Of a stretch of DNA of 64,000 nt, positions 1 to 64,000 are shown one piece after another. The notes beneath the pieces were generated by a model. The model was not told the DNA's origin and searched no databases. It was given only the letters and a program-made list of their open reading frames with translations. This stretch comes from Candidatus Kryptobacter tengchongensis (GTDB lineage: Bacteria > Bacteroidota > Ignavibacteria > Kryptoniales > Kryptoniaceae). Location of the stretch: assembly GCA_001485605.1 (NCBI GenBank), contig FAON01000007.1, positions 62,001-126,000 of the forward strand, read 5' to 3'. Both the position numbers and the translations under genes were made by a program. Within the stretch, counting starts at the first letter, position 1. The number at the start of each line of letters is the position of its first letter.

Positions 1-148
1 TATTTTTAAGTGAACCAATAACTATGTCCATAATCAAACGAATAATTTTTTACCCCGACTCTATAGATAAGAAAGTGCTTTTGGAAGAAGTGTGTTAAAA
101 TTTACAAAAGTAAGGTGCTTAAAAATTCAAGTCGGGACGGCAGGATTC

Positions 149-170
149 CTCCAAAGGAGTCCCTTTGGGA
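149..170. repeat. Double mini-hairpin insert in T loop
   Basis: Two back-to-back 11-nt hairpins, CTCCAAAGGAG and TCCCTTTGGGA, each with a 4-bp stem and 3-nt loop. They are absent from the intact tRNA-Pro at the equivalent position. A remnant (TCCTTTGGGA) sits at the same place in the third copy at 401-410. Confidence 0.7.
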
Positions 171-202
171 GAACCCGCGACCCCTACCACCCCAAGGTAG
201 TG

Positions 203-224
203 ACCCTAAGGGTTCCCTTCGGGA
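203..224. repeat. Double mini-hairpin insert near D stem
   Basis: Two back-to-back 11-nt hairpins, ACCCTAAGGGT and TCCCTTCGGGA, inserted between the D-stem and anticodon-stem sequences. The identical 22-nt insert occurs at 443-464 in the third tRNA-Pro copy, so it predates the duplication of the decayed copies. Confidence 0.75.
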
Positions 225-311
225 CGCTAACCAGAGCACATTACACTCCAAAAATTTGAAAAAGAACAAAATTTTAATTCATCAAATTATCTTCACACTT
301 AAAAATTTAAG

Positions 312-386
312 TCGGGACGGCGGGATTTGAACCCGCGACCCCTACCACCCCAAGGTAGTGCGCTAACCAGGCTGCGCTACGTCCCG
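312..386 (-). tRNA. tRNA-Pro (anticodon GGG)
   Basis: The minus strand folds as a full 75-nt cloverleaf: a 7-bp acceptor stem CGGGACG/CGTCCCG, a 4-bp D stem GCGC/GCGC, a 5-bp anticodon stem CTACC/GGTAG with loop TTGGGGT, and a T stem GCGGG/CCCGC with TTCAAAT loop. The anticodon is GGG, reading proline CCC/CCU codons. The discriminator base is A and the CCA end is not encoded. It lies between two degenerate copies of itself, and may be transcribed with them from a promoter near 509-541. Confidence 0.95.
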
Positions 387-400
387 AGAAATTGAAAGAA

Positions 401-485
401 TCCTTTGGGAGAACCCGCAACCCCTACCACCCCAAGGTAGTGACCCTAAGGGTTCCCTTCGGGACGCTAACCAAGCTACGTCCCG
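401..485 (-). pseudogene. Decayed tRNA-Pro copy (5'-proximal)
   Basis: A second degenerate tRNA-Pro copy upstream of the intact gene on the minus strand. It keeps the 5' acceptor strand CGGGACG and the full anticodon arm (GGG). It has a 5-nt deletion in the D arm, the same 22-nt double-hairpin insert (443-464) as the other decayed copy, and a remnant of the T-loop insert (401-410). The 3' acceptor strand is missing, so an aminoacylatable product is unlikely. Confidence 0.7.
443..464. repeat. Double mini-hairpin insert, second copy
   Basis: Identical to the insert at 203-224: hairpins ACCCTAAGGGT and TCCCTTCGGGA back to back, at the equivalent position of the tRNA-Pro-like sequence. Confidence 0.75.
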
Positions 486-508
486 AAAACTTGTAAAAGA
501 ACGAATCA

Positions 509-541
509 CAAACTCAATTAAAATTTACCAAATTCAGCAAA
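509..541 (-). promoter_or_regulatory. Possible promoter for the tRNA-Pro cluster
   Basis: On the minus strand TTTG (538-541) is followed after 21 nt by TGAGTTTG (509-516), close to the Bacteroidota pattern TTTG, 19-21 nt, TAnnTTTG. It lies 23 bases upstream of the first tRNA-like copy. One consensus base is off, so this is tentative. Confidence 0.3.
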
Positions 542-546
542 ATTTT

Positions 547-1725
547 TCAAAACAACTCTTTCTTAACTAACCTATCAAAAACCTCCTCTTTATACTTAAC
601 AACAATCCCCTCAATCCTGTCAAGATCTATCATCTTTATACACTCAAGATTATAAGGGCAAACTTTCTTCCAACAAGGCGCACATTCCAAACCCTCAGGG
701 ATTAACTTAACACCCCTATCATAAAGATCTATCTCCGTCCATGAGCTTAATCCAAACCATGCTATTACAAATTTTCTAAGAGCTATCGCAAGATGCATGC
801 CATACGAATCACCAGTTATAACAACATCACACATATTCTCATAGCAAATTCCTCGCCTTATACCTTCATTTGTTGGTGTATTGATCAACTTCCCCGCTAC
901 ACCATTTATCTTAACCGAGCGATTAAAAATTTCCTCATTCCTTTCCGTATCCTCCGGACCACCAAGTAGCACAAGTTTTATCCCATCGTACCTTGATAAA
1001 CGCTTTATTAACTCAACATGTTGTTCAATCGTCATCTTTTTATTCGGATACAAGGGGGAACAACCAGTGTTAAACCCAACGACAAGCTCACCATCTTTAA
1101 TTCCAACCTTTCTTTTATACTCCTCTGTAAATTTTTTCTCATCTTCGCTTAAAACAAGAACATATTCATCACGCTTATATTCAAGCTCAAACATCTCACA
1201 CAAAATTTCTTGCCGAGTCTTTTGATTTTTCCTAAATTTTAACTCATCATCAAGCCCAAGCTGATAATCATAACTTGCAGATTTATTCAATGGAATTATC
1301 TGACCGTGTTCATTCATGCCATATCCAAGCTTAATCCCCGCATTCAACTTCATCGTCAAACTCGCTGACCTTCTTGACTTATCAGCGTTCATAACGATAT
1401 CAAATCTCATATTTTCAAGCACAAGCCACGTCTCGGGCTCCCAAATGAAAACTTCGTCAAGATACGGATTATTATCAAGAAGGTGATGTGTATTTTTAAG
1501 CGTAAGCCAATAAACTGAACTCTCGGGATACTTCCTCTTTATTGCGGGAAGAATTGATGTTGTCAATAAAACATTCCCCATCGCATCAAGATTAATTATC
1601 AATATCTTAACACCAAATGGCTTCGGGTCAACACAACCTGTTTCATGACACTTTGAATACGGATAACATGGTTTATAACCAGTGAAGTTCTTGCACTCAG
1701 GAATTTCAAAATCAAAAACTTTCAC
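547..1725 (-). CDS. Glycosyltransferase family 9 protein, Cys-rich ends
   Basis: A 392-residue GT9 (ADP-heptose:LPS heptosyltransferase-like) enzyme, expected to add a sugar from a nucleotide donor to lipopolysaccharide core or another surface glycan at the inner face of the membrane. The N-terminal Rossmann half begins near residue 39 (ILIINLDAMGNVLLTT), and the C-terminal half has the GDSYGMHLAIAL motif. Before the GT9 fold are about 38 extra residues with four cysteines, and near the C-terminus is a C-P-C-W-K-K-V-C cluster. These look like a small metal or disulfide site not typical of the family. The start is GTG in the same frame as the upstream kinase gene, 15 nt after its stop, with no clear ribosome-binding site, so translational coupling is likely. 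The exact acceptor is unknown. Confidence 0.85.
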   Translation of the reverse strand: MKVFDFEIPECKNFTGYKPCYPYSKCHETGCVDPKPFGVKILIINLDAMGNVLLTTSILPAIKRKYPESSVYWLTLKNTHHLLDNNPYLDEVFIWEPETWLVLENMRFDIVMNADKSRRSASLTMKLNAGIKLGYGMNEHGQIIPLNKSASYDYQLGLDDELKFRKNQKTRQEILCEMFELEYKRDEYVLVLSEDEKKFTEEYKRKVGIKDGELVVGFNTGCSPLYPNKKMTIEQHVELIKRLSRYDGIKLVLLGGPEDTERNEEIFNRSVKINGVAGKLINTPTNEGIRRGICYENMCDVVITGDSYGMHLAIALRKFVIAWFGLSSWTEIDLYDRGVKLIPEGLECAPCWKKVCPYNLECIKMIDLDRIEGIVVKYKEEVFDRLVKKELF

Positions 1726-1740
1726 AAGATCAAAAAATTT

Positions 1741-4700
1741 TTATTTCACATTTTTAAGATTCTCAAAAATCCTCGTTATCTGATCCTCTGGTTTTTCAAG
1801 AACCTCAACCCCATCAATTCCCTCGGTCTCAGGGGTTGAATAAAGCAAAACTATCTTTACATCTGGCTTCAAAATCTTCAACTCCGCAATTGTATCCTTC
1901 AACTTCAATCTCTGTGTTTTTGAGTTAATCAAAATCAAATCAACTTTATCAAGATTTTCACTTAACATCTTAACTGCAATAACTTTATCCTCCGAGCATA
2001 ACACCTCAAACCCCGCACCCCTCATCGCTTCTATCAACTTTTCTCTTAAATCGTTTTTCTCCGAAACAATCATCACAGCGCTCTTTTTATCCACTTTCTT
2101 AACAGATTCAACCGAGACCGCAACTTTCTGCGAAATTTCATCAACCAAAGGGAGGCAAAATTCAACTTTTGTCCCCTCGCCAAGCTTTGAATCAATCCTG
2201 ATGAACCCACCATGTGAGCTCACAATTCCAAACACCGTTGACATCCCAAGCCCAGTTCCAATTTCAGGTTTTTTAGTCGTAAAAAACGGTTCAAAAACCC
2301 TTTCCCTCGTTTTTTCATCCATCCCAATTCCATTATCAACAACAGAAATACATGCATATTTACCCGAGCTTACCTTAAAAATTTCCGCCTCCTCAAGCGA
2401 GATATTCTTTACAGATACCTCAATCGTTATCTTCCCCGGTCCATCAAGCAAACCTTTTTCTTTCTTTTCAATTATGGCATCTTTGGCATTTACACAGATA
2501 TTAAGCAACGCCTGCTGAATTTCCGTCTTTGAACCATAAACTTTAATCCCCTCAGAATCTATCTTAACCTCAATCTCAATAAACTTTGGAAAAACTGACT
2601 TCATAATCTCTGCGCTGTTAAGAACAATTTGCCCAAGATCAACTATTTCAGCATTTGGTATCTCCTTTCGTGCAAAAATTTTCAAACGCTTGATAAGCTC
2701 AGCTCCACGATTTGAGATTGAAATTATATTATCAATGTATTTCACCAAATCTTCTGACTTTAACTCCCTCTTTTTCGCCTTCAAATCAATCATCTGCGCT
2801 GAAGCTATAATTATCTGCAAGATATTGTTAAAATCATGCGCCATCCCCATCGTAAATGTCCCGATTGATTCAACCCTTTGTAAATGCCTGAGCATATCTT
2901 CCTGCATCTTCTCCTTTGTGGCGTCAAAAATAACGGTCTGGACAGCTGGCTTCCCACCATGATTAATTAACTTGGAATAACACACTAAATAAGCAATGCT
3001 TCCATCTCTCTTTATCGCTCTGTAAGAAGTTCGCTCTGGAGCATATTCACCATGCAATAACTTGATCGCCCTTTCAACCCATTTATCCCTATCCTCAGGG
3101 TGAATAAAATCAAATGGAGTAAGTTTCATAAGTTCATCCAATTCATACCCCAAAATTTCACACAACCTTCTATTGACAGATATAAACCCATTCTCATCAT
3201 AAATTGCCAAACCAACAAATGGATTATCGGCAAGTTCCCTGTATTTACGCTCCGAATCAAAAACCACCCTGACCTGTCTGTCAAGTTCCTCCTCCAGATC
3301 AAAGCTATATTTCACAGAGTTGAAATAAATAAATAAAAGGTAACCGAGAATTAAAAGTGACGCAAAGAGCAGGATATAATAAACCTGTAAATGATATCCG
3401 TATCTTTTAAGCAAATTTTCCTCATCAATCAGATTAACAATCGCCCACGCTTCTGTATTATCATCTAAAAGTTCAAATCTTACAAATGAAAATGCAAAGT
3501 TTATTTTCCTCAACCATTTGTGCCTCCCCACAATTACAGTTCCATTTGAAGATGAACTATTTATCTCACCTGCAACTAAAGATTTAACATCCGAGCGGAC
3601 AAGTTTATTTAAAACATCATAAAAGTTTCCCCCTACGAAGTTATAATTACTTGCGAAAAGAACAGAGCCAGAGTTAACGCTGAAAATTAAAAACTCATCC
3701 AATCCCCCACCCGTCATCTTTGTGAAGTGCTCAAGCATTTTTTCAACATCAATCAAACATGAAACCCCACCCCTGAACTTACCTTTTGAATCAAAAACTG
3801 GATACTCAAGCACAACAGCATCATAACCCTGAACGGCTTTGAAAACAGAGCTCACAACTGGTTTCTTTAACATCAAAAACTTTTTATTATGCTCCTGATA
3901 ACTCACATCACGCCCAATTGCCTTCGGGTCAACCGGATAGGTGTATCTCAAAATTCCGTTTTCATCAACCCTGCTCACATTCCTTATGTAGTCTGGGAAT
4001 CTTGGGAAAACCCTTGCATATTTTAAATGAAGCATTGGGATATTAATTTCAATCACATCTTTATCCTCTGAAAGGTCTTTAAGTATTTTAAACGACTCAT
4101 TTAAGGCAAATTCAATATTGTTCCCGACGCTTCGTAAAAGTTTCTCCTTTTCCCGAGCATATCTTTCAACTTCAAACTCAATATATTTCTTTATCAAGAA
4201 CGCTTGCAAAAACAACAAAATACCTATAAATGGAATTGATGTCAAAACGAACTTTTTTATCCTTCTAAGCGAAACAAGTTTTATCCTGCCAGAATAAACC
4301 CTCTCAACTCCAGAGATAATTTGATTCAAATACCTCAAGGTAAAAAGTAATGTGAAGAAAACAACATATAAAGCGATGACAACACTCACTGCAGACATAA
4401 GCATACGAGCGGTAAAAAGCCATGAAGGTAAAACCTCAAAAGCCACAAAAGTAAGATAAATCAAAGGTTCAATCAGAAAATAAAAACTCAAGATTTTCAA
4501 AACATTTGCTTTACTTCTCATCTCTGGCACCATGCCAGCAATCAAGGCAATTGAAGTGAATATTCCCCACAGCGAAACAGAACTAAAACCATAGAAAAGA
4601 GCCCCAACCTTCCAAATTAAGGTTCTTTGAATTTTAAAGTAAATCGGAAGGTAGTAAAAAACGAGGAAAACAAGAGAAAGAAAGACAACCCATTTGATAA

Positions 4701-5025
4701 TTTTGTTTATCTCCTCACTCAAATTTTGAGATATATTTTCTCCAACCTTGTTTATGCCCCACAGAGCAAAAATTAACCCAATCCAGAAGACAATCGTCGC
4801 TATAGATGCTTCGTAATCATAAAGATACTCAAAGAATAAAACTAAAATAAAAACCTGAAAGGAAGCAACGAAGGTCAAAATCAAAGCGAAAAAGAGCTGA
4901 AAAAAACCAGAAGGCACCCTTTTTCTATCCCAGATTTTATAGGCAAGATACACTAATGTCACTGTAGGAAAGAAAGAGAAAACAAAATTTAAAATCTGGC
5001 TAAGCAACCTTAACCCAAAAAACAT
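1741..5025 (-). CDS. Multi-domain membrane sensor histidine kinase
   Basis: A 1094-residue sensor kinase. The first ~240 residues hold about seven hydrophobic segments. A further transmembrane helix (~262-282) leads into a periplasmic Cache-like domain (~285-545), then a membrane helix (~555-577), a PAS domain (~600-720), a HisKA domain with the phosphorylated His in GMAHDFNNILQ, and an ATPase domain with N box (NICVNAKDAI), G1 box (VDNGIGMDEKTRERVFEPFF) and G2 box (GTGLGMSTVFG). The last ~110 residues look like a receiver domain that has lost its phospho-acceptor: the usual Asp in the LILLD strand is Asn (DLILIN), and the acidic pair after strand 1 is missing. No response regulator is adjacent. 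The signal is unknown; the N-terminal membrane bundle plus Cache domain suggests a small molecule. Confidence 0.9.
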   Translation of the reverse strand: MFFGLRLLSQILNFVFSFFPTVTLVYLAYKIWDRKRVPSGFFQLFFALILTFVASFQVFILVLFFEYLYDYEASIATIVFWIGLIFALWGINKVGENISQNLSEEINKIIKWVVFLSLVFLVFYYLPIYFKIQRTLIWKVGALFYGFSSVSLWGIFTSIALIAGMVPEMRSKANVLKILSFYFLIEPLIYLTFVAFEVLPSWLFTARMLMSAVSVVIALYVVFFTLLFTLRYLNQIISGVERVYSGRIKLVSLRRIKKFVLTSIPFIGILLFLQAFLIKKYIEFEVERYAREKEKLLRSVGNNIEFALNESFKILKDLSEDKDVIEINIPMLHLKYARVFPRFPDYIRNVSRVDENGILRYTYPVDPKAIGRDVSYQEHNKKFLMLKKPVVSSVFKAVQGYDAVVLEYPVFDSKGKFRGGVSCLIDVEKMLEHFTKMTGGGLDEFLIFSVNSGSVLFASNYNFVGGNFYDVLNKLVRSDVKSLVAGEINSSSSNGTVIVGRHKWLRKINFAFSFVRFELLDDNTEAWAIVNLIDEENLLKRYGYHLQVYYILLFASLLILGYLLFIYFNSVKYSFDLEEELDRQVRVVFDSERKYRELADNPFVGLAIYDENGFISVNRRLCEILGYELDELMKLTPFDFIHPEDRDKWVERAIKLLHGEYAPERTSYRAIKRDGSIAYLVCYSKLINHGGKPAVQTVIFDATKEKMQEDMLRHLQRVESIGTFTMGMAHDFNNILQIIIASAQMIDLKAKKRELKSEDLVKYIDNIISISNRGAELIKRLKIFARKEIPNAEIVDLGQIVLNSAEIMKSVFPKFIEIEVKIDSEGIKVYGSKTEIQQALLNICVNAKDAIIEKKEKGLLDGPGKITIEVSVKNISLEEAEIFKVSSGKYACISVVDNGIGMDEKTRERVFEPFFTTKKPEIGTGLGMSTVFGIVSSHGGFIRIDSKLGEGTKVEFCLPLVDEISQKVAVSVESVKKVDKKSAVMIVSEKNDLREKLIEAMRGAGFEVLCSEDKVIAVKMLSENLDKVDLILINSKTQRLKLKDTIAELKILKPDVKIVLLYSTPETEGIDGVEVLEKPEDQITRIFENLKNVK

Positions 5026-5106
5026 TTCTTTTAAAATTTCAGTAAATTTTCAAATCAGCTTGGGGAAAATTTTTGTAAAAATAACAAAACAAAAACTGAT
5101 TTGCAA

Positions 5107-6678
5107 TTAATTTGCAAGCTTATCCTGATTTAATTTCGGCTTTATTTCAGAATTTGCAAGCCTGTAAACCACCTTATAACAAAGCCTCGCAACTTTCTCA
5201 ATCTTAGAAAAATTAATTTTGCTTGTTTCATCGCTCACCTTGTGATAATCTTCATGCTCGCCCGAATGGAAGAAAATAACAGGAATACCTTTTCTTGCAA
5301 AATTTGCTTGATCACTTCTTGGAAAATCCTTTTCACCATCATAAGAAAATCTAAAACCAATTGTTTTATTCTCCTCTTCAACTAATTTTTTCATATCTTC
5401 GCTATAGCTCCACCCGATCAAAATTAAACTATCAATTGAGTTTCGCCCGATCATATCAAGATTTACCATTGCGATTGTTTTTTCAATCGGGAAAAGTGGA
5501 TTATCAACATAATATCTTGAACCGAGTAACCCTTTTTCCTCCCCACAGAAAGCGATAAAAAGAATACCTCTCCTCGGTTTATCCTTGCCCAATCCAAAAG
5601 CCTTTGCAACTTCCATCATTCCCACAGTTCCAGATGCGTTATCGTCAGCTCCATTGTAAATGCTATCTTTTTCAGACGAGCCGATCGCAGAAGGCGAAAA
5701 ATAACCTACATGGTCGTAGTGTGCCCCCACAACTATAATTTCATCTTTTAACGCTTTATCGCTTCCCTCAACAAACCCCACAACATTGTTTGCGTAAGTA
5801 TTCTCCTTAATGAAACTAACTTTCATTTTTATCTTTACATTTTCAATTTCAAAAGACCTTGGTTTTAAATTTTCATCAATTGTTCGTTGAATTTCTTTTA
5901 AAACCTGAACATCACCGAAAATTTCTTTAATAAACTTCTCCCCAGCTTCAACCGCAGGTATCAAATCTCTCTGCAAATAAGCAAGTTGAATCGGAAGTGA
6001 AGCCCTTGGAAGGTTTTTAAAAATTTTCGGCCACGCATAACCCCGTGGCTTTAAAACAAAATGATTCAATGGGTCTGGCAAAATTATAACACCAATTGCG
6101 CCATGCTCAAGTGCGTTTTGAACCTTATACCTTGGGAAAGAATACCTTGTCGGACGAATTCCATCAAAAACACCTGCCGAATCCATCTCCTGCGGTTCAT
6201 CCCTTAACACAATTACAATCTTCCCCTTAACATCTATCCCCTCGTAATCGTCATATCCATACTCCTTTGCTGTAATACCATAACCTGCAAAGACAACTTT
6301 TGCTTCAACTTTACCCTCACCAAAATTATACGGGACAAAATCAACCCCAAGCTCAAAATCTATATCCTCCCCATTTCTTGATAAAGTAAGATAGTTTTCA
6401 TCCCCAAGGTCAACCTTTATAAACTCAACTCTTTGAAAATAACTTCCATTAACTGGTTTCAACCCATACTGTTTGAACTTATCAGCGATAAATTCACCTG
6501 CTATATTAAGTTCTGGACTTGGTGTATTTCTTCCCTTTAAAGAGTCAGAAGCCAGAAACGAAATGTTTTCCCGAATGCTTTCTGCTGAAATCCTGTTTAA
6601 ACCAAGGTCAACGGTCTCTCTAACCGACGAACATGCAAAAAGGAAAATAGCGGTTATAAATAAGAAAACTTTCTTCAT
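5107..6678 (-). CDS. M28-family metallopeptidase lipoprotein with PA domain
   Basis: A 523-residue zinc aminopeptidase-like protein. The N-terminus is a lipoprotein signal with Cys16 in LFACSS, so it is probably anchored in the periplasm or outer membrane. A protease-associated (PA) insert covers roughly residues 110-215. The M28 catalytic core follows with its metal and catalytic residues visible: VGAHYDHVG, NGADDNASG, CGEEKGLLGS, NLDMIGR and SGEHEDYH. It should remove N-terminal residues from peptides outside the cytoplasm. It is divergent from the sigma-factor operon at 6825; a promoter candidate lies at 6695-6725. Confidence 0.9.
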   Translation of the reverse strand: MKKVFLFITAIFLFACSSVRETVDLGLNRISAESIRENISFLASDSLKGRNTPSPELNIAGEFIADKFKQYGLKPVNGSYFQRVEFIKVDLGDENYLTLSRNGEDIDFELGVDFVPYNFGEGKVEAKVVFAGYGITAKEYGYDDYEGIDVKGKIVIVLRDEPQEMDSAGVFDGIRPTRYSFPRYKVQNALEHGAIGVIILPDPLNHFVLKPRGYAWPKIFKNLPRASLPIQLAYLQRDLIPAVEAGEKFIKEIFGDVQVLKEIQRTIDENLKPRSFEIENVKIKMKVSFIKENTYANNVVGFVEGSDKALKDEIIVVGAHYDHVGYFSPSAIGSSEKDSIYNGADDNASGTVGMMEVAKAFGLGKDKPRRGILFIAFCGEEKGLLGSRYYVDNPLFPIEKTIAMVNLDMIGRNSIDSLILIGWSYSEDMKKLVEEENKTIGFRFSYDGEKDFPRSDQANFARKGIPVIFFHSGEHEDYHKVSDETSKINFSKIEKVARLCYKVVYRLANSEIKPKLNQDKLAN

Positions 6679-6694
6679 AAGTTTGCTTTTTATT

Positions 6695-6725
6695 TTAAAA
6701 TAAAAATTGATATGCTCAATTCAAA
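6695..6725 (-). promoter_or_regulatory. Candidate promoter of the M28 peptidase gene
   Basis: Minus strand TTTG (6722-6725), 19 nt, TATTTTAA (6695-6702), about 17-20 nt upstream of the ATG at 6678. The match to the Bacteroidota TTTG/TAnnTTTG pattern is partial and the leader would be very short. Confidence 0.3.
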
Positions 6726-6766
6726 CTTTTATTAACCTCTGCTTTAGCCCCTTTATACTGCTCCTA

Positions 6767-6795
6767 TTGATAATGATGGCAAAATTTGTTATAAT
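6767..6795 (+). promoter_or_regulatory. Promoter of the sigma/redox operon
   Basis: TTGATA (6767-6772), 17 nt, TATAAT (6790-6795): a near-perfect sigma-70 promoter that also fits TTG, 20 nt, TAnnnTT as seen elsewhere in the window. A start site near 6802 would leave a leader of about 23 nt before the ATG at 6825. Confidence 0.6.
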
Positions 6796-6824
6796 TAAAC
6801 AAAGCAAAAATAACTTTGAGATTT

Positions 6825-7490
6825 ATGAAACTCAAAGATAAGATAAAAACCCTACTCAAACAGGAAAAACGGGATAAAAAATTAACTGACGAAGAACTGT
6901 TGAAAAAGCAGAAAGAATTTGAAGAGGAAGCAATACCACACATGCAGTTTCTTTATAACTTCGCCTACCGCATGACTGGAAATGAAGAAGACGCAAAAGA
7001 TTTAATTCAGGAAACATACATGAAAGCATTTAGATTTTGGGATCAATATGAACCCGGAACAAACATAAGAGCGTGGTTGTTTAAGATAATGAAAAATTCA
7101 TACATCAATAAGTATCGCAAGGCGACAAAAGAACCTGGAAAAGTTGATTACGATGAAATTCAAAACTTCTATGAAACAGTTCGTGATGAATCGTTTGAAA
7201 CATCAGACCTTCAGGAACATATCTTTGAAAATATATTTGAAGATGAAGTCATAGAAGCCCTCAGCAAATTGCCCGACGAATTTAGAACCGTTGTCATACT
7301 TGCCGATATTGAAGGACAAACATATGAGGAAATTGCTAAATTCCTTGATATACCAATTGGAACTGTTCGCTCAAGATTACACAGAGGAAGAAAAATGTTA
7401 AGAAAAGAGCTATTTGAATTTGCAAAGAAAAAGGGATATATAAAAGGTAAACCAGAAGATTATGAAATAGATGACCGGGAAAAAGATTAA
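6825..7490 (+). CDS. ECF-type RNA polymerase sigma factor
   Basis: A 221-residue group 4 (ECF) sigma factor. Region 2 (~38-105) contains MTGNEEDAKDLIQETYMKAF and the DNA-melting stretch NIRAWLFKIMKNSYINKYRK. Region 4 (~145-195) contains LPDEFRTVVILADIEGQTYEEIA and the helix GTVRSRLHRGRKMLRKEL. It should direct polymerase to a dedicated promoter set when released by the anti-sigma factor encoded next. I chose the ATG at 6825; an in-frame TTG nine bases earlier is possible. It heads an operon with anti-sigma factor, thioredoxin-like lipoprotein, stress protein and Fe-S oxidoreductase, which suggests a redox or envelope stress response. Confidence 0.93.
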   Translation: MKLKDKIKTLLKQEKRDKKLTDEELLKKQKEFEEEAIPHMQFLYNFAYRMTGNEEDAKDLIQETYMKAFRFWDQYEPGTNIRAWLFKIMKNSYINKYRKATKEPGKVDYDEIQNFYETVRDESFETSDLQEHIFENIFEDEVIEALSKLPDEFRTVVILADIEGQTYEEIAKFLDIPIGTVRSRLHRGRKMLRKELFEFAKKKGYIKGKPEDYEIDDREKD

Positions 7491-7510
7491 AATTAAACTT
7501 GGTGAGAGCC

Positions 7511-8341
7511 ATGGATTGCAAACAAACAAGGGAATTTTTAAGCGCCCTTGTTGATAATGAGGAAATTGACTCACAAACAAAACAAAAATTAGAAGAACAT
7601 ATCTGGAGATGCGCAACTTGTAGAACTGAATTTGAACTTGAAAAAAAGACGAAACAAACAATTCAATCAAAAGTAAAAATAATTCCCGTCCCAAATGAAC
7701 TCATCACAACGGTTCTAACCCAGATAAAATTACTTCAAAATGGTTACGCCACATCTCCCAAAAACTCACAAATATCAAATCCCTCACCAAAACCATGGCT
7801 TGAGATTGCTTTTTCGCTTGGGGTCGTAATAATAACCCTCGCAGTTGCAATTTTTTTCATTTCCATATATGAACATAAAATGAACCAAAAAGAAATAATC
7901 GCGAAGGAAGTTTCGGGTTTGATAAATCACTTTGACTCAATTGCTCAGGGGCTGGCGAAACCAGAAATTTTATCCGATGACCCTGAATATGTTAAAAATG
8001 AAGTTGTTTCAAAAGCAAGTTTCATGCCGATGATAATGAAAATACCTGAATTTAAAATTATCGGCGCATCAATTAAAGACCCCCATTCATCTTCCAAAAA
8101 CTCAAAATGCGTAAATCTCATCTACCGAAATAATGATAAATTAATCTTCTTTCACCAAGCACCCTTGAAAACAGCACAGCTTCACGAGGATGTGAAAAAA
8201 AGAATTCTTAAAGGTGAATGGATTTATGACACAATTGGAGACGATTCATTCGTGATTTGGGGAACTAACGAACTCGTCTGTTGCGCAATCTCAAATATGC
8301 GAAAGGAGGAACTTGAAAAGGTTTTAAAACAAAGCTGGTGA
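7511..8341 (+). CDS. Membrane anti-sigma factor (zinc-finger type)
   Basis: A 276-residue anti-sigma factor. The cytoplasmic N-terminus carries the ZAS-type zinc motif with C3, H30, C34 and C37 (HIWRCATC pattern). One membrane helix (about residues 98-120, GVVIITLAVAIFFI) is followed by a ~150-residue periplasmic domain containing a CC pair near the C-terminus (LVCCAI). It is expected to sequester the sigma factor encoded 20 bases upstream. The ATG at 7511 is preceded by a good GGTGAG ribosome-binding site, which decides it over the in-frame TTG at 7499. Confidence 0.88.
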   Translation: MDCKQTREFLSALVDNEEIDSQTKQKLEEHIWRCATCRTEFELEKKTKQTIQSKVKIIPVPNELITTVLTQIKLLQNGYATSPKNSQISNPSPKPWLEIAFSLGVVIITLAVAIFFISIYEHKMNQKEIIAKEVSGLINHFDSIAQGLAKPEILSDDPEYVKNEVVSKASFMPMIMKIPEFKIIGASIKDPHSSSKNSKCVNLIYRNNDKLIFFHQAPLKTAQLHEDVKKRILKGEWIYDTIGDDSFVIWGTNELVCCAISNMRKEELEKVLKQSW

Positions 8342-8345
8342 ATTC

Positions 8346-8894
8346 ATGAAAAAGTTTTTACTATTTTTAATTCTATCTTTACTTATATCCTGCTCACGAA
8401 AAGAAAAACCTCAACCAGAAACCCAATCTTTAACCACACATCAAATTTTTGATCTCGTAAAAATTGAAAATTCACCCCATCCCGAAAAAGCTCCGAACTT
8501 TTACTGGCGGACTAATGATGCTGAAATTAGCTTATATGAAATTTTAAAAAACAAAGTTATACTTGTCAATTTCTGGGCAACATGGTGCGGTCCATGCGTT
8601 AAAGAAATCCCAGACCTTATAAAGATTCAAGAAGAACTTGGGGGACAAAACTTTGAAATAATTGGCATCTCAATTGACAGATCAATTTCACCAGTCCTTG
8701 AATTTACAAAAAACGCAAAGATAAATTACACCATCATCCACGACCCTGAGGCAAAACTCCTTGAGGCATTTGGTGGAAGCATAGGAATACCAACCACATA
8801 CCTTATTGACAGAGACGGAAAAATTGTAAATAAATATGTAGGTGCAAGAACAAAAGAGGTTTTCGCAAACGATATCAAAAAAATCCTTAAATAA
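8346..8894 (+). CDS. TlpA-like thioredoxin-fold lipoprotein
   Basis: A 182-residue exported thiol-disulfide oxidoreductase. A lipoprotein signal ends at Cys16 (LLISC). The thioredoxin fold carries the active site WCGPC in NFWATWCGPCVKEIP, and the cis-proline segment IGIPTTYLIDRDG. It probably reduces disulfides or apo-cytochromes outside the cytoplasm. It starts 4 bases after the anti-sigma gene, so it is likely a target and partner of the same stress operon. Confidence 0.92.
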   Translation: MKKFLLFLILSLLISCSRKEKPQPETQSLTTHQIFDLVKIENSPHPEKAPNFYWRTNDAEISLYEILKNKVILVNFWATWCGPCVKEIPDLIKIQEELGGQNFEIIGISIDRSISPVLEFTKNAKINYTIIHDPEAKLLEAFGGSIGIPTTYLIDRDGKIVNKYVGARTKEVFANDIKKILK

Positions 8895-8908
8895 AAACGG
8901 GGTTGACA

Positions 8909-9355
8909 ATGCGAATTAAGAAAATTCTCCTTCCAACTGACTTATCCCCAGCCTCAATATCTGCTTTCAAATACGCAAAATCACTCGCCGAAAAATACGG
9001 CGCTTCTATCTATGTTCTCCATGTCCTTGAGAATATCCCTATTCTGGCAATCCATGCGCTTGACCTTACACTTGAACGAATTGAAAAAAATATGGCTGAA
9101 AATGCAAAAATACAGCTTGAAAAAATTGTAAAGGAAAATTTAAAGACAAAAAATAAAGTCCAAATCTTCATAAGAAAAGGCGTCGTTGATGAAGAAATAG
9201 TTAAGTTTGCCGATGAGAAAAAAGTTGACCTGATTGTAATGGGAACACATGGCAGAACTGGAATTGAGTATACCATTCTTGGGAGCATAGCAGAGAAAAT
9301 CGTCCGCAGGGCGAAATGCCCCGTCCTAACAGTAAAACCAGAAAAACAAAGTTAA
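8909..9355 (+). CDS. Universal stress protein (UspA family)
   Basis: A 148-residue cytoplasmic UspA-family protein with the ATP-binding signature MGTHGRTG followed by LGSIAEKIVR. The Rossmann-like alpha/beta fold starts with ILLPTDLSPAS. Members bind ATP or AMP and aid survival under starvation or oxidative stress; the exact role is not predictable. The ATG at 8909 is preferred over the TTG at 8903. It is the fourth gene of the sigma-factor operon. Confidence 0.92.
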   Translation: MRIKKILLPTDLSPASISAFKYAKSLAEKYGASIYVLHVLENIPILAIHALDLTLERIEKNMAENAKIQLEKIVKENLKTKNKVQIFIRKGVVDEEIVKFADEKKVDLIVMGTHGRTGIEYTILGSIAEKIVRRAKCPVLTVKPEKQS

Positions 9356-9364
9356 AACTTAAAC

Positions 9365-11356
9365 ATGCTGATCAAAAACCTGCTTTTTCTTCTTATACTC
9401 GCACTTTCAATTTCCGCCTTCATATTTAACACAAGAAAATTATATCTGTATCTTAAAATAGGGAAACCAGAGAACAGATTTGATAAACCTTTTGAAAGGT
9501 TAAAAAGAGTTATATCAATAGCATTCGGTCAGAAAAAACTTCTAAGAGAATTTGTCGCAGGATGGATGCACTTTTTTATATTCTGGGGCTTCGTGATTCT
9601 GTTAACAGCTATAATTGATGCAATCCTTGAAGGGCTCTTCAATATAAATCTCTCAATAATTGGCAAACCTTATAGATATATAGCTTTACTTCAGGATTTG
9701 ATGGGAACTCTTGTTGTAATCTCAATCTTTGTCGCACTTTATAGAAGATATATTCAGAAGCCGAAACGACTTCAAGTTGAAAAATCATCAAAAATTGACG
9801 CAACAGTTATACTTATTCTCATATTTTTGATAATGCTGACGATGTTCGGAACCTATGCAACCAAAATTAATCTTGAGGGCTATGAATACAATGACTTAAG
9901 GTTTGCCTCAAATAAACTTGCTAAATTTTTTGACAATTTCAGCTATGACGCACAAAAACCACTTCACGAGATCTTCTGGTGGCTACATATTTTACTTGTG
10001 CTTGGCTTTTTAAACTATCTCCCCTTCTCAAAACATCTACACATAATCACATCAATCCCAAATGTTTATTTCAGCTCCCTTAGACCAAAAGGAAAGCTAA
10101 ACCCAATAAACTTTGAAAACATTGAAAATGTTGAAAAGTTCGGTGTGCTTGATGTTGAAGATTTGACATGGAAACAACTTTTTGATGGTTACACCTGCAC
10201 CGAATGCGGTAGATGCACATCTGCCTGCCCTGCAAACTTGACTGGAAAACCTCTCTCACCAAGGGAAATAATAACAAGCATCAGAAAAAGAACATTAGAA
10301 AAAGCCCCGATGCTTTTGAACATGAAGCCACAAAGTGACGAAACTATTGCGAAAACGCTTGTTTATAACTATATAACCGAAGACGAGCTCTGGGCATGCA
10401 CAACTTGCATGGCTTGTGTCCAGGAATGCCCAGTAATGATTGAACATGTGCAAACTATCGTTGATATGAGAAGGTATCTCGTTTTAACAGAATCAAAATT
10501 TCCATCCGAACTTTCAACTACATTTAGAAACCTTGAAAATAATTTCACTCCTTGGGCATTTAGTCATTCAACCCGTGGGGAATGGGCACAGGGTCTTGAT
10601 ATAAAAACACTCGCTGAGGATCCAAATGTTGAATATCTTCTATGGGTTGGATGTGCTGGCTCATACGACGCAAGATATAAAAAGGTCGCAATTGCCGTTG
10701 CCAAACTCTTAAAACTTGCAAATGTAAAGTTTGGAATTCTCGGAAGCGAAGAAAAATGCACAGGTGACCCAGCCCGAAGGGCTGGCAATGAATACCTTGC
10801 CCAAATGCTCATACAAGAAAATATCCAAACATTCTCAAAATACAATGTAAGAAAAATCATAACCATATGTCCTCATTGTTTTAACACATTAAAAAACGAA
10901 TACCCAGACTTTGGAGGAAATTACGAAGTTTATCATCATGTTGAATTCCTTGAGAAACTTTTAATTGAAGGAAGACTGAAGCTTACAAAATCCGTTGAAA
11001 AGAAGATAACTTATCATGATTCTTGCTATCTTGGCAGATACAACGATATTTACGATTCCCCAAGAGATATACTTGCTTCAATTAAAGGAGTAAAACTTGA
11101 AGAGATGAAAAGATCAAGGGATAAAGGTTTGTGCTGTGGCGCTGGAGGTGCAAGAATGTTTATGGAGGAAAAAATTGGGAAAAGAATTAATATAGAAAGA
11201 ACCGAAGAAGCATTAAGTTTAAACCCAGATGTGATCGCATCCGCTTGCCCATTTTGTATGACGATGCTATCAGATGGGATAAAAGCGAAGGACGCAATTG
11301 ATAAAGTTGAAGTTAAAGATATTGCCGAAATACTTCTTGAAGCTGTTGAAGCATGA
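9365..11356 (+). CDS. Membrane Fe-S oxidoreductase (HdrD/EtfD-like)
   Basis: A 663-residue protein with about five membrane helices in the first 220 residues (NarI/HdrE-like), then two [4Fe-4S] ferredoxin motifs (CTECGRCTSACP and CTTCMACVQECP), then two CCG cysteine-rich domains (first with WVGCAGSYD and CPHCFNTL, second with YHDSCYLGRYND, CCGAGGARMFMEE and CPFC). This is the layout of heterodisulfide-reductase-like enzymes that pass electrons between a soluble donor, often an electron-transfer flavoprotein, and quinone. No etfAB is visible in the window, so the partner is unknown. It is the last gene of the sigma-factor operon and is followed at once by a strong terminator. Confidence 0.88.
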   Translation: MLIKNLLFLLILALSISAFIFNTRKLYLYLKIGKPENRFDKPFERLKRVISIAFGQKKLLREFVAGWMHFFIFWGFVILLTAIIDAILEGLFNINLSIIGKPYRYIALLQDLMGTLVVISIFVALYRRYIQKPKRLQVEKSSKIDATVILILIFLIMLTMFGTYATKINLEGYEYNDLRFASNKLAKFFDNFSYDAQKPLHEIFWWLHILLVLGFLNYLPFSKHLHIITSIPNVYFSSLRPKGKLNPINFENIENVEKFGVLDVEDLTWKQLFDGYTCTECGRCTSACPANLTGKPLSPREIITSIRKRTLEKAPMLLNMKPQSDETIAKTLVYNYITEDELWACTTCMACVQECPVMIEHVQTIVDMRRYLVLTESKFPSELSTTFRNLENNFTPWAFSHSTRGEWAQGLDIKTLAEDPNVEYLLWVGCAGSYDARYKKVAIAVAKLLKLANVKFGILGSEEKCTGDPARRAGNEYLAQMLIQENIQTFSKYNVRKIITICPHCFNTLKNEYPDFGGNYEVYHHVEFLEKLLIEGRLKLTKSVEKKITYHDSCYLGRYNDIYDSPRDILASIKGVKLEEMKRSRDKGLCCGAGGARMFMEEKIGKRINIERTEEALSLNPDVIASACPFCMTMLSDGIKAKDAIDKVEVKDIAEILLEAVEA

Positions 11357-11360
11357 AAAG

Positions 11361-11388
11361 AGCGGGGCTTTTTAGCCCCGCTTTTTTA
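11361..11388 (+). terminator. Rho-independent terminator, possibly bidirectional
   Basis: 9-bp stem AGCGGGGCT/AGCCCCGCT with a TTTT loop followed by a T run. It closes the sigma/redox operon. The minus-strand gene 11386-12144 ends inside its T run, so the hairpin may stop transcription from both sides. Confidence 0.9.
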
Positions 11389-12144
11389 TTTAGGTGTGAC
11401 CTCGCCTTGTAACCACACAGTTGCGAACAACCTCTTCCCTACCTCTGGTTCTCCTTCAAGGTCTAATGGATTGATTAAGACCTCAAGCTTAAACGGGCTT
11501 GTATCAATATAAAGCCAATAAACCTCCTCACCTGTCCATTCATTCTTTATCTTCTTAAAATCAAGTATATCCCCTAACAAACCATAAACAACAGGAGGTA
11601 TATTTTCCATCGCTTGAATCTGGGCTGTTTGAACAAAGAAATTAGCCATCGTTGAACCTTCCTCAACAACATCAGTTTGAATTAACCTTCTTGGCGGAAG
11701 GACTTCCCCATTATACGCAAGCCCAACTGGAACAATTTCATATTTTTCAGCCATCGGTGGAAGATACGAAGCACATTGCACAAAATTTGAAATGTAAAGC
11801 TCCACCGGCGTTCCAGTCGCTTCATCAATCCCATAGAGATAAAACTTCCACTCATCTTCAACATCCTGATAAAGTTCACAATCTTTCAAAACAACAGCAT
11901 GTTCCTTTGAACCATAAAAACATGGAGATACATCAACAATTTCCCATCCTTCTCCCGTGTGAGCTAAATTTACATTAAAAACAATTCCATGTCCTGCATT
12001 TAAGGTATAGCCAGCAAGCTGAACCTTCTGGAAAACACCAAAAGAATCGCTAAATTCTTTATCCCCAATCGTGCTTTCAACAAGATCAACAAGATCTTTT
12101 TGCGTTTCAATTTTAAAACCGACAGAAGAAAAAATTGAACCCAT
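11386..12144 (-). CDS. Hypothetical protein, 252 aa
   Basis: I do not recognise the family. It is a soluble, acidic protein with no signal peptide or membrane segment, starting MGSIFSSVGFKIETQKDL. The sequence reads as mixed alpha/beta with many aromatic and acidic residues. The stop lies in the terminator that also closes the plus-strand operon. The gene stands alone between two operons, with a 246-nt upstream gap that contains an imperfect inverted repeat (12193-12245). Codon use resembles its neighbours, so it is probably a real gene. Confidence 0.75.
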   Translation of the reverse strand: MGSIFSSVGFKIETQKDLVDLVESTIGDKEFSDSFGVFQKVQLAGYTLNAGHGIVFNVNLAHTGEGWEIVDVSPCFYGSKEHAVVLKDCELYQDVEDEWKFYLYGIDEATGTPVELYISNFVQCASYLPPMAEKYEIVPVGLAYNGEVLPPRRLIQTDVVEEGSTMANFFVQTAQIQAMENIPPVVYGLLGDILDFKKIKNEWTGEEVYWLYIDTSPFKLEVLINPLDLEGEPEVGKRLFATVWLQGEVTPK

Positions 12145-12192
12145 AGCAACAAACCAATTTAAATTTTAAATACATTTTTTTAACAAGATCCT

Positions 12193-12245
12193 GGAAGGTA
12201 ATGCATTAACAAGAAGGAAATTTTAATCAGCTTGCATCGCCTTCC
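12193..12245. other. Imperfect inverted repeat in a 246-nt divergent gap
   Basis: GGAAGGTAATGC (12193-12204) can pair with GCATCGCCTTCC (12234-12245) at 10 of 12 positions around a 29-nt loop. It lies between the divergent genes at 12144 (minus) and 12391 (plus). It could be a leader structure, a small RNA or an operator; nothing in the rest of the 12145-12390 gap stands out, and no convincing promoter could be assigned. Confidence 0.35.
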
Positions 12246-12390
12246 TTTAAGAGAATATAATAAAAATTTTTTTAAAAGCAACATATCCACGTTCTTTGCA
12301 TAAATGCGTGCATTGACCTTTAATCCATTTTTATTTTCAACTTTAAAATCATAATTTTAGATGAAATTAAAACAAAAACCTTAAAAACGA

Positions 12391-13536
12391 ATGATAGAAT
12401 TTCTTGATGGAAATGAAGCTATCGTAAAGGGCGCAATTGATGCTGGGTGCAAATTCTTTGCTGGCTATCCAATTACACCAGCAACCCCAATTTTGCTCGG
12501 AATGATGCAAGAGCTCCCGAAAGTTGGAGGTTTTGCGATCCAAGCTGAAGATGAAATTGCTTCAATTGGTTTCTGTATAGGAGCATCAATGGCTGGTAAA
12601 AAAGCAATGACAGCAACAAGCGGACCTGGAATATCGCTTTATAGCGAAAATATCGGACTTGCTATTATGGGTGAAACCCCACTCGTCATAGTTGACGTCC
12701 AACGCCAAGGACCAGCTACAGGTTCAGCAACCAAAGATGGTCAAGGGGATATTCAATTTATAAGGTGGGGCACTTCAGGAGGTTACCCCATCATCGCAAT
12801 ATCCCCAACAACAGTTGAAGAATGCTATACTTTCACAATTTATGCATTTAACCTTGCGGAAATTTTCCGTGTCCCCGTTTTTCTCGTCTCAAGCAAAGAA
12901 CTCTCAATGACAAGACAAAGAATTGATTGGTCAAAAGTTGAAAAACCAAAAGTTGTTGAAAGAAAATATGTCCCTGAAAACTTAACTGAATTTAAACCTT
13001 ATTACTTTGAAAAAATTGATGATATTCCCTTGTTTTCCCCCTTTGGAGGGAATCACATAGTTAGATACACCACCTCAACCCATGATGAATATGGAAACTT
13101 GCTGACAACCCCTGAAAAAATTCAAATAATGATGGAACACCTTGATAAAAAAATAAGCGAGGAAAAAATAAAAAAATACTTCCCTCACGCCGTAAAATTT
13201 GATAATCAAGACGGTGCTGAAATACTTGTTATATCTTATGGAATAACAGCAAGAAGTGCAATTGAAGCAGTTGAACTCGCACGAGAAAGAGGTTATAAAG
13301 TTTCACATTTGATTATAAACCTCTTATGGCCAGTCCCCGAAAATGAAATTGAAAAAGCAACAATTGGAATTAAAACAATAATCTTTCCAGAAATGAACAA
13401 CGGACAATATGTTCTTGAAATTGAAAGAATAATTGATAAGTCCAAAGTTAAAATCATCCGAATAAACCAAATGAACACAACACTTATAAACCCCAAAAAA
13501 ATTTTAGATGAAATCTTAAAAAATAGCGGGAGTTAA
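12391..13536 (+). CDS. 2-oxoacid:ferredoxin oxidoreductase, alpha subunit
   Basis: A 381-residue alpha subunit of a KorAB/PorAB-type enzyme, which oxidatively decarboxylates a 2-oxoacid (2-oxoglutarate is most likely) to acyl-CoA with ferredoxin as electron acceptor, or runs in reverse. The pyrimidine-binding N-terminal half shows GCKFFAGYPITPATP and EDEIASIGFCIGASMAG; the C-terminal half is the domain II transketolase-like segment ending near INPKKILDEIL. The gamma domain, often fused to the N-terminus of alpha, is absent here and is found instead on the beta subunit downstream. The partner gene is separated by one small coiled-coil gene. Substrate choice cannot be settled from sequence alone. 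Confidence 0.92.
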   Translation: MIEFLDGNEAIVKGAIDAGCKFFAGYPITPATPILLGMMQELPKVGGFAIQAEDEIASIGFCIGASMAGKKAMTATSGPGISLYSENIGLAIMGETPLVIVDVQRQGPATGSATKDGQGDIQFIRWGTSGGYPIIAISPTTVEECYTFTIYAFNLAEIFRVPVFLVSSKELSMTRQRIDWSKVEKPKVVERKYVPENLTEFKPYYFEKIDDIPLFSPFGGNHIVRYTTSTHDEYGNLLTTPEKIQIMMEHLDKKISEEKIKKYFPHAVKFDNQDGAEILVISYGITARSAIEAVELARERGYKVSHLIINLLWPVPENEIEKATIGIKTIIFPEMNNGQYVLEIERIIDKSKVKIIRINQMNTTLINPKKILDEILKNSGS

Positions 13537-13540
13537 ATAC

Positions 13541-14122
13541 ATGGCAATTTCTTTGGAAAATTTAGAGCAACGAATTACAAAACTTGAATTATTTGTCTAT
13601 GAAATCATCGGTAAAAAATTTGATGAAATTGATAAAAGGCTTGAATATATTGACAAGAGATTGAGCAATCTATATGAAAAAACTGAGTCCGACAAAACCG
13701 AGATCAACAAAAATATAGGATTGACGAAAACTGATCTTTACGAAAAGATTGAATCTGTTAAAACCGAACTCTATGAGAAAATTGAAGCCACGAAAACCGA
13801 ACTTTATGAGAAAATTGAAACTACAAAAACCGAACTTTACAAAGAAATTGAAACCGTCAAAGCTGATCTTTATGAAAAGATTGAATCTGTTAAAACCGAA
13901 CTTTACGAGAAAATTGAAGCTACAAAAACCGAACTCTATGAGAAAATTGAAGCCACAAAAACCGAACTTTACAAGGAAATTGAAACCGTTAAAACTGAGA
14001 TTTACGAAAAGATGGAAAATTTAAGGGTCAATCTGATAAAGTGGATAGTTGGCTTATTCATTGCCTTTACGACTTTAATCATAACTGCAATATGGGCAAT
14101 TTTAAGTTTCGCTTTAAAATAA
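13541..14122 (+). CDS. Membrane-anchored hendecad coiled-coil protein
   Basis: A 193-residue protein of unknown function made of a long coiled coil and one C-terminal membrane helix (about residues 164-190). Residues 63-161 are nine tandem 11-residue units of the form KTELYEKIEAT, a hendecad (11/3) coiled-coil repeat, with a second-order duplication of a four-unit block. The overall plan, coiled coil followed by a tail anchor, recalls DUF1640/CCDC90-type proteins. It sits 4 bases after the alpha-subunit gene and 24 before the beta-gamma gene, so it is co-transcribed and may tether or scaffold the oxidoreductase at the membrane; that role is inference. Confidence 0.85.
   Translation: MAISLENLEQRITKLELFVYEIIGKKFDEIDKRLEYIDKRLSNLYEKTESDKTEINKNIGLTKTDLYEKIESVKTELYEKIEATKTELYEKIETTKTELYKEIETVKADLYEKIESVKTELYEKIEATKTELYEKIEATKTELYKEIETVKTEIYEKMENLRVNLIKWIVGLFIAFTTLIITAIWAILSFALK
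13727..14023 (+). repeat. Nine tandem 33-bp coding repeats
   Basis: Nine in-frame 33-bp units encode the hendecads of the coiled-coil protein. Positions 13731 and 13863 begin near-identical blocks 132 bp apart, showing that a four-unit block was duplicated as a whole. Such an array can change length by slippage or recombination. Confidence 0.9.
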
Positions 14123-14146
14123 ATAAAAATAAATTCAACAAATAAA

Positions 14147-15493
14147 ATGGCGATTGTAAAAAATACTGTATATATGAAAGAGGTTGAACTACCCTTTTGT
14201 CCAGGTTGTGGGCATTCACAAATTTTGCCCCAACTTGACAAAGCAATGGCTAAATTAAACCTTGACCCAAGGAAAACCGTTCTCGTAACTGATATCGGTT
14301 GCGTTGGATTATCAGACCAGTATTTCAATGTTAATGCTTTCCATGGCTTGCATGGTCGCTCAATCACATACGCATGCGGTTTAAAAATGGCAAACCCAGA
14401 GCTCACTGTGATTGTTCTGATGGGAGATGGTGGGCTTGGAATCGGCGGAACCCATTTCATAAATGCTGCAAGAAGAAACATTGATATCACAGTTATAATT
14501 TTTAACAACTTCAACTTCGGTATGACTGGCGGAGAACATTCTGTCACAACCCCATTTGGCGGGAAAACAGCCACAACTTATCTTGGAAACATTGAATATC
14601 CGCTTGATGCTTGCTCCCTCGTTCAAGCAGTAAATGGAGGATTCGCAGCAAGAACAACTATCTTTGATAAAAATCTCGCTGATCTGCTCGCAGAAGCAAT
14701 AGCATTTAAAGGTTTCTCCGCCGTTGATATATGGGAATATTGCACCGCATACTATGTCCCAAGAAATGAACTTAACAAAGAAAAAATGATGAAACTGCTT
14801 GAAACCTATGGATTTAAAACAGGTATTGTCCATAAAGTTGAAAGAAAAGAGTTTATAGAATCATATCACGAGATCTACCTTAATCAACCCACAAAGCAAT
14901 TTAAACAAATTTCACTTGATACCGAATTTGAGAATAACCTCACCCAGAAAACAGGTATAATCATTGCAGGTGCAGCTGGTCAAAAGGTAAAGTCAAGCGC
15001 AACCGTCTTCGGTTCATCTGCAATTCTGGCTGGTTTATATGCCACTCAAAAAGATGATTATCCAATTACAATTATGACCGGACATTCCGTTTCCGAGATC
15101 ATACTTGATAAAAAAGAAATAAACTACACAGGGATAGATAACCCTGATTATTTAATTGTTATAGCACCTGAAGGACTTGCAAAAGTGAAGAAAATAATCC
15201 AAAATATGCCTGAAACTTCAACAATTTTCGTTGATGATCAACTTCTTTCATTATTACCTAATACAAATGCAAAAATTGAATCTTACCCATTCAAAAAAGC
15301 CGCAAACGCAATTGATAGATTTTCAATAACCATTCTCTCGCTCGCAACTTTTCTTGCAAGGACGAATTTATTCCCTATTGAAGCATTTAAAAAAGCGGTG
15401 ACCTTAACACAAAAGAAAGCAATCGCTGAAATAAACTTGAAGGCAGTTGAAGCTGGCGTCAAACTTGTTGAGGAAAATATCTATGCGAAATAA
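14147..15493 (+). CDS. 2-oxoacid:ferredoxin oxidoreductase, fused beta-gamma subunit
   Basis: A 448-residue fusion. Residues ~1-265 are the beta subunit, with the thiamine-diphosphate site (CPGCGH near the N-terminus, and VLMGDGGLGIGGTHFINAARRN with the GDG...N motif). Residues ~268-448 are a gamma-type domain (IIIAGAAGQKVKSSATVFGSSAILAGLY and later NPDYLIVIAPEG). No extra ferredoxin domain is visible. Together with the alpha subunit at 12391 it should form the complete enzyme. In many bacteria gamma is fused to alpha instead, so this arrangement is unusual. Confidence 0.9.
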   Translation: MAIVKNTVYMKEVELPFCPGCGHSQILPQLDKAMAKLNLDPRKTVLVTDIGCVGLSDQYFNVNAFHGLHGRSITYACGLKMANPELTVIVLMGDGGLGIGGTHFINAARRNIDITVIIFNNFNFGMTGGEHSVTTPFGGKTATTYLGNIEYPLDACSLVQAVNGGFAARTTIFDKNLADLLAEAIAFKGFSAVDIWEYCTAYYVPRNELNKEKMMKLLETYGFKTGIVHKVERKEFIESYHEIYLNQPTKQFKQISLDTEFENNLTQKTGIIIAGAAGQKVKSSATVFGSSAILAGLYATQKDDYPITIMTGHSVSEIILDKKEINYTGIDNPDYLIVIAPEGLAKVKKIIQNMPETSTIFVDDQLLSLLPNTNAKIESYPFKKAANAIDRFSITILSLATFLARTNLFPIEAFKKAVTLTQKKAIAEINLKAVEAGVKLVEENIYAK

Positions 15494-15508
15494 AAAATTT
15501 AGAAATTA

Positions 15509-16291
15509 ATGATTTTAATTGGCACATCAGGTTATAGTTTTCAGGATTGGAGAGGGAATTTTTATCCTGAAAACATTGAAGATGGAAAGATGCTTGACTA
15601 TTACAAGAAATTCTTTAAAGCAGTTGAGATAAATTCAACATATTACAGAATCCCAAGCCCAAATGTTTTTTATCACCTTGATAAAAAAACACCTCCCGAC
15701 TTTCATTTCATAGTTAAAGTTCACAAGCAGACAACACACCAAAGGGAAGGAAATCGTGAGGCGATGGAATCTCTTTTAAAAGCCACAGAACCGTTAACGA
15801 AAAGCGAAAAATTAAAAGGTTTTCTTGCGCAATTCCCCTATTCATTTAAAGATACCCCAGAAAACAGAGAATACATTCTTGAAACCAAAAAATTTGCCAA
15901 TGGAATTCCACTTATTGTTGAATTCAGACATATAAGTTGGGTGAATGAATCTACTTACAAATTTCTCGCTGAAAATGATATTCCTTATGTTTGTGTTGAT
16001 GAACCAAGACTGCGTGGCTTAATCCCGCCCCAAAGCATAGCAACAAGCACTAAAATTGGCTATATAAGATTTCACGGTCGTAATGCTGAAAATTGGTGGG
16101 AGGGCGGTGTCGGTGAAAGATATGACTACCTCTATAATGAAAGCGAACTCCGAGAATGGCTACCAAGGATAAAAGAACTAAATGAGAAAGTTGAAACACT
16201 TTATATTTTCTTCAATAACTGTCATCGTGGAAGTGCCCCCAAAAACGCACAAATGCTACAAAAAATTCTTGATGAAGAGGGTATAAAATGA
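15509..16291 (+). CDS. DUF72 (YecE-like) family protein
   Basis: A 260-residue member of the DUF72/YecE family, a TIM-barrel-like fold of unknown biochemical role. The family opening ILIGTSGYSFQDW and the segments AVEINSTYYRIP, VEFRHISW and YIRFHGRN are all present. Its length is normal for the family. Its stop overlaps the start of the next gene (ATGA), so the two are translationally coupled. Its relation to the preceding oxidoreductase genes is not obvious. Confidence 0.92.
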   Translation: MILIGTSGYSFQDWRGNFYPENIEDGKMLDYYKKFFKAVEINSTYYRIPSPNVFYHLDKKTPPDFHFIVKVHKQTTHQREGNREAMESLLKATEPLTKSEKLKGFLAQFPYSFKDTPENREYILETKKFANGIPLIVEFRHISWVNESTYKFLAENDIPYVCVDEPRLRGLIPPQSIATSTKIGYIRFHGRNAENWWEGGVGERYDYLYNESELREWLPRIKELNEKVETLYIFFNNCHRGSAPKNAQMLQKILDEEGIK

Positions 16292-17322
16292 AACAAAAAA
16301 GAATTCTCGTCATAAGACCAGATAGAGTTGGAGATGTTGTGCTCGCAACCCCATTGTTAAGAGAGTTAAGAAAAACATTCCCTGATTCCTTTATAGCTGT
16401 GATGGTTCGCCCTTATACAAAAGACATCCTTCTAAATAACCCAAACATCAATGAGATAATAATTGATGATTTTGAAAAGGAGCACAAAGGCTGGAAAGGT
16501 TTCTGGAAACAGGTTTTAAAATTGAGAAAATATAAATTTAACATCGCCCTTCATCTACTACCAACACAAAGACACGCATGGATGACCTTCTTCGCAGGGA
16601 TAAAAACAAGAATAAATGTCGGAATTAAATTTTACGGAGTCTTAACCTTTATGAAGTATGTCAGTAGAAATAAGTATATACCCATAAGACACGAAGCTGA
16701 TTACTCACTTGACCTTGGAAGAAAAATTGGAGTTAAAAGCGATAATATTGAACCAGAAATTTTCTTAAGCTATGAAGAAATTGAATACGCAAAAAAACTT
16801 GTGCCTAAAAACAACGATGAAATTATAATTGGAATAAATCCACTTAGCGGAAAATCTTCACCAAATTGGGAAATTGAAAAATATATTGATCTTGCTAAGA
16901 AAATTCTTGAGGAAATCCCTGAATCAATAATTTATGTCAACCTTCACAACGATTTAGACGCATTAACCAAATTTAAATCTCTTAAATCAAGCAGAGTTAA
17001 TTTCATCTACAACGTTTCTCTTCGTGAATTGATTCTTTATATATCAAGATTTGATCTTCTCATTTCTTCAAGCACTGGTGCAATGCATATAGCCTCTGCT
17101 TTAAAAGTTCCAACTGTGTCAATGTTTTGCCCTCTCCCAGCGTGTTCCCCAAATTTATGGGGTCCACTTGGAAATAAACATGAAATAATTTTACCATCAG
17201 AGAATTTCTGCAAGATAAACTGCCCTGGCGATCCCCATATTTGCGCATTTGGCGACGGTATTAAAGTTGATGATGTTCTAAAGGCGACATTAAAAATTTT
17301 AAACCATATCTCAGTAAAATAA
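16288..17322 (+). CDS. Glycosyltransferase family 9 (heptosyltransferase-like)
   Basis: A 344-residue GT9 enzyme, probably adding heptose or a related sugar to lipopolysaccharide. The N-terminal half starts RILVIRPDRVGDVVLATPLL, and the C-terminal half has GINPLSGKSSPNW and the donor-binding ISSSTGAMHIASALKVPTV. Unlike the GT9 protein at 547-1725 it has no Cys-rich N-terminal extension. It begins inside the stop of the DUF72 gene and is followed after 1 base by an acetyltransferase gene. Confidence 0.9.
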   Translation: MKQKRILVIRPDRVGDVVLATPLLRELRKTFPDSFIAVMVRPYTKDILLNNPNINEIIIDDFEKEHKGWKGFWKQVLKLRKYKFNIALHLLPTQRHAWMTFFAGIKTRINVGIKFYGVLTFMKYVSRNKYIPIRHEADYSLDLGRKIGVKSDNIEPEIFLSYEEIEYAKKLVPKNNDEIIIGINPLSGKSSPNWEIEKYIDLAKKILEEIPESIIYVNLHNDLDALTKFKSLKSSRVNFIYNVSLRELILYISRFDLLISSSTGAMHIASALKVPTVSMFCPLPACSPNLWGPLGNKHEIILPSENFCKINCPGDPHICAFGDGIKVDDVLKATLKILNHISVK

Positions 17323-17323
17323 A

Positions 17324-18535
17324 ATGAAAATTCGCCAAGCGAGGTCAATTGACATTGATGACATAACTTACATCATTTCCACTGCTTTTTTAATTTCAGA
17401 TTATCACGGCTTGCGGGAAAACATAATAGATAACCCGAGATACTCATATAAAGATATAATCGTCGTTGAGGATGGTGAGGAAATAATTGCCTGCACAAAG
17501 ATAATACCTTTGAAAGTTTCATTCAAAGGTAAAATAGTTGATTCTGGCGGAATATCAGCAGTCGCAGTCCTGCCTGAATACAGAAAACGTGGAATTGCAG
17601 ACATGATGTTAAAAGACGCCATTAGAAGAATGTTTAACGCAAATTATCCATTCTCACTTCTCTACCCATTTCAACATAGATTCTACAGAAAATATGGCTG
17701 GGAGTATATCGGTGCGACCATGCTCTATGAAATTGAACCTTCAAACATTCAACTTTTTAACGAAAGGTTCAATGTTAGAAAAATGAGAAATTCAGAACGA
17801 GAGAAAATCAAAAAAGTTTACGCTGAAAAAATTAAATCAACAAACTTTTCGCTCTGGCGAAGCGATTCCTTCTGGACACGAATTGTTTTTCCAAATTTCC
17901 CAAATCCGTATGTCTATGACGATGGCGAAATCAAAGGGTATGTATCATTTGAGATGAAAAAAAGCGAAAATTCGCAAATTGAAATTTATATAAAGGAACT
18001 TGTCGCTTTAACCCCAGACTCATATCGTGGGCTTTGGGGATTTTTTGCATCGCTTTCCGAACAGGTATCAAAAATTAAATACCTCGCCCCGCCTGATGAA
18101 CCTTTGTTTGATATCCTGATTGAACCAAGGGAAAAGGACTTTAAACGACCGTTCTTTGAATTCAAATCTTATGCTTCAATTTGCTCTGGATTTATGATGA
18201 GAGTTATAAACCTTGAAGAAGCCCTTAAACTGCTTACAACCGCAAACGCACCAAACGGTGAAGCAACAATAGAGATAAATGATACATTTTTACAAGAAAA
18301 CAACTTCACATTTAAAATTAGCGTTGAAAATCTAAATGTATATCTTCAAAAAACCAGCAAAATGCCAGATGTAAAAACAGACATCGCGACATTTTCCCAG
18401 ATAATTTCTGGCTTCTCAAAGCCAAGTTTGCTTTATCAAACAGGAAGGATACAGGGAAATGAAAAGGCTTTAAAATTTCTTGATTCCGTCTTCGCCGATT
18501 CTTTGCCTTTTATGTTTCAATTTGATATATTTTGA
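17324..18535 (+). CDS. GNAT acetyltransferase, Eis-like
   Basis: A 403-residue protein with an N-terminal GNAT domain: the acetyl-CoA loop VAVLPEYRKRGIADMML is clear, followed by the YPFQHRFYRKYGWE region typical of Eis (enhanced intracellular survival) proteins. The long C-terminal part (a second GNAT-like half plus sterol-carrier-like domain in Eis) ends with LPFMFQFDIF. Eis enzymes acetylate amines such as aminoglycosides or protein lysines; the substrate here is unknown. It starts 1 base after the GT9 gene, in the same operon. Confidence 0.87.
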   Translation: MKIRQARSIDIDDITYIISTAFLISDYHGLRENIIDNPRYSYKDIIVVEDGEEIIACTKIIPLKVSFKGKIVDSGGISAVAVLPEYRKRGIADMMLKDAIRRMFNANYPFSLLYPFQHRFYRKYGWEYIGATMLYEIEPSNIQLFNERFNVRKMRNSEREKIKKVYAEKIKSTNFSLWRSDSFWTRIVFPNFPNPYVYDDGEIKGYVSFEMKKSENSQIEIYIKELVALTPDSYRGLWGFFASLSEQVSKIKYLAPPDEPLFDILIEPREKDFKRPFFEFKSYASICSGFMMRVINLEEALKLLTTANAPNGEATIEINDTFLQENNFTFKISVENLNVYLQKTSKMPDVKTDIATFSQIISGFSKPSLLYQTGRIQGNEKALKFLDSVFADSLPFMFQFDIF

Positions 18536-18564
18536 ACAGTTTAAAAAATCAAAAGGTGAAAAAA

Positions 18565-19068
18565 ATGAGAATTATTTTAATTTTACTTACCGCAATCTTT
18601 TTCGCAGGTCTCACATTTAACATTCAAGATAAAAAAGAGCTAAAATGGTATTCATTTTCAGATGGATTGAAACTTGCAAAATCAGAAAATAAAAAGGTTT
18701 TGATAGATGTCTATACCGACTGGTGCGAATGGTGTAAAAAGATGGATGAAGAAGTTTATACAAATTCAACTGTGAAAAATTATATTGCTTCAAAATTTGT
18801 CCTGATAAAATTAAATGCGGAATCGGAGAAAAAACATATTTTTGAAGGTCGTGAATACAGCGAAATGGAGCTTGCTTATATCTTTGGAGTTGAAGGTTTC
18901 CCAACGACAATTTTCATTCGTGAGGATATGCAACCAATTACAGCAGTTCCAGGATATTTTCCAGCGGAGGTCTTTATGAAAATTTTGACATTTATAGGAG
19001 ATGATTACTACCTTAAAATGAGCTTTGACGACTACCTTGAGAAAACAGGCGGATTGCCAAAGAATTAA
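18565..19068 (+). CDS. Exported thioredoxin-like protein (DUF255/thioredoxin_7)
   Basis: A 167-residue protein with a signal peptide (MRIILILLTAIFFAGLTF) and a thioredoxin fold carrying WCEWC in DVYTDWCEWCKKMDEEVY. The cis-proline region is VEGFPTTIFIRED. It likely acts on thiols in the periplasm. The ATG at 18565 follows AAAAGGTGAAAA, a good ribosome-binding site, and is preferred over the upstream in-frame TTG. It is the last gene of the plus-strand group and converges, with a 4-base overlap, on the gene at 19065. Confidence 0.87.
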   Translation: MRIILILLTAIFFAGLTFNIQDKKELKWYSFSDGLKLAKSENKKVLIDVYTDWCEWCKKMDEEVYTNSTVKNYIASKFVLIKLNAESEKKHIFEGREYSEMELAYIFGVEGFPTTIFIREDMQPITAVPGYFPAEVFMKILTFIGDDYYLKMSFDDYLEKTGGLPKN

Positions 19069-19286
19069 TCCGATTCCATCATCTTTTCAAAAACAACATT
19101 CAATCCTTTCTGACTGTATCTGTCAAGGTTTTTTTCAAGAAGCCCGAGCAAAACTTCACGTTCAAGGTTGAATTTTTCAATCTTCGGGACTTCAAGGTTT
19201 CCAGTAAATTCTATATAGAAATACTTGCCTTTTTCGTTCCCGAAAATTACAAGTCGGCTATCCTTTGTTTCAGCAATAAATGTCAT
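19065..19286 (-). CDS. Small hypothetical protein, 73 aa
   Basis: I do not recognise this family. It is a 73-residue soluble protein with predicted beta strands in the first half (RLVIFGNEKGKYFYIEF) and a helical C-terminus. It ends with a 4-base convergent overlap on the thioredoxin-like gene and is divergent from trmH. Amino-acid use is like that of its neighbours, so I judge it probably coding. Confidence 0.6.
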   Translation of the reverse strand: MTFIAETKDSRLVIFGNEKGKYFYIEFTGNLEVPKIEKFNLEREVLLGLLEKNLDRYSQKGLNVVFEKMMESD

Positions 19287-19376
19287 CTCTGGGCTAACAG
19301 ATTTGTTTTCTTATTTTTTTCGGAAACCTAATTTAATTACTTTAACAAAAAGGGAGAAAATTAAAATTCCCTAAAA

Positions 19377-19928
19377 ATGCGAAAACTTACCCCACTTGAG
19401 ATTGAAAAGAAAAGGCACACGCTTGAAGAACTAAAAACAATTGAGCGACATCCAATTTATGTCCTGCTTGATAACATAAGAAGTGTCTACAATGTAGGTT
19501 CAATTTTCAGAACGAGCGACGCTGCGCTCATAAAAAAACTCTACTTAACTGGCTATACTCCACATCCACCAAGAAAAGATATTGAAAAAACAGCACTTGG
19601 GGCAATTGAAAGTGTCCCCTGGGAATATCACAAAAACCCAATTGACATAATAAAATTGCTAAAACAAGAAGATGTTAAAATTGTCGCGCTTGAAATAACC
19701 GATGCCAGCATACCTTACTATGAGATAAAACCAAGTCACTTTCCACTTTGTCTTGTGATAGGGAATGAAATCACTGGAATTTCTGATGAGGTTCTTTCTA
19801 TGTGTGACATATCAATTGAAATACCACAATTTGGGATAAAACATTCGCTTAATGTTGCTGTCGCTTATGGGATAGCAGTTTATGAACTTGTGAAAATTTA
19901 CAGGACATATCACGCAAGCGTGAAATAA
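19377..19928 (+). CDS. TrmH/SpoU-family RNA 2'-O-methyltransferase
   Basis: A 183-residue SPOUT methyltransferase expected to methylate a ribose 2'-OH in tRNA or rRNA using S-adenosylmethionine. The three SpoU motifs are present: NIRSVYNVGSIFRTSDA, LVIGNEITGIS and IPQFGIKHSLNVAVAYGI. The length fits a stand-alone catalytic domain with a short N-terminal extension. The target nucleotide cannot be told. Its 3' end overlaps the convergent gene at 19910 by 19 bases. Confidence 0.92.
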   Translation: MRKLTPLEIEKKRHTLEELKTIERHPIYVLLDNIRSVYNVGSIFRTSDAALIKKLYLTGYTPHPPRKDIEKTALGAIESVPWEYHKNPIDIIKLLKQEDVKIVALEITDASIPYYEIKPSHFPLCLVIGNEITGISDEVLSMCDISIEIPQFGIKHSLNVAVAYGIAVYELVKIYRTYHASVK

Positions 19929-20545
19929 TCCCCTCCGTCAGCAATGTGAATTTTTAAAACACCAGCCCTTACGAGATTAACAAGGATATCAGACGCTTCA
20001 TCCTCACTTATCTTGACAAGTTTGCTAAACTCCTTCACAGTTATTCTGCCGAAATTATCAAGGTAATTCAAAAGTCGCCTTTCCCTTTCTCCAATTGTTA
20101 TTCTCAGCGGTTGTTCATCTTTCTCGCATTTTAAAAGTTTCACCATCTCATCACTGGCTATGACATTTTGAGAACCAAGCCTTATAAAAACCTTTCCAGC
20201 ATCCCCATTTGAGCTGACAAGATAATGTGGTTTCGTTTCGCTTCTTTCAACAGTCACCACGATAACATCTTTGCCTTCAAATTCCAGAATTTCAATCTTC
20301 GGCTCTATCGGCGGATAACAGTGTTCCCTTGCTGCTGTAAAAATCAAATCAATCTCCTCCTTTTCACTGTTAACACCAACCACACTACCATCATCATCAA
20401 TTCCAAAAATTAAAACCCCTCCATGAGTATTTGCAAACGCAATCATAGCTTTTGCAATTTTCTCAGGCGATGAAACCTTTCTTTTAAACTCAACTGTTAA
20501 TCCTTCCCCCTCAAATAGAATATTACTCAATTGCTCTGGGCTCAT
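19910..20545 (-). CDS. AlbA_2/Schlafen-type domain protein with winged helix
   Basis: A 211-residue protein with an AlbA_2 (divergent AAA_4, Schlafen-like) domain at residues ~8-135, recognised by EGEGLTVEFKRKV, AMIAFANTHGGVLIFGI and GKVFIRLGSQN. A C-terminal winged-helix-like segment (~150-211) suggests DNA or RNA binding. Such proteins are often regulators or parts of defence systems, but the function is unknown. It begins inside the end of mtgA (23-base overlap), so it is the last gene of the rel-ruvX-mtgA operon. Confidence 0.8.
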   Translation of the reverse strand: MSPEQLSNILFEGEGLTVEFKRKVSSPEKIAKAMIAFANTHGGVLIFGIDDDGSVVGVNSEKEEIDLIFTAAREHCYPPIEPKIEILEFEGKDVIVVTVERSETKPHYLVSSNGDAGKVFIRLGSQNVIASDEMVKLLKCEKDEQPLRITIGERERRLLNYLDNFGRITVKEFSKLVKISEDEASDILVNLVRAGVLKIHIADGGDYFTLA

Positions 20546-21251
20546 CTGATACCCCCTCTTTTATTTTTGCCCTTGCGATCATTCTATTCAAAATTATCTT
20601 GCTTCTCCATGAAACAAATCTTTTATTTGAATTTGGAGTATACCGCAATGGACTTGGAATTATTGAAGCAAGCCGAGCTGCTTCCTCCATCGTCAACTCA
20701 GATGCAGATTTACCAAAATACTTTCTTGAAGCCGATTCAACCCCAAAAATCCCATCACCAAGCTCAATTATATTCAAATAGATCTCAAGAATCCTTCTCT
20801 TTGAAAGCTTTTGTTCTATTCTAAAAGCGATTATAACTTCCGCAAGCTTTCTTAATGGATCTCTTGAAGTTGAAAGGAATAAATTTTTCGCAACTTGCAT
20901 CGTTATGGTGCTCGCACCTCTCGCAATTCTCCCACGCTGAAGATTTTTTTTGATTGATTCCCTAACCTCATACCAATCAACCCCCTGATGGTCAAAAAAA
21001 CTCGCATCTTCAGATACAATCACTGCTTCTATTAAATATGGAGAAACCTTTGAAATCGGTATCCAGACTTGATTTATACGATATGATTTCCCTTCTCTCC
21101 TCGCCTCCTCCATTCGTTGTTTCATAAGCGCTGTCATCTTCGGATTTTCATACTTAAGATTTTCAATCTCTCTGTCAATCCTGATAAATTCATAAATCAA
21201 ATAGCCCAGAAATAATAAAACTACAAAAAAAGCAAGCAACTTAAATTTCAT
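20523..21251 (-). CDS. mtgA: Monofunctional peptidoglycan glycosyltransferase
   Basis: A 242-residue GT51 enzyme that polymerises lipid II into glycan strands at the outer face of the inner membrane. One N-terminal membrane anchor (~3-22) is followed by the GT51 motifs EDASFFDHQGVDW (catalytic Glu), GRIARGASTITMQVAKNLF, RKLAEVIIAFRIEQKLSKRRILEIYLN and the GVESASRKYFGK segment. No transpeptidase domain follows. It overlaps the ruvX stop by 4 bases (ATGA). Confidence 0.92.
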   Translation of the reverse strand: MKFKLLAFFVVLLFLGYLIYEFIRIDREIENLKYENPKMTALMKQRMEEARREGKSYRINQVWIPISKVSPYLIEAVIVSEDASFFDHQGVDWYEVRESIKKNLQRGRIARGASTITMQVAKNLFLSTSRDPLRKLAEVIIAFRIEQKLSKRRILEIYLNIIELGDGIFGVESASRKYFGKSASELTMEEAARLASIIPSPLRYTPNSNKRFVSWRSKIILNRMIARAKIKEGVSDEPRAIE

Positions 21252-21676
21252 TCTACCCCATCAAATTTCTCTTTGTTTTTCAAAAAATCAAGATAACTTT
21301 GCAAAATTAAGGTGGCAGAGATAATATCATCAAAGATTTTCTCTTTTCTCTTCTTCTTTTTCAGATTCATTTCAATCTTTGCCCTTTGAGCGATCTTCGT
21401 GGTAAATCTTTCGTCCCATTTGACGATATCAATTTTCAATTTTGACTTAAGTTTATCAACGAATTTTAAAACCTCATTTGTCTTACTTGAATATCTCCCA
21501 CTCAAACTTATCGGCAAACCGACAACAATTAATTTGACATCATATTTAAAACAAATATCTTTTACCTTATCAAAAAATTCGGGATTGTTTTCAAGAACAA
21601 GCAAGCCTTGGGCAATTGTCAAAGTTGGGTCGCTGATGGAGATCCCAATTCTTTTACTTCCGAAGTCAATCCCCAT
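21248..21676 (-). CDS. ruvX: RuvX/YqgF, putative Holliday-junction resolvase or rRNA nuclease
   Basis: A 142-residue RNase H-fold protein of the YqgF family, which processes the 16S rRNA precursor and may act on Holliday junctions. It opens MGIDFGSKRIGISISD with the first catalytic Asp, and has VVGLPISLSG, WDERFTT and the terminal DDIISATLILQSYL motif. The ATG at 21676 sits behind GGGTAGG and lies 17 bases after the relA/spoT stop; the frame is open further upstream, but that would extend into the relA/spoT gene. Confidence 0.92.
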   Translation of the reverse strand: MGIDFGSKRIGISISDPTLTIAQGLLVLENNPEFFDKVKDICFKYDVKLIVVGLPISLSGRYSSKTNEVLKFVDKLKSKLKIDIVKWDERFTTKIAQRAKIEMNLKKKKRKEKIFDDIISATLILQSYLDFLKNKEKFDGVE

Positions 21677-21695
21677 TATCCTACCCGTAGAAGGT

Positions 21696-23891
21696 TTACT
21701 TTTCCTGGTATCTTGAGACACTGTAAACACTCTCAATTCTTCTTAATTTATCAATCAGAACATTCAAATGCTCAAGGTTTTTCACCTCAACTATTATAAT
21801 TCCACGGAAAATTGAATTTTGAGTTTCAATGTTAACAGCTTTTATATTTGTATTCTGATATCCTGAAATTACAGTTGTGATCTCTTTAAGCACTCCTGGT
21901 TTATCCTCGCCTTCAATTGCTATACCAACTGGAAAAGCCATCCCATCAAGTATGGTAGACCACACCACTTCAACAAATCTATCCTCGTCCTGTTCTTTTA
22001 ACCTTTCAACATTGATGCAGTCACGACGATGTATTTTTATCCCCTCACCTCTTGTTACAAAGCCAATGATATCATCCCCTGGAACAGGATGACAGCACTT
22101 CGCAAATGTATAAAGCAAATTGAAACCCGTTCCATCTATAACTATTGCCTTCTGTGGCTTTAAAATTTCGCCTATAACATTATCAATTACCTCTTTATCG
22201 TACTTTGTGGTTTCCTTTGCTTCTTGCCTTTCTTTAATTTTTCTTACAACATCAACCAAATCAAATTCGCCTTCTGCGATTCCAAGATAAAACTTTTGAA
22301 GATTATCAACCTTGTAAAGCTCCCTGACTATTTTTAAAAGTTCATCATCGTTTATGTGTATTTTGCTTTTTCTAACCTTCTTTTCCCATATCTCTTTACC
22401 GATATCAACAAGCCGTCTTTTCTCCTCGTTTATCCATTTTCTTATCTGCGATTTCGCTTTTGATGTTACAACGAAGTTTAACCAATCTCTGCTCGGTAAG
22501 CGATGCTTACCCGTTATTATCTCAACTTGGTCACCCGTTTTAAGCTGATAATTAAGTGGGACGACTCTACCATTGACTTTAGCCCCGATACAGCGAAGCC
22601 CGATTTCAGTATGGATTTCAAAAGCAAAATCAACAGGTGTTGCACCCCTTGGCAAAATTTTCAAATCTCCTTTCGGCGTGAAAACATAAATTTCATCCTG
22701 ATAAAGATTAAGTTTAAGATCTTCAACAAACTCATTTATATCGGTTTGATTTTCAAGTATATCGCGAACCCATTTTATCCATTGCTCAAATTGTTTGTCT
22801 GTTTCCGTGATATTTTCTTTATATTTCCAGTGCGCAGCAAGTCCCTTCTCAGCGATCTCATGCATAGCGCGTGTTCTTATTTGAACCTCAACCATTTTTC
22901 CCTCAGGACCAATAACAGTTGTGTGAATTGAACGATAACCATTTGACTTTGGATTTGTTATGTAATCCTTAAATCTTTCTGGAACGGGTCTATATATATC
23001 CGTAACAATTCCATAAGCTGTCCAACAATCTGTTGTGTTATCCGTATCAAGTATAATTCGCACTGCAAATAGATCGTAAAGTTCTTCAAACGTTTTCCCT
23101 CTTTTAATCATTTTATTATAAATGCTATACAGATGCTTAGGGCGACCGTTTATCTCAAATTTAAATCCGCGTTCAGCGAGGGCTTTTTCAATTGGTTTTG
23201 CGAACTCTTTGATATATTCTTCTCTTTGTTTCCTTGTTTGAGCAACTCGTCTTGCTATGTCCTCATAAGCCTCTGGATTTAGATATTTAAACGCAAGATC
23301 TTCAAGTTCCCACTTTATTTGAGCAAGCCCAAATCTATGTGCAAGTGGAGCGTAAATTTCAAGCGTTTCCTTTGCGATCCTTCTTCTTTTATGTTCAGGA
23401 AGATATTCAAGCGTCCTCATATTATGAAGGCGGTCAGCAAACTTGACAAGAATTACTCTAATATCCGTTGAAAGAGCTATTAAAAGTTTACGATAATTTT
23501 CAGCTTCAACGACATTCCGAGTATCCGCCTCAAAAATTCCTGTTATTTTCGTAAGCCCATCAACAATTCTTGCTATCTTCTCCCCAAACTCCGCTTGTAT
23601 ATCTTCAATCGTAAAGCTTGTATCCTCAACTATGTCATGAAGAAGTGCGCTCGCAACGGATATATCATCAAGCGGGATCTCATTAGCAACAATCATTGCA
23701 ACCTCATAGGGATGATTAAAATAAGGTTCCCCAGATGCACGATAATTGTCCTTATGCGCATTGTAACTAAACCAGAAAGCCCGAGTTATAAGATCTTCAT
23801 TGAAATTTTTAAGGTTCTTCCTGCATACATCAAGAAGCTTCTTCAAATTAGCCTGATATTTATCTTGAATAACCAACATCTTTGTGATCAT
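21696..23891 (-). CDS. Bifunctional (p)ppGpp synthetase/hydrolase (RelA/SpoT)
   Basis: A 731-residue long RSH protein, the stringent-response enzyme that makes and degrades (p)ppGpp. The HD hydrolase domain (~45-200) keeps HDIVEDT and RLHNMRTLEYLP, so hydrolysis should be active. The synthetase domain (~230-370) has GYRSIHTTV. The TGS domain (~395-455), a helical/zinc-finger region (CCHPVPGDDIIGF) and a C-terminal ACT domain (~655-728) follow. The first ATG was chosen; an ATG 12 bases downstream is possible. Confidence 0.95.
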   Translation of the reverse strand: MITKMLVIQDKYQANLKKLLDVCRKNLKNFNEDLITRAFWFSYNAHKDNYRASGEPYFNHPYEVAMIVANEIPLDDISVASALLHDIVEDTSFTIEDIQAEFGEKIARIVDGLTKITGIFEADTRNVVEAENYRKLLIALSTDIRVILVKFADRLHNMRTLEYLPEHKRRRIAKETLEIYAPLAHRFGLAQIKWELEDLAFKYLNPEAYEDIARRVAQTRKQREEYIKEFAKPIEKALAERGFKFEINGRPKHLYSIYNKMIKRGKTFEELYDLFAVRIILDTDNTTDCWTAYGIVTDIYRPVPERFKDYITNPKSNGYRSIHTTVIGPEGKMVEVQIRTRAMHEIAEKGLAAHWKYKENITETDKQFEQWIKWVRDILENQTDINEFVEDLKLNLYQDEIYVFTPKGDLKILPRGATPVDFAFEIHTEIGLRCIGAKVNGRVVPLNYQLKTGDQVEIITGKHRLPSRDWLNFVVTSKAKSQIRKWINEEKRRLVDIGKEIWEKKVRKSKIHINDDELLKIVRELYKVDNLQKFYLGIAEGEFDLVDVVRKIKERQEAKETTKYDKEVIDNVIGEILKPQKAIVIDGTGFNLLYTFAKCCHPVPGDDIIGFVTRGEGIKIHRRDCINVERLKEQDEDRFVEVVWSTILDGMAFPVGIAIEGEDKPGVLKEITTVISGYQNTNIKAVNIETQNSIFRGIIIVEVKNLEHLNVLIDKLRRIESVYSVSRYQEK

Positions 23892-23982
23892 ATTTCATTT
23901 AACTCAAAAATAACTAACAAAAATTTGTTCAAAAAGTTCATTCATCTCTATTCAACTTTAAAATATACATTAATTCCCAAAA

Positions 23983-24013
23983 TTGCAACTGTGAAATGCT
24001 GTTTTTAAATTTT
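23983..24013 (+). promoter_or_regulatory. Candidate bshA promoter
   Basis: TTG (23983-23985), 20 nt, TAAATTTT (24006-24013), then about 27 nt to the ATG at 24041. It matches the TTG/TAAATT pattern seen ahead of ppiD, rtcB and ruvB. Confidence 0.4.
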
Positions 24014-24040
24014 TATAACAAAAAATTTATGAGGAAAACC

Positions 24041-25159
24041 ATGAAAATTGGAATCATATGTTATCCAACTTATGGTGGAAGCGGGGTCGTAGCAACAGAG
24101 CTTGGGAAAAACCTTGCCAGCAAAGGGCATGAAATTCACTTCATTTGCTACGCAATACCTATAAAACTAAATAAATTCCTTGCCAACATATACTTTCATG
24201 AAGTTGAACTCTACCAGTATCCATTGTTTGAATTCCCAATTTATACTGATGCCCTCGCAAGCAAAATCATAGATGTTGCGCGATTTAATAAACTTGATAT
24301 AATCCATGTTCATTACGCAATTCCACATGCAACAAGCGCTATCCTCGCAAAAATGATTCTCAACAATAAAATTAAAGTAATCACAACGCTCCATGGAACA
24401 GATATAACACTGGTGGGGCTTGAACCAAGCTTTACACCAGTTGTTAGGTTTGGAATTGAAGCAAGCGATGGCGTTACAGCGGTTTCAAAATATCTCCGTG
24501 AGACAACAATTTCAACATATAATATAAACCGTGAAATTGAAGTTATACCAAACTTTGTTGATACCGAAACATTTAAACCGAGTAAAAATCCTCAATTGAG
24601 AAAAAGAATTGCACCTAAGGATGAAAAAATCTTAATCCATGTTTCCAATTTCAGAAAAGTTAAGAGAGTTCAAGATGCTGTAAAGGTTTTTGATCTTGTG
24701 CGAAAAAAGATACCAAGCAAACTTGTTTTCGTCGGAGATGGACCCGAAAGAAGCGATGCGGAAAACCTCTGCAGACAACTTAAACTTTATGATGATGTTG
24801 TATTTTTGGGAAAACAAGAAGCGTTACACGAGATTTTGTGCTCTGCAGATATATTTCTTCTCCCAAGCCAAATGGAAAGCTTTGGGCTTTCTGCACTTGA
24901 AGCTATGAGCTGTGGCATTCCCGTTATAGCAACTAATGTTGGCGGAATCCCCGAGGTTGTTCTTCACGGTGAAACAGGCTATCTAACAGAAGTCGGAAAT
25001 GTTGAAAGAATGGCTTCGTATGTTATTGAACTCCTTGAGGATGAGAACAAATACAGGGAATTTTCAGAAAAAGCACGGGAAAGAGCAGAAAAACTTTTTG
25101 ACAAAAATTTGATAATTCCAAAATATGAAATCTTCTATGAAAAAATTTTAAATCAGTAA
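24041..25159 (+). CDS. bshA: BshA, N-acetylglucosaminyl-malate synthase (bacillithiol)
   Basis: A 372-residue GT4 glycosyltransferase that joins UDP-GlcNAc and L-malate, the first step of bacillithiol synthesis. The opening [22 protein letters not shown] is the BshA signature, followed by [24 protein letters not shown] and, in the C-terminal half, [15 protein letters not shown] and the E-x7-E motif in [20 protein letters not shown]. The ATG at 24041 has a good GAGGAAAACC ribosome-binding site. bshB and bshC are not in the window. Bacillithiol would be the low-molecular-weight thiol serving the thiol systems seen nearby. Confidence 0.93.
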
Positions 25160-25163
25160 ATTT

Positions 25164-25631
25164 TTAAAATCTTCTCCTCATTCTCTCCCTCTGCATCTCA
25201 CGCACTGTCTCCATAAATTCACGTCTAAAATTTCTCTCAAAAACTATAACTTGAGCTATCTGTTGATCCGTCAAAATTTCTTTTAGCTCCTTGTAAAAAT
25301 TCAAACGCAGTTCATATTCCTTTTTCCCAAGATCAATTAACTCTTGAATTGCCCTATCATACCCATCCTTATCCCCTTTTCTCAATTTTGCCTCAATTTC
25401 ATTTACAATTCTCTCCCTCTCAACTTCAATCGCATCAATATCATTAGAAAATTTTGTATACCTACTTAAAAACTTAACAGATGTTTGCTCATCAAGTTTT
25501 AAAATTTCAAGAAGGCGAACCTTCTTAAATTCAAGTATTCGTTCCCTCCACCTTTGACCCATAAAACCCTGCGAAAACGAAGACATAACTAAAAAAGCAA
25601 TCATCCCGAAAACTAAAATCGTCTTTCTCAT
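25164..25631 (-). CDS. Exported helical protein, Spy/CpxP-like
   Basis: A 155-residue protein with a signal peptide (MRKTILVFGMIAFLVMSSFSQ) and a charged, almost wholly helical mature part. The EILTDQQIAQVIVFE segment resembles the LTxxQ motif of Spy/CpxP periplasmic chaperones, which respond to envelope or metal stress. It lies 9 bases after an anti-sigma gene and so is probably part of that sigma regulon. The family call rests on general features and is moderate. Confidence 0.7.
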   Translation of the reverse strand: MRKTILVFGMIAFLVMSSFSQGFMGQRWRERILEFKKVRLLEILKLDEQTSVKFLSRYTKFSNDIDAIEVERERIVNEIEAKLRKGDKDGYDRAIQELIDLGKKEYELRLNFYKELKEILTDQQIAQVIVFERNFRREFMETVREMQRERMRRRF

Positions 25632-25640
25632 TTTGAAAAT

Positions 25641-26189
25641 TCAAAATTTGTTTGAAATCCTTTTTAAAACTTCATCAATATCAATGTTGCGATAGTCATA
25701 ATTTACTTCATCAAGATTGGGAATCTGATACTTATCATAGAGGTAAAAAATTGCCTGTTCAATTGTTTCACTATTTAGATCATCAAAATCAGACGGTTTT
25801 ATTAAAACTCCCGTCATCTCAAAATTTGGAACCTGCGAAAAGTAAATTTCATCACGACTCACAAACAAATCTGATAACCCAATCCCTAACAAAAAACCAA
25901 TTATTATAACCGCAATAGATGGAGCAACGAAAACAGGTTTCAAGGCAAGAAGTTTAACATTTTTTTCACGCTCAACAATTTTGCGTTTCACCCGACTGAG
26001 AAAATTTGACCAGTAAAATTCCGTCGGCTCTTCAACCTCATATTCGCTTAAAATTGAAACGACTTCCTTTATTTGCTCAAGCTCAATCCTACAACTTTCA
26101 CATACCTCAAGATGTTTTGCTATCTCTTCAGATTCTAACTTCCCAGTTGCATAATCAACAAGGTTATTTTTGACTTCATTGCATTTCAT
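25641..26189 (-). CDS. Membrane anti-sigma factor (zinc-finger type)
   Basis: A 182-residue anti-sigma factor with N-terminal zinc motif (C3, then HLEVCESC) in the cytoplasm, one membrane helix (~92-112, IAVIIIGFLLGIGLSDLFV) and a short periplasmic tail. The gene overlaps the end of its sigma factor gene by 14 bases, which fixes their partnership. The Spy-like gene downstream suggests envelope stress as the input. Confidence 0.87.
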   Translation of the reverse strand: MKCNEVKNNLVDYATGKLESEEIAKHLEVCESCRIELEQIKEVVSILSEYEVEEPTEFYWSNFLSRVKRKIVEREKNVKLLALKPVFVAPSIAVIIIGFLLGIGLSDLFVSRDEIYFSQVPNFEMTGVLIKPSDFDDLNSETIEQAIFYLYDKYQIPNLDEVNYDYRNIDIDEVLKRISNKF

Positions 26190-26724
26190 TTTTTATGAAC
26201 TTTTGTATTTTTTTTACAGCATGAAAATAATTTGCTTTTAGAGTTCCAACAGGTTTTTTCAATATATTGGAAATTTCTTCATACTCAAGATTTTCAAAAA
26301 AACGCATCACAAACACGGCTCTTTGTTTTGGTGGAAGCTTTTCAATAGCTTTTTCAATCAGTTTCTTTTCTTCTTTATCAATCAGTTCTTGTTCAGGCGT
26401 TTCATTTTGTCTCAAGAAATTAACGACTTCATCAATCGGAATAATTTCTCTAATCTTTTTCTTTCTCAAGAGGCTATTGCACTCATTTATCGTAATTCGG
26501 TAAATCCAAGTAAATAAGCTTGATTCACCTTTAAATTCATAGAGCGAATGAAAAAGTTTAATGAAAACTTCCTGTGCAACATCATCAGCATCATCGTGGT
26601 TCGTGAGAATTTTCCTCGCAAGAGAATAAACTTTCTTTTGATATCTTCTAACGATCTCATCAAATGCGGATGTATTTCCATTTTTAAATTCATTTACAAG
26701 TTCTATATCTGTTTTGTCCACCAT
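26176..26724 (-). CDS. ECF-type RNA polymerase sigma factor
   Basis: A 182-residue ECF sigma factor of the RpoE/SigW type. Region 2 has NHDDADDVAQEVFIKLFHSL and GESSLFTWIYRITINECNSLL; region 4 has LPPKQRAVFVMRFFENLEYEEIS and PVGTLKANYFHAVKKIQKF. The ATG at 26724 was chosen; a TTG directly before it is also in frame. It is followed by its anti-sigma factor and a Spy-like protein. Confidence 0.92.
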   Translation of the reverse strand: MVDKTDIELVNEFKNGNTSAFDEIVRRYQKKVYSLARKILTNHDDADDVAQEVFIKLFHSLYEFKGESSLFTWIYRITINECNSLLRKKKIREIIPIDEVVNFLRQNETPEQELIDKEEKKLIEKAIEKLPPKQRAVFVMRFFENLEYEEISNILKKPVGTLKANYFHAVKKIQKFIKNEMQ

Positions 26725-26747
26725 CAACGCACTTCACATTTTTATAT

Positions 26748-26772
26748 AAAAAACGGGCGGGATTCCCCGCCC
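26748..26772 (-). terminator. Rho-independent terminator after the lipoprotein gene
   Basis: 7-bp GC stem GGGCGGG/CCCGCCC with 4-nt loop (26755-26772) followed on the minus strand by TTTTTTAT. It ends transcription from 27719-26784 and separates it from the sigma-factor operon, whose own promoter must lie in or near this gap. Confidence 0.85.
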
Positions 26773-26783
26773 TTATGTCTCAG

Positions 26784-27719
26784 TTAAAATACAACATATG
26801 GAACACCCCAAACAGAAACCGAAACTGGAGCAGAATCATCAAAGAGCGATTCCCTTGAAATAGCGTGAATCATCGCATTAAACGAACCTCTGTGCATATG
26901 AACCTTTACATCAGCCTCATAAACTTCTTCATTTCCATTTTGCGAAACCATCTTAAATAGTTTCCTTGCCCTATGAAATCCAAATCTGTCAACTCCAAAT
27001 GTCATTGAAACAAGGTCTGTATCCGGAGCAGAGCTTTGAACTGTCACGCTTACTTTGACATTTTGAGCAGGGTTAAATGATGGAATCCCACCACGATGCC
27101 CAAGAAATCCAGGACGATAAAACTGATTCAATGGATCTGTCACTTCAATAACATCACCATTTGGCAATGTTAAGGAAATTTTCTTAATCGTTATATTTGA
27201 ATTCTCAGTTCCCCCCTGAACAAGCGAAACAGCCCAAACTCTCCACTTCCTTGCTCTTGATGTGTCCGCACTTTCTTTCTTTACAACCTGAACTTTTCTC
27301 CTGAAAACTTCATTTAAGGGCTTCGTTATAATTGTGTCGGGGGTTTTATTCCCTTGGGTATAAGTTGCTGCAATTTTCAAATCTGATTCAACCGTTCTTG
27401 TGATAGTCACAACGACAAGCGTATCATTCACCTGTTCATAGTTATATTCTTTGGTTACCTTTTTTACAACACGTCCCCATCTCAAAGGATAAATTTCCTT
27501 TGAAAATGAACCGAAATCAAAATCCATTGGAAGATATGTTCCATCATTTAAAGAAGCGTCAGCTGTTGCGATAAAATCATCATTTTCAATTATCTGTTTA
27601 ATGACTTCCTTATCAGCATTTGAAAGAGATGAGACAATTTCAGATTCCTTTGTGCAACCGCCAATTAAAAGAAGCACCGCAAGGATAAGCGGCAAAAACG
27701 AAAACTTCTTTTTAAGCAT
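26784..27719 (-). CDS. Hypothetical lipoprotein, 311 aa
   Basis: A secreted lipoprotein: a clear signal peptide ends LLLIGGC (Cys22 of this start). The mature part, rich in beta strands, has no family I recognise; it contains a His-rich stretch (RPGFLGHRGGIP, VHMHRGSFNAMIHAI). A GGAG ribosome-binding site places the start at 27719. It is a single-gene unit ending in a strong terminator. Confidence 0.8.
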   Translation of the reverse strand: MLKKKFSFLPLILAVLLLIGGCTKESEIVSSLSNADKEVIKQIIENDDFIATADASLNDGTYLPMDFDFGSFSKEIYPLRWGRVVKKVTKEYNYEQVNDTLVVVTITRTVESDLKIAATYTQGNKTPDTIITKPLNEVFRRKVQVVKKESADTSRARKWRVWAVSLVQGGTENSNITIKKISLTLPNGDVIEVTDPLNQFYRPGFLGHRGGIPSFNPAQNVKVSVTVQSSAPDTDLVSMTFGVDRFGFHRARKLFKMVSQNGNEEVYEADVKVHMHRGSFNAMIHAISRESLFDDSAPVSVSVWGVPYVVF

Positions 27720-27785
27720 GTTTTTTCTCCAATTTTGTTTTACTTGTTTCTTCACCTATTTTGATGTAAAAAATAAAACCTCGGT

Positions 27786-28292
27786 TTAATCGGATATTTT
27801 AGACAGGGCGTCTTTAAGCTTTTTATATGTGTCAGAGAGAAGTTCGGATATGACCTTGGTTTCAGAAATGACAGGCATAAAATTTGTGTCCCCATTCCAT
27901 CTTGGAACGATATGAAAATGGATATGTTCTGCAATACCAGCTCCGCTCACCCTACCCAGATTCGCCCCCACATTAAATCCATGCGGTTTAAGAGCTATTT
28001 CAAGAGCCAATATCCCTCTTTTTATAACTCTCATCACATCCAGCATTTCTTCATCAGTTAAATCAGAGAAACTTGATGTATGTTTATATGGCACCACCAT
28101 TATATGACCAGAATTGTAGGGAAAGAGATTCATTATTATATAACACTTTTCTCCCCGATAAAGCACAAAATTTTTTTCGTCTTCACTTGATTTTGCTTTT
28201 TCGCAAAATAAACATTCCTTCTTCTCCTCAGAATTTTCACTTGCAAAGCTTTCAATATACTTTGCTCTCCAAGGAGCCCAAAGTCTGTCCAT
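27786..28292 (-). CDS. HIT-family nucleotide hydrolase
   Basis: A 168-residue histidine-triad protein. The start MDRLWAPWRAKYIES and the catalytic triad HIHFHIVPR are typical of bacterial HIT proteins related to Ap4A-degrading enzymes. Two cysteines in CLFCEKA match the zinc-binding site of this branch. It should hydrolyse or phosphorolyse dinucleoside polyphosphates or related nucleotides in the cytoplasm. The ATG at 28292 fits the family N-terminus; the frame is open further upstream but without homology. Confidence 0.9.
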   Translation of the reverse strand: MDRLWAPWRAKYIESFASENSEEKKECLFCEKAKSSEDEKNFVLYRGEKCYIIMNLFPYNSGHIMVVPYKHTSSFSDLTDEEMLDVMRVIKRGILALEIALKPHGFNVGANLGRVSGAGIAEHIHFHIVPRWNGDTNFMPVISETKVISELLSDTYKKLKDALSKISD

Positions 28293-28427
28293 CTTGAAAT
28301 TAGCTTTATTTAATTTTCCAACACGCATAAGATAAATCAAAAAAACGAAAAAATGAAATTTCAACTTCAAACGAAAATTAACGTCCGACAAATTGAATTC
28401 TTAACCCACACAAAAGATCAACCCCCA

Positions 28428-30500
28428 TCAAGCGTTATTAATTTTCACTCTGCCGATTATTTCAATATCAATATCACTTGGAAGCTCGGTATAGGAGATC
28501 ACGCTCACATCTGGAAATACTGAATGGATTAAACGATAGAAATACAAACGAACCGTTGCCGAACAAATCACCACTGGTTTATGCCCCAACTCTTTCATCT
28601 TTTTAACATTTTCCTCAAGACTTAAATTAATTGCTTTTATCACATCCGGAGATAATCCAAGCGTTGTGCTTGATTGAGATGAAGTTTGTTGAAGTGATTG
28701 AGTTATTATTTCTTCTATCTTTGGATCAAGCTGAATTGCATGGATAATCCCGTTTTCATCTTGATAAAGGCGAGCGATTGTCTCAGATAACGAGTGGCGC
28801 ACATATTCAGTTAAAACATCAACATTTTTTGTAACCCTTGAATAATCAAGCAATGCCTCAAGAATTGTGACCATATCCCGAATTGGTATCCCCTCGTTTA
28901 AAAGATTTTGCAAAACTTTCTGGATCGTTCCAACAGGAAGAACATCGGGTGTTATCTCTTCAACAAGCGCTGGATAATCCTCACGCAAATTATCAATCAA
29001 TGTTTTCGTGTCTTGTCTGCTTAAAATCTTTCCAGCATTTTTTCTCAAAACTTCAATAAGATGTGTTATAATCACAGATGTGGGTTCAACAACCGTATAA
29101 CCCATTATCTCCGCCTCCTCTTTTTTATGTTCCGGAATCCAATACGCTTCAAATCCATAAACTGGTTCTTTAACTTTCACAGCACCCTGGATCTCCTCCT
29201 GAACTGTGCCAGGATTCATAGCAAGTAAATAACCTGGTTTAACTTCACCAGATACCACTTTATTTCCACGAATTTTTATCACATACTCATTCGGCTCAAG
29301 ATAAATGTTATCTCTTACTCTTATCGGTGGGACGATGATACCAAGTTCAAGAGCTAATTGCTTTCTTATGCCAATTATCCGCTTAAATAAAGTTCCACCT
29401 TGTTCTTCATCTGCAAGTGGAATTAATGCATATCCAATTTCAACTTCAATTGGGTCTATTTGGATTAATTTTTCAACCTTTTCTTCTTGTTGTTGGATTT
29501 GTTTTGGCTTAACCTCTTGAATTCCAATTTTAGATCTTTCAACCTTTGTCCCGAAATAACCCGCAACGCCACTTATCACAGATAGAATTAAAAACGGCAA
29601 CATTGGAAGCCCTGGGACAATCGCAAAAAATGCGAGCACCCCAGATGAGATTAACAAAGCTTTGGGGCGTTGGAAAATCTGTCCCTTTATTTCAACATCA
29701 AATTGGTTCCCAGACGCATTTCTTGTCACAACCAGCCCAGCCGAAACTGAGATAATCAAAGCTGGTATTTGCGAAACCAAACCATCTCCAATTGTAAGAA
29801 GAGTGTAAGTTTGAAGTGCATCGGCAAAGCTCATCCCGCGCTGTAAAACACCAATTATCAAACCACCTATAATGTTTATTACAGTTATAATTAATCCTGC
29901 TATCGCATCCCCACGGACAAATTTGCTTGCACCATCCATCGCTCCGTAAAATTCTGCTTCCCTCTGAATTAACTCCCTTCTTCTTCGTGCCTCTTCTTCG
30001 GTTATAAGTCCAGCGTTTAAATCCGCATCAATGCTCATTTGTTTCCCGGGCATGGCATCAAGTGTAAATCTTGCTGCAACCTCAGCAATTCTTCCAGCAC
30101 CTTTTGTGATTACGACAAATTGTATTACAACTAAAATTAAAAACACGATGAAGCCGACAATATAATTCCCCTTAACGACAAAAGAGCCAAACGCAAAAAT
30201 TATTTTACCTGCGTAACCATCACCGAGTATTAATCTTGTTGAGGCAACATTCAAACTTAACCTGAAAAGCGTAAGTATAAGCAAAAGCCCAGGAAAAATG
30301 GAAAGCTCAAGTGGACTTGTTATATACATTGAAATTAAAAGGACGAGAATTGAAAATGTAATATTAAAAGCAATCAAGATATCCAAAAGGAAAGGTGGCA
30401 ATGGTAAAATCATAAAAACAAGAATTGAAATCACTACAACCGCAAGCAAAATATCAGTGTTCCTTCCCAAATTTTGCAAAAATCCAGAATTTTGATTCAT
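28428..30500 (-). CDS. flhA: Flagellar export gate protein FlhA
   Basis: A 690-residue FlhA, the export-gate component of the flagellar type III apparatus. About eight membrane helices fill the first ~325 residues, with the FHIPEP signature region (GRIAEVAARFTLDAMPGKQMS, DADLNAGLI). The cytoplasmic C-terminal domain (~350-690) docks export chaperones and substrates. It is the last gene of the block and overlaps flhB by 4 bases. Confidence 0.96.
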   Translation of the reverse strand: MNQNSGFLQNLGRNTDILLAVVVISILVFMILPLPPFLLDILIAFNITFSILVLLISMYITSPLELSIFPGLLLILTLFRLSLNVASTRLILGDGYAGKIIFAFGSFVVKGNYIVGFIVFLILVVIQFVVITKGAGRIAEVAARFTLDAMPGKQMSIDADLNAGLITEEEARRRRELIQREAEFYGAMDGASKFVRGDAIAGLIITVINIIGGLIIGVLQRGMSFADALQTYTLLTIGDGLVSQIPALIISVSAGLVVTRNASGNQFDVEIKGQIFQRPKALLISSGVLAFFAIVPGLPMLPFLILSVISGVAGYFGTKVERSKIGIQEVKPKQIQQQEEKVEKLIQIDPIEVEIGYALIPLADEEQGGTLFKRIIGIRKQLALELGIIVPPIRVRDNIYLEPNEYVIKIRGNKVVSGEVKPGYLLAMNPGTVQEEIQGAVKVKEPVYGFEAYWIPEHKKEEAEIMGYTVVEPTSVIITHLIEVLRKNAGKILSRQDTKTLIDNLREDYPALVEEITPDVLPVGTIQKVLQNLLNEGIPIRDMVTILEALLDYSRVTKNVDVLTEYVRHSLSETIARLYQDENGIIHAIQLDPKIEEIITQSLQQTSSQSSTTLGLSPDVIKAINLSLEENVKKMKELGHKPVVICSATVRLYFYRLIHSVFPDVSVISYTELPSDIDIEIIGRVKINNA

Positions 30501-31576
30501 ACTACACTCTTAAAATTTTTCTTTTTTAAATTGAAAACATAAGCGAGGACTTTAGCAACCGCTTTGTAAAGCTGAGGTGGAATTTCCTCATCAATCTCAA
30601 CCAATTTATAAAGCGCTTGTGCAAGTGGCTTATCTTCAACTATTGGAATCCCATGCCGTTTTGCGATTTCTTTTATTTTCTCCGCAATCAAATTCATCCC
30701 TTTAGCGACAACTTTTGGAGCGTTCATCTTTTCAGGCTCATATTTTAACGCAATGGCAATATGTGTTGGGTTTGTGATTACAACATCTGCCTTTGGAACA
30801 TTTTGCATCATCCTCATTTTTACGATTTCCCTCTGCCTTCGTCTTATCCTCAACTTAACAAGAGGATCACCCTCAAGTTCTTTCATCTCCTCCTTAATCT
30901 CCTGCCTTGTCATCCTCAACTCACGCTCATATTCCCATCTTTGAAATGCAAGGTCAAAAATAGCAAGCAAAAAATAAACCATCCCCGTCTTCAACAGCAA
31001 TGAAAATGCTAAACTTGACATAAGGTTGAAAATTTTGTTAACATCAGAATCCATCAACACTATTACATCATCAATAACCCCTCTCAAGACAAAATATGAT
31101 GTCAATCCAATTACCCCAATTTTTAAAAATCCCTTTCCAAGTTCAAATAAACTTCGTCTTGAAAATAAAATTCTTTTTATTCCATTGATCGGGTTCAGCC
31201 TGTCAAAATCAAACTTCAAGGGTTCAAGTGTAAAGATATACCCACTTTGAATGATGTTTGCTCCAACCCCAATTGCCATTAAAAAAATTAAGAACGGTAA
31301 AAAATTTAAACTGAAAAAAGAAAAGAAAAAGGTCACATATTTTTGAACGTTATCTTTTGAGATTTCAATCAGGTGTAGATTTGAAAAAACAAATCTCGTT
31401 AGGTTTGAAATTTTCTGATAACCATGGCTTCCACCAAAGTATAAAACAAGGATGGATACAAGGATAACAATTGCGGAATTAAACTCATAACTTTTTGCAA
31501 TTTTACCTTTCTTTCTTACATCCTCCCTTCGTTTCGGCGTTGCTTGTTCAGTTCGCTCTTGGAATTCCTCCGCCAT
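30497..31576 (-). CDS. flhB: Flagellar export switch protein FlhB
   Basis: A 359-residue FlhB with four membrane helices (~30-210) and a cytoplasmic domain containing the self-cleaving NPTH motif (VVITNPTHIAIALKY), which switches export specificity from rod/hook to filament proteins. N-terminus EERTEQATPKRREDVRKKG is typical. Located between fliR and flhA. Confidence 0.96.
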   Translation of the reverse strand: MAEEFQERTEQATPKRREDVRKKGKIAKSYEFNSAIVILVSILVLYFGGSHGYQKISNLTRFVFSNLHLIEISKDNVQKYVTFFFSFFSLNFLPFLIFLMAIGVGANIIQSGYIFTLEPLKFDFDRLNPINGIKRILFSRRSLFELGKGFLKIGVIGLTSYFVLRGVIDDVIVLMDSDVNKIFNLMSSLAFSLLLKTGMVYFLLAIFDLAFQRWEYERELRMTRQEIKEEMKELEGDPLVKLRIRRRQREIVKMRMMQNVPKADVVITNPTHIAIALKYEPEKMNAPKVVAKGMNLIAEKIKEIAKRHGIPIVEDKPLAQALYKLVEIDEEIPPQLYKAVAKVLAYVFNLKKKNFKSVV

Positions 31577-31580
31577 TTTC

Positions 31581-32354
31581 CTATGAACCTATTAATTTTA
31601 ACATTTCAACAAGATCGCCTTCAAATGTCAAGAGGATCTTTTTAAATACAAAAACGAAAAATGGCACCGTCACCATTAAAGCGAGAAACCCGATCATTAC
31701 TTTTAAAGAAAAAGCAAACATAAATATGTTCATTTGCGGGAAAACACGAGATAAAATTCCAATTGATAAATCGGTCAAAAATAATGCCACAAGAACTGGG
31801 GCACTTATCTTAACAGCGGAGACGAAAACAAAAGTAATTAATTTAAGGCTAAAATTGATAAAGTTAGAATCCACAGAAAAAGACGAGATCGGGACAAGCT
31901 CAAAACTTGACTTTAAAACTTGAATTAAAAAATGATGACCATTTAACATCAAAAATATAGAAATAGATAGGTAATGCTTGAATTGACTCAATGTCGGAAT
32001 TGGCTCTGAGTGTTCGGGATCAAAAGCGGTTGAAGTTGAAAACCCGATATCAAAACCGATCAAATGCCCAGCAAATTGAACTGAATAAAACATAACTGAG
32101 CTTGAAAAACCAAGCGTTAAACCAAGGAAAATTTCTTTTGAAACAAGTATAACAAAACCAAGCAAATCAAAAGATAAATTCAAATTTCTTAAATCAACGA
32201 GGAACAAAAGAGTATAACTTAAAAAAATGCCCAACCAGAACCTCAGTTGAAAGGGCAAAACAGAATGCCCCAAAAGTGGAGCTGTTGAAAGAAAACTCAA
32301 AACACGAACAAAAATCAAAATAAAAACATAAAATGTTGAAAGATAAAACTCCAT
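31581..32354 (-). CDS. fliR: Flagellar export protein FliR
   Basis: A 257-residue membrane protein with about six to seven helices, matching FliR in length, topology and position between fliQ and flhB. With FliP and FliQ it forms the central export gate. The ATG at 32354 is preceded by an in-frame TTG; it begins 4 bases after the fliQ stop codon. Confidence 0.93.
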   Translation of the reverse strand: MEFYLSTFYVFILIFVRVLSFLSTAPLLGHSVLPFQLRFWLGIFLSYTLLFLVDLRNLNLSFDLLGFVILVSKEIFLGLTLGFSSSVMFYSVQFAGHLIGFDIGFSTSTAFDPEHSEPIPTLSQFKHYLSISIFLMLNGHHFLIQVLKSSFELVPISSFSVDSNFINFSLKLITFVFVSAVKISAPVLVALFLTDLSIGILSRVFPQMNIFMFAFSLKVMIGFLALMVTVPFFVFVFKKILLTFEGDLVEMLKLIGS

Positions 32355-32358
32355 CAAA

Positions 32359-32628
32359 TCACTTCGCTATGTTTGGTATCTGGCTGAACAATTCCCGTGT
32401 GAAAGTAACGATGACATCAATTATCCACGGCAAAGAAATAACTATAACAATTGCTATAACTACAAGTTTTGGGACGAAAGTCAAGGTCATCTCATTTATT
32501 GAAGTCGCTGATTGAAAGATTGAGATTATCAATCCAACAATGGCTGAGGCTATAAGAATCGGAGCTGAGATTAAAAGTGCTGTGAAGAATGTTTCTCTTG
32601 CAAGATGAATTATGAATTGCTCCGTCAT
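32359..32628 (-). CDS. fliQ: Flagellar export protein FliQ
   Basis: An 89-residue protein with two membrane helices (~17-40 and ~52-74), exactly the size and topology of FliQ. It contains ISIFQSATSINEMTLTFVPK, a conserved FliQ segment. It lies between fliP and fliR as usual. Confidence 0.95.
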   Translation of the reverse strand: MTEQFIIHLARETFFTALLISAPILIASAIVGLIISIFQSATSINEMTLTFVPKLVVIAIVIVISLPWIIDVIVTFTRELFSQIPNIAK

Positions 32629-32649
32629 CCGAACATTTAATTTTTTATT

Positions 32650-33411
32650 TTAACGAAAACTTTGGATCAACGATTGGACGACAAGATGCCAACCATCAAT
32701 TAAAATGAAAAGCAAAATTTTAAATGGAAGTGAAATCATCACGGGTGGAAGCATGATCATCCCCATTGACATCAAAACGCTTGCAACAATTAAATCAATC
32801 ATCAAAAATGGTATATAAATTAAAAATCCAATTTGAAAGGCAATTTTCAACTCACTTATAGCGAAAGCTGGGATCAGGACATGGGTTGGTATTTCATCCT
32901 TGTTATTAGGTTTTGGGAGATTTGAAAGCGATACAAAGAGAGCAAGGTCATCCTCACGAACTTGTTTAAACATGAATTCACGAATCGGTTTTATCGCCCT
33001 GTTGTATGCTTCTTCCTGATTTATTTCATTTTTGAGGTAAGGTTGAATTGCGTCCTTGTTGATTCTATCCCAAACTGGAGACATAATAAAAAATGTTAAG
33101 AAAAGAGCAAGCCCGACAAGGACTTGGCTTGGTGGCATTTGTTGAACCCCGAGGGCCTGCTTCAAAAAATGGAAAACGACAATTATCCTTGTGAAGGAGG
33201 TTGTCAAAATAATTATCGCGGGTGCAAGCGAGAGAATGGTCATTAAAAATAGAATCTGCAATGTCACCGCAACATCTTCCGATTTCTGCGCTTTCCCAAC
33301 CTCAACGGTTATTTTCGGAACTGGAAAAGTAATTTTTTCAGCCGAATTTGTCTGCGCATTTGCAATTGAAAAGGATAAAACAAAAATTAATAATAAAACG
33401 AATTTTCTCAT
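32650..33411 (-). CDS. fliP: Flagellar export protein FliP
   Basis: A 253-residue FliP with a signal peptide and four membrane helices. Family motifs [39 protein letters not shown] and the C-terminal [21 protein letters not shown] are present. AGGGGAGGTG ahead of the ATG is a strong ribosome-binding site. Next to fliO and fliQ. Confidence 0.96.
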
Positions 33412-33426
33412 TCAAACACACCTCCC

Positions 33427-33756
33427 CTATTTTAGAATAAAAAACTTTCCATCTTTTCGCTCCACAGGTGAATAAAGCTCGTCAAGTGCCCGAATAAATT
33501 CAGGGTCATTTATCTCACTTAAAAGATTAATTGAATTTTCACTCACACCAATTATCAAAACCCTGTTTAAAACCCTGACAATGTAAATTGATTTTCTTGG
33601 TTGAATTTGCAACCTCCCGTAAATTCTCATTCCAACTTCAGAGCTGTAGAAATTTGAGACTGGCAAATGAAACTTTCTCAAAATATAAAAAGCAAGAAAC
33701 ATCAAGGTAATTATCAAAAAAAATGAAAGAAATGTCTTAACAATTATCCCAAGCAT
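33427..33756 (-). CDS. fliO: Flagellar protein FliO
   Basis: A ~109-residue protein with one N-terminal membrane helix (LSFFLIITLMFLAFYIL) and a small cytoplasmic domain (IYIVRVLNRVLIIGVSENSINLL), matching FliO, which assists FliP assembly. Two starts are possible: a GTG at 33762 that overlaps the fliN stop, or the ATG at 33756, chosen here. Confidence 0.87.
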   Translation of the reverse strand: MLGIIVKTFLSFFLIITLMFLAFYILRKFHLPVSNFYSSEVGMRIYGRLQIQPRKSIYIVRVLNRVLIIGVSENSINLLSEINDPEFIRALDELYSPVERKDGKFFILK

Positions 33757-33758
33757 TT

Positions 33759-34127
33759 TCACTTTTTAACATTTTTTAACCTTTCATCAACGGCAACAAG
33801 GTTTGTAATTCTGATCCCAAAATGTTTATCAATCACGACAACCTCACCCTCAGCAATTTTTTTCCCGTTAACGATCACATCAACTGGTTCACTTGCAAGT
33901 TTATCAAGTTCAATTATTGAACCACGGTCAAGCTCAAGTATATCTTTTATCAACATCGTTGTTCTGCCAAGTTCAATTGAAACGGGCAACATAACATCAA
34001 ATAAAAGTTCAAGTTTGCTATTTATCAATTTTTCGCCCTGTAGATTTTGTTCAGATGTTGAAGATTCAAAACTTTGAAATTCTGCATTCTTTACCTCATC
34101 ATGAGTTAAGGGTTGCCCTTTTTCCAT
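33759..34127 (-). CDS. fliN: Flagellar motor switch protein FliN
   Basis: A 122-residue FliN with its SpoA domain in the C-terminal ~80 residues ([42 protein letters not shown]). It forms the lower C-ring of the switch. The ATG at 34127, after AGGAGGGATGA, is chosen; that ribosome-binding site lies inside the end of fliM, coupling the two genes. Confidence 0.94.
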
Positions 34128-34128
34128 T

Positions 34129-35124
34129 TCATCCCTCCTCATTAGTTGCAATTTTTGTTATTTTGACGGCTTTTTTGCCTCCGAAAACCCCTGGTTTTCC
34201 ATAAAGTTTTAATTTCCCCGCAATATAAATTTTAACTTCTGAATCAACCTTTGTATTAAGAAGAATCACATCACCTATGTTGAGGTTTATAAGATCGGCA
34301 AGCGTAATTTCACTTTGTCCAAGCTCAACAATTACTGGAACTTTAGTTGTTTTTATTTTCTCAGCAATATATTTTGTATATTCCTCGGATGTATATTTCC
34401 TAACACTCATAAACCTTTGGAGTGTCATCTTAGCAAGCGTTTCCTCAATAACAAAAACAGGATAGCATATACTCATTCTGTAATTTCTATCCCCAAGTGT
34501 GACGATGAAAGAAATCACGAGGACGATTTCACTTGATGGAGCAATTTGCACTATGTCAGGGTCGCTTTCATATTTTATAATTTTAAACTTGAATGTATCA
34601 ATTATGCTCCACGCTTTCTCAAGGTCAGAAGTTGAACGCTCAACTATGCTTCTTATTAAGTTTTGTTCAATTTGTGTTAAAGCCCTTGCAATTTTTCTCT
34701 TTCCAATTTCCAAAGTTTCAATGCTCCCGCCAAGAAGTTTTTCAATCAACATAAAAGAGAGTTCAAGCCCAACTTCAAAAATAATTTCTCCTCTCCCCTC
34801 ACCAGCGGAAAGGGTGAAAATAACACTTGGCTTCTCAATTGAAAGTATATATTCAGAGTAAAAAAGTTGATCAACATTTTCAACTTGAATTGTCACAGGT
34901 GTCTGAAGGCGACTCGTTAGATAATAGCCGAGCGATTCAGCGAAATTTTGATGAAGAGTTTGAATTGTTCTAATTTGATTTTTTGAAACTCTGCTTGGAC
35001 GACGGAATTCATATGGGACAACTTCTTTCTCCTCTTGCTTTGATATTATCTCCACTGGAGATTTACCTGCGCTTAAACCAGCAAGCAAACTGTCTATTTC
35101 CTGCTGCGACAAAATCTCTGGCAT
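34129..35124 (-). CDS. fliM: Flagellar motor switch protein FliM
   Basis: A 331-residue FliM. The N-terminal [13 protein letters not shown] is the peptide that binds phosphorylated CheY, so directional switching is expected although no chemotaxis genes lie in the window. The middle CheC-like domain spans ~45-235, and the C-terminal SpoA domain (~255-325) contacts FliN. Confidence 0.95.
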
Positions 35125-35140
35125 TCTTTCCTCTGATTTT

Positions 35141-35713
35141 TTACTGGACTATAAATTTGCTGAAATAAACATTTTGTACTCTTCCCTGTGTAAGGATCTC
35201 ATTAATCTTATTAGCTATCTCTCGCCTCAATTCCTTTCGCTTTGTCACATCTGTTAACTCCTCAAGTGTTTTGCTTGAGAGAACATTAATCAAAATATCA
35301 TTTACTATAACTTCCTTGGTTTGAATTTCAGCAAACACCTTTTCGTTTGTTACCTCAATTCCAACGCTCGTTAAAAGATATCTCATACCCCCAGTTCCAG
35401 CTGGATTGACAATTAAATCCTTTACGACAAATAGAAATTCAGGATGGGTACTAACAAATTCTGTTTCAGTAATTTTATATTCATCGGCTGTTGCCTTTTC
35501 CATTGTTTGCTGTTTTGCTTTTTGCCCCTGTGTATGAGCTTGAGAATTCCCCGCCCCTGCCTTTGAATTCAAATCAAGAACAAGAAGGTAAGCAATTATT
35601 ATTTGTAAAATGACAATGGGAATGGAAACCAAAAAAATTGTTTTTTTACTGGTTTTATTCACCTGTTCAGATACAACCGCTGATTGTTGCTGAGATAAAA
35701 CTTTATCTGCCAT
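35141..35713 (-). CDS. fliL: Flagellar basal body protein FliL
   Basis: A 190-residue FliL: short cytoplasmic N-terminus, one membrane helix (~27-47), a Gln-rich linker and a periplasmic domain with the ending VQNVYFSKFIVQ typical of FliL. It associates with the stator ring around the motor. It is the first gene of the visible flagellar block; no promoter could be assigned with confidence in the 200-nt gap upstream. Confidence 0.92.
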   Translation of the reverse strand: MADKVLSQQQSAVVSEQVNKTSKKTIFLVSIPIVILQIIIAYLLVLDLNSKAGAGNSQAHTQGQKAKQQTMEKATADEYKITETEFVSTHPEFLFVVKDLIVNPAGTGGMRYLLTSVGIEVTNEKVFAEIQTKEVIVNDILINVLSSKTLEELTDVTKRKELRREIANKINEILTQGRVQNVYFSKFIVQ

Positions 35714-35865
35714 TTTAAATCCTATATTTTGTTAAATCTCTAAAAATTAAGACAAAGCCTATGCCATTCAATTTTTGTGAAAATTTTGAAGGTTTTATCG
35801 GAATTTTAATTTTGAGGTGGCTAATATTGAGCATCTGAAGGGGATTATTGAGCAAAAATAAAAAA

Positions 35866-35889
35866 CCCCCAGCCAATGCTGGGGGTTTT
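35866..35889. terminator. Rho-independent terminator, symmetrical
   Basis: 8-bp stem CCCCCAGC/GCTGGGGG with CAAT loop. It has A-rich sequence on the left and TTTTA on the right, so it can work in both directions; on the minus strand it ends the peroxidase/phosphoesterase/cytochrome operon upstream of fliL. The rest of 35714-35913 shows nothing else. Confidence 0.85.
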
Positions 35890-35913
35890 AATCAACAAAG
35901 CGAAAAAATTGAA

Positions 35914-36522
35914 TCATCTCCTCCCAGGGTTGAGCGTTTTTGCATGGGGTCTTGGGTCTTGATTCGCACGAGCCCAGATTATATAAGCTTCTATTGCTTT
36001 CATCCGTGGGTCGTCTTCTTTAAGTGGCTTACCTTCCATCGGATTTTCAATACACCAGTTTATCATATCTCTAAGAAGAGCGATCTTTTTCAGCTGAATT
36101 TGAAACTTCGGATATGTCTCAGGGTGTGTATCTGTTGCGTCGGGATGACACATATCACAGGATATCCCATTTGTTCCAAGCGATGGGTCATGAAACCATT
36201 TATATCCTTCCTCAATCATAGCTTTGAGTTCTCTTTCCCAGATCAGAGAATCTCTTCTTGTAAACTTAGTTGATTGATATTTCTTTTGCTGTTGATAAGT
36301 CGTCAAAAGCATAGATGCGACCTCTTGAGCTTTTTCCCTTGACATGACTTCATTTTTTGATACATCGTTTAAAACAATCTGTGTTTCACCATCGCATGCA
36401 GTTATAACTTTTTTCTCGGCTTTTTTATCACCTTTACCTTCAATTGCGCTTAAATCATTCTTGCCATTCAAAAATATACCAACAATAAAAATAAGTGCAA
36501 ACATAAAAATTTTGCTTCTCAT
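35914..36522 (-). CDS. Periplasmic mono-haem c-type cytochrome
   Basis: A 202-residue exported protein with a signal peptide (MFALIFIVGIFL) and one CxxCH haem c motif (SCDMCHPDATDTH) at about residue 128. The end (GKPLKEDDPRMKAIEAYIIWA) resembles the C-terminal part of SoxA/TsdA-like class I cytochromes. It likely carries electrons in the periplasm. It is the third gene of an operon with a di-haem peroxidase and a metallophosphoesterase. Confidence 0.85.
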   Translation of the reverse strand: MRSKIFMFALIFIVGIFLNGKNDLSAIEGKGDKKAEKKVITACDGETQIVLNDVSKNEVMSREKAQEVASMLLTTYQQQKKYQSTKFTRRDSLIWERELKAMIEEGYKWFHDPSLGTNGISCDMCHPDATDTHPETYPKFQIQLKKIALLRDMINWCIENPMEGKPLKEDDPRMKAIEAYIIWARANQDPRPHAKTLNPGRR

Positions 36523-36549
36523 AAAGAATTCCTCCTTAAAATTTTATTT

Positions 36550-37701
36550 TTAAAACGATGGATCAACTGGAACTGGTGGAACTTCCTCTTTTCCACCTGA
36601 TTCAAGATATCTTGCTGTAACTCTCATAGGCTCTCTACTCCAGAGATTATAAATTTTATTTGCTTTCCCATTTCCAAGGATTTCAACTGTCCCATCGCCT
36701 GTTCCATCAAACTGATCAAATGGATCAGCTCTATTCATTTTGATTGTTAATTTCGGAAGCCCAGTCGGTGCATATGGCCAAGGCCAAGCGGTTGAAAGCA
36801 TACCGTAAAAGTTAATATTCCCGATCCTGTTAAACACAGGTTGATGTGTGTGCCCATGGATCACGGTAACATTTTTAAACGGTCTCAACAACGCTTGAAC
36901 CTCTTCAGCATCATCTGTCCAGAAGTTCCATGGTTTATAATACTTATAAAGCGGTGAATGGGAAAACACAACTATCGGTGTATCTTTTGAAACTTTAGCA
37001 AGATCTTGCTTCAGCCATTCAAATTGTTTTTTCCCAACATCCCCATAACCTCTTCCAACTGTAAACGGTCTTCCTTTCGGATTATCAAGTTGAGCCATAA
37101 ACTTCATCCTCTCCATCGGCGTCATCTTTGCCTCTGTCCAGTAATCATCCACAAGAACAGAATTTAACACAATAAAGTGAACTCCTTTATGATCAAACGA
37201 ATAATATGGTTGACCAAAAAGTTCAATCCATTTTTCTCCAAGATCAAGATACCAATCATGTTCTCCAACCATCATATAAACTTTCGCTTTAACCTCACTT
37301 AAAATTTCTTTGCCAAGCTTTAACTCTTCGGGCTGTCCAAGTTGAGCCAAATCCCCTCCGAATAAAACGAAGTCGGGTTGTGGATCAAGAGCATTTACAT
37401 CCTGAACCGCTTTTAAAGCAGCGCGGACAAATCTTTCGTTAAGTTTTCTTTCATAAAGATGCGTGTCTGAAATATAAGCAAACCTGAACTTAACTTCTGT
37501 CCCACCACCTTGTTTTGCTTCAACTGCTTCAACGAGCTGGAACGAATGTGGCGGAAACTGATTCTTCGCAAGAGCAACAGCTGCCGAAGCCATTGCAACC
37601 TTGATAAATTGCCTTCGGTTTAGCTTAGGCAATTTCTTGAAAAATTCCTCACGCTCCTTTAAGTATCGTTCCTCTTTTTTCTCACTTGGCATTTTTGGCA
37701 T
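36550..37701 (-). CDS. Tat-exported calcineurin-like metallophosphoesterase
   Basis: A 383-residue phosphoesterase with a twin-arginine signal (LNRRQFIKVAMASAAVALA, residues ~28-46), so it is exported folded. The dinuclear metal motifs are visible: D-x-H (AYISDTHLYE), GGDLAQ, G-E-H in MVGEHDW, and GHTHQPVF. The third motif has GEHD rather than the common GNHD. It is co-transcribed with two c-type cytochrome genes. The substrate is unknown. Confidence 0.9.
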   Translation of the reverse strand: MPKMPSEKKEERYLKEREEFFKKLPKLNRRQFIKVAMASAAVALAKNQFPPHSFQLVEAVEAKQGGGTEVKFRFAYISDTHLYERKLNERFVRAALKAVQDVNALDPQPDFVLFGGDLAQLGQPEELKLGKEILSEVKAKVYMMVGEHDWYLDLGEKWIELFGQPYYSFDHKGVHFIVLNSVLVDDYWTEAKMTPMERMKFMAQLDNPKGRPFTVGRGYGDVGKKQFEWLKQDLAKVSKDTPIVVFSHSPLYKYYKPWNFWTDDAEEVQALLRPFKNVTVIHGHTHQPVFNRIGNINFYGMLSTAWPWPYAPTGLPKLTIKMNRADPFDQFDGTGDGTVEILGNGKANKIYNLWSREPMRVTARYLESGGKEEVPPVPVDPSF

Positions 37702-37723
37702 AGCTTTGCACCTCCTTTTTTAT

Positions 37724-38902
37724 TTATTTGTTTTCAGGAAAATCCTTCGGAAATTCACCTGTTAATGCTTTTAAAAATTCAACAAGATCCTGTTTCTCTT
37801 GATCAGTTAAATTAAGCGGTCTCATTTCACCAGAAAGATTTGGATTTTCATTTCCACCTCTATTGTAAAACTCAATCACATCAATAAGCGTTGCCTCGCT
37901 CCCATCGTGCATGTATGGAGCTGTAAGTTCAACATTTCTCAAAGTTGGGGTTTTGAACGCACCGATATCTTTGGGATTAAATGTTACAAGAAATCTCCCG
38001 AGCTCCGAATATGCGGGGTCAAGCGCAAGCTCATCAAGTTTTCTTTTATCAAGTTGACCTTGTTTTGCAAGCAATTCGGCTTTTCTGGCAAGATCAGCAA
38101 AACCTTCTTTATTCATCGCAACGCCAATGTTATGATATTTGTTATCTGTGAAAAATGGATTTGAACGGTTGAATTCATGACATGTAATACATCTTGCTTT
38201 ACCTTGAAACAACTGCCATCCCCTTTTTGCAGACTCACTTATTGCATTTTCGTCACCAGCGATAAACCTATCAAAAGGCGAGTTTCCCGTCAGAAGGGTT
38301 CTCTCAAAAGCAGCTATAGCCTGTGCAACCTTATCAATTGTTATCTCTCCACCAAAAACTTTCTTAAACAACTCAACATACTCGGGAATCCCTTTAAGTT
38401 TTTTAACGACGGCATCGTGATCTGGCATGCCCATTTCAATTGGGTTAATTATCGGTTGTTTCGCCTGCTCTTCCAATGTCGGAGCTCGCCCATCCCAGAA
38501 TTGTTGCTCAAAAAACATAGCATTTAAAACCGTTGGAGCATTTCTTGCTCCCTTCTTTCCACTCACCCCTTCACTTACCTTCTTGTTTTCAGCAAATGCA
38601 AATTTCGGATCATGACAAGTAGCACATGCAACAGTATTATCAATAGAGAGACGCTTGTCAAAGTAAAGCTTTCGCCCAAGTTCAACTTTTTCAGGAGTTA
38701 TAGGATTATCTGGGGGAATGAAAAGTTCCCATAAATCTTTTGGGATCCCAAGCGGAATTTTAACATCATAACTTGCTTTAGCAGATGAATTCACCTTTTC
38801 CCCATTGATGGATATAAAGGAAAGAATAAACACAATGAAAAACAAAACCACATGGTAAAAGATTTTAAAGTTCCGCATGGTTTTTTCTTTTTTATTTTTC
38901 AT
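37724..38902 (-). CDS. Di-haem cytochrome c peroxidase (CcpA/MauG family)
   Basis: A 392-residue periplasmic enzyme with an N-terminal membrane/signal segment and two haem c sites, CATCHDPKFAF and CITCHEFNR. The intervening region (QFWDGRAPTLEEQAKQPI, NPIEMGMP) is diagnostic of bacterial cytochrome c peroxidases, which reduce H2O2 with electrons from small cytochromes. The first ATG (38902) is used; the ATG at 38878 gives an equally good signal peptide. First gene of a three-gene operon. Confidence 0.93.
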   Translation of the reverse strand: MKNKKEKTMRNFKIFYHVVLFFIVFILSFISINGEKVNSSAKASYDVKIPLGIPKDLWELFIPPDNPITPEKVELGRKLYFDKRLSIDNTVACATCHDPKFAFAENKKVSEGVSGKKGARNAPTVLNAMFFEQQFWDGRAPTLEEQAKQPIINPIEMGMPDHDAVVKKLKGIPEYVELFKKVFGGEITIDKVAQAIAAFERTLLTGNSPFDRFIAGDENAISESAKRGWQLFQGKARCITCHEFNRSNPFFTDNKYHNIGVAMNKEGFADLARKAELLAKQGQLDKRKLDELALDPAYSELGRFLVTFNPKDIGAFKTPTLRNVELTAPYMHDGSEATLIDVIEFYNRGGNENPNLSGEMRPLNLTDQEKQDLVEFLKALTGEFPKDFPENK

Positions 38903-38952
38903 CTTCCACTTACATAAGACAAGTTAAACCACCTGTTTATTCCAACTGAAAA

Positions 38953-38984
38953 TTTGTTTTTCCAAATTAAGATTCATATATTTT
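38953..38984 (+). promoter_or_regulatory. tRNA-Ala promoter
   Basis: TTTG (38953-38956), 20 nt, TATATTTT (38977-38984), close to the Bacteroidota consensus TTTG/TAnnTTTG and placed just right for the tRNA starting at 38996. Confidence 0.55.
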
Positions 38985-38995
38985 AGGTGAATTAA

Positions 38996-39068
38996 GGGGC
39001 CGTAGCTCAGATGGGAGAGCGCCAGAATCGCACTCTGGAGGTCACGGGTTCGAATCCCGTCGGCTCCA
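38996..39068 (+). tRNA. tRNA-Ala (anticodon CGC)
   Basis: A 73-nt cloverleaf: acceptor stem GGGGCCG/CGGCTCC with the G3-U70 wobble pair that identifies alanine tRNA, D stem GCTC/GAGC, anticodon stem CCAGA/TCTGG with loop ATCGCAC (anticodon CGC), and T stem ACGGG/CCCGT. Discriminator A; CCA is not encoded. It reads GCG codons. Confidence 0.95.
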
Positions 39069-39070
39069 CT

Positions 39071-40222
39071 TTAATTTTCCCCCCTCAAAAAAAGATTCAA
39101 AAACATGAATCCTAAAACTCCAGCTATAGTTGAACTAATCAATATGGTTAACTTAGCGCCGCTGACTATTACAGGATCATCAAAAGCAAGCAAAGTAATG
39201 AAAATTGACATCGTAAATCCTATCCCGCCTAAGATACCAACCCCAAAGATCACTTTCCAATTCAAATCTTCTGGAAGCTCACAAATTCTTAACTTTACAG
39301 ATAAAAAAGTTGCAACGAAAATTCCTAATGGCTTACCCAAAATTAGTCCAAGAGCAATGCCCAAGCTATAATTTTGAATCAAACTTTGCCCCAAAACACC
39401 ACTATTTATAAAAATTGCAGTATTTACCAAAGCAAAAATTGGCAAAATAACGAACGCAACCGGCTTATGAAGAAAATGTTGCAAAACATGTGACGGAGAT
39501 TTTTCGTCTTCATGAAAATCAAATGGGATCGCAAATGCCAACAACACACCCGATATAGTAGCATGAACGCCTGAATTAAGCATAAAATACCACATTACAA
39601 CGCCAGAAATTATATAAAGAAAAAGATTTTTCACCCCTAATTTGTTGATTACCAACAGCAAAACGAAAATAAAAACTGCAATTAACAAATTCATCAAAAT
39701 AATTCCCCTTGTATAAAAAATCGCTATAAGCAATATCGCTGCTAAATCATCAATTACAGCAAGGGCAGTTAAAAAAACCTTTAAAGAAGTTGGCACTTTA
39801 TTGCCCAACAAGGACAAAATCCCTAATGCAAAAGCAATATCTGTTGCCATAGGTATTCCAAAACCCGATTGAGTCTCACTACCATAGTTGAAAATCATAT
39901 AAATCCCAGCTGGAACCAATAAACCACCCAATGCGCCAAAAAACGGTAAGAGAGCATCTTTAATGTTTGAAAGCTCACCCTTATAAATTTCCCTCTCCAA
40001 CTCAAGACCTATAAGCAAGAAAAAAATTGTCATCAAACCATCATTTACCCAATGCTCTATCGTCAAACCACCAAGTTTTAAATGAAAAAAATTCACATAC
40101 ATTTCCCCAAACCGAGAATTAGCAATAAACAGAGAAACAACAGTACAAATAACCAAAAGCAATCCACCAGTTCGCTCACTTTCAAAAAATTCTTTAAACA
40201 ACTTTGATATTTTCCACACCAT
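39071..40222 (-). CDS. nhaA: Na+/H+ antiporter NhaA
   Basis: A 383-residue membrane antiporter with about twelve helices that expels Na+ in exchange for protons. The two ion-binding Asp residues are in TALAVIDDLAAILLIA; other NhaA signatures are IGLELEREIYKGEL, GALGGLLVPAGIY and GIPMATDIAFALGIL. GGTGAG precedes the ATG. It ends 2 bases from the convergent tRNA-Ala. Confidence 0.95.
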   Translation of the reverse strand: MVWKISKLFKEFFESERTGGLLLVICTVVSLFIANSRFGEMYVNFFHLKLGGLTIEHWVNDGLMTIFFLLIGLELEREIYKGELSNIKDALLPFFGALGGLLVPAGIYMIFNYGSETQSGFGIPMATDIAFALGILSLLGNKVPTSLKVFLTALAVIDDLAAILLIAIFYTRGIILMNLLIAVFIFVLLLVINKLGVKNLFLYIISGVVMWYFMLNSGVHATISGVLLAFAIPFDFHEDEKSPSHVLQHFLHKPVAFVILPIFALVNTAIFINSGVLGQSLIQNYSLGIALGLILGKPLGIFVATFLSVKLRICELPEDLNWKVIFGVGILGGIGFTMSIFITLLAFDDPVIVSGAKLTILISSTIAGVLGFMFLNLFLRGEN

Positions 40223-40267
40223 TTACTCACCGTAATTTCTTTGAAATTGTATCTTGTCACAATAAAT

Positions 40268-40299
40268 TTTGAATCCGAAACTTCTTTTTGCTATCTTTG
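40268..40299 (+). promoter_or_regulatory. Bacteroidota-type promoter of the third sigma operon
   Basis: TTTG (40268-40271), 20 nt, TATCTTTG (40292-40299): an exact match to the consensus TTTG, 19-21 nt, TAnnTTTG used by the primary sigma factor of Bacteroidota. The ATG of the sigma gene is at 40337, 37 bases downstream. Confidence 0.6.
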
Positions 40300-40336
40300 T
40301 TATGATTGAAAAGCAACCTTTGCTGTAAATTAACAC

Positions 40337-40861
40337 ATGTTTGACAAAATTAAAAAAGAAATAATCAACTCAATTGACTCACTATTACGATACGCAGTTG
40401 TAATTACAGGGAACGAAGAAGATGCAAAAGATTTAGTGCAGGAGACCTGCTATAAAGCATTAAAAAGCATAAACTCTCTTGACGAAAATTCAAATGTGAA
40501 AGCATGGCTTTTTACAATAATGCGAAACCTGTGGATAAACCAAAGAAAAAGAAACCAAATATCCCCCGTTTATCTTGAAGAAACAATTGAAAATGTGGGC
40601 GATGAATGGAATATAAATCCAGAGGAATTGTTAATTAATAATGAAATGCGTCAATTACTATTGAAGGCGTTGAACGATTTACCAGAGGCTTATAAAGAAA
40701 TTCTTATTTTGCGATATTTTGAAGATTTCTCATATAATGAAATTTCAAAAATTTTGGATTGCCCACTTGGAACTGTTATGTCAAGGCTAAACAGAGCAAG
40801 AGAAAAATTAAAAGAAGTTTTTTTAAAAATTTACGAAAAAAACAACGATGATAGATCATAA
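40337..40861 (+). CDS. ECF-type RNA polymerase sigma factor
   Basis: A 174-residue ECF sigma factor. Region 2 contains ITGNEEDAKDLVQETCYKAL and NVKAWLFTIMRNLWINQRKR; region 4 contains LPEAYKEILILRYFEDFSYNEIS and LGTVMSRLNRAREKLKEVF. It is similar in style to the sigma factor at 6825. It overlaps the anti-sigma gene by 14 bases. Regulon unknown; the haem-type motif of the partner suggests a redox or haem signal. Confidence 0.93.
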   Translation: MFDKIKKEIINSIDSLLRYAVVITGNEEDAKDLVQETCYKALKSINSLDENSNVKAWLFTIMRNLWINQRKRNQISPVYLEETIENVGDEWNINPEELLINNEMRQLLLKALNDLPEAYKEILILRYFEDFSYNEISKILDCPLGTVMSRLNRAREKLKEVFLKIYEKNNDDRS

Positions 40862-41642
40862 AACAATAAAAATATGGATCAACCTATATCTTGACGGAGA
40901 ACTTGCTGGAGAAGAACTTGAACTTTTTAAACAACATATAAAAGAATGCCGTGAATGCGCTCAAATCTTAAAACAACAGCGTGATTTTGTTGATTCAATA
41001 AGATCTCTGAAAGATGAAATAAAAATTGATTTTGGCGACTTCAAAACTGAACTTATAAAACAGATTGAGGAATTTAAACCTAAAAGCAGCAAAGCTTTAA
41101 AATATGCTGTCTTTGCTATAGTTGTTGTAATTTTAACCATCTCCGCTCTATCCGCTCTTTACTTTTACTCAAACCGCACTGATTTTGTAAAGATAGCAAT
41201 TGAAAACCATATGCGTCAAATTCGGGGTCAATTACCACTTGAGATAGAAACATCTTCCGAAGGGGAGATTTCAAATTGGTTTGATGGGAAGTTAAGGTTT
41301 AATTTTCGCCTTCCCCGCTATCCTGATCCTTCAAATCAACCATATCGCATAAAGGGCGCACGACTTGTGGCGTTGAATAATGATTATGCTGCACTTGTAT
41401 CTTATGAAATGGATGGTCGCCCGATGACATTGCTTGTTGCCCCATCAAAAAGCGCAAGCCCATACGGTAAAAGAAAAGTCAATTTCAAAGATATTGATTT
41501 CTATCTTGATACAAAAGATGGCTTTAACATCCTCTCTTGGACAGATAAAGGTTTAACTTACGCACTTGTTTTTGACTTTGAAAATTTTGATTGGAAGAAA
41601 CCATGTATTGTCTGCCATAGTTCAGGAGCAAAGGAAATGTAA
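40848..41642 (+). CDS. Membrane anti-sigma factor with C-terminal CxxCH motif
   Basis: A 264-residue anti-sigma factor. The N-terminal zinc motif (HIKECREC, ~residues 31-38) binds the sigma factor in the cytoplasm; one membrane helix (~86-108) leads to a ~150-residue periplasmic domain. The final residues read KKPCIVCHSSGAKEM, with C253-x2-C256-H257 forming a c-type haem attachment motif. If haem is attached, this would be a haem-bearing sensor of periplasmic redox state. That is inference; the motif might instead bind metal. Confidence 0.87.
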   Translation: MIDHKTIKIWINLYLDGELAGEELELFKQHIKECRECAQILKQQRDFVDSIRSLKDEIKIDFGDFKTELIKQIEEFKPKSSKALKYAVFAIVVVILTISALSALYFYSNRTDFVKIAIENHMRQIRGQLPLEIETSSEGEISNWFDGKLRFNFRLPRYPDPSNQPYRIKGARLVALNNDYAALVSYEMDGRPMTLLVAPSKSASPYGKRKVNFKDIDFYLDTKDGFNILSWTDKGLTYALVFDFENFDWKKPCIVCHSSGAKEM

Positions 41643-41720
41643 ACGCAAAATTTACGAATTAACAACTTCCAAAATACTCTATAAGCCAGCCGAAAACAGC
41701 CTATAAACAATTCAAAGATT

Positions 41721-41753
41721 TTTGGCATCGCTTGAAAATTTTTAGTAAATTAC
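41721..41753 (+). promoter_or_regulatory. Candidate rtcB promoter
   Basis: TTTG (41721-41724), 21 nt, TAAATTAC (41746-41753), 34 bases before the ATG of rtcB. A partial match to the same pattern as other promoters here. Confidence 0.35.
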
Positions 41754-41787
41754 TAACGCAATAAAAATAAACACTCCTAAAGCGAAA

Positions 41788-43239
41788 ATGCCAGCACCAA
41801 AGGAGATCAAAAGAATTTCAGAAGTTGTGTGGGAAATACCCGAAACATATAAAAAAGGAATGCTTGTTCCAGCACGAATTTACGCTACAAAACAACTTCT
41901 TGACTCAATGGATGAAGGAGTCTTTGAACAGGTAACAAATGTCGCCTGTCTTCCAGGAATTCAAAAGTATGCCTTATGCATGCCCGACGGACATTGGGGC
42001 TATGGCTTCCCAATTGGCGGAGTTGCTGCGTTTGATTTTGAAAACGGAGTGATATCCCCTGGAGGAATAGGATTTGACATAAACTGTGGAATGCGACTTG
42101 TAAAGACGAACTTAACAATTGAAGAAGTGAAACCTAAATTAAAACAACTGGTTGATCTACTATTCCAAACTGTCCCTACAGGGGTTGGTGCAACTGGATT
42201 TGTTAAACTATCAAATTCCCAATTTGATGAGGTTATGGTAAAAGGTGCACGCTGGTGCGTTGAACATGGCTACGGATGGAAAGAAGACCTTGAAAGAATT
42301 GAAGAACACGGCGCAATAAAAGGAGCTGACCCGTCAAAGGTAAGTAAAAAGGCAAGAGAAAGAGGAATAGATCAACTTGGAACACTTGGATCAGGAAACC
42401 ACTACCTTGAAATTCAAGTCGTTGATAGAATTTTTGATCATAACATTGCGAATGCTTTTGGAATTGAACAGGAAGGTCAAATTGTTGTGATGATTCACTG
42501 CGGTTCAAGAGGATTTGGACATCAAATCGCAACAGATTATCTCAAAGTTTTTCTTGACGCTATGAAAAAATACGGGATTCCACTTCTTGACAAAGAACTC
42601 GCCTGTGCCCCGATAGACTCACCAGAGGGAAGGGACTATTACTCTGCAATGCTCTGTGCAGCTAACATGGCTTTCGCAAATCGTCAGGTTATTCTTCACA
42701 GAGTCAGGGAAGCCTTTGAAAAAATTTTCAAGAAATCTGCACAAGATCTTGAAATGCATCTTGTTTATGATGTTGCTCACAACATCGCAAAAGCAGAGGA
42801 ATATGAAGTTGACGGAAAAATCAAAAAACTCCTTGTCCACAGAAAAGGCTCAACAAGGTCATTTGGTCCGGGACATCCAGAACTTGCTGAAATCTATAGA
42901 GATACAGGTCAACCTGTTATAATCGGTGGCTCAATGGAAACTGGTTCTTATTTACTCGTTGGCACGAAAAGAGCTATGGAAGAAACATTTGGCTCAACCT
43001 GCCATGGCAGTGGTAGAACAATGAGCAGACATAAAGCGAAAAAAGAAATAAACTACAATCAACTTGTCAAACAAATGGAAGAACGCGGTATATATGTAAG
43101 ATCTGCTTCAAAATCTGGGCTCGTTGAAGAAGCTGGGGTTGCCTACAAAAACATTTCAGATGTAGTAGAAGCAGTTGACAGAGCCGGAATATCAAGAAAA
43201 GTCGCTGCATTAAGACCAATAGGAAATATAAAAGGTTAA
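41788..43239 (+). CDS. rtcB: RtcB-type RNA ligase
   Basis: A 483-residue RtcB, which joins RNA 2',3'-cyclic or 3'-phosphate ends to 5'-OH ends using GTP and Mn2+. Motifs visible: CMPDGHWGYGFPIGG, GGIGFDINCGMRL with the metal Cys, GTLGSGNHYLEIQ, IHCGSRGFGHQ, YDVAHNIAK, and TCHGSGRTMSR, which contains the His that becomes guanylylated in characterised RtcB proteins. No archease or RtcA is adjacent. It is monocistronic, so it may serve RNA repair after stress or nuclease attack. Confidence 0.95.
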   Translation: MPAPKEIKRISEVVWEIPETYKKGMLVPARIYATKQLLDSMDEGVFEQVTNVACLPGIQKYALCMPDGHWGYGFPIGGVAAFDFENGVISPGGIGFDINCGMRLVKTNLTIEEVKPKLKQLVDLLFQTVPTGVGATGFVKLSNSQFDEVMVKGARWCVEHGYGWKEDLERIEEHGAIKGADPSKVSKKARERGIDQLGTLGSGNHYLEIQVVDRIFDHNIANAFGIEQEGQIVVMIHCGSRGFGHQIATDYLKVFLDAMKKYGIPLLDKELACAPIDSPEGRDYYSAMLCAANMAFANRQVILHRVREAFEKIFKKSAQDLEMHLVYDVAHNIAKAEEYEVDGKIKKLLVHRKGSTRSFGPGHPELAEIYRDTGQPVIIGGSMETGSYLLVGTKRAMEETFGSTCHGSGRTMSRHKAKKEINYNQLVKQMEERGIYVRSASKSGLVEEAGVAYKNISDVVEAVDRAGISRKVAALRPIGNIKG

Positions 43240-43253
43240 ATAAAGTCCGGAAT

Positions 43254-44258
43254 TTAAAAACTAACCTGCGCCATAAACATCAACTCATCATTATTAACAT
43301 CTATTGGCTTCTCAATTTTTTTAATATAATTGACCCTGAAAACCACTTGCTCCATAACTTTTGAATAAACCCCAACTGTCAACCACTTGCTTTCACCTTT
43401 GACATTAATATCATTATCCCAAAATTCATATTTAATAACTGGCTCAAAATAATCAAAAAATTTATAACTCAACTGCATGTAATAACCGCGCTTCCTGATA
43501 TCGCCATCATTTCCAAATATAAATTCTCCCCTCAGATGCAAATTTGAATTTACTAGAAGTGCGTTTAACCCAAAACCATATCTTTCCTTATCCCTTACAT
43601 TCATCCTCCCATTTGAACCAATAAGCAAAGCGCCACTTAAAGTTACAAGATTTCCGCTATTACCTTTAAAATCATAACTTACATAACCAGTTATATCTTT
43701 CTTCGCATCTGAATCATCCATGTTTCTTGTATAATCAATGGTCTCATAAATTGTTCCAGGATTTTTATAAACAACCTCTCCATTCCAAAGACCAAGTGCA
43801 AAATAAAAGTTTTTTACCCCAGCATATGATATTTCAAGCCCCCGATCCCTATCAGCAACAAGTGCCGAAACAACCTGCGAACGATAGATTGTTTTCCTTT
43901 CAGATGAAGATTCTTTTCTCTCAATTGACCAATGATACTTAAACTGACCTAACCTAATCTCAAACCCTTTAACTCCAGGAAATGGATCAACAAGTTCAAT
44001 GTTGTAATCTTTCAAAAACTTATTAAAACTCAACTCCTTGACACCAAATTGAATCACCCATTTAACATGCTTACTTAAAGAACCACCAACCTTTAAATTA
44101 ATCGTTCCAGGTGTAAATGTTTCCGTAATTTTATCTTCCTCAAATTCAACACGATACATGTATTGCAAATATCCGCTTATTTTAGTTTGTGAAAACATAA
44201 ATTCAATAGATGTCAACCACAAGAGTAAAACAAATAGGCAAGATTTTAAGTCTTTCAT
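43254..44258 (-). CDS. Outer-membrane porin-like beta-barrel protein
   Basis: A 334-residue protein with a signal peptide ending near FMFSQ and a beta-barrel mature part with alternating strands and a terminal Phe (MFMAQVSF), typical of outer-membrane insertion. IRLGQFKYHWSIE and LVADRDRGLEISY resemble phosphate-selective porin O/P family proteins. The solute is unknown. The gene is convergent with rtcB. Confidence 0.78.
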   Translation of the reverse strand: MKDLKSCLFVLLLWLTSIEFMFSQTKISGYLQYMYRVEFEEDKITETFTPGTINLKVGGSLSKHVKWVIQFGVKELSFNKFLKDYNIELVDPFPGVKGFEIRLGQFKYHWSIERKESSSERKTIYRSQVVSALVADRDRGLEISYAGVKNFYFALGLWNGEVVYKNPGTIYETIDYTRNMDDSDAKKDITGYVSYDFKGNSGNLVTLSGALLIGSNGRMNVRDKERYGFGLNALLVNSNLHLRGEFIFGNDGDIRKRGYYMQLSYKFFDYFEPVIKYEFWDNDINVKGESKWLTVGVYSKVMEQVVFRVNYIKKIEKPIDVNNDELMFMAQVSF

Positions 44259-44584
44259 TTCCCTTGAATTGTTTATTTTTAATTCACAAATTACTTTGCA
44301 TTTAAAAACGCTGATTGATTTGAAATTGCCTTGTGATATTTCGTTGTAATTTCTGTTAATTTTTACACTTAAAACTAAAAATTTTTAAAACCAAAAACAA
44401 TTGGCAATAAAATAGATTGTTTCAGGTTTGACTTCCCCTATTGTGGTTTATCATGCAAAACTAAGCAATATAACCCAAATAAAAACGCTAATCTTTATCC
44501 TGCACCACATCTTTTGATTTTTAAGCTCGTTTCAATTAAATTTAATCAAAAATTCCAAAAATAATTTGAGGTGAAAGACGCACC
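44259..44584. other. 326-nt divergent intergenic region
   Basis: An AT-rich gap between the porin (minus) and the PpiD-like gene (plus). I see one good promoter for the plus side (44513-44544). No RNA gene, terminator or repeat was recognised in the remainder. Confidence 0.6.
44513..44544 (+). promoter_or_regulatory. Candidate promoter of the PpiD-like gene
   Basis: TTTG (44513-44516), 20 nt, TAAATTTA (44537-44544), followed by a GAGGTGAAAG ribosome-binding site and the ATG at 44585. Confidence 0.5.
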
Positions 44585-46696
44585 ATGCCAATAATGGCTA
44601 AAATGAGAGATAATTTACCCGCAATTCTTTTGTCACTCGTAATCCTTTTCCTTCTCACCATTGTCCTTGATTGGGGAATGGATATAACAGGGAGACATCA
44701 CAGGGAAGGCGCTTATCGTGAACCCATAGGTAAAGTTAACGGCGAGGAAATATCCTATCAAGAGTTCAACCAAGCGCTTGAATTTGAAATTGAAAATTAT
44801 AAGCAAAGAACAGGAAACGATCCTGATGATTTCATGCTTGAACAATTAAGAAATCAGGTCTGGGAACAAATCGTCACCAGAAAACTAATTGAACAGGAGA
44901 TAAAAAAACTTGGGATAACAGTAACAGACGAAGAAATAAGCGACTGGGTTTTAAATTCACCTGAGACGCTTCCTGAACCAGTGAAGCGAAATTTTGTTGA
45001 TTCAACCGGAAACATAGATAGAACCCTGCTTGAGCGAGCCCTGAAATCAACAACGCCACAAGCAAGACAATTTTGGATTGAGGTTGAGAAATTTTTGAAA
45101 GCGCAAAAATTAACAGAGAAACTTCAAAGTCGTCTTCTTGCAAGCATTCGTGTAAGTGATGGTGAGATAAAAGAAAGATTTGAAAAACAAAACACAAGAT
45201 ACGAAATAAAATATATCTCGCTTGACCCGAATAAATTTGCAAAAGAGATAACCGAACCAAACGATGACGAAATCAGAGAATATTACAAAATCCATCAAGA
45301 TGAATTCAGAATCCAAGAAACAAGAAGATTAAAGTATGTCGTCTTTTCAGATGCGCCTTCCTCGGAAGATTCCGCATCTGTTTTAAGAGAACTTGAAAAC
45401 TTCAAACAACAAGCGCTCCAAGGGGCTGATTTCGTTGAACTCGTAAAAAATTACTCTGAAATTCCCTACTCTGATGTATTTTTCAAACATGGTGAGCTCT
45501 TACCTGAAATTGAAAACGAGGTCTGGGATAAAGAAGTCAATGAGATAGTCGGACCGTTGAAATTAAGCGATGGATTCCATCTCATTAAAATCCTTGATGA
45601 GCGCAAAGGCTCCGATACATTTGTGAGAGCAAGTCATATTCTCGTCCCAGTGTCTCGGGACACAGCGGAATCATATAAACTTGCCAAAGAAATTCTTGCC
45701 CTTGCGAAAAAAGGCGAAGATTTTGCAAAGCTTGCTGGGACATTTTCAGTTGATCAAGCAACAGCCCGAAAAGGTGGGGACCTCGGATGGTTCGGGAGAG
45801 GAAGAATGGTAAAAGAATTTGAAGAAGCCTGCTTCAAAGCAAAACCAGGTGAAATAGTCGGTCCTGTAAGAACACAATACGGACTTCACATTATCAAGGT
45901 TGTAGCAAAAGATAATCGTGAGCTTAAAATCGCAGATTTAAAATTAAGTGTGAGGGCAAGCTCTGAAACAATAGAATCTCAAAGAAAGCGAGCTCAGGAT
46001 TTCAGTCACACAGTTAGCGGGAAAAATTTTGTTCAAGAAGCTTCAGCGCTTGGACTTGACATCAAAACAACCCCACCTTTCACAAAAGATTCACCCATCC
46101 CTGGAATCGGACTCAATAAGACAATTTCTGACTGGGCATTCTCAAACAAGATCGGAAGCGTTAGTCCCGTTTTCAAAATCAAAGGTGGTTTTGCAGTCTT
46201 TACAATAACAGAAATCAAAGAAGCTGGAATAAGACCGCTTGAAGAAGTTAGAGAAGCCATCAAAGTTAGAATAAGGCGAGAAAAACTTAAAAATAAAGCC
46301 TTTGATTATCTTGCAGACTTAAGAAAGAAACTTAATGAAAATGAAGGGCTTGATGGTATAACAAAATTTGATTCAACGATTGAGGTGAAAACAGCATCTG
46401 GTTTTACACTCTCGGGTGGAATCCCAGGAATTGGCTCTGACGAAAATGTCCTTGGCAAACTTCTTGACATGAAACCAAACCAAATCTCACAACCGATAAA
46501 GGGTAATTCATTTGTCTACATCATTCAGCTCGTAAACAAAACACCTTTTGATTCCTCCGCATACAAATCTCAATATGAAACACTCAAGGAACAAATTTAC
46601 AACGAGAAAAGAAACACTCTCTTTTTCATTTGGCTTGATAACCTAAAGAAAAATGCGAAAATAGTTGACAACCGTTCTTTGTATTTTGAGCAATGA
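44585..46696 (+). CDS. PpiD/SurA-like periplasmic peptidyl-prolyl isomerase
   Basis: A 703-residue membrane-anchored folding factor. One N-terminal membrane helix (~14-32) is followed by a SurA-type helical domain (~45-215), two parvulin domains (~235-335, divergent, and ~340-440 with [19 protein letters not shown] and YGLHIIKV), and a C-terminal region. It should help outer-membrane and secreted proteins fold after translocation. An ATG three codons downstream (44594) is also possible. The layout matches PpiD, though exact orthology is not certain. Confidence 0.88.
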
Positions 46697-46741
46697 TTTG
46701 ACAGATAAGACATAAAAACGAATGTTTTTAATAAATTTGTC

Positions 46742-47452
46742 ATGTATCTCAAATATGCAAAAATTTTAATTTTGATAATCCCACTGCTTACAAACATCTC
46801 AGCTACACAATCAAAAAAAGCTGTCTCATTAAATTTTAACTACATTCTCTCGGCTTTCGTTTATCCAAATGTTATCTCAAGCGACAGAGGGATACGTGAG
46901 CTTTCAACCGAGGTTAATGGTTGGGTTGGAATCTCGGGTGATTTTAGATACGAATTTAAAGACGGATATTTAGTTGGATTTTCAATAGAAGCGGTTGATA
47001 AAAAAATTGACGATCACTTAACACGAAGAATATCAAACCAGATTTTAAAAATTCCCGTTGAAGATAGATTTAGAATTTACATTGGAGAATTAAGTTTATT
47101 TTTCGTTGCACCCTTTAGCTCACAGAGATGGAACATCTACATTGGTGGTGGAGCTGGGGCTTACATGGGGAAATTTACAAAGTCAATCGCAAATGTCAAT
47201 AGTGAAATTCAAAAATCACCTGTAAACATTGGAATCCAAGTTATGTCGGGAGTTATATATAATTTCTCTGATAAATTTGGAGCGAGGCTGGAACTGAAAT
47301 TCCGTGATCCAATTATTGAAGTTGAAAGCAAATTCACAGACAATCGGATAAATTATAACGGCTATATCATTCAAATTGACCCTGCGCCTTTCAGACAGCG
47401 CATTAATTTTGACACGATGACCTTCACGCTTGGAATAACTTATTCATTTTAA
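46742..47452 (+). CDS. Hypothetical outer-membrane beta-barrel protein
   Basis: A 236-residue protein with a signal peptide (ILIIPLLTNISATQ) and a strand-rich mature part ending FTLGITYSF, the pattern of small outer-membrane barrels. The stretch WNIYIGGGAGAYMGKF is typical of OmpA/OmpW-like strands. I cannot name the family. It follows the PpiD-like gene by 45 bases and may share its transcript. Confidence 0.75.
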   Translation: MYLKYAKILILIIPLLTNISATQSKKAVSLNFNYILSAFVYPNVISSDRGIRELSTEVNGWVGISGDFRYEFKDGYLVGFSIEAVDKKIDDHLTRRISNQILKIPVEDRFRIYIGELSLFFVAPFSSQRWNIYIGGGAGAYMGKFTKSIANVNSEIQKSPVNIGIQVMSGVIYNFSDKFGARLELKFRDPIIEVESKFTDNRINYNGYIIQIDPAPFRQRINFDTMTFTLGITYSF

Positions 47453-47473
47453 AAACTTAACAAACCTATAAAA

Positions 47474-47665
47474 ATGACCACATACGCCGAACAAAAAAAG
47501 ATGATTGAGGAACTTCAAAGAATCTCCTACCGATTAAAAGGAAAAGATAAGTATGACTTTGAAATGTTTTTAAAAAGACATAAAGATGACGAAGACCTTG
47601 ACTCACTTTCAATGAAACGACTTCGGGAGATATACGAAAAGTATGTTATAAAGAAAGAAAGATGA
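47474..47665 (+). CDS. Small charged helical protein, 63 aa
   Basis: A 63-residue, highly charged protein predicted to be fully helical (MIEELQRISYRLKGKDKYDF). It has no family that I recognise. It lies 21 bases after the barrel gene and 3 before the next small gene, in a tight operon, which supports it being real. Confidence 0.65.
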   Translation: MTTYAEQKKMIEELQRISYRLKGKDKYDFEMFLKRHKDDEDLDSLSMKRLREIYEKYVIKKER

Positions 47666-47668
47666 AAG

Positions 47669-47923
47669 ATGGTTGGTTTAATTGGGATTGCAGTTATCGT
47701 CTTGATAGTCATATTTGCGATCTTTTATGGATACGGTTTAATTTTGAAACAAGAGAGGAGTTCCAACCCATTCAATTTAAAGGTCAAGTGCACCCTTTGC
47801 GGACGATTTTTTGATAAAGAAAACCTCGTTGAAAGAGCCATCGGAATTGAAAAACTCTACTACTTCTGTGGCGATTGCATCAAAAGTTTATATACAGAGC
47901 ACTTGAATAAAAAACAAAATTAA
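47669..47923 (+). CDS. Small membrane protein with zinc-ribbon motif, 84 aa
   Basis: An 84-residue protein with one N-terminal membrane helix (GIAVIVLIVIFAIFYGYGLIL) and a cytoplasmic zinc ribbon made of CTLC and CGDC pairs about 28 residues apart. The role is unknown; such layouts can regulate membrane complexes. It is tightly packed between two small genes. Confidence 0.7.
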   Translation: MVGLIGIAVIVLIVIFAIFYGYGLILKQERSSNPFNLKVKCTLCGRFFDKENLVERAIGIEKLYYFCGDCIKSLYTEHLNKKQN

Positions 47924-47932
47924 ATCTTTAAA

Positions 47933-48244
47933 ATGCTTCTTTGTGAATTTAGCATGACTCCAATAGGTCAAGGCGAAAGCGTCAGCAAATTTGTCGCAAG
48001 ATGCCTTGACATAGTTGATAAAAGCGGACTTGAATACAGATTAACCCCAATGGGAACGATAATTGAAGGCGAATGGGACGATGTATTCAACACAATTAAG
48101 AAATGCTTTGAAGCACTAAAAGTAGATTGCAACAGAATATCAATCACAATCAAAGTGGACTACAGAAAGGGCAGATCTGGAGCACTTGAAAGCAAAGTTA
48201 AAAGCGTTGAAGAAAAACTCGGACGAAGCTTGAAAAAGGGTTAA
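47933..48244 (+). CDS. MTH1187/YkoF-type thiamine-binding family protein
   Basis: A 103-residue member of the DUF77 (Thiamine_BP) family: LCEFSMTPIGQGESVSKFVARCLDIV, YRLTPMGTIIEGEWDDVF and the ending VEEKLGRSLKKG are characteristic. The ferredoxin-like fold binds thiamine or a related pyrimidine in studied members; the metabolic role is unclear. Its end overlaps the convergent DUF3098 gene by 4 bases. No TPP riboswitch was seen. Confidence 0.9.
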   Translation: MLLCEFSMTPIGQGESVSKFVARCLDIVDKSGLEYRLTPMGTIIEGEWDDVFNTIKKCFEALKVDCNRISITIKVDYRKGRSGALESKVKSVEEKLGRSLKKG

Positions 48245-48486
48245 CCTTTCTCGTTTTTGAATTTCTTCAAAATTCCAAATGGTATAATCAAAACATAAGC
48301 AATAAACAAAATAATTGGAGCAAGTGTAACAGCGACAAAATCATCAACATCACCGATTGCCATAAGATAAAACCCGATAAAAATTAAAACAATGCCGAAA
48401 ATAAGGAATAAGAAATTTTTCTTTGAAAAAGAAAGTTCATGCTTTTGAAAAATTCCTCTCGCTCTCTTCTCTTTTGGCTTTGCCAT
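48241..48486 (-). CDS. DUF3098-type membrane protein
   Basis: An 81-residue protein with two membrane helices (~24-43 and ~52-71). The segment TLAPIILFIAYVLIIPFGIL is typical of DUF3098, a family largely limited to Bacteroidota and relatives. Function unknown, sometimes found near cell-division genes. It lies alone on the minus strand. Confidence 0.8.
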   Translation of the reverse strand: MAKPKEKRARGIFQKHELSFSKKNFLFLIFGIVLIFIGFYLMAIGDVDDFVAVTLAPIILFIAYVLIIPFGILKKFKNEKG

Positions 48487-48547
48487 CAGTGTTAAGGTTT
48501 TATTTTTGACTTTTAAAAGATAAAAAAATAAATCAAGTTTTACAAAT

Positions 48548-49066
48548 ATGAGAGTAAAATTTTTACTTCCTCTTTTCCTGCTATTCTACTCTTGTGACCA
48601 CGGATTAAAACCACCAGAACAATATGAAGAGCCAGGATTTGGCGGAACTGTTTATTTTAAAGGAACATGGCCTGATAGCGTTTATGATTTAAGAGTTGTC
48701 GCTTTCAGAAATTACCCACCACAAAACATAATAAGTGAAGTTATTGAAGGCAAAGCAAAATTTAGCCAATCATTGCCAGTTAAAGTTGATTCTGTGAAAT
48801 ACGAAGTCTCCGCCGACACTGGTAAATGGGAATATGTCGTTGTTGCCCTCCAATACGGCTCAAATATCTTCTCAGACTGGAAAGCAATCGGCGTTTACGA
48901 CACAACCCAAAACGACACAATCCCGACGCCGATTTATATTCCCTTTGGCAAGTTTCTCCGTGGAATTAATATAACATGTGATTTTAACAATCCCCCACCA
49001 CAGCCATTTAAGTTTTCTGAAATAATTGGGCTTTTGATTACAAAACAAAATGAGTCTTCAAAATGA
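48548..49066 (+). CDS. Hypothetical lipoprotein next to a TonB receptor
   Basis: A 172-residue lipoprotein: the signal ends LLFYSC, followed by DHGLKPPEQYEEPGFGG. The mature part is strand-rich and resembles surface-exposed lipoproteins that accompany TonB receptors, but I do not recognise the family. Its stop overlaps the receptor start (ATGA), so they are coupled and likely act together in uptake of one nutrient. Confidence 0.8.
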   Translation: MRVKFLLPLFLLFYSCDHGLKPPEQYEEPGFGGTVYFKGTWPDSVYDLRVVAFRNYPPQNIISEVIEGKAKFSQSLPVKVDSVKYEVSADTGKWEYVVVALQYGSNIFSDWKAIGVYDTTQNDTIPTPIYIPFGKFLRGINITCDFNNPPPQPFKFSEIIGLLITKQNESSK

Positions 49067-51204
49067 AGATTTTTATTTTTTTATTTTTAATAACTTCACA
49101 CATATTTTGCCAGCAACAGAAAGGCGCTTTAACTGGAACAGTAATTGACGCAGAGACAAAACAACCAATCTTTGGAGTAAACATCATAATTGAAAATACA
49201 TTTCTCGGAGCAGCAACAAATCCAAGTGGGAAATTTTTAATCAGGAATATACCCCCAGGGAAATACATGATTAAATTATCTGCAATAGGATATGAAATTC
49301 AAAAATTTGAAGTTGAAATTTTACCTATGCAAGAGACAAACATAACTGTTGAATTAAAACCAACCACATATACAGTTGAACCAGTTGTTGTAACAGCGAC
49401 AAGAAGAGAACAAATTTTAAGCGAAATCCCCGTTAGCACACATGTCGTTGAATCACAATTGATCTCACATAGAAATAACCTTCAAATTGATGATATACTT
49501 CGTTATGTCCCCGGGGTTAATATGATTCAGTATCAAGTTAACATTCGTGGTTCAAGTGGATACAGTCGTGGAACTGGTTCAAGGGTTTTGCTTCTTTTTG
49601 ATGGGATGCCATTTTTGACTGGTGATGCCGGGGAAATTATATGGGAAGCTATACCAGTCTGGCAAATTGACAGGATTGAGATAGTAAAAGGGGCTGGTTC
49701 GGCTCTCTACGGTTCAAACGCAATAGGAGGAGTGATAAATGTTATAACGAAAGAAACAATGCCAAAACGAGCATTTCGCTTCAGAACTTATTTTGGAATG
49801 TATGATAAACCATATTACCCAGAGTGGAACTGGAGCCAAAGAAATAGATTTTACTACGGTGGCTTTGCCTCTTTAAACTTTTCAACCAACAATACTTCCT
49901 CTTTAATCCATATACAAAGAAGCATTGATGAGGGATATAAACAAAATCAAAACTATCACAGGTGGAACTTATTCACAAAATTGAAATATAATTTTTCCCC
50001 ATTTTCAAATTTAAATTTCATTTTCAACTACCTTCGCCAGAAAAATGAGACATTCTTTTATTGGAAGAATCTGCGCAATGCCCTTAGACCAAGGGATGAA
50101 GATGTCGGAGCAATGGTAAATTCAGAAAGGTTTATTACATTTGCACAGTATAAAAGAATTTTAAGCGCTCGTCTTTTTTATATCGCTCGTTTGGGTTTTT
50201 TCAGAAATAAATGGAATGATAACGCAACTCCTCAAAACAGAAGCACCGCAGGTTTCATAAATTCCGAAGCCCAAGTCAACTATCAACCTGACGACAAAAA
50301 CTACTTAATTGCTGGCATAGATTTAACTTATAACAATGTCAAATCATCCCTATTTGGAAAGAGAAACTCACACTCCATTGCAATATATTTTCAGGATGAA
50401 ATCAAATTTTCCGAAAATCTTTCAATTTCCGTTGGTGTGAGAAATGATTTATATAAACTTGATTCTTTAAAATACACTGGACAAATAAATCCAAAGTTTA
50501 GTGCGATTTATAAGATTAATCGGTCATTTAACATCAGGACATCTGTTGGAACAGGTTTCAGAGCTCCTGCCATAAGCGAAGCATTCACAAGTACAACAGC
50601 AGCTGGTGTAACCGTAAAACCAAATCCATCTCTAAAACCAGAACGAGCAATATCTTTTGAAGTTGGATCAAGGTTAACCCTGCCTTATATTGCGATTGAT
50701 TTATCAACATTTTGGAATCACTACTGGAATCTGATTGAGCCTGTATTTGACATAGATGGGAAAATTATATTTAAAAATGTAACTGAAGCGAGAATACAGG
50801 GCGCAGAAGTTGGTGTTAATTTTTCAGCTGTAAGTTTTATAAACTTTTCCCTTGGCTACACTTACCTTTTCCCTTGGGATTTAAGTGAGGATGCGATTTT
50901 AAAATACCGACCAAAGCACATTTTCTATGCAAATACAAATGTAAATTATAAATTTTTATTTGCTGGCTTGGATTTTAGGTTCATCAGCAAATATGAAAGG
51001 ATAGACCAGCTTTTGAAGGTTATCGTCCCCGATGCCGAAGAGAGAGTTCCAGTCTATGTCGTTGATGCAAGATTTGGGATAGAGTTAAAAAAGTTAAAAG
51101 TATTCGCAAATGTAAATAACATTTTACAATATAACTATGTGGAGATAGTCGGAAACCTTGCCCCGATAAGAAATTTTAACCTATCAATTGAATATGAGAT
51201 TTGA
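49063..51204 (+). CDS. TonB-dependent outer-membrane receptor
   Basis: A 713-residue receptor. After the signal peptide comes a carboxypeptidase-regulatory-like domain (~20-105: GTVIDAETKQPIFGVNIIIE), a plug (~115-230: ILRYVPGVNMI, VNIRGSSGYS, ALYGSNAIGGVINVIT) and a ~480-residue barrel ending NFNLSIEYEI. It imports a siderophore, cofactor or sugar with energy from TonB. The plug looks like the colicin I/BtuB branch, but the ligand is not predictable. A terminator follows directly. Confidence 0.93.
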   Translation: MKIFIFLFLITSHIFCQQQKGALTGTVIDAETKQPIFGVNIIIENTFLGAATNPSGKFLIRNIPPGKYMIKLSAIGYEIQKFEVEILPMQETNITVELKPTTYTVEPVVVTATRREQILSEIPVSTHVVESQLISHRNNLQIDDILRYVPGVNMIQYQVNIRGSSGYSRGTGSRVLLLFDGMPFLTGDAGEIIWEAIPVWQIDRIEIVKGAGSALYGSNAIGGVINVITKETMPKRAFRFRTYFGMYDKPYYPEWNWSQRNRFYYGGFASLNFSTNNTSSLIHIQRSIDEGYKQNQNYHRWNLFTKLKYNFSPFSNLNFIFNYLRQKNETFFYWKNLRNALRPRDEDVGAMVNSERFITFAQYKRILSARLFYIARLGFFRNKWNDNATPQNRSTAGFINSEAQVNYQPDDKNYLIAGIDLTYNNVKSSLFGKRNSHSIAIYFQDEIKFSENLSISVGVRNDLYKLDSLKYTGQINPKFSAIYKINRSFNIRTSVGTGFRAPAISEAFTSTTAAGVTVKPNPSLKPERAISFEVGSRLTLPYIAIDLSTFWNHYWNLIEPVFDIDGKIIFKNVTEARIQGAEVGVNFSAVSFINFSLGYTYLFPWDLSEDAILKYRPKHIFYANTNVNYKFLFAGLDFRFISKYERIDQLLKVIVPDAEERVPVYVVDARFGIELKKLKVFANVNNILQYNYVEIVGNLAPIRNFNLSIEYEI

Positions 51205-51216
51205 AAATAAAAAAAT

Positions 51217-51240
51217 TGGGGGCGACTTGCCCCCATTTTT
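51217..51240. terminator. Bidirectional Rho-independent terminator
   Basis: 7-bp stem TGGGGGC/GCCCCCA with GACTT loop, A run before and T run after. It separates the convergent TonB-receptor and clpB genes. Confidence 0.9.
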
Positions 51241-51245
51241 TAAAT

Positions 51246-53909
51246 TCAAACGACTTCAACCTCTTCAATTTTCTTAATGAAAACCGGTTTTCCATAAAAA
51301 TCCACATCAACGACAACGACATCTCCATTCATAAATTCACCAGCAAGTATTTTTTCAGCAAGCGGATCAAGTATATGTTTTTGTATCATCCTTCTCAAAG
51401 GTCTTGCACCAAATGTTGGGTCATAACCAATATCAGCAAGCCATATTTTCGCTTTATCTGTAAGTTCAATCTTCATATTATTTTTCTCAAGGCGCTTGTT
51501 GACCTGCTTGATTTGTAAATCAACTATCTTGAGTATATCATTTTTCGTTAATGGTTTGAAGAAGATTATTTCATCAATCCTGTTTAAAAATTCAGGTCTT
51601 ATCGTTTGTCTTAAAAGTTGCATCACCTCATTCCTTATCTCTTCCATAATTTTATCTTTGTTCTCTTCGTTCATCTTTAACATTTTTTCGTGTATTATGT
51701 GCGAACCGATGTTTGATGTCATGATTATAATCGTATTTTTGAAGTTAACAACATGACCTTTGCTATCCGTTAAACGTCCATCATCAAGAACCTGAAGCAA
51801 GATGTTGAATACCTCTGGGTGTGCTTTTTCAATTTCATCAAGTAAAACAACTGAATAAGGTTTTCTTCTCACAGCTTCTGTTAATTGTCCACCCTCTTCA
51901 TAGCCAACATACCCAGGAGGCGCACCAATCAATCTTGATACGGAAAATCTTTCCATATATTCGGACATATCAATTCTGATCATCGCATTTTCATCGTTGA
52001 AGAGAAGCTCGGCAAGGGCTTTTGCCAATTCAGTTTTTCCAACCCCTGTGCTCCCGATAAACAGAAACGAACCAATTGGTCTTCTCTCGTCTTGAAGTCC
52101 AGCTCTTGCCCTGCGTATCGCGTTGCTTACAGCCTTGACCGCTTCTTCTTGATCAACTATTCTCTCATGTAATCTCTCCTCCATATGTAAAAGTTTTGTC
52201 CTCTCACTTTCAAGCATTTTCTGAACCGGTATACCCGTCCAGCGAGAAACAATTTCAGCAATATCTTCAGCATCAACCTCTTCTTTAAGCATTCTCAAAT
52301 CCTTTTGAACTTCTGCAAGTTTTTGAGTTGTTTCCTTTAGCCTCATCTCAAGCGAATGTATAACCCCGTACCTTAACTCTGCAACTCTTGCATAATCACC
52401 TTCACGTTCTGCTTTCTCAGCCTCAATCTTAGCCTTTTCAATTTCTTCTTTCATCTCACGAATTGATTTGATAAGTTCCTTTTCTGTTTGCCAGTGAGCT
52501 TTTAAACGATCTCTTTCCTCACGTAAGGAGGCAAGTTCATGTTCTATATCCTCAAGCTTTCTCTGCGTTGCTTTCTTATCAACATCGGTTGCATAATTTG
52601 AAGTCAATTCACGCTTAACAGCCTCACGTTCAATTTCAAGCTGTTTGATCTTTCTTTCAATTTCATCAAGTTCCTCAGGCATTGAATCAATTTCAATTCT
52701 CAATTTTGAAGCAGCTTCATCTATTAAATCAATTGCTTTATCAGGTAAATATCTATCCGTGATATATCTATGACTCAGCTGAGCTGCTGCAACGATCGCT
52801 GCATCGGTAATTCTAACGCCGTGATGAACCTCATATTTTTCTTTTAAACCGCGCAAAATTGAGATTGTATCCTCAACGGACGGTTCTTCAACAAGAATCG
52901 GTTGAAATCTCCTTTCAAGTGCTGGATCTTTTTCAATATGTTTTCTATATTCGTCAATCGTTGTCGCACCAATTGCATGAAGCTCTCCACGGGCAAGAGC
53001 GGGCTTCAACATATTTGCTGCATCAACCGCTCCCTCAGCTGCCCCAGCTCCAACTATCGTATGAAGCTCGTCAATGAAAAGAATAATTTCGCCGTTTGAT
53101 TCTTGAATCTCACGCAAAACCGCCTTTAACCTATCTTCAAACTCTCCACGATACTTTGTCCCGGCTATCAAAGCACCAATATCAAGCGCAAAAATTCGCT
53201 TGTTCTTTAATGTTTCCGGAACATCACCCTGAACAATTCTGTGAGCGATGCCTTCAACAATTGCGGTTTTGCCAACACCTGGCTCACCAATTAAAACAGG
53301 ATTGTTTTTCGTCCTTCTTGAAAGAACTTGCATAACACGACGAATTTCCTCATCCCTCCCGATAACTGGATCAAGTTTCCCAAGCCGAGCAAGCTCTGTT
53401 AAATCACGACCGTATTTTTGAAGTGCTTGATATTTATCTTCTGGATTCTGGTCTATCACCCTCTGCGAACCACGAATTTCACGCATAACCTTTAGAATCG
53501 TATCTTTCGTAATACCCTGCTCTGAAAGGATGCGACCAGCGTCGTTGTTTTTATTTTCTGAAAGGGCAATCAATAAATGTTCAACACTTATATATTCATC
53601 CCTCAACTGATTTGCTTCCTTTAAAGCATCATCAAAAATTTTCATCAAACCCTGTGAAATATATTGATTCCCAAGCCCAGCTCCTTGAACCTGAGGGAAT
53701 CTGCTAATTGACTGATTTAACCTGCTTTTTATGTAAGGTATATTCCCGCCGATCTTTTTTATAATTGAATTCACAAGCCCTGTCTCATCATCTATCAAAG
53801 CAAGAAGAAGATGCTCAGGTTCAATAGCTTGATGACTTCTTTCAGCTGCGATTTGCATCGCTTTCTGAATTGCATCTTGAGATTTTATCGTGAATTTATT
53901 CCAATTCAT
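51246..53909 (-). CDS. clpB: ClpB protein disaggregase
   Basis: An 887-residue ClpB, the Hsp100 ATPase that rescues aggregated proteins with DnaK. The N domain (~1-150), first AAA module (Walker [14 protein letters not shown]), long middle coiled coil (~410-530) and second AAA module ([16 protein letters not shown]) are in order; the family pore and Walker B sequences are present. The ATG at 53909, nine bases after AGGGAGGTG, is preferred over the GTG inside that site. It lies just downstream of dnaK behind a terminator. Confidence 0.96.
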
Positions 53910-53943
53910 ACCAGCTATCACCTCCCTAATTTAATTTTTGACA

Positions 53944-53972
53944 AAAAAGGCGAGGTTTTTAAACCTCGCCTT
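53944..53972 (-). terminator. dnaK Rho-independent terminator
   Basis: A long stem AAGGCGAGGTTT/AAACCTCGCCTT (53947-53972) with TTTTTTGT on the minus strand after it. It ends dnaK. clpB begins right behind it, so clpB either has its own promoter or depends on read-through. Confidence 0.9.
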
Positions 53973-54000
53973 GTGAAAAAGCATTTCTCAACCCATGATT

Positions 54001-55929
54001 TTAATTTTTATCTTTCTTATCCTTATCATCAACTATCTCATAATCCGCATCTTTAACATCCTTCTTTGTCTCCGACTCTTGAGAACCACCACTTGCATAA
54101 CCAGTTCCGTAACCTGTTCCTGATGTTGCATGTTGATAGAGATAGTTTGAAGCTTCATTCCAAGCCCTTGTTAAGTCATCAATCCCAGCTCGTATATCAG
54201 CAATAGGTGCTCCTGTTTTTATCATATCTTCAAGCTTGTTCGCCTTCATTTCAACCTTGCTCCTCAAATCAGATGGAAGTTTATCTCCAATTTCACGGAG
54301 CTGTTTGCGAGTTGTGTAAACAAGATTGTCAGCTTGATTTCTAAGTTCAGCCTCTTCACGTTTTCTTCTATCTTCTTCGGCGTGCTCTTGCGCTTCACGT
54401 TTCATCCTTTCAATTTCTTCTTTAGTCAATCCACTTGACGCAGTTATCCTTATGCTTTGTTCTCTACCCGTTGCCTTATCTTTTGCGGTAACATGAAGAA
54501 TTCCATTAGCATCAATATCAAAAGTAACTTCAATCTGTGGAACACCTCTTGGTGCTGGTGGTATGCCATCAAGTATGAACCTTCCGAGCGTCCTATTATC
54601 TTTAGCCATAGGTCTTTCTCCCTGCAAGACATGTATCTCAACTGATGTCTGATTATCAGCTGCAGTTGTAAATATCTCCGTTTTTCTCGTTGGGATCGTT
54701 GTATTAGCAGGTATCAAAACGGTCATAACTCCGCCAAGCGTCTCAACCCCAAGCGAAAGTGGTGTCACATCAAGCAAGAGAATATCTTTTTCTTCTCCAG
54801 CGAGAACAGCTGCTTGAATAGCTGCACCAATTGCAACCGCTTCATCTGGGTTAACACTCTTATTCGGTTCTTTTCTGAAGAACTCACGAACAATTTGCTG
54901 AACTTTTGGTATTCTCGTTGAACCACCAACAAGAATCACTTCGTCAATATCATCAACTGTTAATTTTGCTCTTCTCAAAGCTTCTTCACACGGTGGTATA
55001 AGTTTTTGCAACAGGTCATCTATCAGCGACTCAAATTTTGCTCTCGTCAGCGTCATTTGTAAATGCTTTGGTCCAGTATTTGTAGCGGTGATAAATGGAA
55101 GATTGATTTCTGTTTCAAGTCGGCTTGAAAGCTCTATTTTCGCTCTTTCAGCAGCTTCCTTCAACCTTTGCAATGCTATCGGATCCTTGCGCAAATCCAC
55201 ACCTTCCTGCCTCAAAAATTCCTCTGCTATCCAATCAATTATCCTCTGATCAAAATCATCCCCACCAAGGTGAGTATCTCCACTTGTTCCTTTAACTTCA
55301 AAAACGCCTTCACCAATTTCAAGAATTGATATATCAAAAGTTCCACCACCAAGATCAAAAACAGCAATTTTCATCTGTTTGCCCTTTTTATCAAGACCAA
55401 AAGCAAGTGAGGCAGCAGTAGGTTCATTAATTATTCTCCTTACATTCAAGCCCGCAATTTCACCTGCTTCCTTTGTCGCCTGACGCTGTGCATCGTTAAA
55501 GTAAGCTGGAACAGTTATAACCGCATCGGTTATCTTCTCACCAAGATAAGCCTCAGCATCTTGTTTCAACTTTTGTAAAATCATCGCTGAAATTTCAGGC
55601 GGTGAATAAACCCTATCCCCTATTTGAACCCTTGCTGTATTATTCGGACCACGAACAACTTTATATGGAACTCTTCTTGCCTCCTCAATTACTTCATCAT
55701 AAAACCTCCCCATAAATCTTTTTATTGAATAAATCGTATTCTCTGGGTTTGTGATCGCCTGTCTCTTTGCTGGATGTCCAACTAATCTCTCCCCCGTCTT
55801 CGTAAATGCAACAACAGATGGAAGAGTCCTCGGTCCTTCTGATGTTGGTATTACAACTACATCATTTCCCATCTTTACAGCAACCACAGAGTTCGTTGTT
55901 CCAAGATCAATTCCAACAATTTTTCCCAT
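54001..55929 (-). CDS. dnaK: Chaperone DnaK (Hsp70)
   Basis: A 642-residue DnaK. The ATPase domain has the Hsp70 signatures [28 protein letters not shown] and [15 protein letters not shown]; the substrate domain starts near [13 protein letters not shown], and the lid ends with the acidic tail [12 protein letters not shown]. It folds nascent and stressed proteins with DnaJ and GrpE (not in the window) and works with ClpB. GAGGTGA is a good ribosome-binding site. No CIRCE element was seen upstream. Confidence 0.97.
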
Positions 55930-56110
55930 AGTTTTTCACCTCAAATTTTTTGTTTTTTATAAACTTGAAAAATCCGTAAATTAAATATGCAAAGCCTGTG
56001 CCAGAAAAAATGATTAAAAATTAATAGCGTTTTGATTTAACCCCTCGCTTTTAGATTTTAATTTTGGCATACGTTTGAAAAGATTTCAGAAATTTAAGCA
56101 CTTTTGACCG

Positions 56111-57067
56111 ATGAAAGTTAAAGCATCTCCAGAGAACATAAAACTTGCCGGGAAAATTATCAAGGAAGGTGGGCTTGTCGCCTTTCCAACTGAGACAGTT
56201 TACGGGCTTGGAGCAAACGCCTTAAACCCTATCGCTGTCGCAAAAATCTTTGAAGTTAAAAACCGTCCCTCATTTGACCCGCTCATAGTTCATATCTCAA
56301 GAATTGAATGGCTTGAAAAACTTACCTCGCAAATTGATGAAAGAGCTTTTAAACTTATTGAAAAATTCTGGCCAGGACCTCTAACACTCGTTTTATTTAA
56401 ATCTCAAATTGTCCCAGACATTGTCACAGCTGGACTTAAAACCGTAGCCATAAGAATGCCAGCCCATCCAGTTGCACTTGAATTAATTGAAAATGCACAA
56501 ACTCCTATCTCCGCACCAAGCGCAAATCCATTTGGCTATATCAGCCCCACAACAGCTGACCATGTTGAAAAAATGCTCGGTGATAAAATTGATTTAATCC
56601 TTGACGCTGGGAAATGCCCAATCGGGGTTGAATCCACAGTTTTATCCTTAATTGATGAAGAACCTAAAATCCTTCGCCCAGGGGGTCTTCCAGTTGAAGA
56701 AATTGAAAAAATTATAGGTAAGGTGAAAATTCAAACAAAATCTGAAAAAATCCTCTCACCCGGACAACTCCAAAGACATTACTCTCCAAAAACACCCGTA
56801 AAAATTTTTAAATCAATTGATGAAATAAAAAACCCAGAAAATTCAGGTATTCTTCTGTTTAAAAAAATCAATCTAAACATAAAAGCAAAGCGAGTTGAAA
56901 TTTTATCAGAAAATGGCGATCTACTTGAAGCATCCGCAAATCTATTTTCAGCGTTGCATCGCCTTGATGATTCTGGAGTTGATGTAATATACGCTCAGGA
57001 AGTTCCAGAAACTGGACTTGGGCTTGCAATTATGGATAGATTAAGAAAAGCATCCGCTCAGGAATGA
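56111..57067 (+). CDS. Threonylcarbamoyl-AMP synthase (Sua5 type)
   Basis: A 318-residue Sua5/YrdC enzyme that makes threonylcarbamoyl-AMP from threonine, bicarbonate and ATP for the t6A modification of tRNAs. The YrdC domain (~8-200) has VAFPTETVYGLGANA, KNRPSFDPL, SAPSANPFGYISPT and ESTVL. The C-terminal Sua5 domain (~225-318, SPGQLQRHYSPKTPV) distinguishes it from short TsaC forms. No promoter could be chosen with confidence. Confidence 0.94.
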   Translation: MKVKASPENIKLAGKIIKEGGLVAFPTETVYGLGANALNPIAVAKIFEVKNRPSFDPLIVHISRIEWLEKLTSQIDERAFKLIEKFWPGPLTLVLFKSQIVPDIVTAGLKTVAIRMPAHPVALELIENAQTPISAPSANPFGYISPTTADHVEKMLGDKIDLILDAGKCPIGVESTVLSLIDEEPKILRPGGLPVEEIEKIIGKVKIQTKSEKILSPGQLQRHYSPKTPVKIFKSIDEIKNPENSGILLFKKINLNIKAKRVEILSENGDLLEASANLFSALHRLDDSGVDVIYAQEVPETGLGLAIMDRLRKASAQE

Positions 57068-57115
57068 AAAACTTTATAACCCGAAAGTTACTGAAAAAAT
57101 CAATGTGTTAATTTC

Positions 57116-57562
57116 TCACCTCTTTAAATCAACGATAAGCTGAATAACGGTATCTATTCTTTGATTAAGTTGAGATATCTGGGAATCTACCTTCTGAGTA
57201 ATTTGCATTATTTCTTGCCTTAACTGTCCCATCTCCTGCCTCAACTGCCCTATCTCTTGCCTTAACTGCCCCATCTCCTGTCTCAACTGCCCTATCTGAG
57301 CATCTAACCTCTGTTCAAGTTGAGCCATCTCCTGTCTCAACTGCCCTATCTGAGCATCTAACCTCTGTTCAAGTTGAGCCATCTCCTGTCTCAACTGCCC
57401 TATCTGAGTATCTATTTTGTTGTTAAGATACCTAAAATCTTCTTCCTGTCTTCTCTTTATCTCATTTACAACCTCAAGTATACTCTTCGTCCTCTCATCC
57501 ACAACCTCATAAACAAGCTCAAGGGTTACCTTCTTTATAGCTTTTGTTAATATCTCCCTCAC
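57116..57562 (-). CDS. Coiled-coil protein with Gln-rich tandem repeats
   Basis: A 148-residue, wholly helical protein of unknown function. Residues ~50-128 are internal repeats: an 18-residue unit (AQIGQLRQEMAQLEQRLD) occurs about twice, followed by several 7-residue GQLRQEM units, a regular coiled coil. No membrane segment is present, unlike the coiled-coil protein at 13541. The start is GTG at 57562. The N-terminal ~45 residues, which mention VYEVVDERTKSILEVV, are non-repetitive. Confidence 0.75.
   Translation of the reverse strand: MREILTKAIKKVTLELVYEVVDERTKSILEVVNEIKRRQEEDFRYLNNKIDTQIGQLRQEMAQLEQRLDAQIGQLRQEMAQLEQRLDAQIGQLRQEMGQLRQEIGQLRQEMGQLRQEIMQITQKVDSQISQLNQRIDTVIQLIVDLKR
57220..57410 (-). 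repeat. Tandem 54-bp and 21-bp coding repeats
   Basis: The same sequence recurs at 57272, 57326 and 57380, exactly 54 bp apart, and several 21-bp units follow on the coding strand. They encode the coiled-coil repeats and can vary in number by recombination. Confidence 0.85.
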
Positions 57563-57717
57563 AAAACTTGCCCGTTTTATTTTTTTACTTTAATCTTTTC
57601 TCAAAATTAAATATAACATCTCGTTCCATTTAAAGTCAAATTTAAAATGACTCACTCCCTCTCACCTTTGATTACTCAATTTCATGACAAATAATTTTTC
57701 AGTAAGCTATATTAACT

Positions 57718-57744
57718 AAAAAGGGCGGGTTTGAACCCGCCCTT
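57718..57744 (-). terminator. Terminator of the T9SS cargo gene
   Basis: 11-bp stem AAGGGCGGGTT/AACCCGCCCTT (57721-57744) followed on the minus strand by TTTTTAGTT. It closes the gene 57752-59647. The rest of the 57563-57751 gap shows nothing notable. Confidence 0.9.
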
Positions 57745-57751
57745 CTTTACT

Positions 57752-59647
57752 TTACTTCACAAGAACCATCTTCTTTATCCCAACGAAATCATTAGCCCTT
57801 AAAACATAGAAATACACACCACTTGACAAATCTCTCCCATCAACCCTAACTTCATGATACCCAGCTGGCAATTCACCAACAAACAAATCTTTCACCTTCT
57901 GACCAGCGGAATTGTAAAGCTCCAACCTAACACTTGAAGCAACTGGCAATTCAAATTTTATTGTAGTATACGGATTAAATGGATTAGGATAATTTTGATA
58001 TAGCGCATACTTCTTTGGAACATCTACTACAACCTGTATCACATCAATATCTTTTCTCTCATATCTTGAAACTGCTTCAATCCTGTAATAATACTTACCA
58101 GATTCAACCACTCCCTTATCAACGAATTCATAATCACTGCCGAATGCACCATTACCTTTTGCTCTTAAAGATGCCTCGCTCTGATACGAACCAACAAGAA
58201 TATAATTCTCATCACCCCTGCCACGATAAATGTTGAACCCAAGGAAATCCTCCCTCTCAACCTGCGTCTTTATCCTCAACTTAACAACATTACCCACAAC
58301 CTCAGCTGAAACATTGACAACCTGAACAGGCAAAGGAGCATCCCCAGTCCCCGAAATTACAAAATCTGAAAACGAGCTAACACCTGAAACAGTTATCGTA
58401 TTGTTGTCTACATCTCTTGCTATCACATTTAATTCTATCCATTGCGTTCCATCCCATTTGAAAACACGCAAAGAATTCTCATCAGTTATACCTTGGCGTG
58501 CAAGATCTGCATCAGAGTAAGAGAAAGTAATGTTTGCTTGAAAACTTGAAATACCCGATTGCTGAATTCTAAACCACCTTCTTAAAACTTTATTATTACC
58601 AAGCGGTCCATCGGGTCGTTGAGTAACACTATCAATTACGGAGACAGTTACATCACCTGAACCAACCAAATCTGTAAAGTCAATAGTCACAGGAAGATAA
58701 TCTGAACCCTGACCGGTTTCCCATTTTTTTGAACCAGTTGATGAAACGGGATAAACAAGATTACCTTCTATAAATTTACCAGGACCTGCCCCAGTGATTT
58801 GACTGTTAACTTTAAGTATCTTTTCACCCGTTATGACTTTACCATTCTGAGTAAAAATTAAAGTGTCTACAGTTAAATCTCCATTTAAATTTAGTGAAAT
58901 GTTAGAACCATCTAACTCCAAACCATAAAAATATCCCCCACCAATAGCACCACTTTCAGTAAAAAACCTCGTTCCATTGATATAAATATTATCAACAGCA
59001 AAACTTGGGCGATCACCTTTGCCACTTACTTGGCGAGTAACCCACCGCAGTTGAACAACCGATTTATTATCACAATCAGATGGCAACATTACTATATGGG
59101 TTTCTAATTTTTGCGGATCAGTAGTATTACCAGTTTGAGTTGTTGTGTTATTTTCATAACTCGAATCAGAAGTTGTAGTATATGATCCAGTATCAGAAGC
59201 AGCTCTATATTGCAAAGCCACTTTATTTATCCTTGTATTATTAGTGCCATCATATGGATTACGGATTGTCATAATATCATATCTAATGATTACTCTTCTA
59301 AAGCCGAAAGTATTAATAGCTAAAACAAGAGCTGGATTAAATTGACCGGTTGGTAAAAAACCAAGTTTACCATTATAATTCCAAATTCTCCCAGCGGTTT
59401 TATTAGCATCCCCACTTGGATTTAATGATGAATCTGCTATAGGTGCTGAAACCTTAAACGCTGTTGATGTTTCTCCACTAGGATTACCCCCTAATGTCCA
59501 GCCATTCCAACCATCTGGATATGTAGAGGAATTCCATGGTAAAGAGCTAAAATCTTGAGAATAAGGCAAGCTTTGGGCAGATGGAACAGTTTGACTATAT
59601 AGATACCAGTTAACAAAAACTATCAAAAATAAAATAACATTCCTCAT
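57752..59647 (-). CDS. Secreted protein with T9SS type A sorting domain
   Basis: A 631-residue secreted protein. A signal peptide (MRNVILFLIVFVNWYLYSQ) is followed by strand-rich domains and a fibronectin-like segment, then the C-terminal sorting domain: YALYQNYPNPFNPYTTIKF, then LELYNSAGQKVKDLF, DLSSGVYFYVL and the end IKKMVLVK. This domain directs passage through the type IX secretion system and attachment to the surface or release. GGAGGTAGGC fixes the ATG at 59647. The enzymatic or adhesive role is unknown. Confidence 0.9.
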   Translation of the reverse strand: MRNVILFLIVFVNWYLYSQTVPSAQSLPYSQDFSSLPWNSSTYPDGWNGWTLGGNPSGETSTAFKVSAPIADSSLNPSGDANKTAGRIWNYNGKLGFLPTGQFNPALVLAINTFGFRRVIIRYDIMTIRNPYDGTNNTRINKVALQYRAASDTGSYTTTSDSSYENNTTTQTGNTTDPQKLETHIVMLPSDCDNKSVVQLRWVTRQVSGKGDRPSFAVDNIYINGTRFFTESGAIGGGYFYGLELDGSNISLNLNGDLTVDTLIFTQNGKVITGEKILKVNSQITGAGPGKFIEGNLVYPVSSTGSKKWETGQGSDYLPVTIDFTDLVGSGDVTVSVIDSVTQRPDGPLGNNKVLRRWFRIQQSGISSFQANITFSYSDADLARQGITDENSLRVFKWDGTQWIELNVIARDVDNNTITVSGVSSFSDFVISGTGDAPLPVQVVNVSAEVVGNVVKLRIKTQVEREDFLGFNIYRGRGDENYILVGSYQSEASLRAKGNGAFGSDYEFVDKGVVESGKYYYRIEAVSRYERKDIDVIQVVVDVPKKYALYQNYPNPFNPYTTIKFELPVASSVRLELYNSAGQKVKDLFVGELPAGYHEVRVDGRDLSSGVYFYVLRANDFVGIKKMVLVK

Positions 59648-59782
59648 GCCTACCTCCATAATTATTTTGTTTTCATTTTCCAGATTTTTCTCTACTTACC
59701 CTCCGACCCCAGCTCTACAAAATTTTCACCAAAACTTAACAACTTACCATGCCAAGCAAATCTTCATCTTTATCTTTCACCC

Positions 59783-59813
59783 GAAATATAAAAAATTCTT
59801 CTTTACCTGTCAA
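59783..59813 (-). promoter_or_regulatory. Candidate promoter of the T9SS cargo gene
   Basis: Minus strand TTG (59811-59813), 20 nt, TATATTTC (59783-59790), 7 of 8 matches to TAnnTTTG. The leader to the ATG at 59647 would be about 130 nt. Confidence 0.45.
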
Positions 59814-59884
59814 GGGCAAAGTAAAGAAAAATTTAGTAACTAAAAATTCCCAATTTCTTTCATCTTCCCGAATCTAAATTCAAG

Positions 59885-59915
59885 TTGATATTCATCTCAA
59901 ATGTTTTTAAATTAA
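59885..59915 (+). promoter_or_regulatory. Candidate ruvB promoter
   Basis: TTG (59885-59887), 20 nt, TAAATTAA (59908-59915), then 26 nt to the ATG at 59942. Same pattern as the bshA and ppiD promoters. Confidence 0.35.
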
Positions 59916-59941
59916 AACAAAAATCGGTTTGCAACTTTCTT

Positions 59942-60988
59942 ATGGCAAAGTTAGGCTATACAAATCCAGAAAAGCTTGAAATTGATGTTGAAGTAGATCA
60001 ACAGCTTAGACCCTTAAAATTTGAAGACTTTGTCGGGCAGGAAAAAATTGTAAATAATCTTAAGGTTTTCATACAAGCAGCGAAAATGAGAGGTGACCCG
60101 CTTGACCATGTCCTTCTTACAGGACCACCTGGACTTGGTAAAACAACCCTCGCATATATAATCGCAAATGAACTTGGCGTTGGAATAAAAGTAACATCAG
60201 GACCAGTGATTGAAAAACCTGGTGATCTGGCAGGAATTTTGACAACTTTGAGTGATAGAGAGGTTCTGTTCATTGACGAAATACATCGTTTAAGCCCCAT
60301 CGTTGAGGAGTACCTTTATTCGGCTATGGAGGACTTTAAAATTGATATTGTAATTGATACAGGTCCAAATGCAAGAAGTGTTAAGTTAAATCTTCCAAGA
60401 TTTACACTTGTTGGTGCAACGACAAGAGCAGGATTACTAACAGCTCCGTTAAGAGCAAGATTTGGGATAAGTGCGAGATTGGATTATTACACGCCCGAAG
60501 AATTATGCAAAATCATAAAACGCTCATCCAAAATTCTCCAGATTCAAATCACTGAAGAAGGTGCGTATGAAATAGCACGAAGGTCAAGGGGAACCCCAAG
60601 AATTGCCAATAGATTGCTCAAAAGAGCTCGTGATTTCGCACAAGCCGATGAAAACCTCGCTGAATACGGAGGAATTATAACAAAAGAAGTCGCCGAATAT
60701 GCACTCAAAGCTCTTGATGTTGATGAACATGGACTTGATGATATGGACAAACGAATCCTTCTAACGATAATTGAAAAATATAATGGTGGTCCAGTTGGAA
60801 TTGGAACAATTGCCGTCGCAGTTGGGGAAGAAGAAGGGACAATTGAAGAAGTTTACGAACCATATTTAATTCAAGAAGGGTTCCTCAAAAGAACACCACG
60901 AGGAAGGGTTGCAACTGAACTTGCATATAAACATTTCGGACTTATTAGGACAAGGTCTGAAAAACAACCAGGTTTATTTGATAACTAA
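59942..60988 (+). CDS. ruvB: Holliday junction branch-migration helicase RuvB
   Basis: A 348-residue RuvB, the hexameric ATPase that drives branch migration with RuvA. Walker [12 protein letters not shown], Walker [11 protein letters not shown], sensor [19 protein letters not shown] and the winged-helix end with [18 protein letters not shown] are present. The ATG at 59942 gives the normal family N-terminus and length. ruvA and ruvC are not here. Confidence 0.96.
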
Positions 60989-61003
60989 AATAAGGGAAAT
61001 TCA

Positions 61004-61450
61004 ATGTCAAGAAAGCAATATTCACTTCGTAGAACTTACATTGGTCGCCTCCCGCAAGGAGCTGACCTGCTTGAGGGTATAACCAAGATCTGCAAAGAAG
61101 AAAACATAAAGATCGGAAAAATAACGGCGATAGGTGCAGTTAAAAAAGCTGTGATTTCTTTTTATGACCAAATTGAAAAGAAATATCATAACATTGAATT
61201 AAATCAGGAAATGGAGATAGTAAGTTGCATTGGAAATATAAGCTTGTTAAACGGTCAACCCTTTGTTCATTGTCATATTGTGCTTGCAGACAATCAAGGT
61301 AGATGTTTCGGTGGACACTTGATGCTCGGCACTGAAGTTTTTGCTTGTGAGTTGATAATTGAAGAATTTGAAGGCGAACCCATTGAAAGAGTATACGATG
61401 AAGCGAGCGGACTAAACCTATGGCATCCAGCTTTGATTTTGATGGAGTAG
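61004..61450 (+). CDS. PPC/DUF296 domain protein
   Basis: A 148-residue protein made of one PPC (DUF296) domain, the fold found in plant AT-hook proteins and in bacterial proteins proposed to bind DNA. GADLLEGITKICKEENIK, HCHIVLADNQGRCFGGHL and VFACELIIEEFEG are typical, including the metal-binding His pair in the HCH segment. Function unknown. It lies 15 bases after ruvB and is followed by the repeat array. Confidence 0.88.
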   Translation: MSRKQYSLRRTYIGRLPQGADLLEGITKICKEENIKIGKITAIGAVKKAVISFYDQIEKKYHNIELNQEMEIVSCIGNISLLNGQPFVHCHIVLADNQGRCFGGHLMLGTEVFACELIIEEFEGEPIERVYDEASGLNLWHPALILME

Positions 61451-61466
61451 AATTCCCCCTTCTATT

Positions 61467-61713
61467 CCCCCTCTCTACGAAAGTAGAGAGGGGGTCAGGG
61501 GGTGAGTTAAACCCACCCCCTTCATCTTCCCCCTCCCTACGAATGTAGAGAGGGGGTCAAGGGGTGAGTAAAATCAAACTCACCCCTTTATCTTCCCCCT
61601 CTTTACGAAAGTAGAGAGGGGGTTAGGGGGTGAGTAAAATCAAACTCACCCCTTCATCTTCCCCCTCTCTACGAAAGTAGAGAGGGGGTTAGGGGGTGAG
61701 TAAAATTAAACCC
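61467..61713. repeat. Double-hairpin repeat array, left part (4 units)
   Basis: Units start at 61467, 61529, 61595 and 61661 (62-66 bp apart). Each holds hairpin A, arms CCCCCTCTCTAC and GTAGAGAGGGGG around GAAA, then hairpin B, arms GGGGGTGAGT and ACTCACCCC around a short A-rich loop, then a TTCATCTT linker. The fourth unit has only the left arm of hairpin B before the DUF559 gene. Small arm changes often keep pairing by wobble. Confidence 0.93.
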
Positions 61714-62091
61714 ATAATCTCAAAAATGAACAAAAAGCAAATAATTGAAATAGCAAGACAGTTAAGAAAACAGCAAACACCTGCAGAAAAGAAACTTTGG
61801 GATGTTTTGCGAAACAGAAAATTTTTAGGATTGAAATTTTTGCGTCAGCACCCAATAATATATGGCGATGGCAATAAACTTCGCTTTTTTATAGCAGATT
61901 TCTACTGTGCAGAGAAAAAAATTATCATAGAAATTGACGGCAAAGTGCACAATTACCAAAAAGATAGAGATCAAATAAGAGATAGCATCACTAACAGCTT
62001 GGGACTGAAGATTTTAAGAATAAAAAATGAGGAATTAACAAGGCTTGAACTGGTTTTAGAAAAGATAGAAAACTTCGTAAAATCTAACTGA
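61696..62091 (+). CDS. DUF559 (Vsr-fold) endonuclease inside the repeat array
   Basis: A 131-residue DUF559 protein, related to very-short-patch-repair endonucleases. AEKKLWDVLRNRKFLGLKFLRQ, FFIADFYCAEKKIIIEIDG and KVHNYQKDRD hold the expected catalytic acidic residues and His, and the end LKILRIKNEEL is typical. The GTG start (61696) is inside the left arm of repeat hairpin B, where GGGGG acts as a ribosome-binding site; the ATG at 61726 is an alternative. The TGA touches the right arm at 62091. So the gene exactly occupies a repeat loop. It probably nicks or cuts DNA; a role in moving or maintaining the repeats is inference. Confidence 0.88.
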   Translation: MSKIKPIISKMNKKQIIEIARQLRKQQTPAEKKLWDVLRNRKFLGLKFLRQHPIIYGDGNKLRFFIADFYCAEKKIIIEIDGKVHNYQKDRDQIRDSITNSLGLKILRIKNEELTRLELVLEKIENFVKSN

Positions 62092-62352
62092 AACTCACCC
62101 TCTTTTATCTCCCCTCTCTACGAAGTAGAGAGGGGTCAGGGGGTGAGTAAAATCAAACTCACCCCTTCATCTTCCCCCTCTTTACGAAGTAGAGAGGGGG
62201 TCAGGGGGTGAGTAAAGTTAAACTCACCCCTTTCACCTTCCCCCTCTCTACAAATGTAGAGAGGGGGTTAGGGGGTGAGTAAGAACACAGCAAAACTCGC
62301 CCTCTTATTCCCCCTCTCTACAAATGTAGAGAGGGGGTTAGGGGGTGAGTAA
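62091..62352. repeat. Double-hairpin repeat array, right part (4 units)
   Basis: It begins with the right arm of hairpin B that matches the left arm at 61691-61706 across the DUF559 gene, then units starting at 62111, 62174, 62240 and 62310. The A hairpins are slightly shorter (25 nt) in the first and carry AAAT instead of GAAA loops in the last two. The last unit stops after its left B arm, 25 bases before the aldehyde dehydrogenase gene. Confidence 0.93.
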
Positions 62353-62376
62353 ACCAAAACAAAATTCCTCAAAACT

Positions 62377-64000
62377 ATGTCCCTTGAAATTACATACAAA
62401 GACTTGCTTTCAATCCAGCAAGCGCGAGAACTCATAGCAAAAGCAAAAGAAGCTTTCCTTGAATACAAAAATTATTCACAAGAACAAGTTGACAAAATAG
62501 TTCGTGCAATGTTTGAAGCTGGATACGAAGCCTCAGAACGACTTGCAAAACTTGCTGTTGAAGAAACGGGAATTGGAAAATGGGAGGATAAAAAATTAAA
62601 AAATGAATTCGCCACAAAATTTACATACGAATCAATCAAAAATTTAAAAACCGTCGGTGTTATAAATTACGACAAATCAAAGCGAGTTGTTGAAATTGCT
62701 GAGCCAATGGGTGTAATATCTGCACTTATTCCAACGACAAATCCAACTTCAACCGCGATGTTTAAAGCTTTAATTTGTGCAAAGACGAGAAACGCGCTTG
62801 TCGTAAGCCCACATCCAAGAGCTGTAAAATCCACCTACGAAGCAATCCAAATAATGCAAACAGCAGCTGAAAAAGCTGGGGCACCGAGAAACTTATTCCA
62901 ATGTATGACAGAAGTTACAATTGAAGGAACAATGGAGCTCCTAAAACATCGGGATGTATCTTTAATCCTTGCAACCGGTAGCACTCAAATGGTCAAAATG
63001 GTCTATAGCATTGGGAAACCAGCATATGGAGTTGGGTCTGGAAATGTCCCCGCTTTCATTGAAAGGACCGCGAATATAAAAAAAGCAGTTGCAGATATAA
63101 TCTTTGGCAAAACATTTGACTATGGAACACTTTGTTCTGCTGAAAATGCCGTTGTTTGCGATTCACCGATAAGAGAACAGGTGATTTACGAATTCAAAAA
63201 ACGAGGTGCTCACTTTTGCAATCCAGATGAGAAAGAAAAACTTGAGAAAATAATTCTCACCCCCCAAGGCGGAATAAATCCAGAAATTGTCGGAAAACCA
63301 GCAGCCTACATCGCACAAAAAGCAGGTTTTTCCGTCCCCGAACAAACAACCGTGTTAATAGCTGAACTTGAAGGTGTGGGAAAACAATATCCGCTCTCCG
63401 TTGAAAAACTCTCACCAATCCTCGCCTTCTATACAGTTGACGGATGGAGAGAAGGCTGTCATAAATGTATTGAACTACTTGAATTCGGAGGGCTTGGACA
63501 CACAATGGTCATACACTCAAGCGACCCCGACATAATTACGAAATTTGCCCTTGAAAAACCCGCTTTCAGAGTCCTCGTGAATACAGTTGCTGCACTTGGA
63601 GCTGTCGGCTATACAACAGGTCTTGACCCATCAATGACACTTGGACCGGGAACACTTGGACATTCAATTATTTCGGAAAATGTCACTGCAAGACATCTAA
63701 TCCAAATAAAACGATTAGCCTATGAGCTACTCCCTCTGCACGATATTGAAGGCAACAGAATCCAAATCTCCGATGCAAAAAGATTTCATACATCTACCAC
63801 CGAAACAAAAGATATAAAAAGCATACTTGAAGAAATTGAAGAAAGAATACGATTAAAAGCTGGGAACCCACCTGTTTCAACTGGGACGAAATTAGAATCA
63901 ACCACTGATGAAAGAAAAACCAAAATCTATGGCTCTGGTATAACCGAGGAAGAAATTGAAAAAATAATCAGGGACTTTCAATCAAAATATCCCGGCAGGT
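62377..64000 (+). CDS. CoA-acylating aldehyde dehydrogenase (partial at window end)
   Basis: The first 541 codons of an acylating aldehyde dehydrogenase, of the PduP/EutE or AdhE N-terminal type, which converts aldehydes to acyl-CoA with NAD. Visible features: PMGVISALIPTTNPTSTAMFK, the NAD-binding ATGSTQMVKMVYS, the catalytic Cys253 in YGTLCSAENAVV, and the tail LGPGTLGHSIISENVTARHL. Residues ~480-541 form an extra tail with ITEEEIEKIIRDFQSKYPG, an amphipathic helix of the kind that targets enzymes to bacterial microcompartments. The stop lies beyond the window. No clear ribosome-binding site is seen; the repeat array ends just upstream. Confidence 0.88.
   Translation, partial: MSLEITYKDLLSIQQARELIAKAKEAFLEYKNYSQEQVDKIVRAMFEAGYEASERLAKLAVEETGIGKWEDKKLKNEFATKFTYESIKNLKTVGVINYDKSKRVVEIAEPMGVISALIPTTNPTSTAMFKALICAKTRNALVVSPHPRAVKSTYEAIQIMQTAAEKAGAPRNLFQCMTEVTIEGTMELLKHRDVSLILATGSTQMVKMVYSIGKPAYGVGSGNVPAFIERTANIKKAVADIIFGKTFDYGTLCSAENAVVCDSPIREQVIYEFKKRGAHFCNPDEKEKLEKIILTPQGGINPEIVGKPAAYIAQKAGFSVPEQTTVLIAELEGVGKQYPLSVEKLSPILAFYTVDGWREGCHKCIELLEFGGLGHTMVIHSSDPDIITKFALEKPAFRVLVNTVAALGAVGYTTGLDPSMTLGPGTLGHSIISENVTARHLIQIKRLAYELLPLHDIEGNRIQISDAKRFHTSTTETKDIKSILEEIEERIRLKAGNPPVSTGTKLESTTDERKTKIYGSGITEEEIEKIIRDFQSKYPGR

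Follow-up and report, generated by a model that had tools for sequence, protein, structure and literature searches.

A Vsr-like DUF559 nuclease gene bracketed by BoxC-type hairpin repeats: a probable mobile element in Candidatus Kryptobacter tengchongensis

A single small nuclease gene of Candidatus Kryptobacter tengchongensis lies between two arrays of palindromic repeats, and the question raised by this locus is whether gene and repeats form one element and what spreads the repeats. The window, i.e., the whole stretch of DNA that was analysed, comprises 64,000 nucleotides of contig FAON01000007.1 from a genome of 2.68 Mb, and Candidatus Kryptonium thompsonii and Candidatus Chrysopegis kryptomonas are close relatives. 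DUF559/YcjD is a very widespread nuclease family of 'unknown function', and PD-(D/E)XK nucleases can cleave DNA but have no joining activity. A first-pass annotation of the window, made from the sequence alone, had interpreted the locus as a REP-like element with a DUF559 nuclease of its own, the gene filling the loop of one unit in an array of eight. The features of the locus, in window coordinates, were as follows.

Stop codon at 61450: left neighbour, a DUF296-like gene (name read from the sequence, without a profile search).
61451 to 62376, no strand: whole insert relative to the relatives, ~926 bp (comparison with five congeners).
61467 to 61701, plus strand: left array of four head-to-tail triplex-type hairpin units (repeat search, pattern, fold and third-strand scoring).
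61467-61494, 61529-61556, 61595-61622 and 61661-61688, plus strand: inner hairpins of the left array (repeat search and pattern).
61645 to 61700, plus strand: unit 4, which adjoins the gene start (sequence; fold −22.9 kcal/mol, z −7.2; third strand 8/8); its parts are the outer arm CTCACCCC, a C/T arm, the loop GAAA, a G/A arm, the spacer TTA (3 nt) and the purine third strand GGGGGTGAG.
61726 to 62091, plus strand: gene for a DUF559 (PF04480) Vsr/EDxHD-type PD-(D/E)XK nuclease of 121 aa (PF04480, E 5e-29).
62094 to 62350, plus strand: right array of four units, oriented as in the left array (repeat search, pattern, fold and third-strand scoring).
62111-62135, 62174-62200, 62240-62267 and 62310-62337, plus strand: inner hairpins of the right array (repeat search and pattern).
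ATG at 62377: right neighbour, an aldehyde-dehydrogenase-like gene (name read from the sequence, without a profile search).

The eight units described on first pass (61467-62350), four per side of one intact gene, were recovered in a repeat search and again by pattern matching. The exact pattern CCCCTCTCT-N1..12-AGAGAGGGG gave five matches in the window, all within the array, and none in 100 shuffles; GGGGTGAGT gave 13 matches versus 0.18 expected. A copy of GGGGTGAGT at 38561 was considered as a further unit and rejected as a chance match without a hairpin. Units are spaced at 62 to 70 nt inside each array, and every unit points in the same direction, the array being head-to-tail throughout and not a simple inverted pair. 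The gene, the only DUF559 copy in the window genome, extends from an ATG at 61726 to a TGA at 62091, between GGGGGTGAG (61692-61700) and CTCACCC (from 62094). On first pass it had been described as starting in one arm and stopping at the other. The right arm begins 2 nt after the TGA, and the left arm ends 25 nt before the ATG; the start would lie inside the left arm only if the upstream in-frame GTG (61696) were used. A search of Rfam returned no match. PADLOC matches were weak, and a defence-system reading was not adopted; a search of viral contigs detected one weak relative only and hence no sign of a phage element. Elsewhere in the window (57752-59659, minus strand), a gene adjoining ruvB encodes a protein with a C-terminal sorting domain of the YPNPFNP type, typical of type IX secretion.

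Folding resolved each unit as a single nested hairpin, in which outer CTCACCCC/GGGGTGAG pairing surrounds inner CCCCCTCTCTAC/GTAGAGAGGGGG pairing. The repeated structure seen on first pass was therefore retained but the second of its two hairpins was not: as the outer arms pair within one unit, 'hairpin B' is an alternative pairing across adjacent units, and the gene, rather than occupying the loop of one unit, sits between units 4 and 5, with no obligatory loop around it. Of five stretches folded, four (from three units, one of which was folded on both strands) had z scores of about −6 to −7.6, and a mismatch-bearing unit folded at z −2.3. Within a unit, a C/T-rich arm is joined by a loop to a G/A-rich arm, and 3 nt further on lies a purine 'third strand', GGGGGTGAG, each base of which mirrors one of the G/A arm, T standing opposite A. 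Seven window units were scored, each with a third strand of 8/8 and a spacer of 3 nt (4 nt in one unit); the eighth, unit 2, has one stem mismatch and carries GGGGTGAG. Beyond the window, and with duplicates removed, third strands of at least 7/8 were found in 201 of 264 hairpins versus 23 at a control offset, and the spacer preceding the third strand was mostly 3 nt. The units are best read as matching the layout of BoxC, PIT or intrastrand-triplex repeats (TMs), the triplex itself being predicted. Gene-less arrays of many decaying units were also seen between genes at two other places in the window genome (L062 on C4 and L063 on C7), with loops and spacers unlike those adjoining DUF559.

BoxC/PIT/triplex repeats, reported in the 1990s, have been described in >260 genomes and associated with more variable loci and genome instability (PMC4666352). 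The first-pass annotation, which knew of no description of such an analogue of RAYT/REPIN, missed that the repeats are a variant of known BoxC/PIT/triplex motifs. The likeness extends to the C/T arm, short loop and G/A arm, to a 3-nt second loop that is often TTA, to a purine third strand whose T occupies the corresponding position (GGGTGAG), and to a dispersed, multi-copy and mostly intergenic distribution with paired inverted copies. The window stem, CCCCCTCTCTAC/GTAGAGAGGGGG, however, differs from the exact E. coli consensus, CCCTCNCCC-N3-6-GGGNGAGGG-N3-GGGNGAGGG (PMC4666352); the window has long tandem arrays, and DUF559 is linked to the repeats here whereas that study detected no linked mobility gene. 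With a different stem and the same layout, the window repeat therefore belongs to a related sequence family that is distinct from BoxC of E. coli.

The Vsr-like nuclease fold assigned to the gene product on first pass was borne out by structure comparison. An AF2 model (pLDDT 90) matched 3hrl (Z 15.3), the catalytic domain of the homing endonuclease I-Bth0305I (3r3p; Z 13.0) and Vsr (Z 9.9), and the protein matched 3r3p at E 1e-7 in a profile search. The PD-(D/E)XK Vsr-like fold and the acidic and His residues of the Vsr/EDxHD superfamily are present; among 52 sequences, E69, D71 and H75 were invariant and D58 nearly so. The product is a predicted PD-(D/E)XK nuclease, with DNA cleavage predicted from the fold. 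I-Bth0305I resembles it in this fold and in sequence but carries the name of a mobile intron protein, while DUF559 genes stand alone or are fused in frame, with hairpin repeats on both sides. The window gene is of the free-standing kind, containing DUF559 only, with no intein splicing blocks around the nuclease. At one other locus (L054; G018:C70:50200-59500, ORF 3083-6550, minus strand), DUF559 supplies the endonuclease domain of an intein that interrupts a DNA N6/N4 methylase; the C-terminal intein motif (TIGR01443) scored above the cut-off and the N-terminal motif below it, and the C-terminal motif was seen only at this locus. By analogy, homing use of a related domain is evidence for, though no proof of, a homing-like role of DUF559 at the window locus.

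The intergenic space orthologous to the insert was compared in the five congeners in which the neighbouring gene is present (G001 and G003-G006). It measured ~926 bp in the window genome versus roughly 15 to 36 bp in the congeners, which therefore provided the clean empty sites sought by the first-pass annotation. G001 has no insert at this locus and carries its single DUF559 gene on another contig, and the window genome has only the window copy. Exact hairpins numbered 62 in the window genome, beside one DUF559 gene, so the repeat is not found only in the array. Within the genus, counts of 62, 24 and 10 were obtained for the three genomes with an intact DUF559 gene and 0 for the four without. 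In G006, one of these four, the DUF559 gene is broken into two short open frames (L061, C5:3854-4160), and zero window-type hairpins were detected in this genome. The comparison indicates that gene and repeats move together and that the block is mobile. A clear target-site duplication was not seen at the window junctions or in UvrC and MetH, the relatives being too diverged for an exact call, and neither integrase nor transposase chemistry was detected in the element.

DUF559 was present in 37 of 61 related genomes. Around 78 DUF559 loci, hairpins with a stem of at least 9 occurred at 0.47 per 100 bp beside the gene versus ~0.02 at a distance of 0.7 to 1.2 kb, and their polarity was highly skewed (106 C/T-first versus 2 G/A-first). 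Uma2, a multi-copy PD-(D/E)XK family that served as a control in the same genome set, had hairpins at 2 of 25 loci, none of them C/T-first. A wider set was made up of 80 relatives of the window protein, chiefly from Bacteroidota and neighbours, Spirochaetota, Cloacimonadota and others making up the rest; hairpins were detected at 61 of the 70 DUF559 loci with full flanks, and polarity was again C/T-first (146 versus 1). Picking by similarity was avoided in an evenly drawn sample of 40 loci from 198 genomes of one phylum, with control genes situated 15 to 30 kb away on the same contigs. Hairpins accompanied 33/40 DUF559 loci versus 0/53 control genes (p 1e-18), and these values were 24/40 and 0/53 when the triplex form was required. 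Inspection by eye of single loci revealed the same hairpin neighbours in cyanobacteria, Deinococcus, Azospirillum, Sphingomonas, Photobacterium and Shinella and at ycjD of E. coli. The association anticipated on first pass is general: in many phyla, most DUF559 genes are accompanied by hairpins of this kind.

Hairpin arms became more alike with increasing DUF559 identity, the mean 5-mer cosine rising from 0.32 at <40% identity to 0.49 at 50 to 60% and 0.84 at >70%. A Mantel test of hairpin against nuclease sequence, with duplicates removed and same-genome pairs excluded, gave an r of 0.33, which was reached by 0 of 2,000 permutations (best, 0.13). These results are strong, though not clean, evidence that hairpin and nuclease have diverged in step, because exclusion of same-genome pairs was the sole control for host relatedness. 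Different DUF559 genes in one genome can have different hairpins (e.g., in G013 and G011). The window hairpin type was found in 6 of the 198 phylum genomes, all of which have DUF559 (base rate, 85/198), and the only two copies in G066 lie ~160 bp from its only DUF559 gene. Co-presence of at least two CCCTCTCC hairpins and DUF559 across the 61 genomes (Fisher p, 0.07; Spearman, 0.48) was only suggestive, since one hairpin type was tested and phylogeny was ignored. Two or more related hairpins were present in 7 of 24 genomes without DUF559, and some E. coli genomes lacking ycjD appear to keep BoxC copies; TM repeats can therefore be present, or survive, in genomes that lack the gene. The array is not unique, DUF559 genes elsewhere are linked to such repeats and the junctions are not random, the reverse of three outcomes that the first-pass annotation had held against its own proposal. 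The repeat copies, the DUF559 linkage and the empty sites lend support to the idea that a dedicated nuclease serves a REP-like element.

Many DUF559 domains were located within open frames of 600 to 1,480 aa. Pfam and NCBIfam identified the hosts as LeuRS (two sites), RecG, MetH, UvrC, HsdR and a UvrD/RecB-like helicase, and HsdM and other methylases were recognized by eye. UvrC has 879 aa in G052 versus 662 or 663 aa in two congeners, and MetH has 1,387 aa in G054 versus 1,235 to 1,242 aa in relatives; the hairpins within in-frame elements are translated. In compact in-frame elements the left TM was in the minus orientation in 17 cases versus plus in 3, and the right TM was plus in 14 versus minus in 4. 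Both TMs of an in-frame element thus mostly point outwards and would constitute terminal inverted repeats whose third strands lie at the outer ends. In LeuRS, in-frame DUF559 with flanking hairpins was observed at two sites, in three genomes each (L290-L292 and L294-L296), and this sharing could be due to homing to fixed sites or to inheritance. The UvrC element of G052 (L047) contains two further palindromes, CCTGCCTGCGCCGGTGCTCCGGCAGGCAGG and TCAACGAATCCACGGATTCGTTGA, nested within the TM flanks, which suggests that TM repeats can themselves receive insertions of other families of palindromes.

In E. coli K-12, ycjD adjoins a BoxC copy. With three mismatches allowed, 28 matches to the motif core were detected in the E. 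coli record, and ycjD was present in 3,362 of 5,426 E. coli genomes. The number of TM copies reported for MG1655 is 23 (Holder et al. 2015, PMC4666352). The interval from sapF to fabI was compared with a reference (L285), and five genomes were examined among the places with 37% query coverage (L280-L284); in these, a TetR-RND efflux operon upstream of fabI replaces ycjD and the BoxC copy.

The reading that we prefer, with a probability of roughly 0.7, is that of a mobile element with BoxC-type TM ends and a Vsr-like DUF559 nuclease as its single gene, which would also spread gene-less copies. We infer that the nuclease acts on, or cuts, the hairpin. It would recognize its own TM, probably as a fold that arises in single-stranded or supercoiled DNA; a nick or cut would be made at the TM, and host repair or replication would then copy the TM, or TM-gene-TM, into the broken site (compare homing endonucleases and RAYT/REP). 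Single TMs may be non-autonomous copies or remnants, and the tandem arrays of the window could have arisen from repeated insertion or unequal exchange. Several observations weigh against this reading: a target-site duplication and a chemistry for joining DNA were not detected, related hairpins occur in some genomes that have no DUF559, the units of the window array are head-to-tail, and the covariation of TM and nuclease is only partly controlled for host phylogeny.

The relationship could also be the reverse, with TMs spreading by replication slippage or another transposase and DUF559 homing genes inserting at them, so that the gene would depend on the repeats but not vice versa. The occurrence of TMs without DUF559 in some genomes, their excess of 62 to 1 over the gene in the window genome, the homing endonuclease fold and the single DUF559 intein endonuclease are all in keeping with such a landing pad. 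We consider it unlikely, as repeats are missing within the genus wherever the intact gene is missing, in-frame elements bring TMs into genes that are TM-free in relatives, and the inverted outermost third strands mark the ends of a moved block. A nuclease that resolves hairpin or triplex DNA as a matter of repair, kept near the repeats for regulation and involving no mobility, would agree with the Vsr-like fold, which is a repair fold, and with the mismatch repair role proposed for a DUF559 protein of Caulobacter (PMC12907096). A repair enzyme would have no need to carry repeats along, however, and the empty sites, the non-orthologous positions and the in-frame insertions in LeuRS, MetH, RecG and UvrC are marks of mobility; we regard this alternative as very improbable.

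The same low standing is given to movement of the TMs in trans by a RAYT or other HUH/DDE transposase with DUF559 as a passenger. RAYTs do move hairpin repeats of similar size (PMC3733652), but it is DUF559 that is found between the repeats at dozens of loci, the window units have no GTAG tag, and transposase or integrase remnants were never found around the E. coli TM motifs (Holder et al., PMC4666352). Finally, G/C-rich hairpins near gene ends might be ordinary transcription terminators or attenuators around a small gene. Terminators would hardly be expected on both sides of the gene, in tandem, with a fixed C/T-first polarity and a third strand, or inside open frames; such hairpins were present at 0/53 control genes, and in earlier work the BoxC/PIT motif had no terminator activity (reviewed in PMC4666352). 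This last explanation is, in our judgment, close to untenable.

A mobile element made up of DUF559 and its TMs would be of a known kind in its working, a nuclease with dispersed palindromes, and its parts are unrelated to that kind. REP/REPIN-RAYT systems (REPtrons) are alike in that small palindromic repeats flank a nuclease gene and many copies are gene-less (here, 62 hairpins and one DUF559 gene). They are unlike in that RAYT is a Y1/HUH transposase and the window enzyme is a Vsr-like PD-(D/E)XK protein, and in that REPs carry a GTAG tag whereas the window tag is the GGTGAG third strand; neither part is homologous. GTAG is absent from the foot of the window hairpin, where the unit ends are CTCACCCC and GGGGTGAG, and occurs only inside the stem. 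Rickettsia palindromic elements are palindromic repeats found in frame in protein genes; their sequence differs from that of the window units, and we know of no associated nuclease gene. In yeast mitochondria, mobile G/C-rich palindromes (GC clusters) occur near free-standing homing endonuclease genes, but these are organellar, have LAGLIDADG enzymes and lack the triplex layout. No sign of a published link between DUF559 and such repeats was seen in the titles and abstracts of the open-access literature retrieved for DUF559, COG2852 and ycjD; the label of novelty is a cautious one, and absence from that literature is no proof of novelty.

BoxC-type hairpin repeats have long lacked a partner that could spread them, and the DUF559 gene appears to fill this role: gene and repeats of this kind are found together in many bacterial phyla, even in the interior of essential genes. 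A broader proposal, to which we give even odds, is that DUF559 and BoxC-type hairpins constitute a bacteria-wide class of mobile elements apart from insertion sequences, RAYT/REP and homing genes, in which a Vsr-like nuclease would recognize the folded end, spread itself and gene-less repeats and lodge in frame within essential enzymes without splicing, with E. coli ycjD as the cognate enzyme of BoxC. The presence of an in-frame nuclease domain in LeuRS, MetH, RecG and UvrC without splicing motifs is surprising in itself, and the palindrome-encoded insertions in proteins would be explained if gene and repeats are linked. Both the BoxC/PIT/triplex repeats and DUF559/YcjD would then gain a function, and the question could be put to the test in E. 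coli K-12, where ycjD lies beside a BoxC copy.
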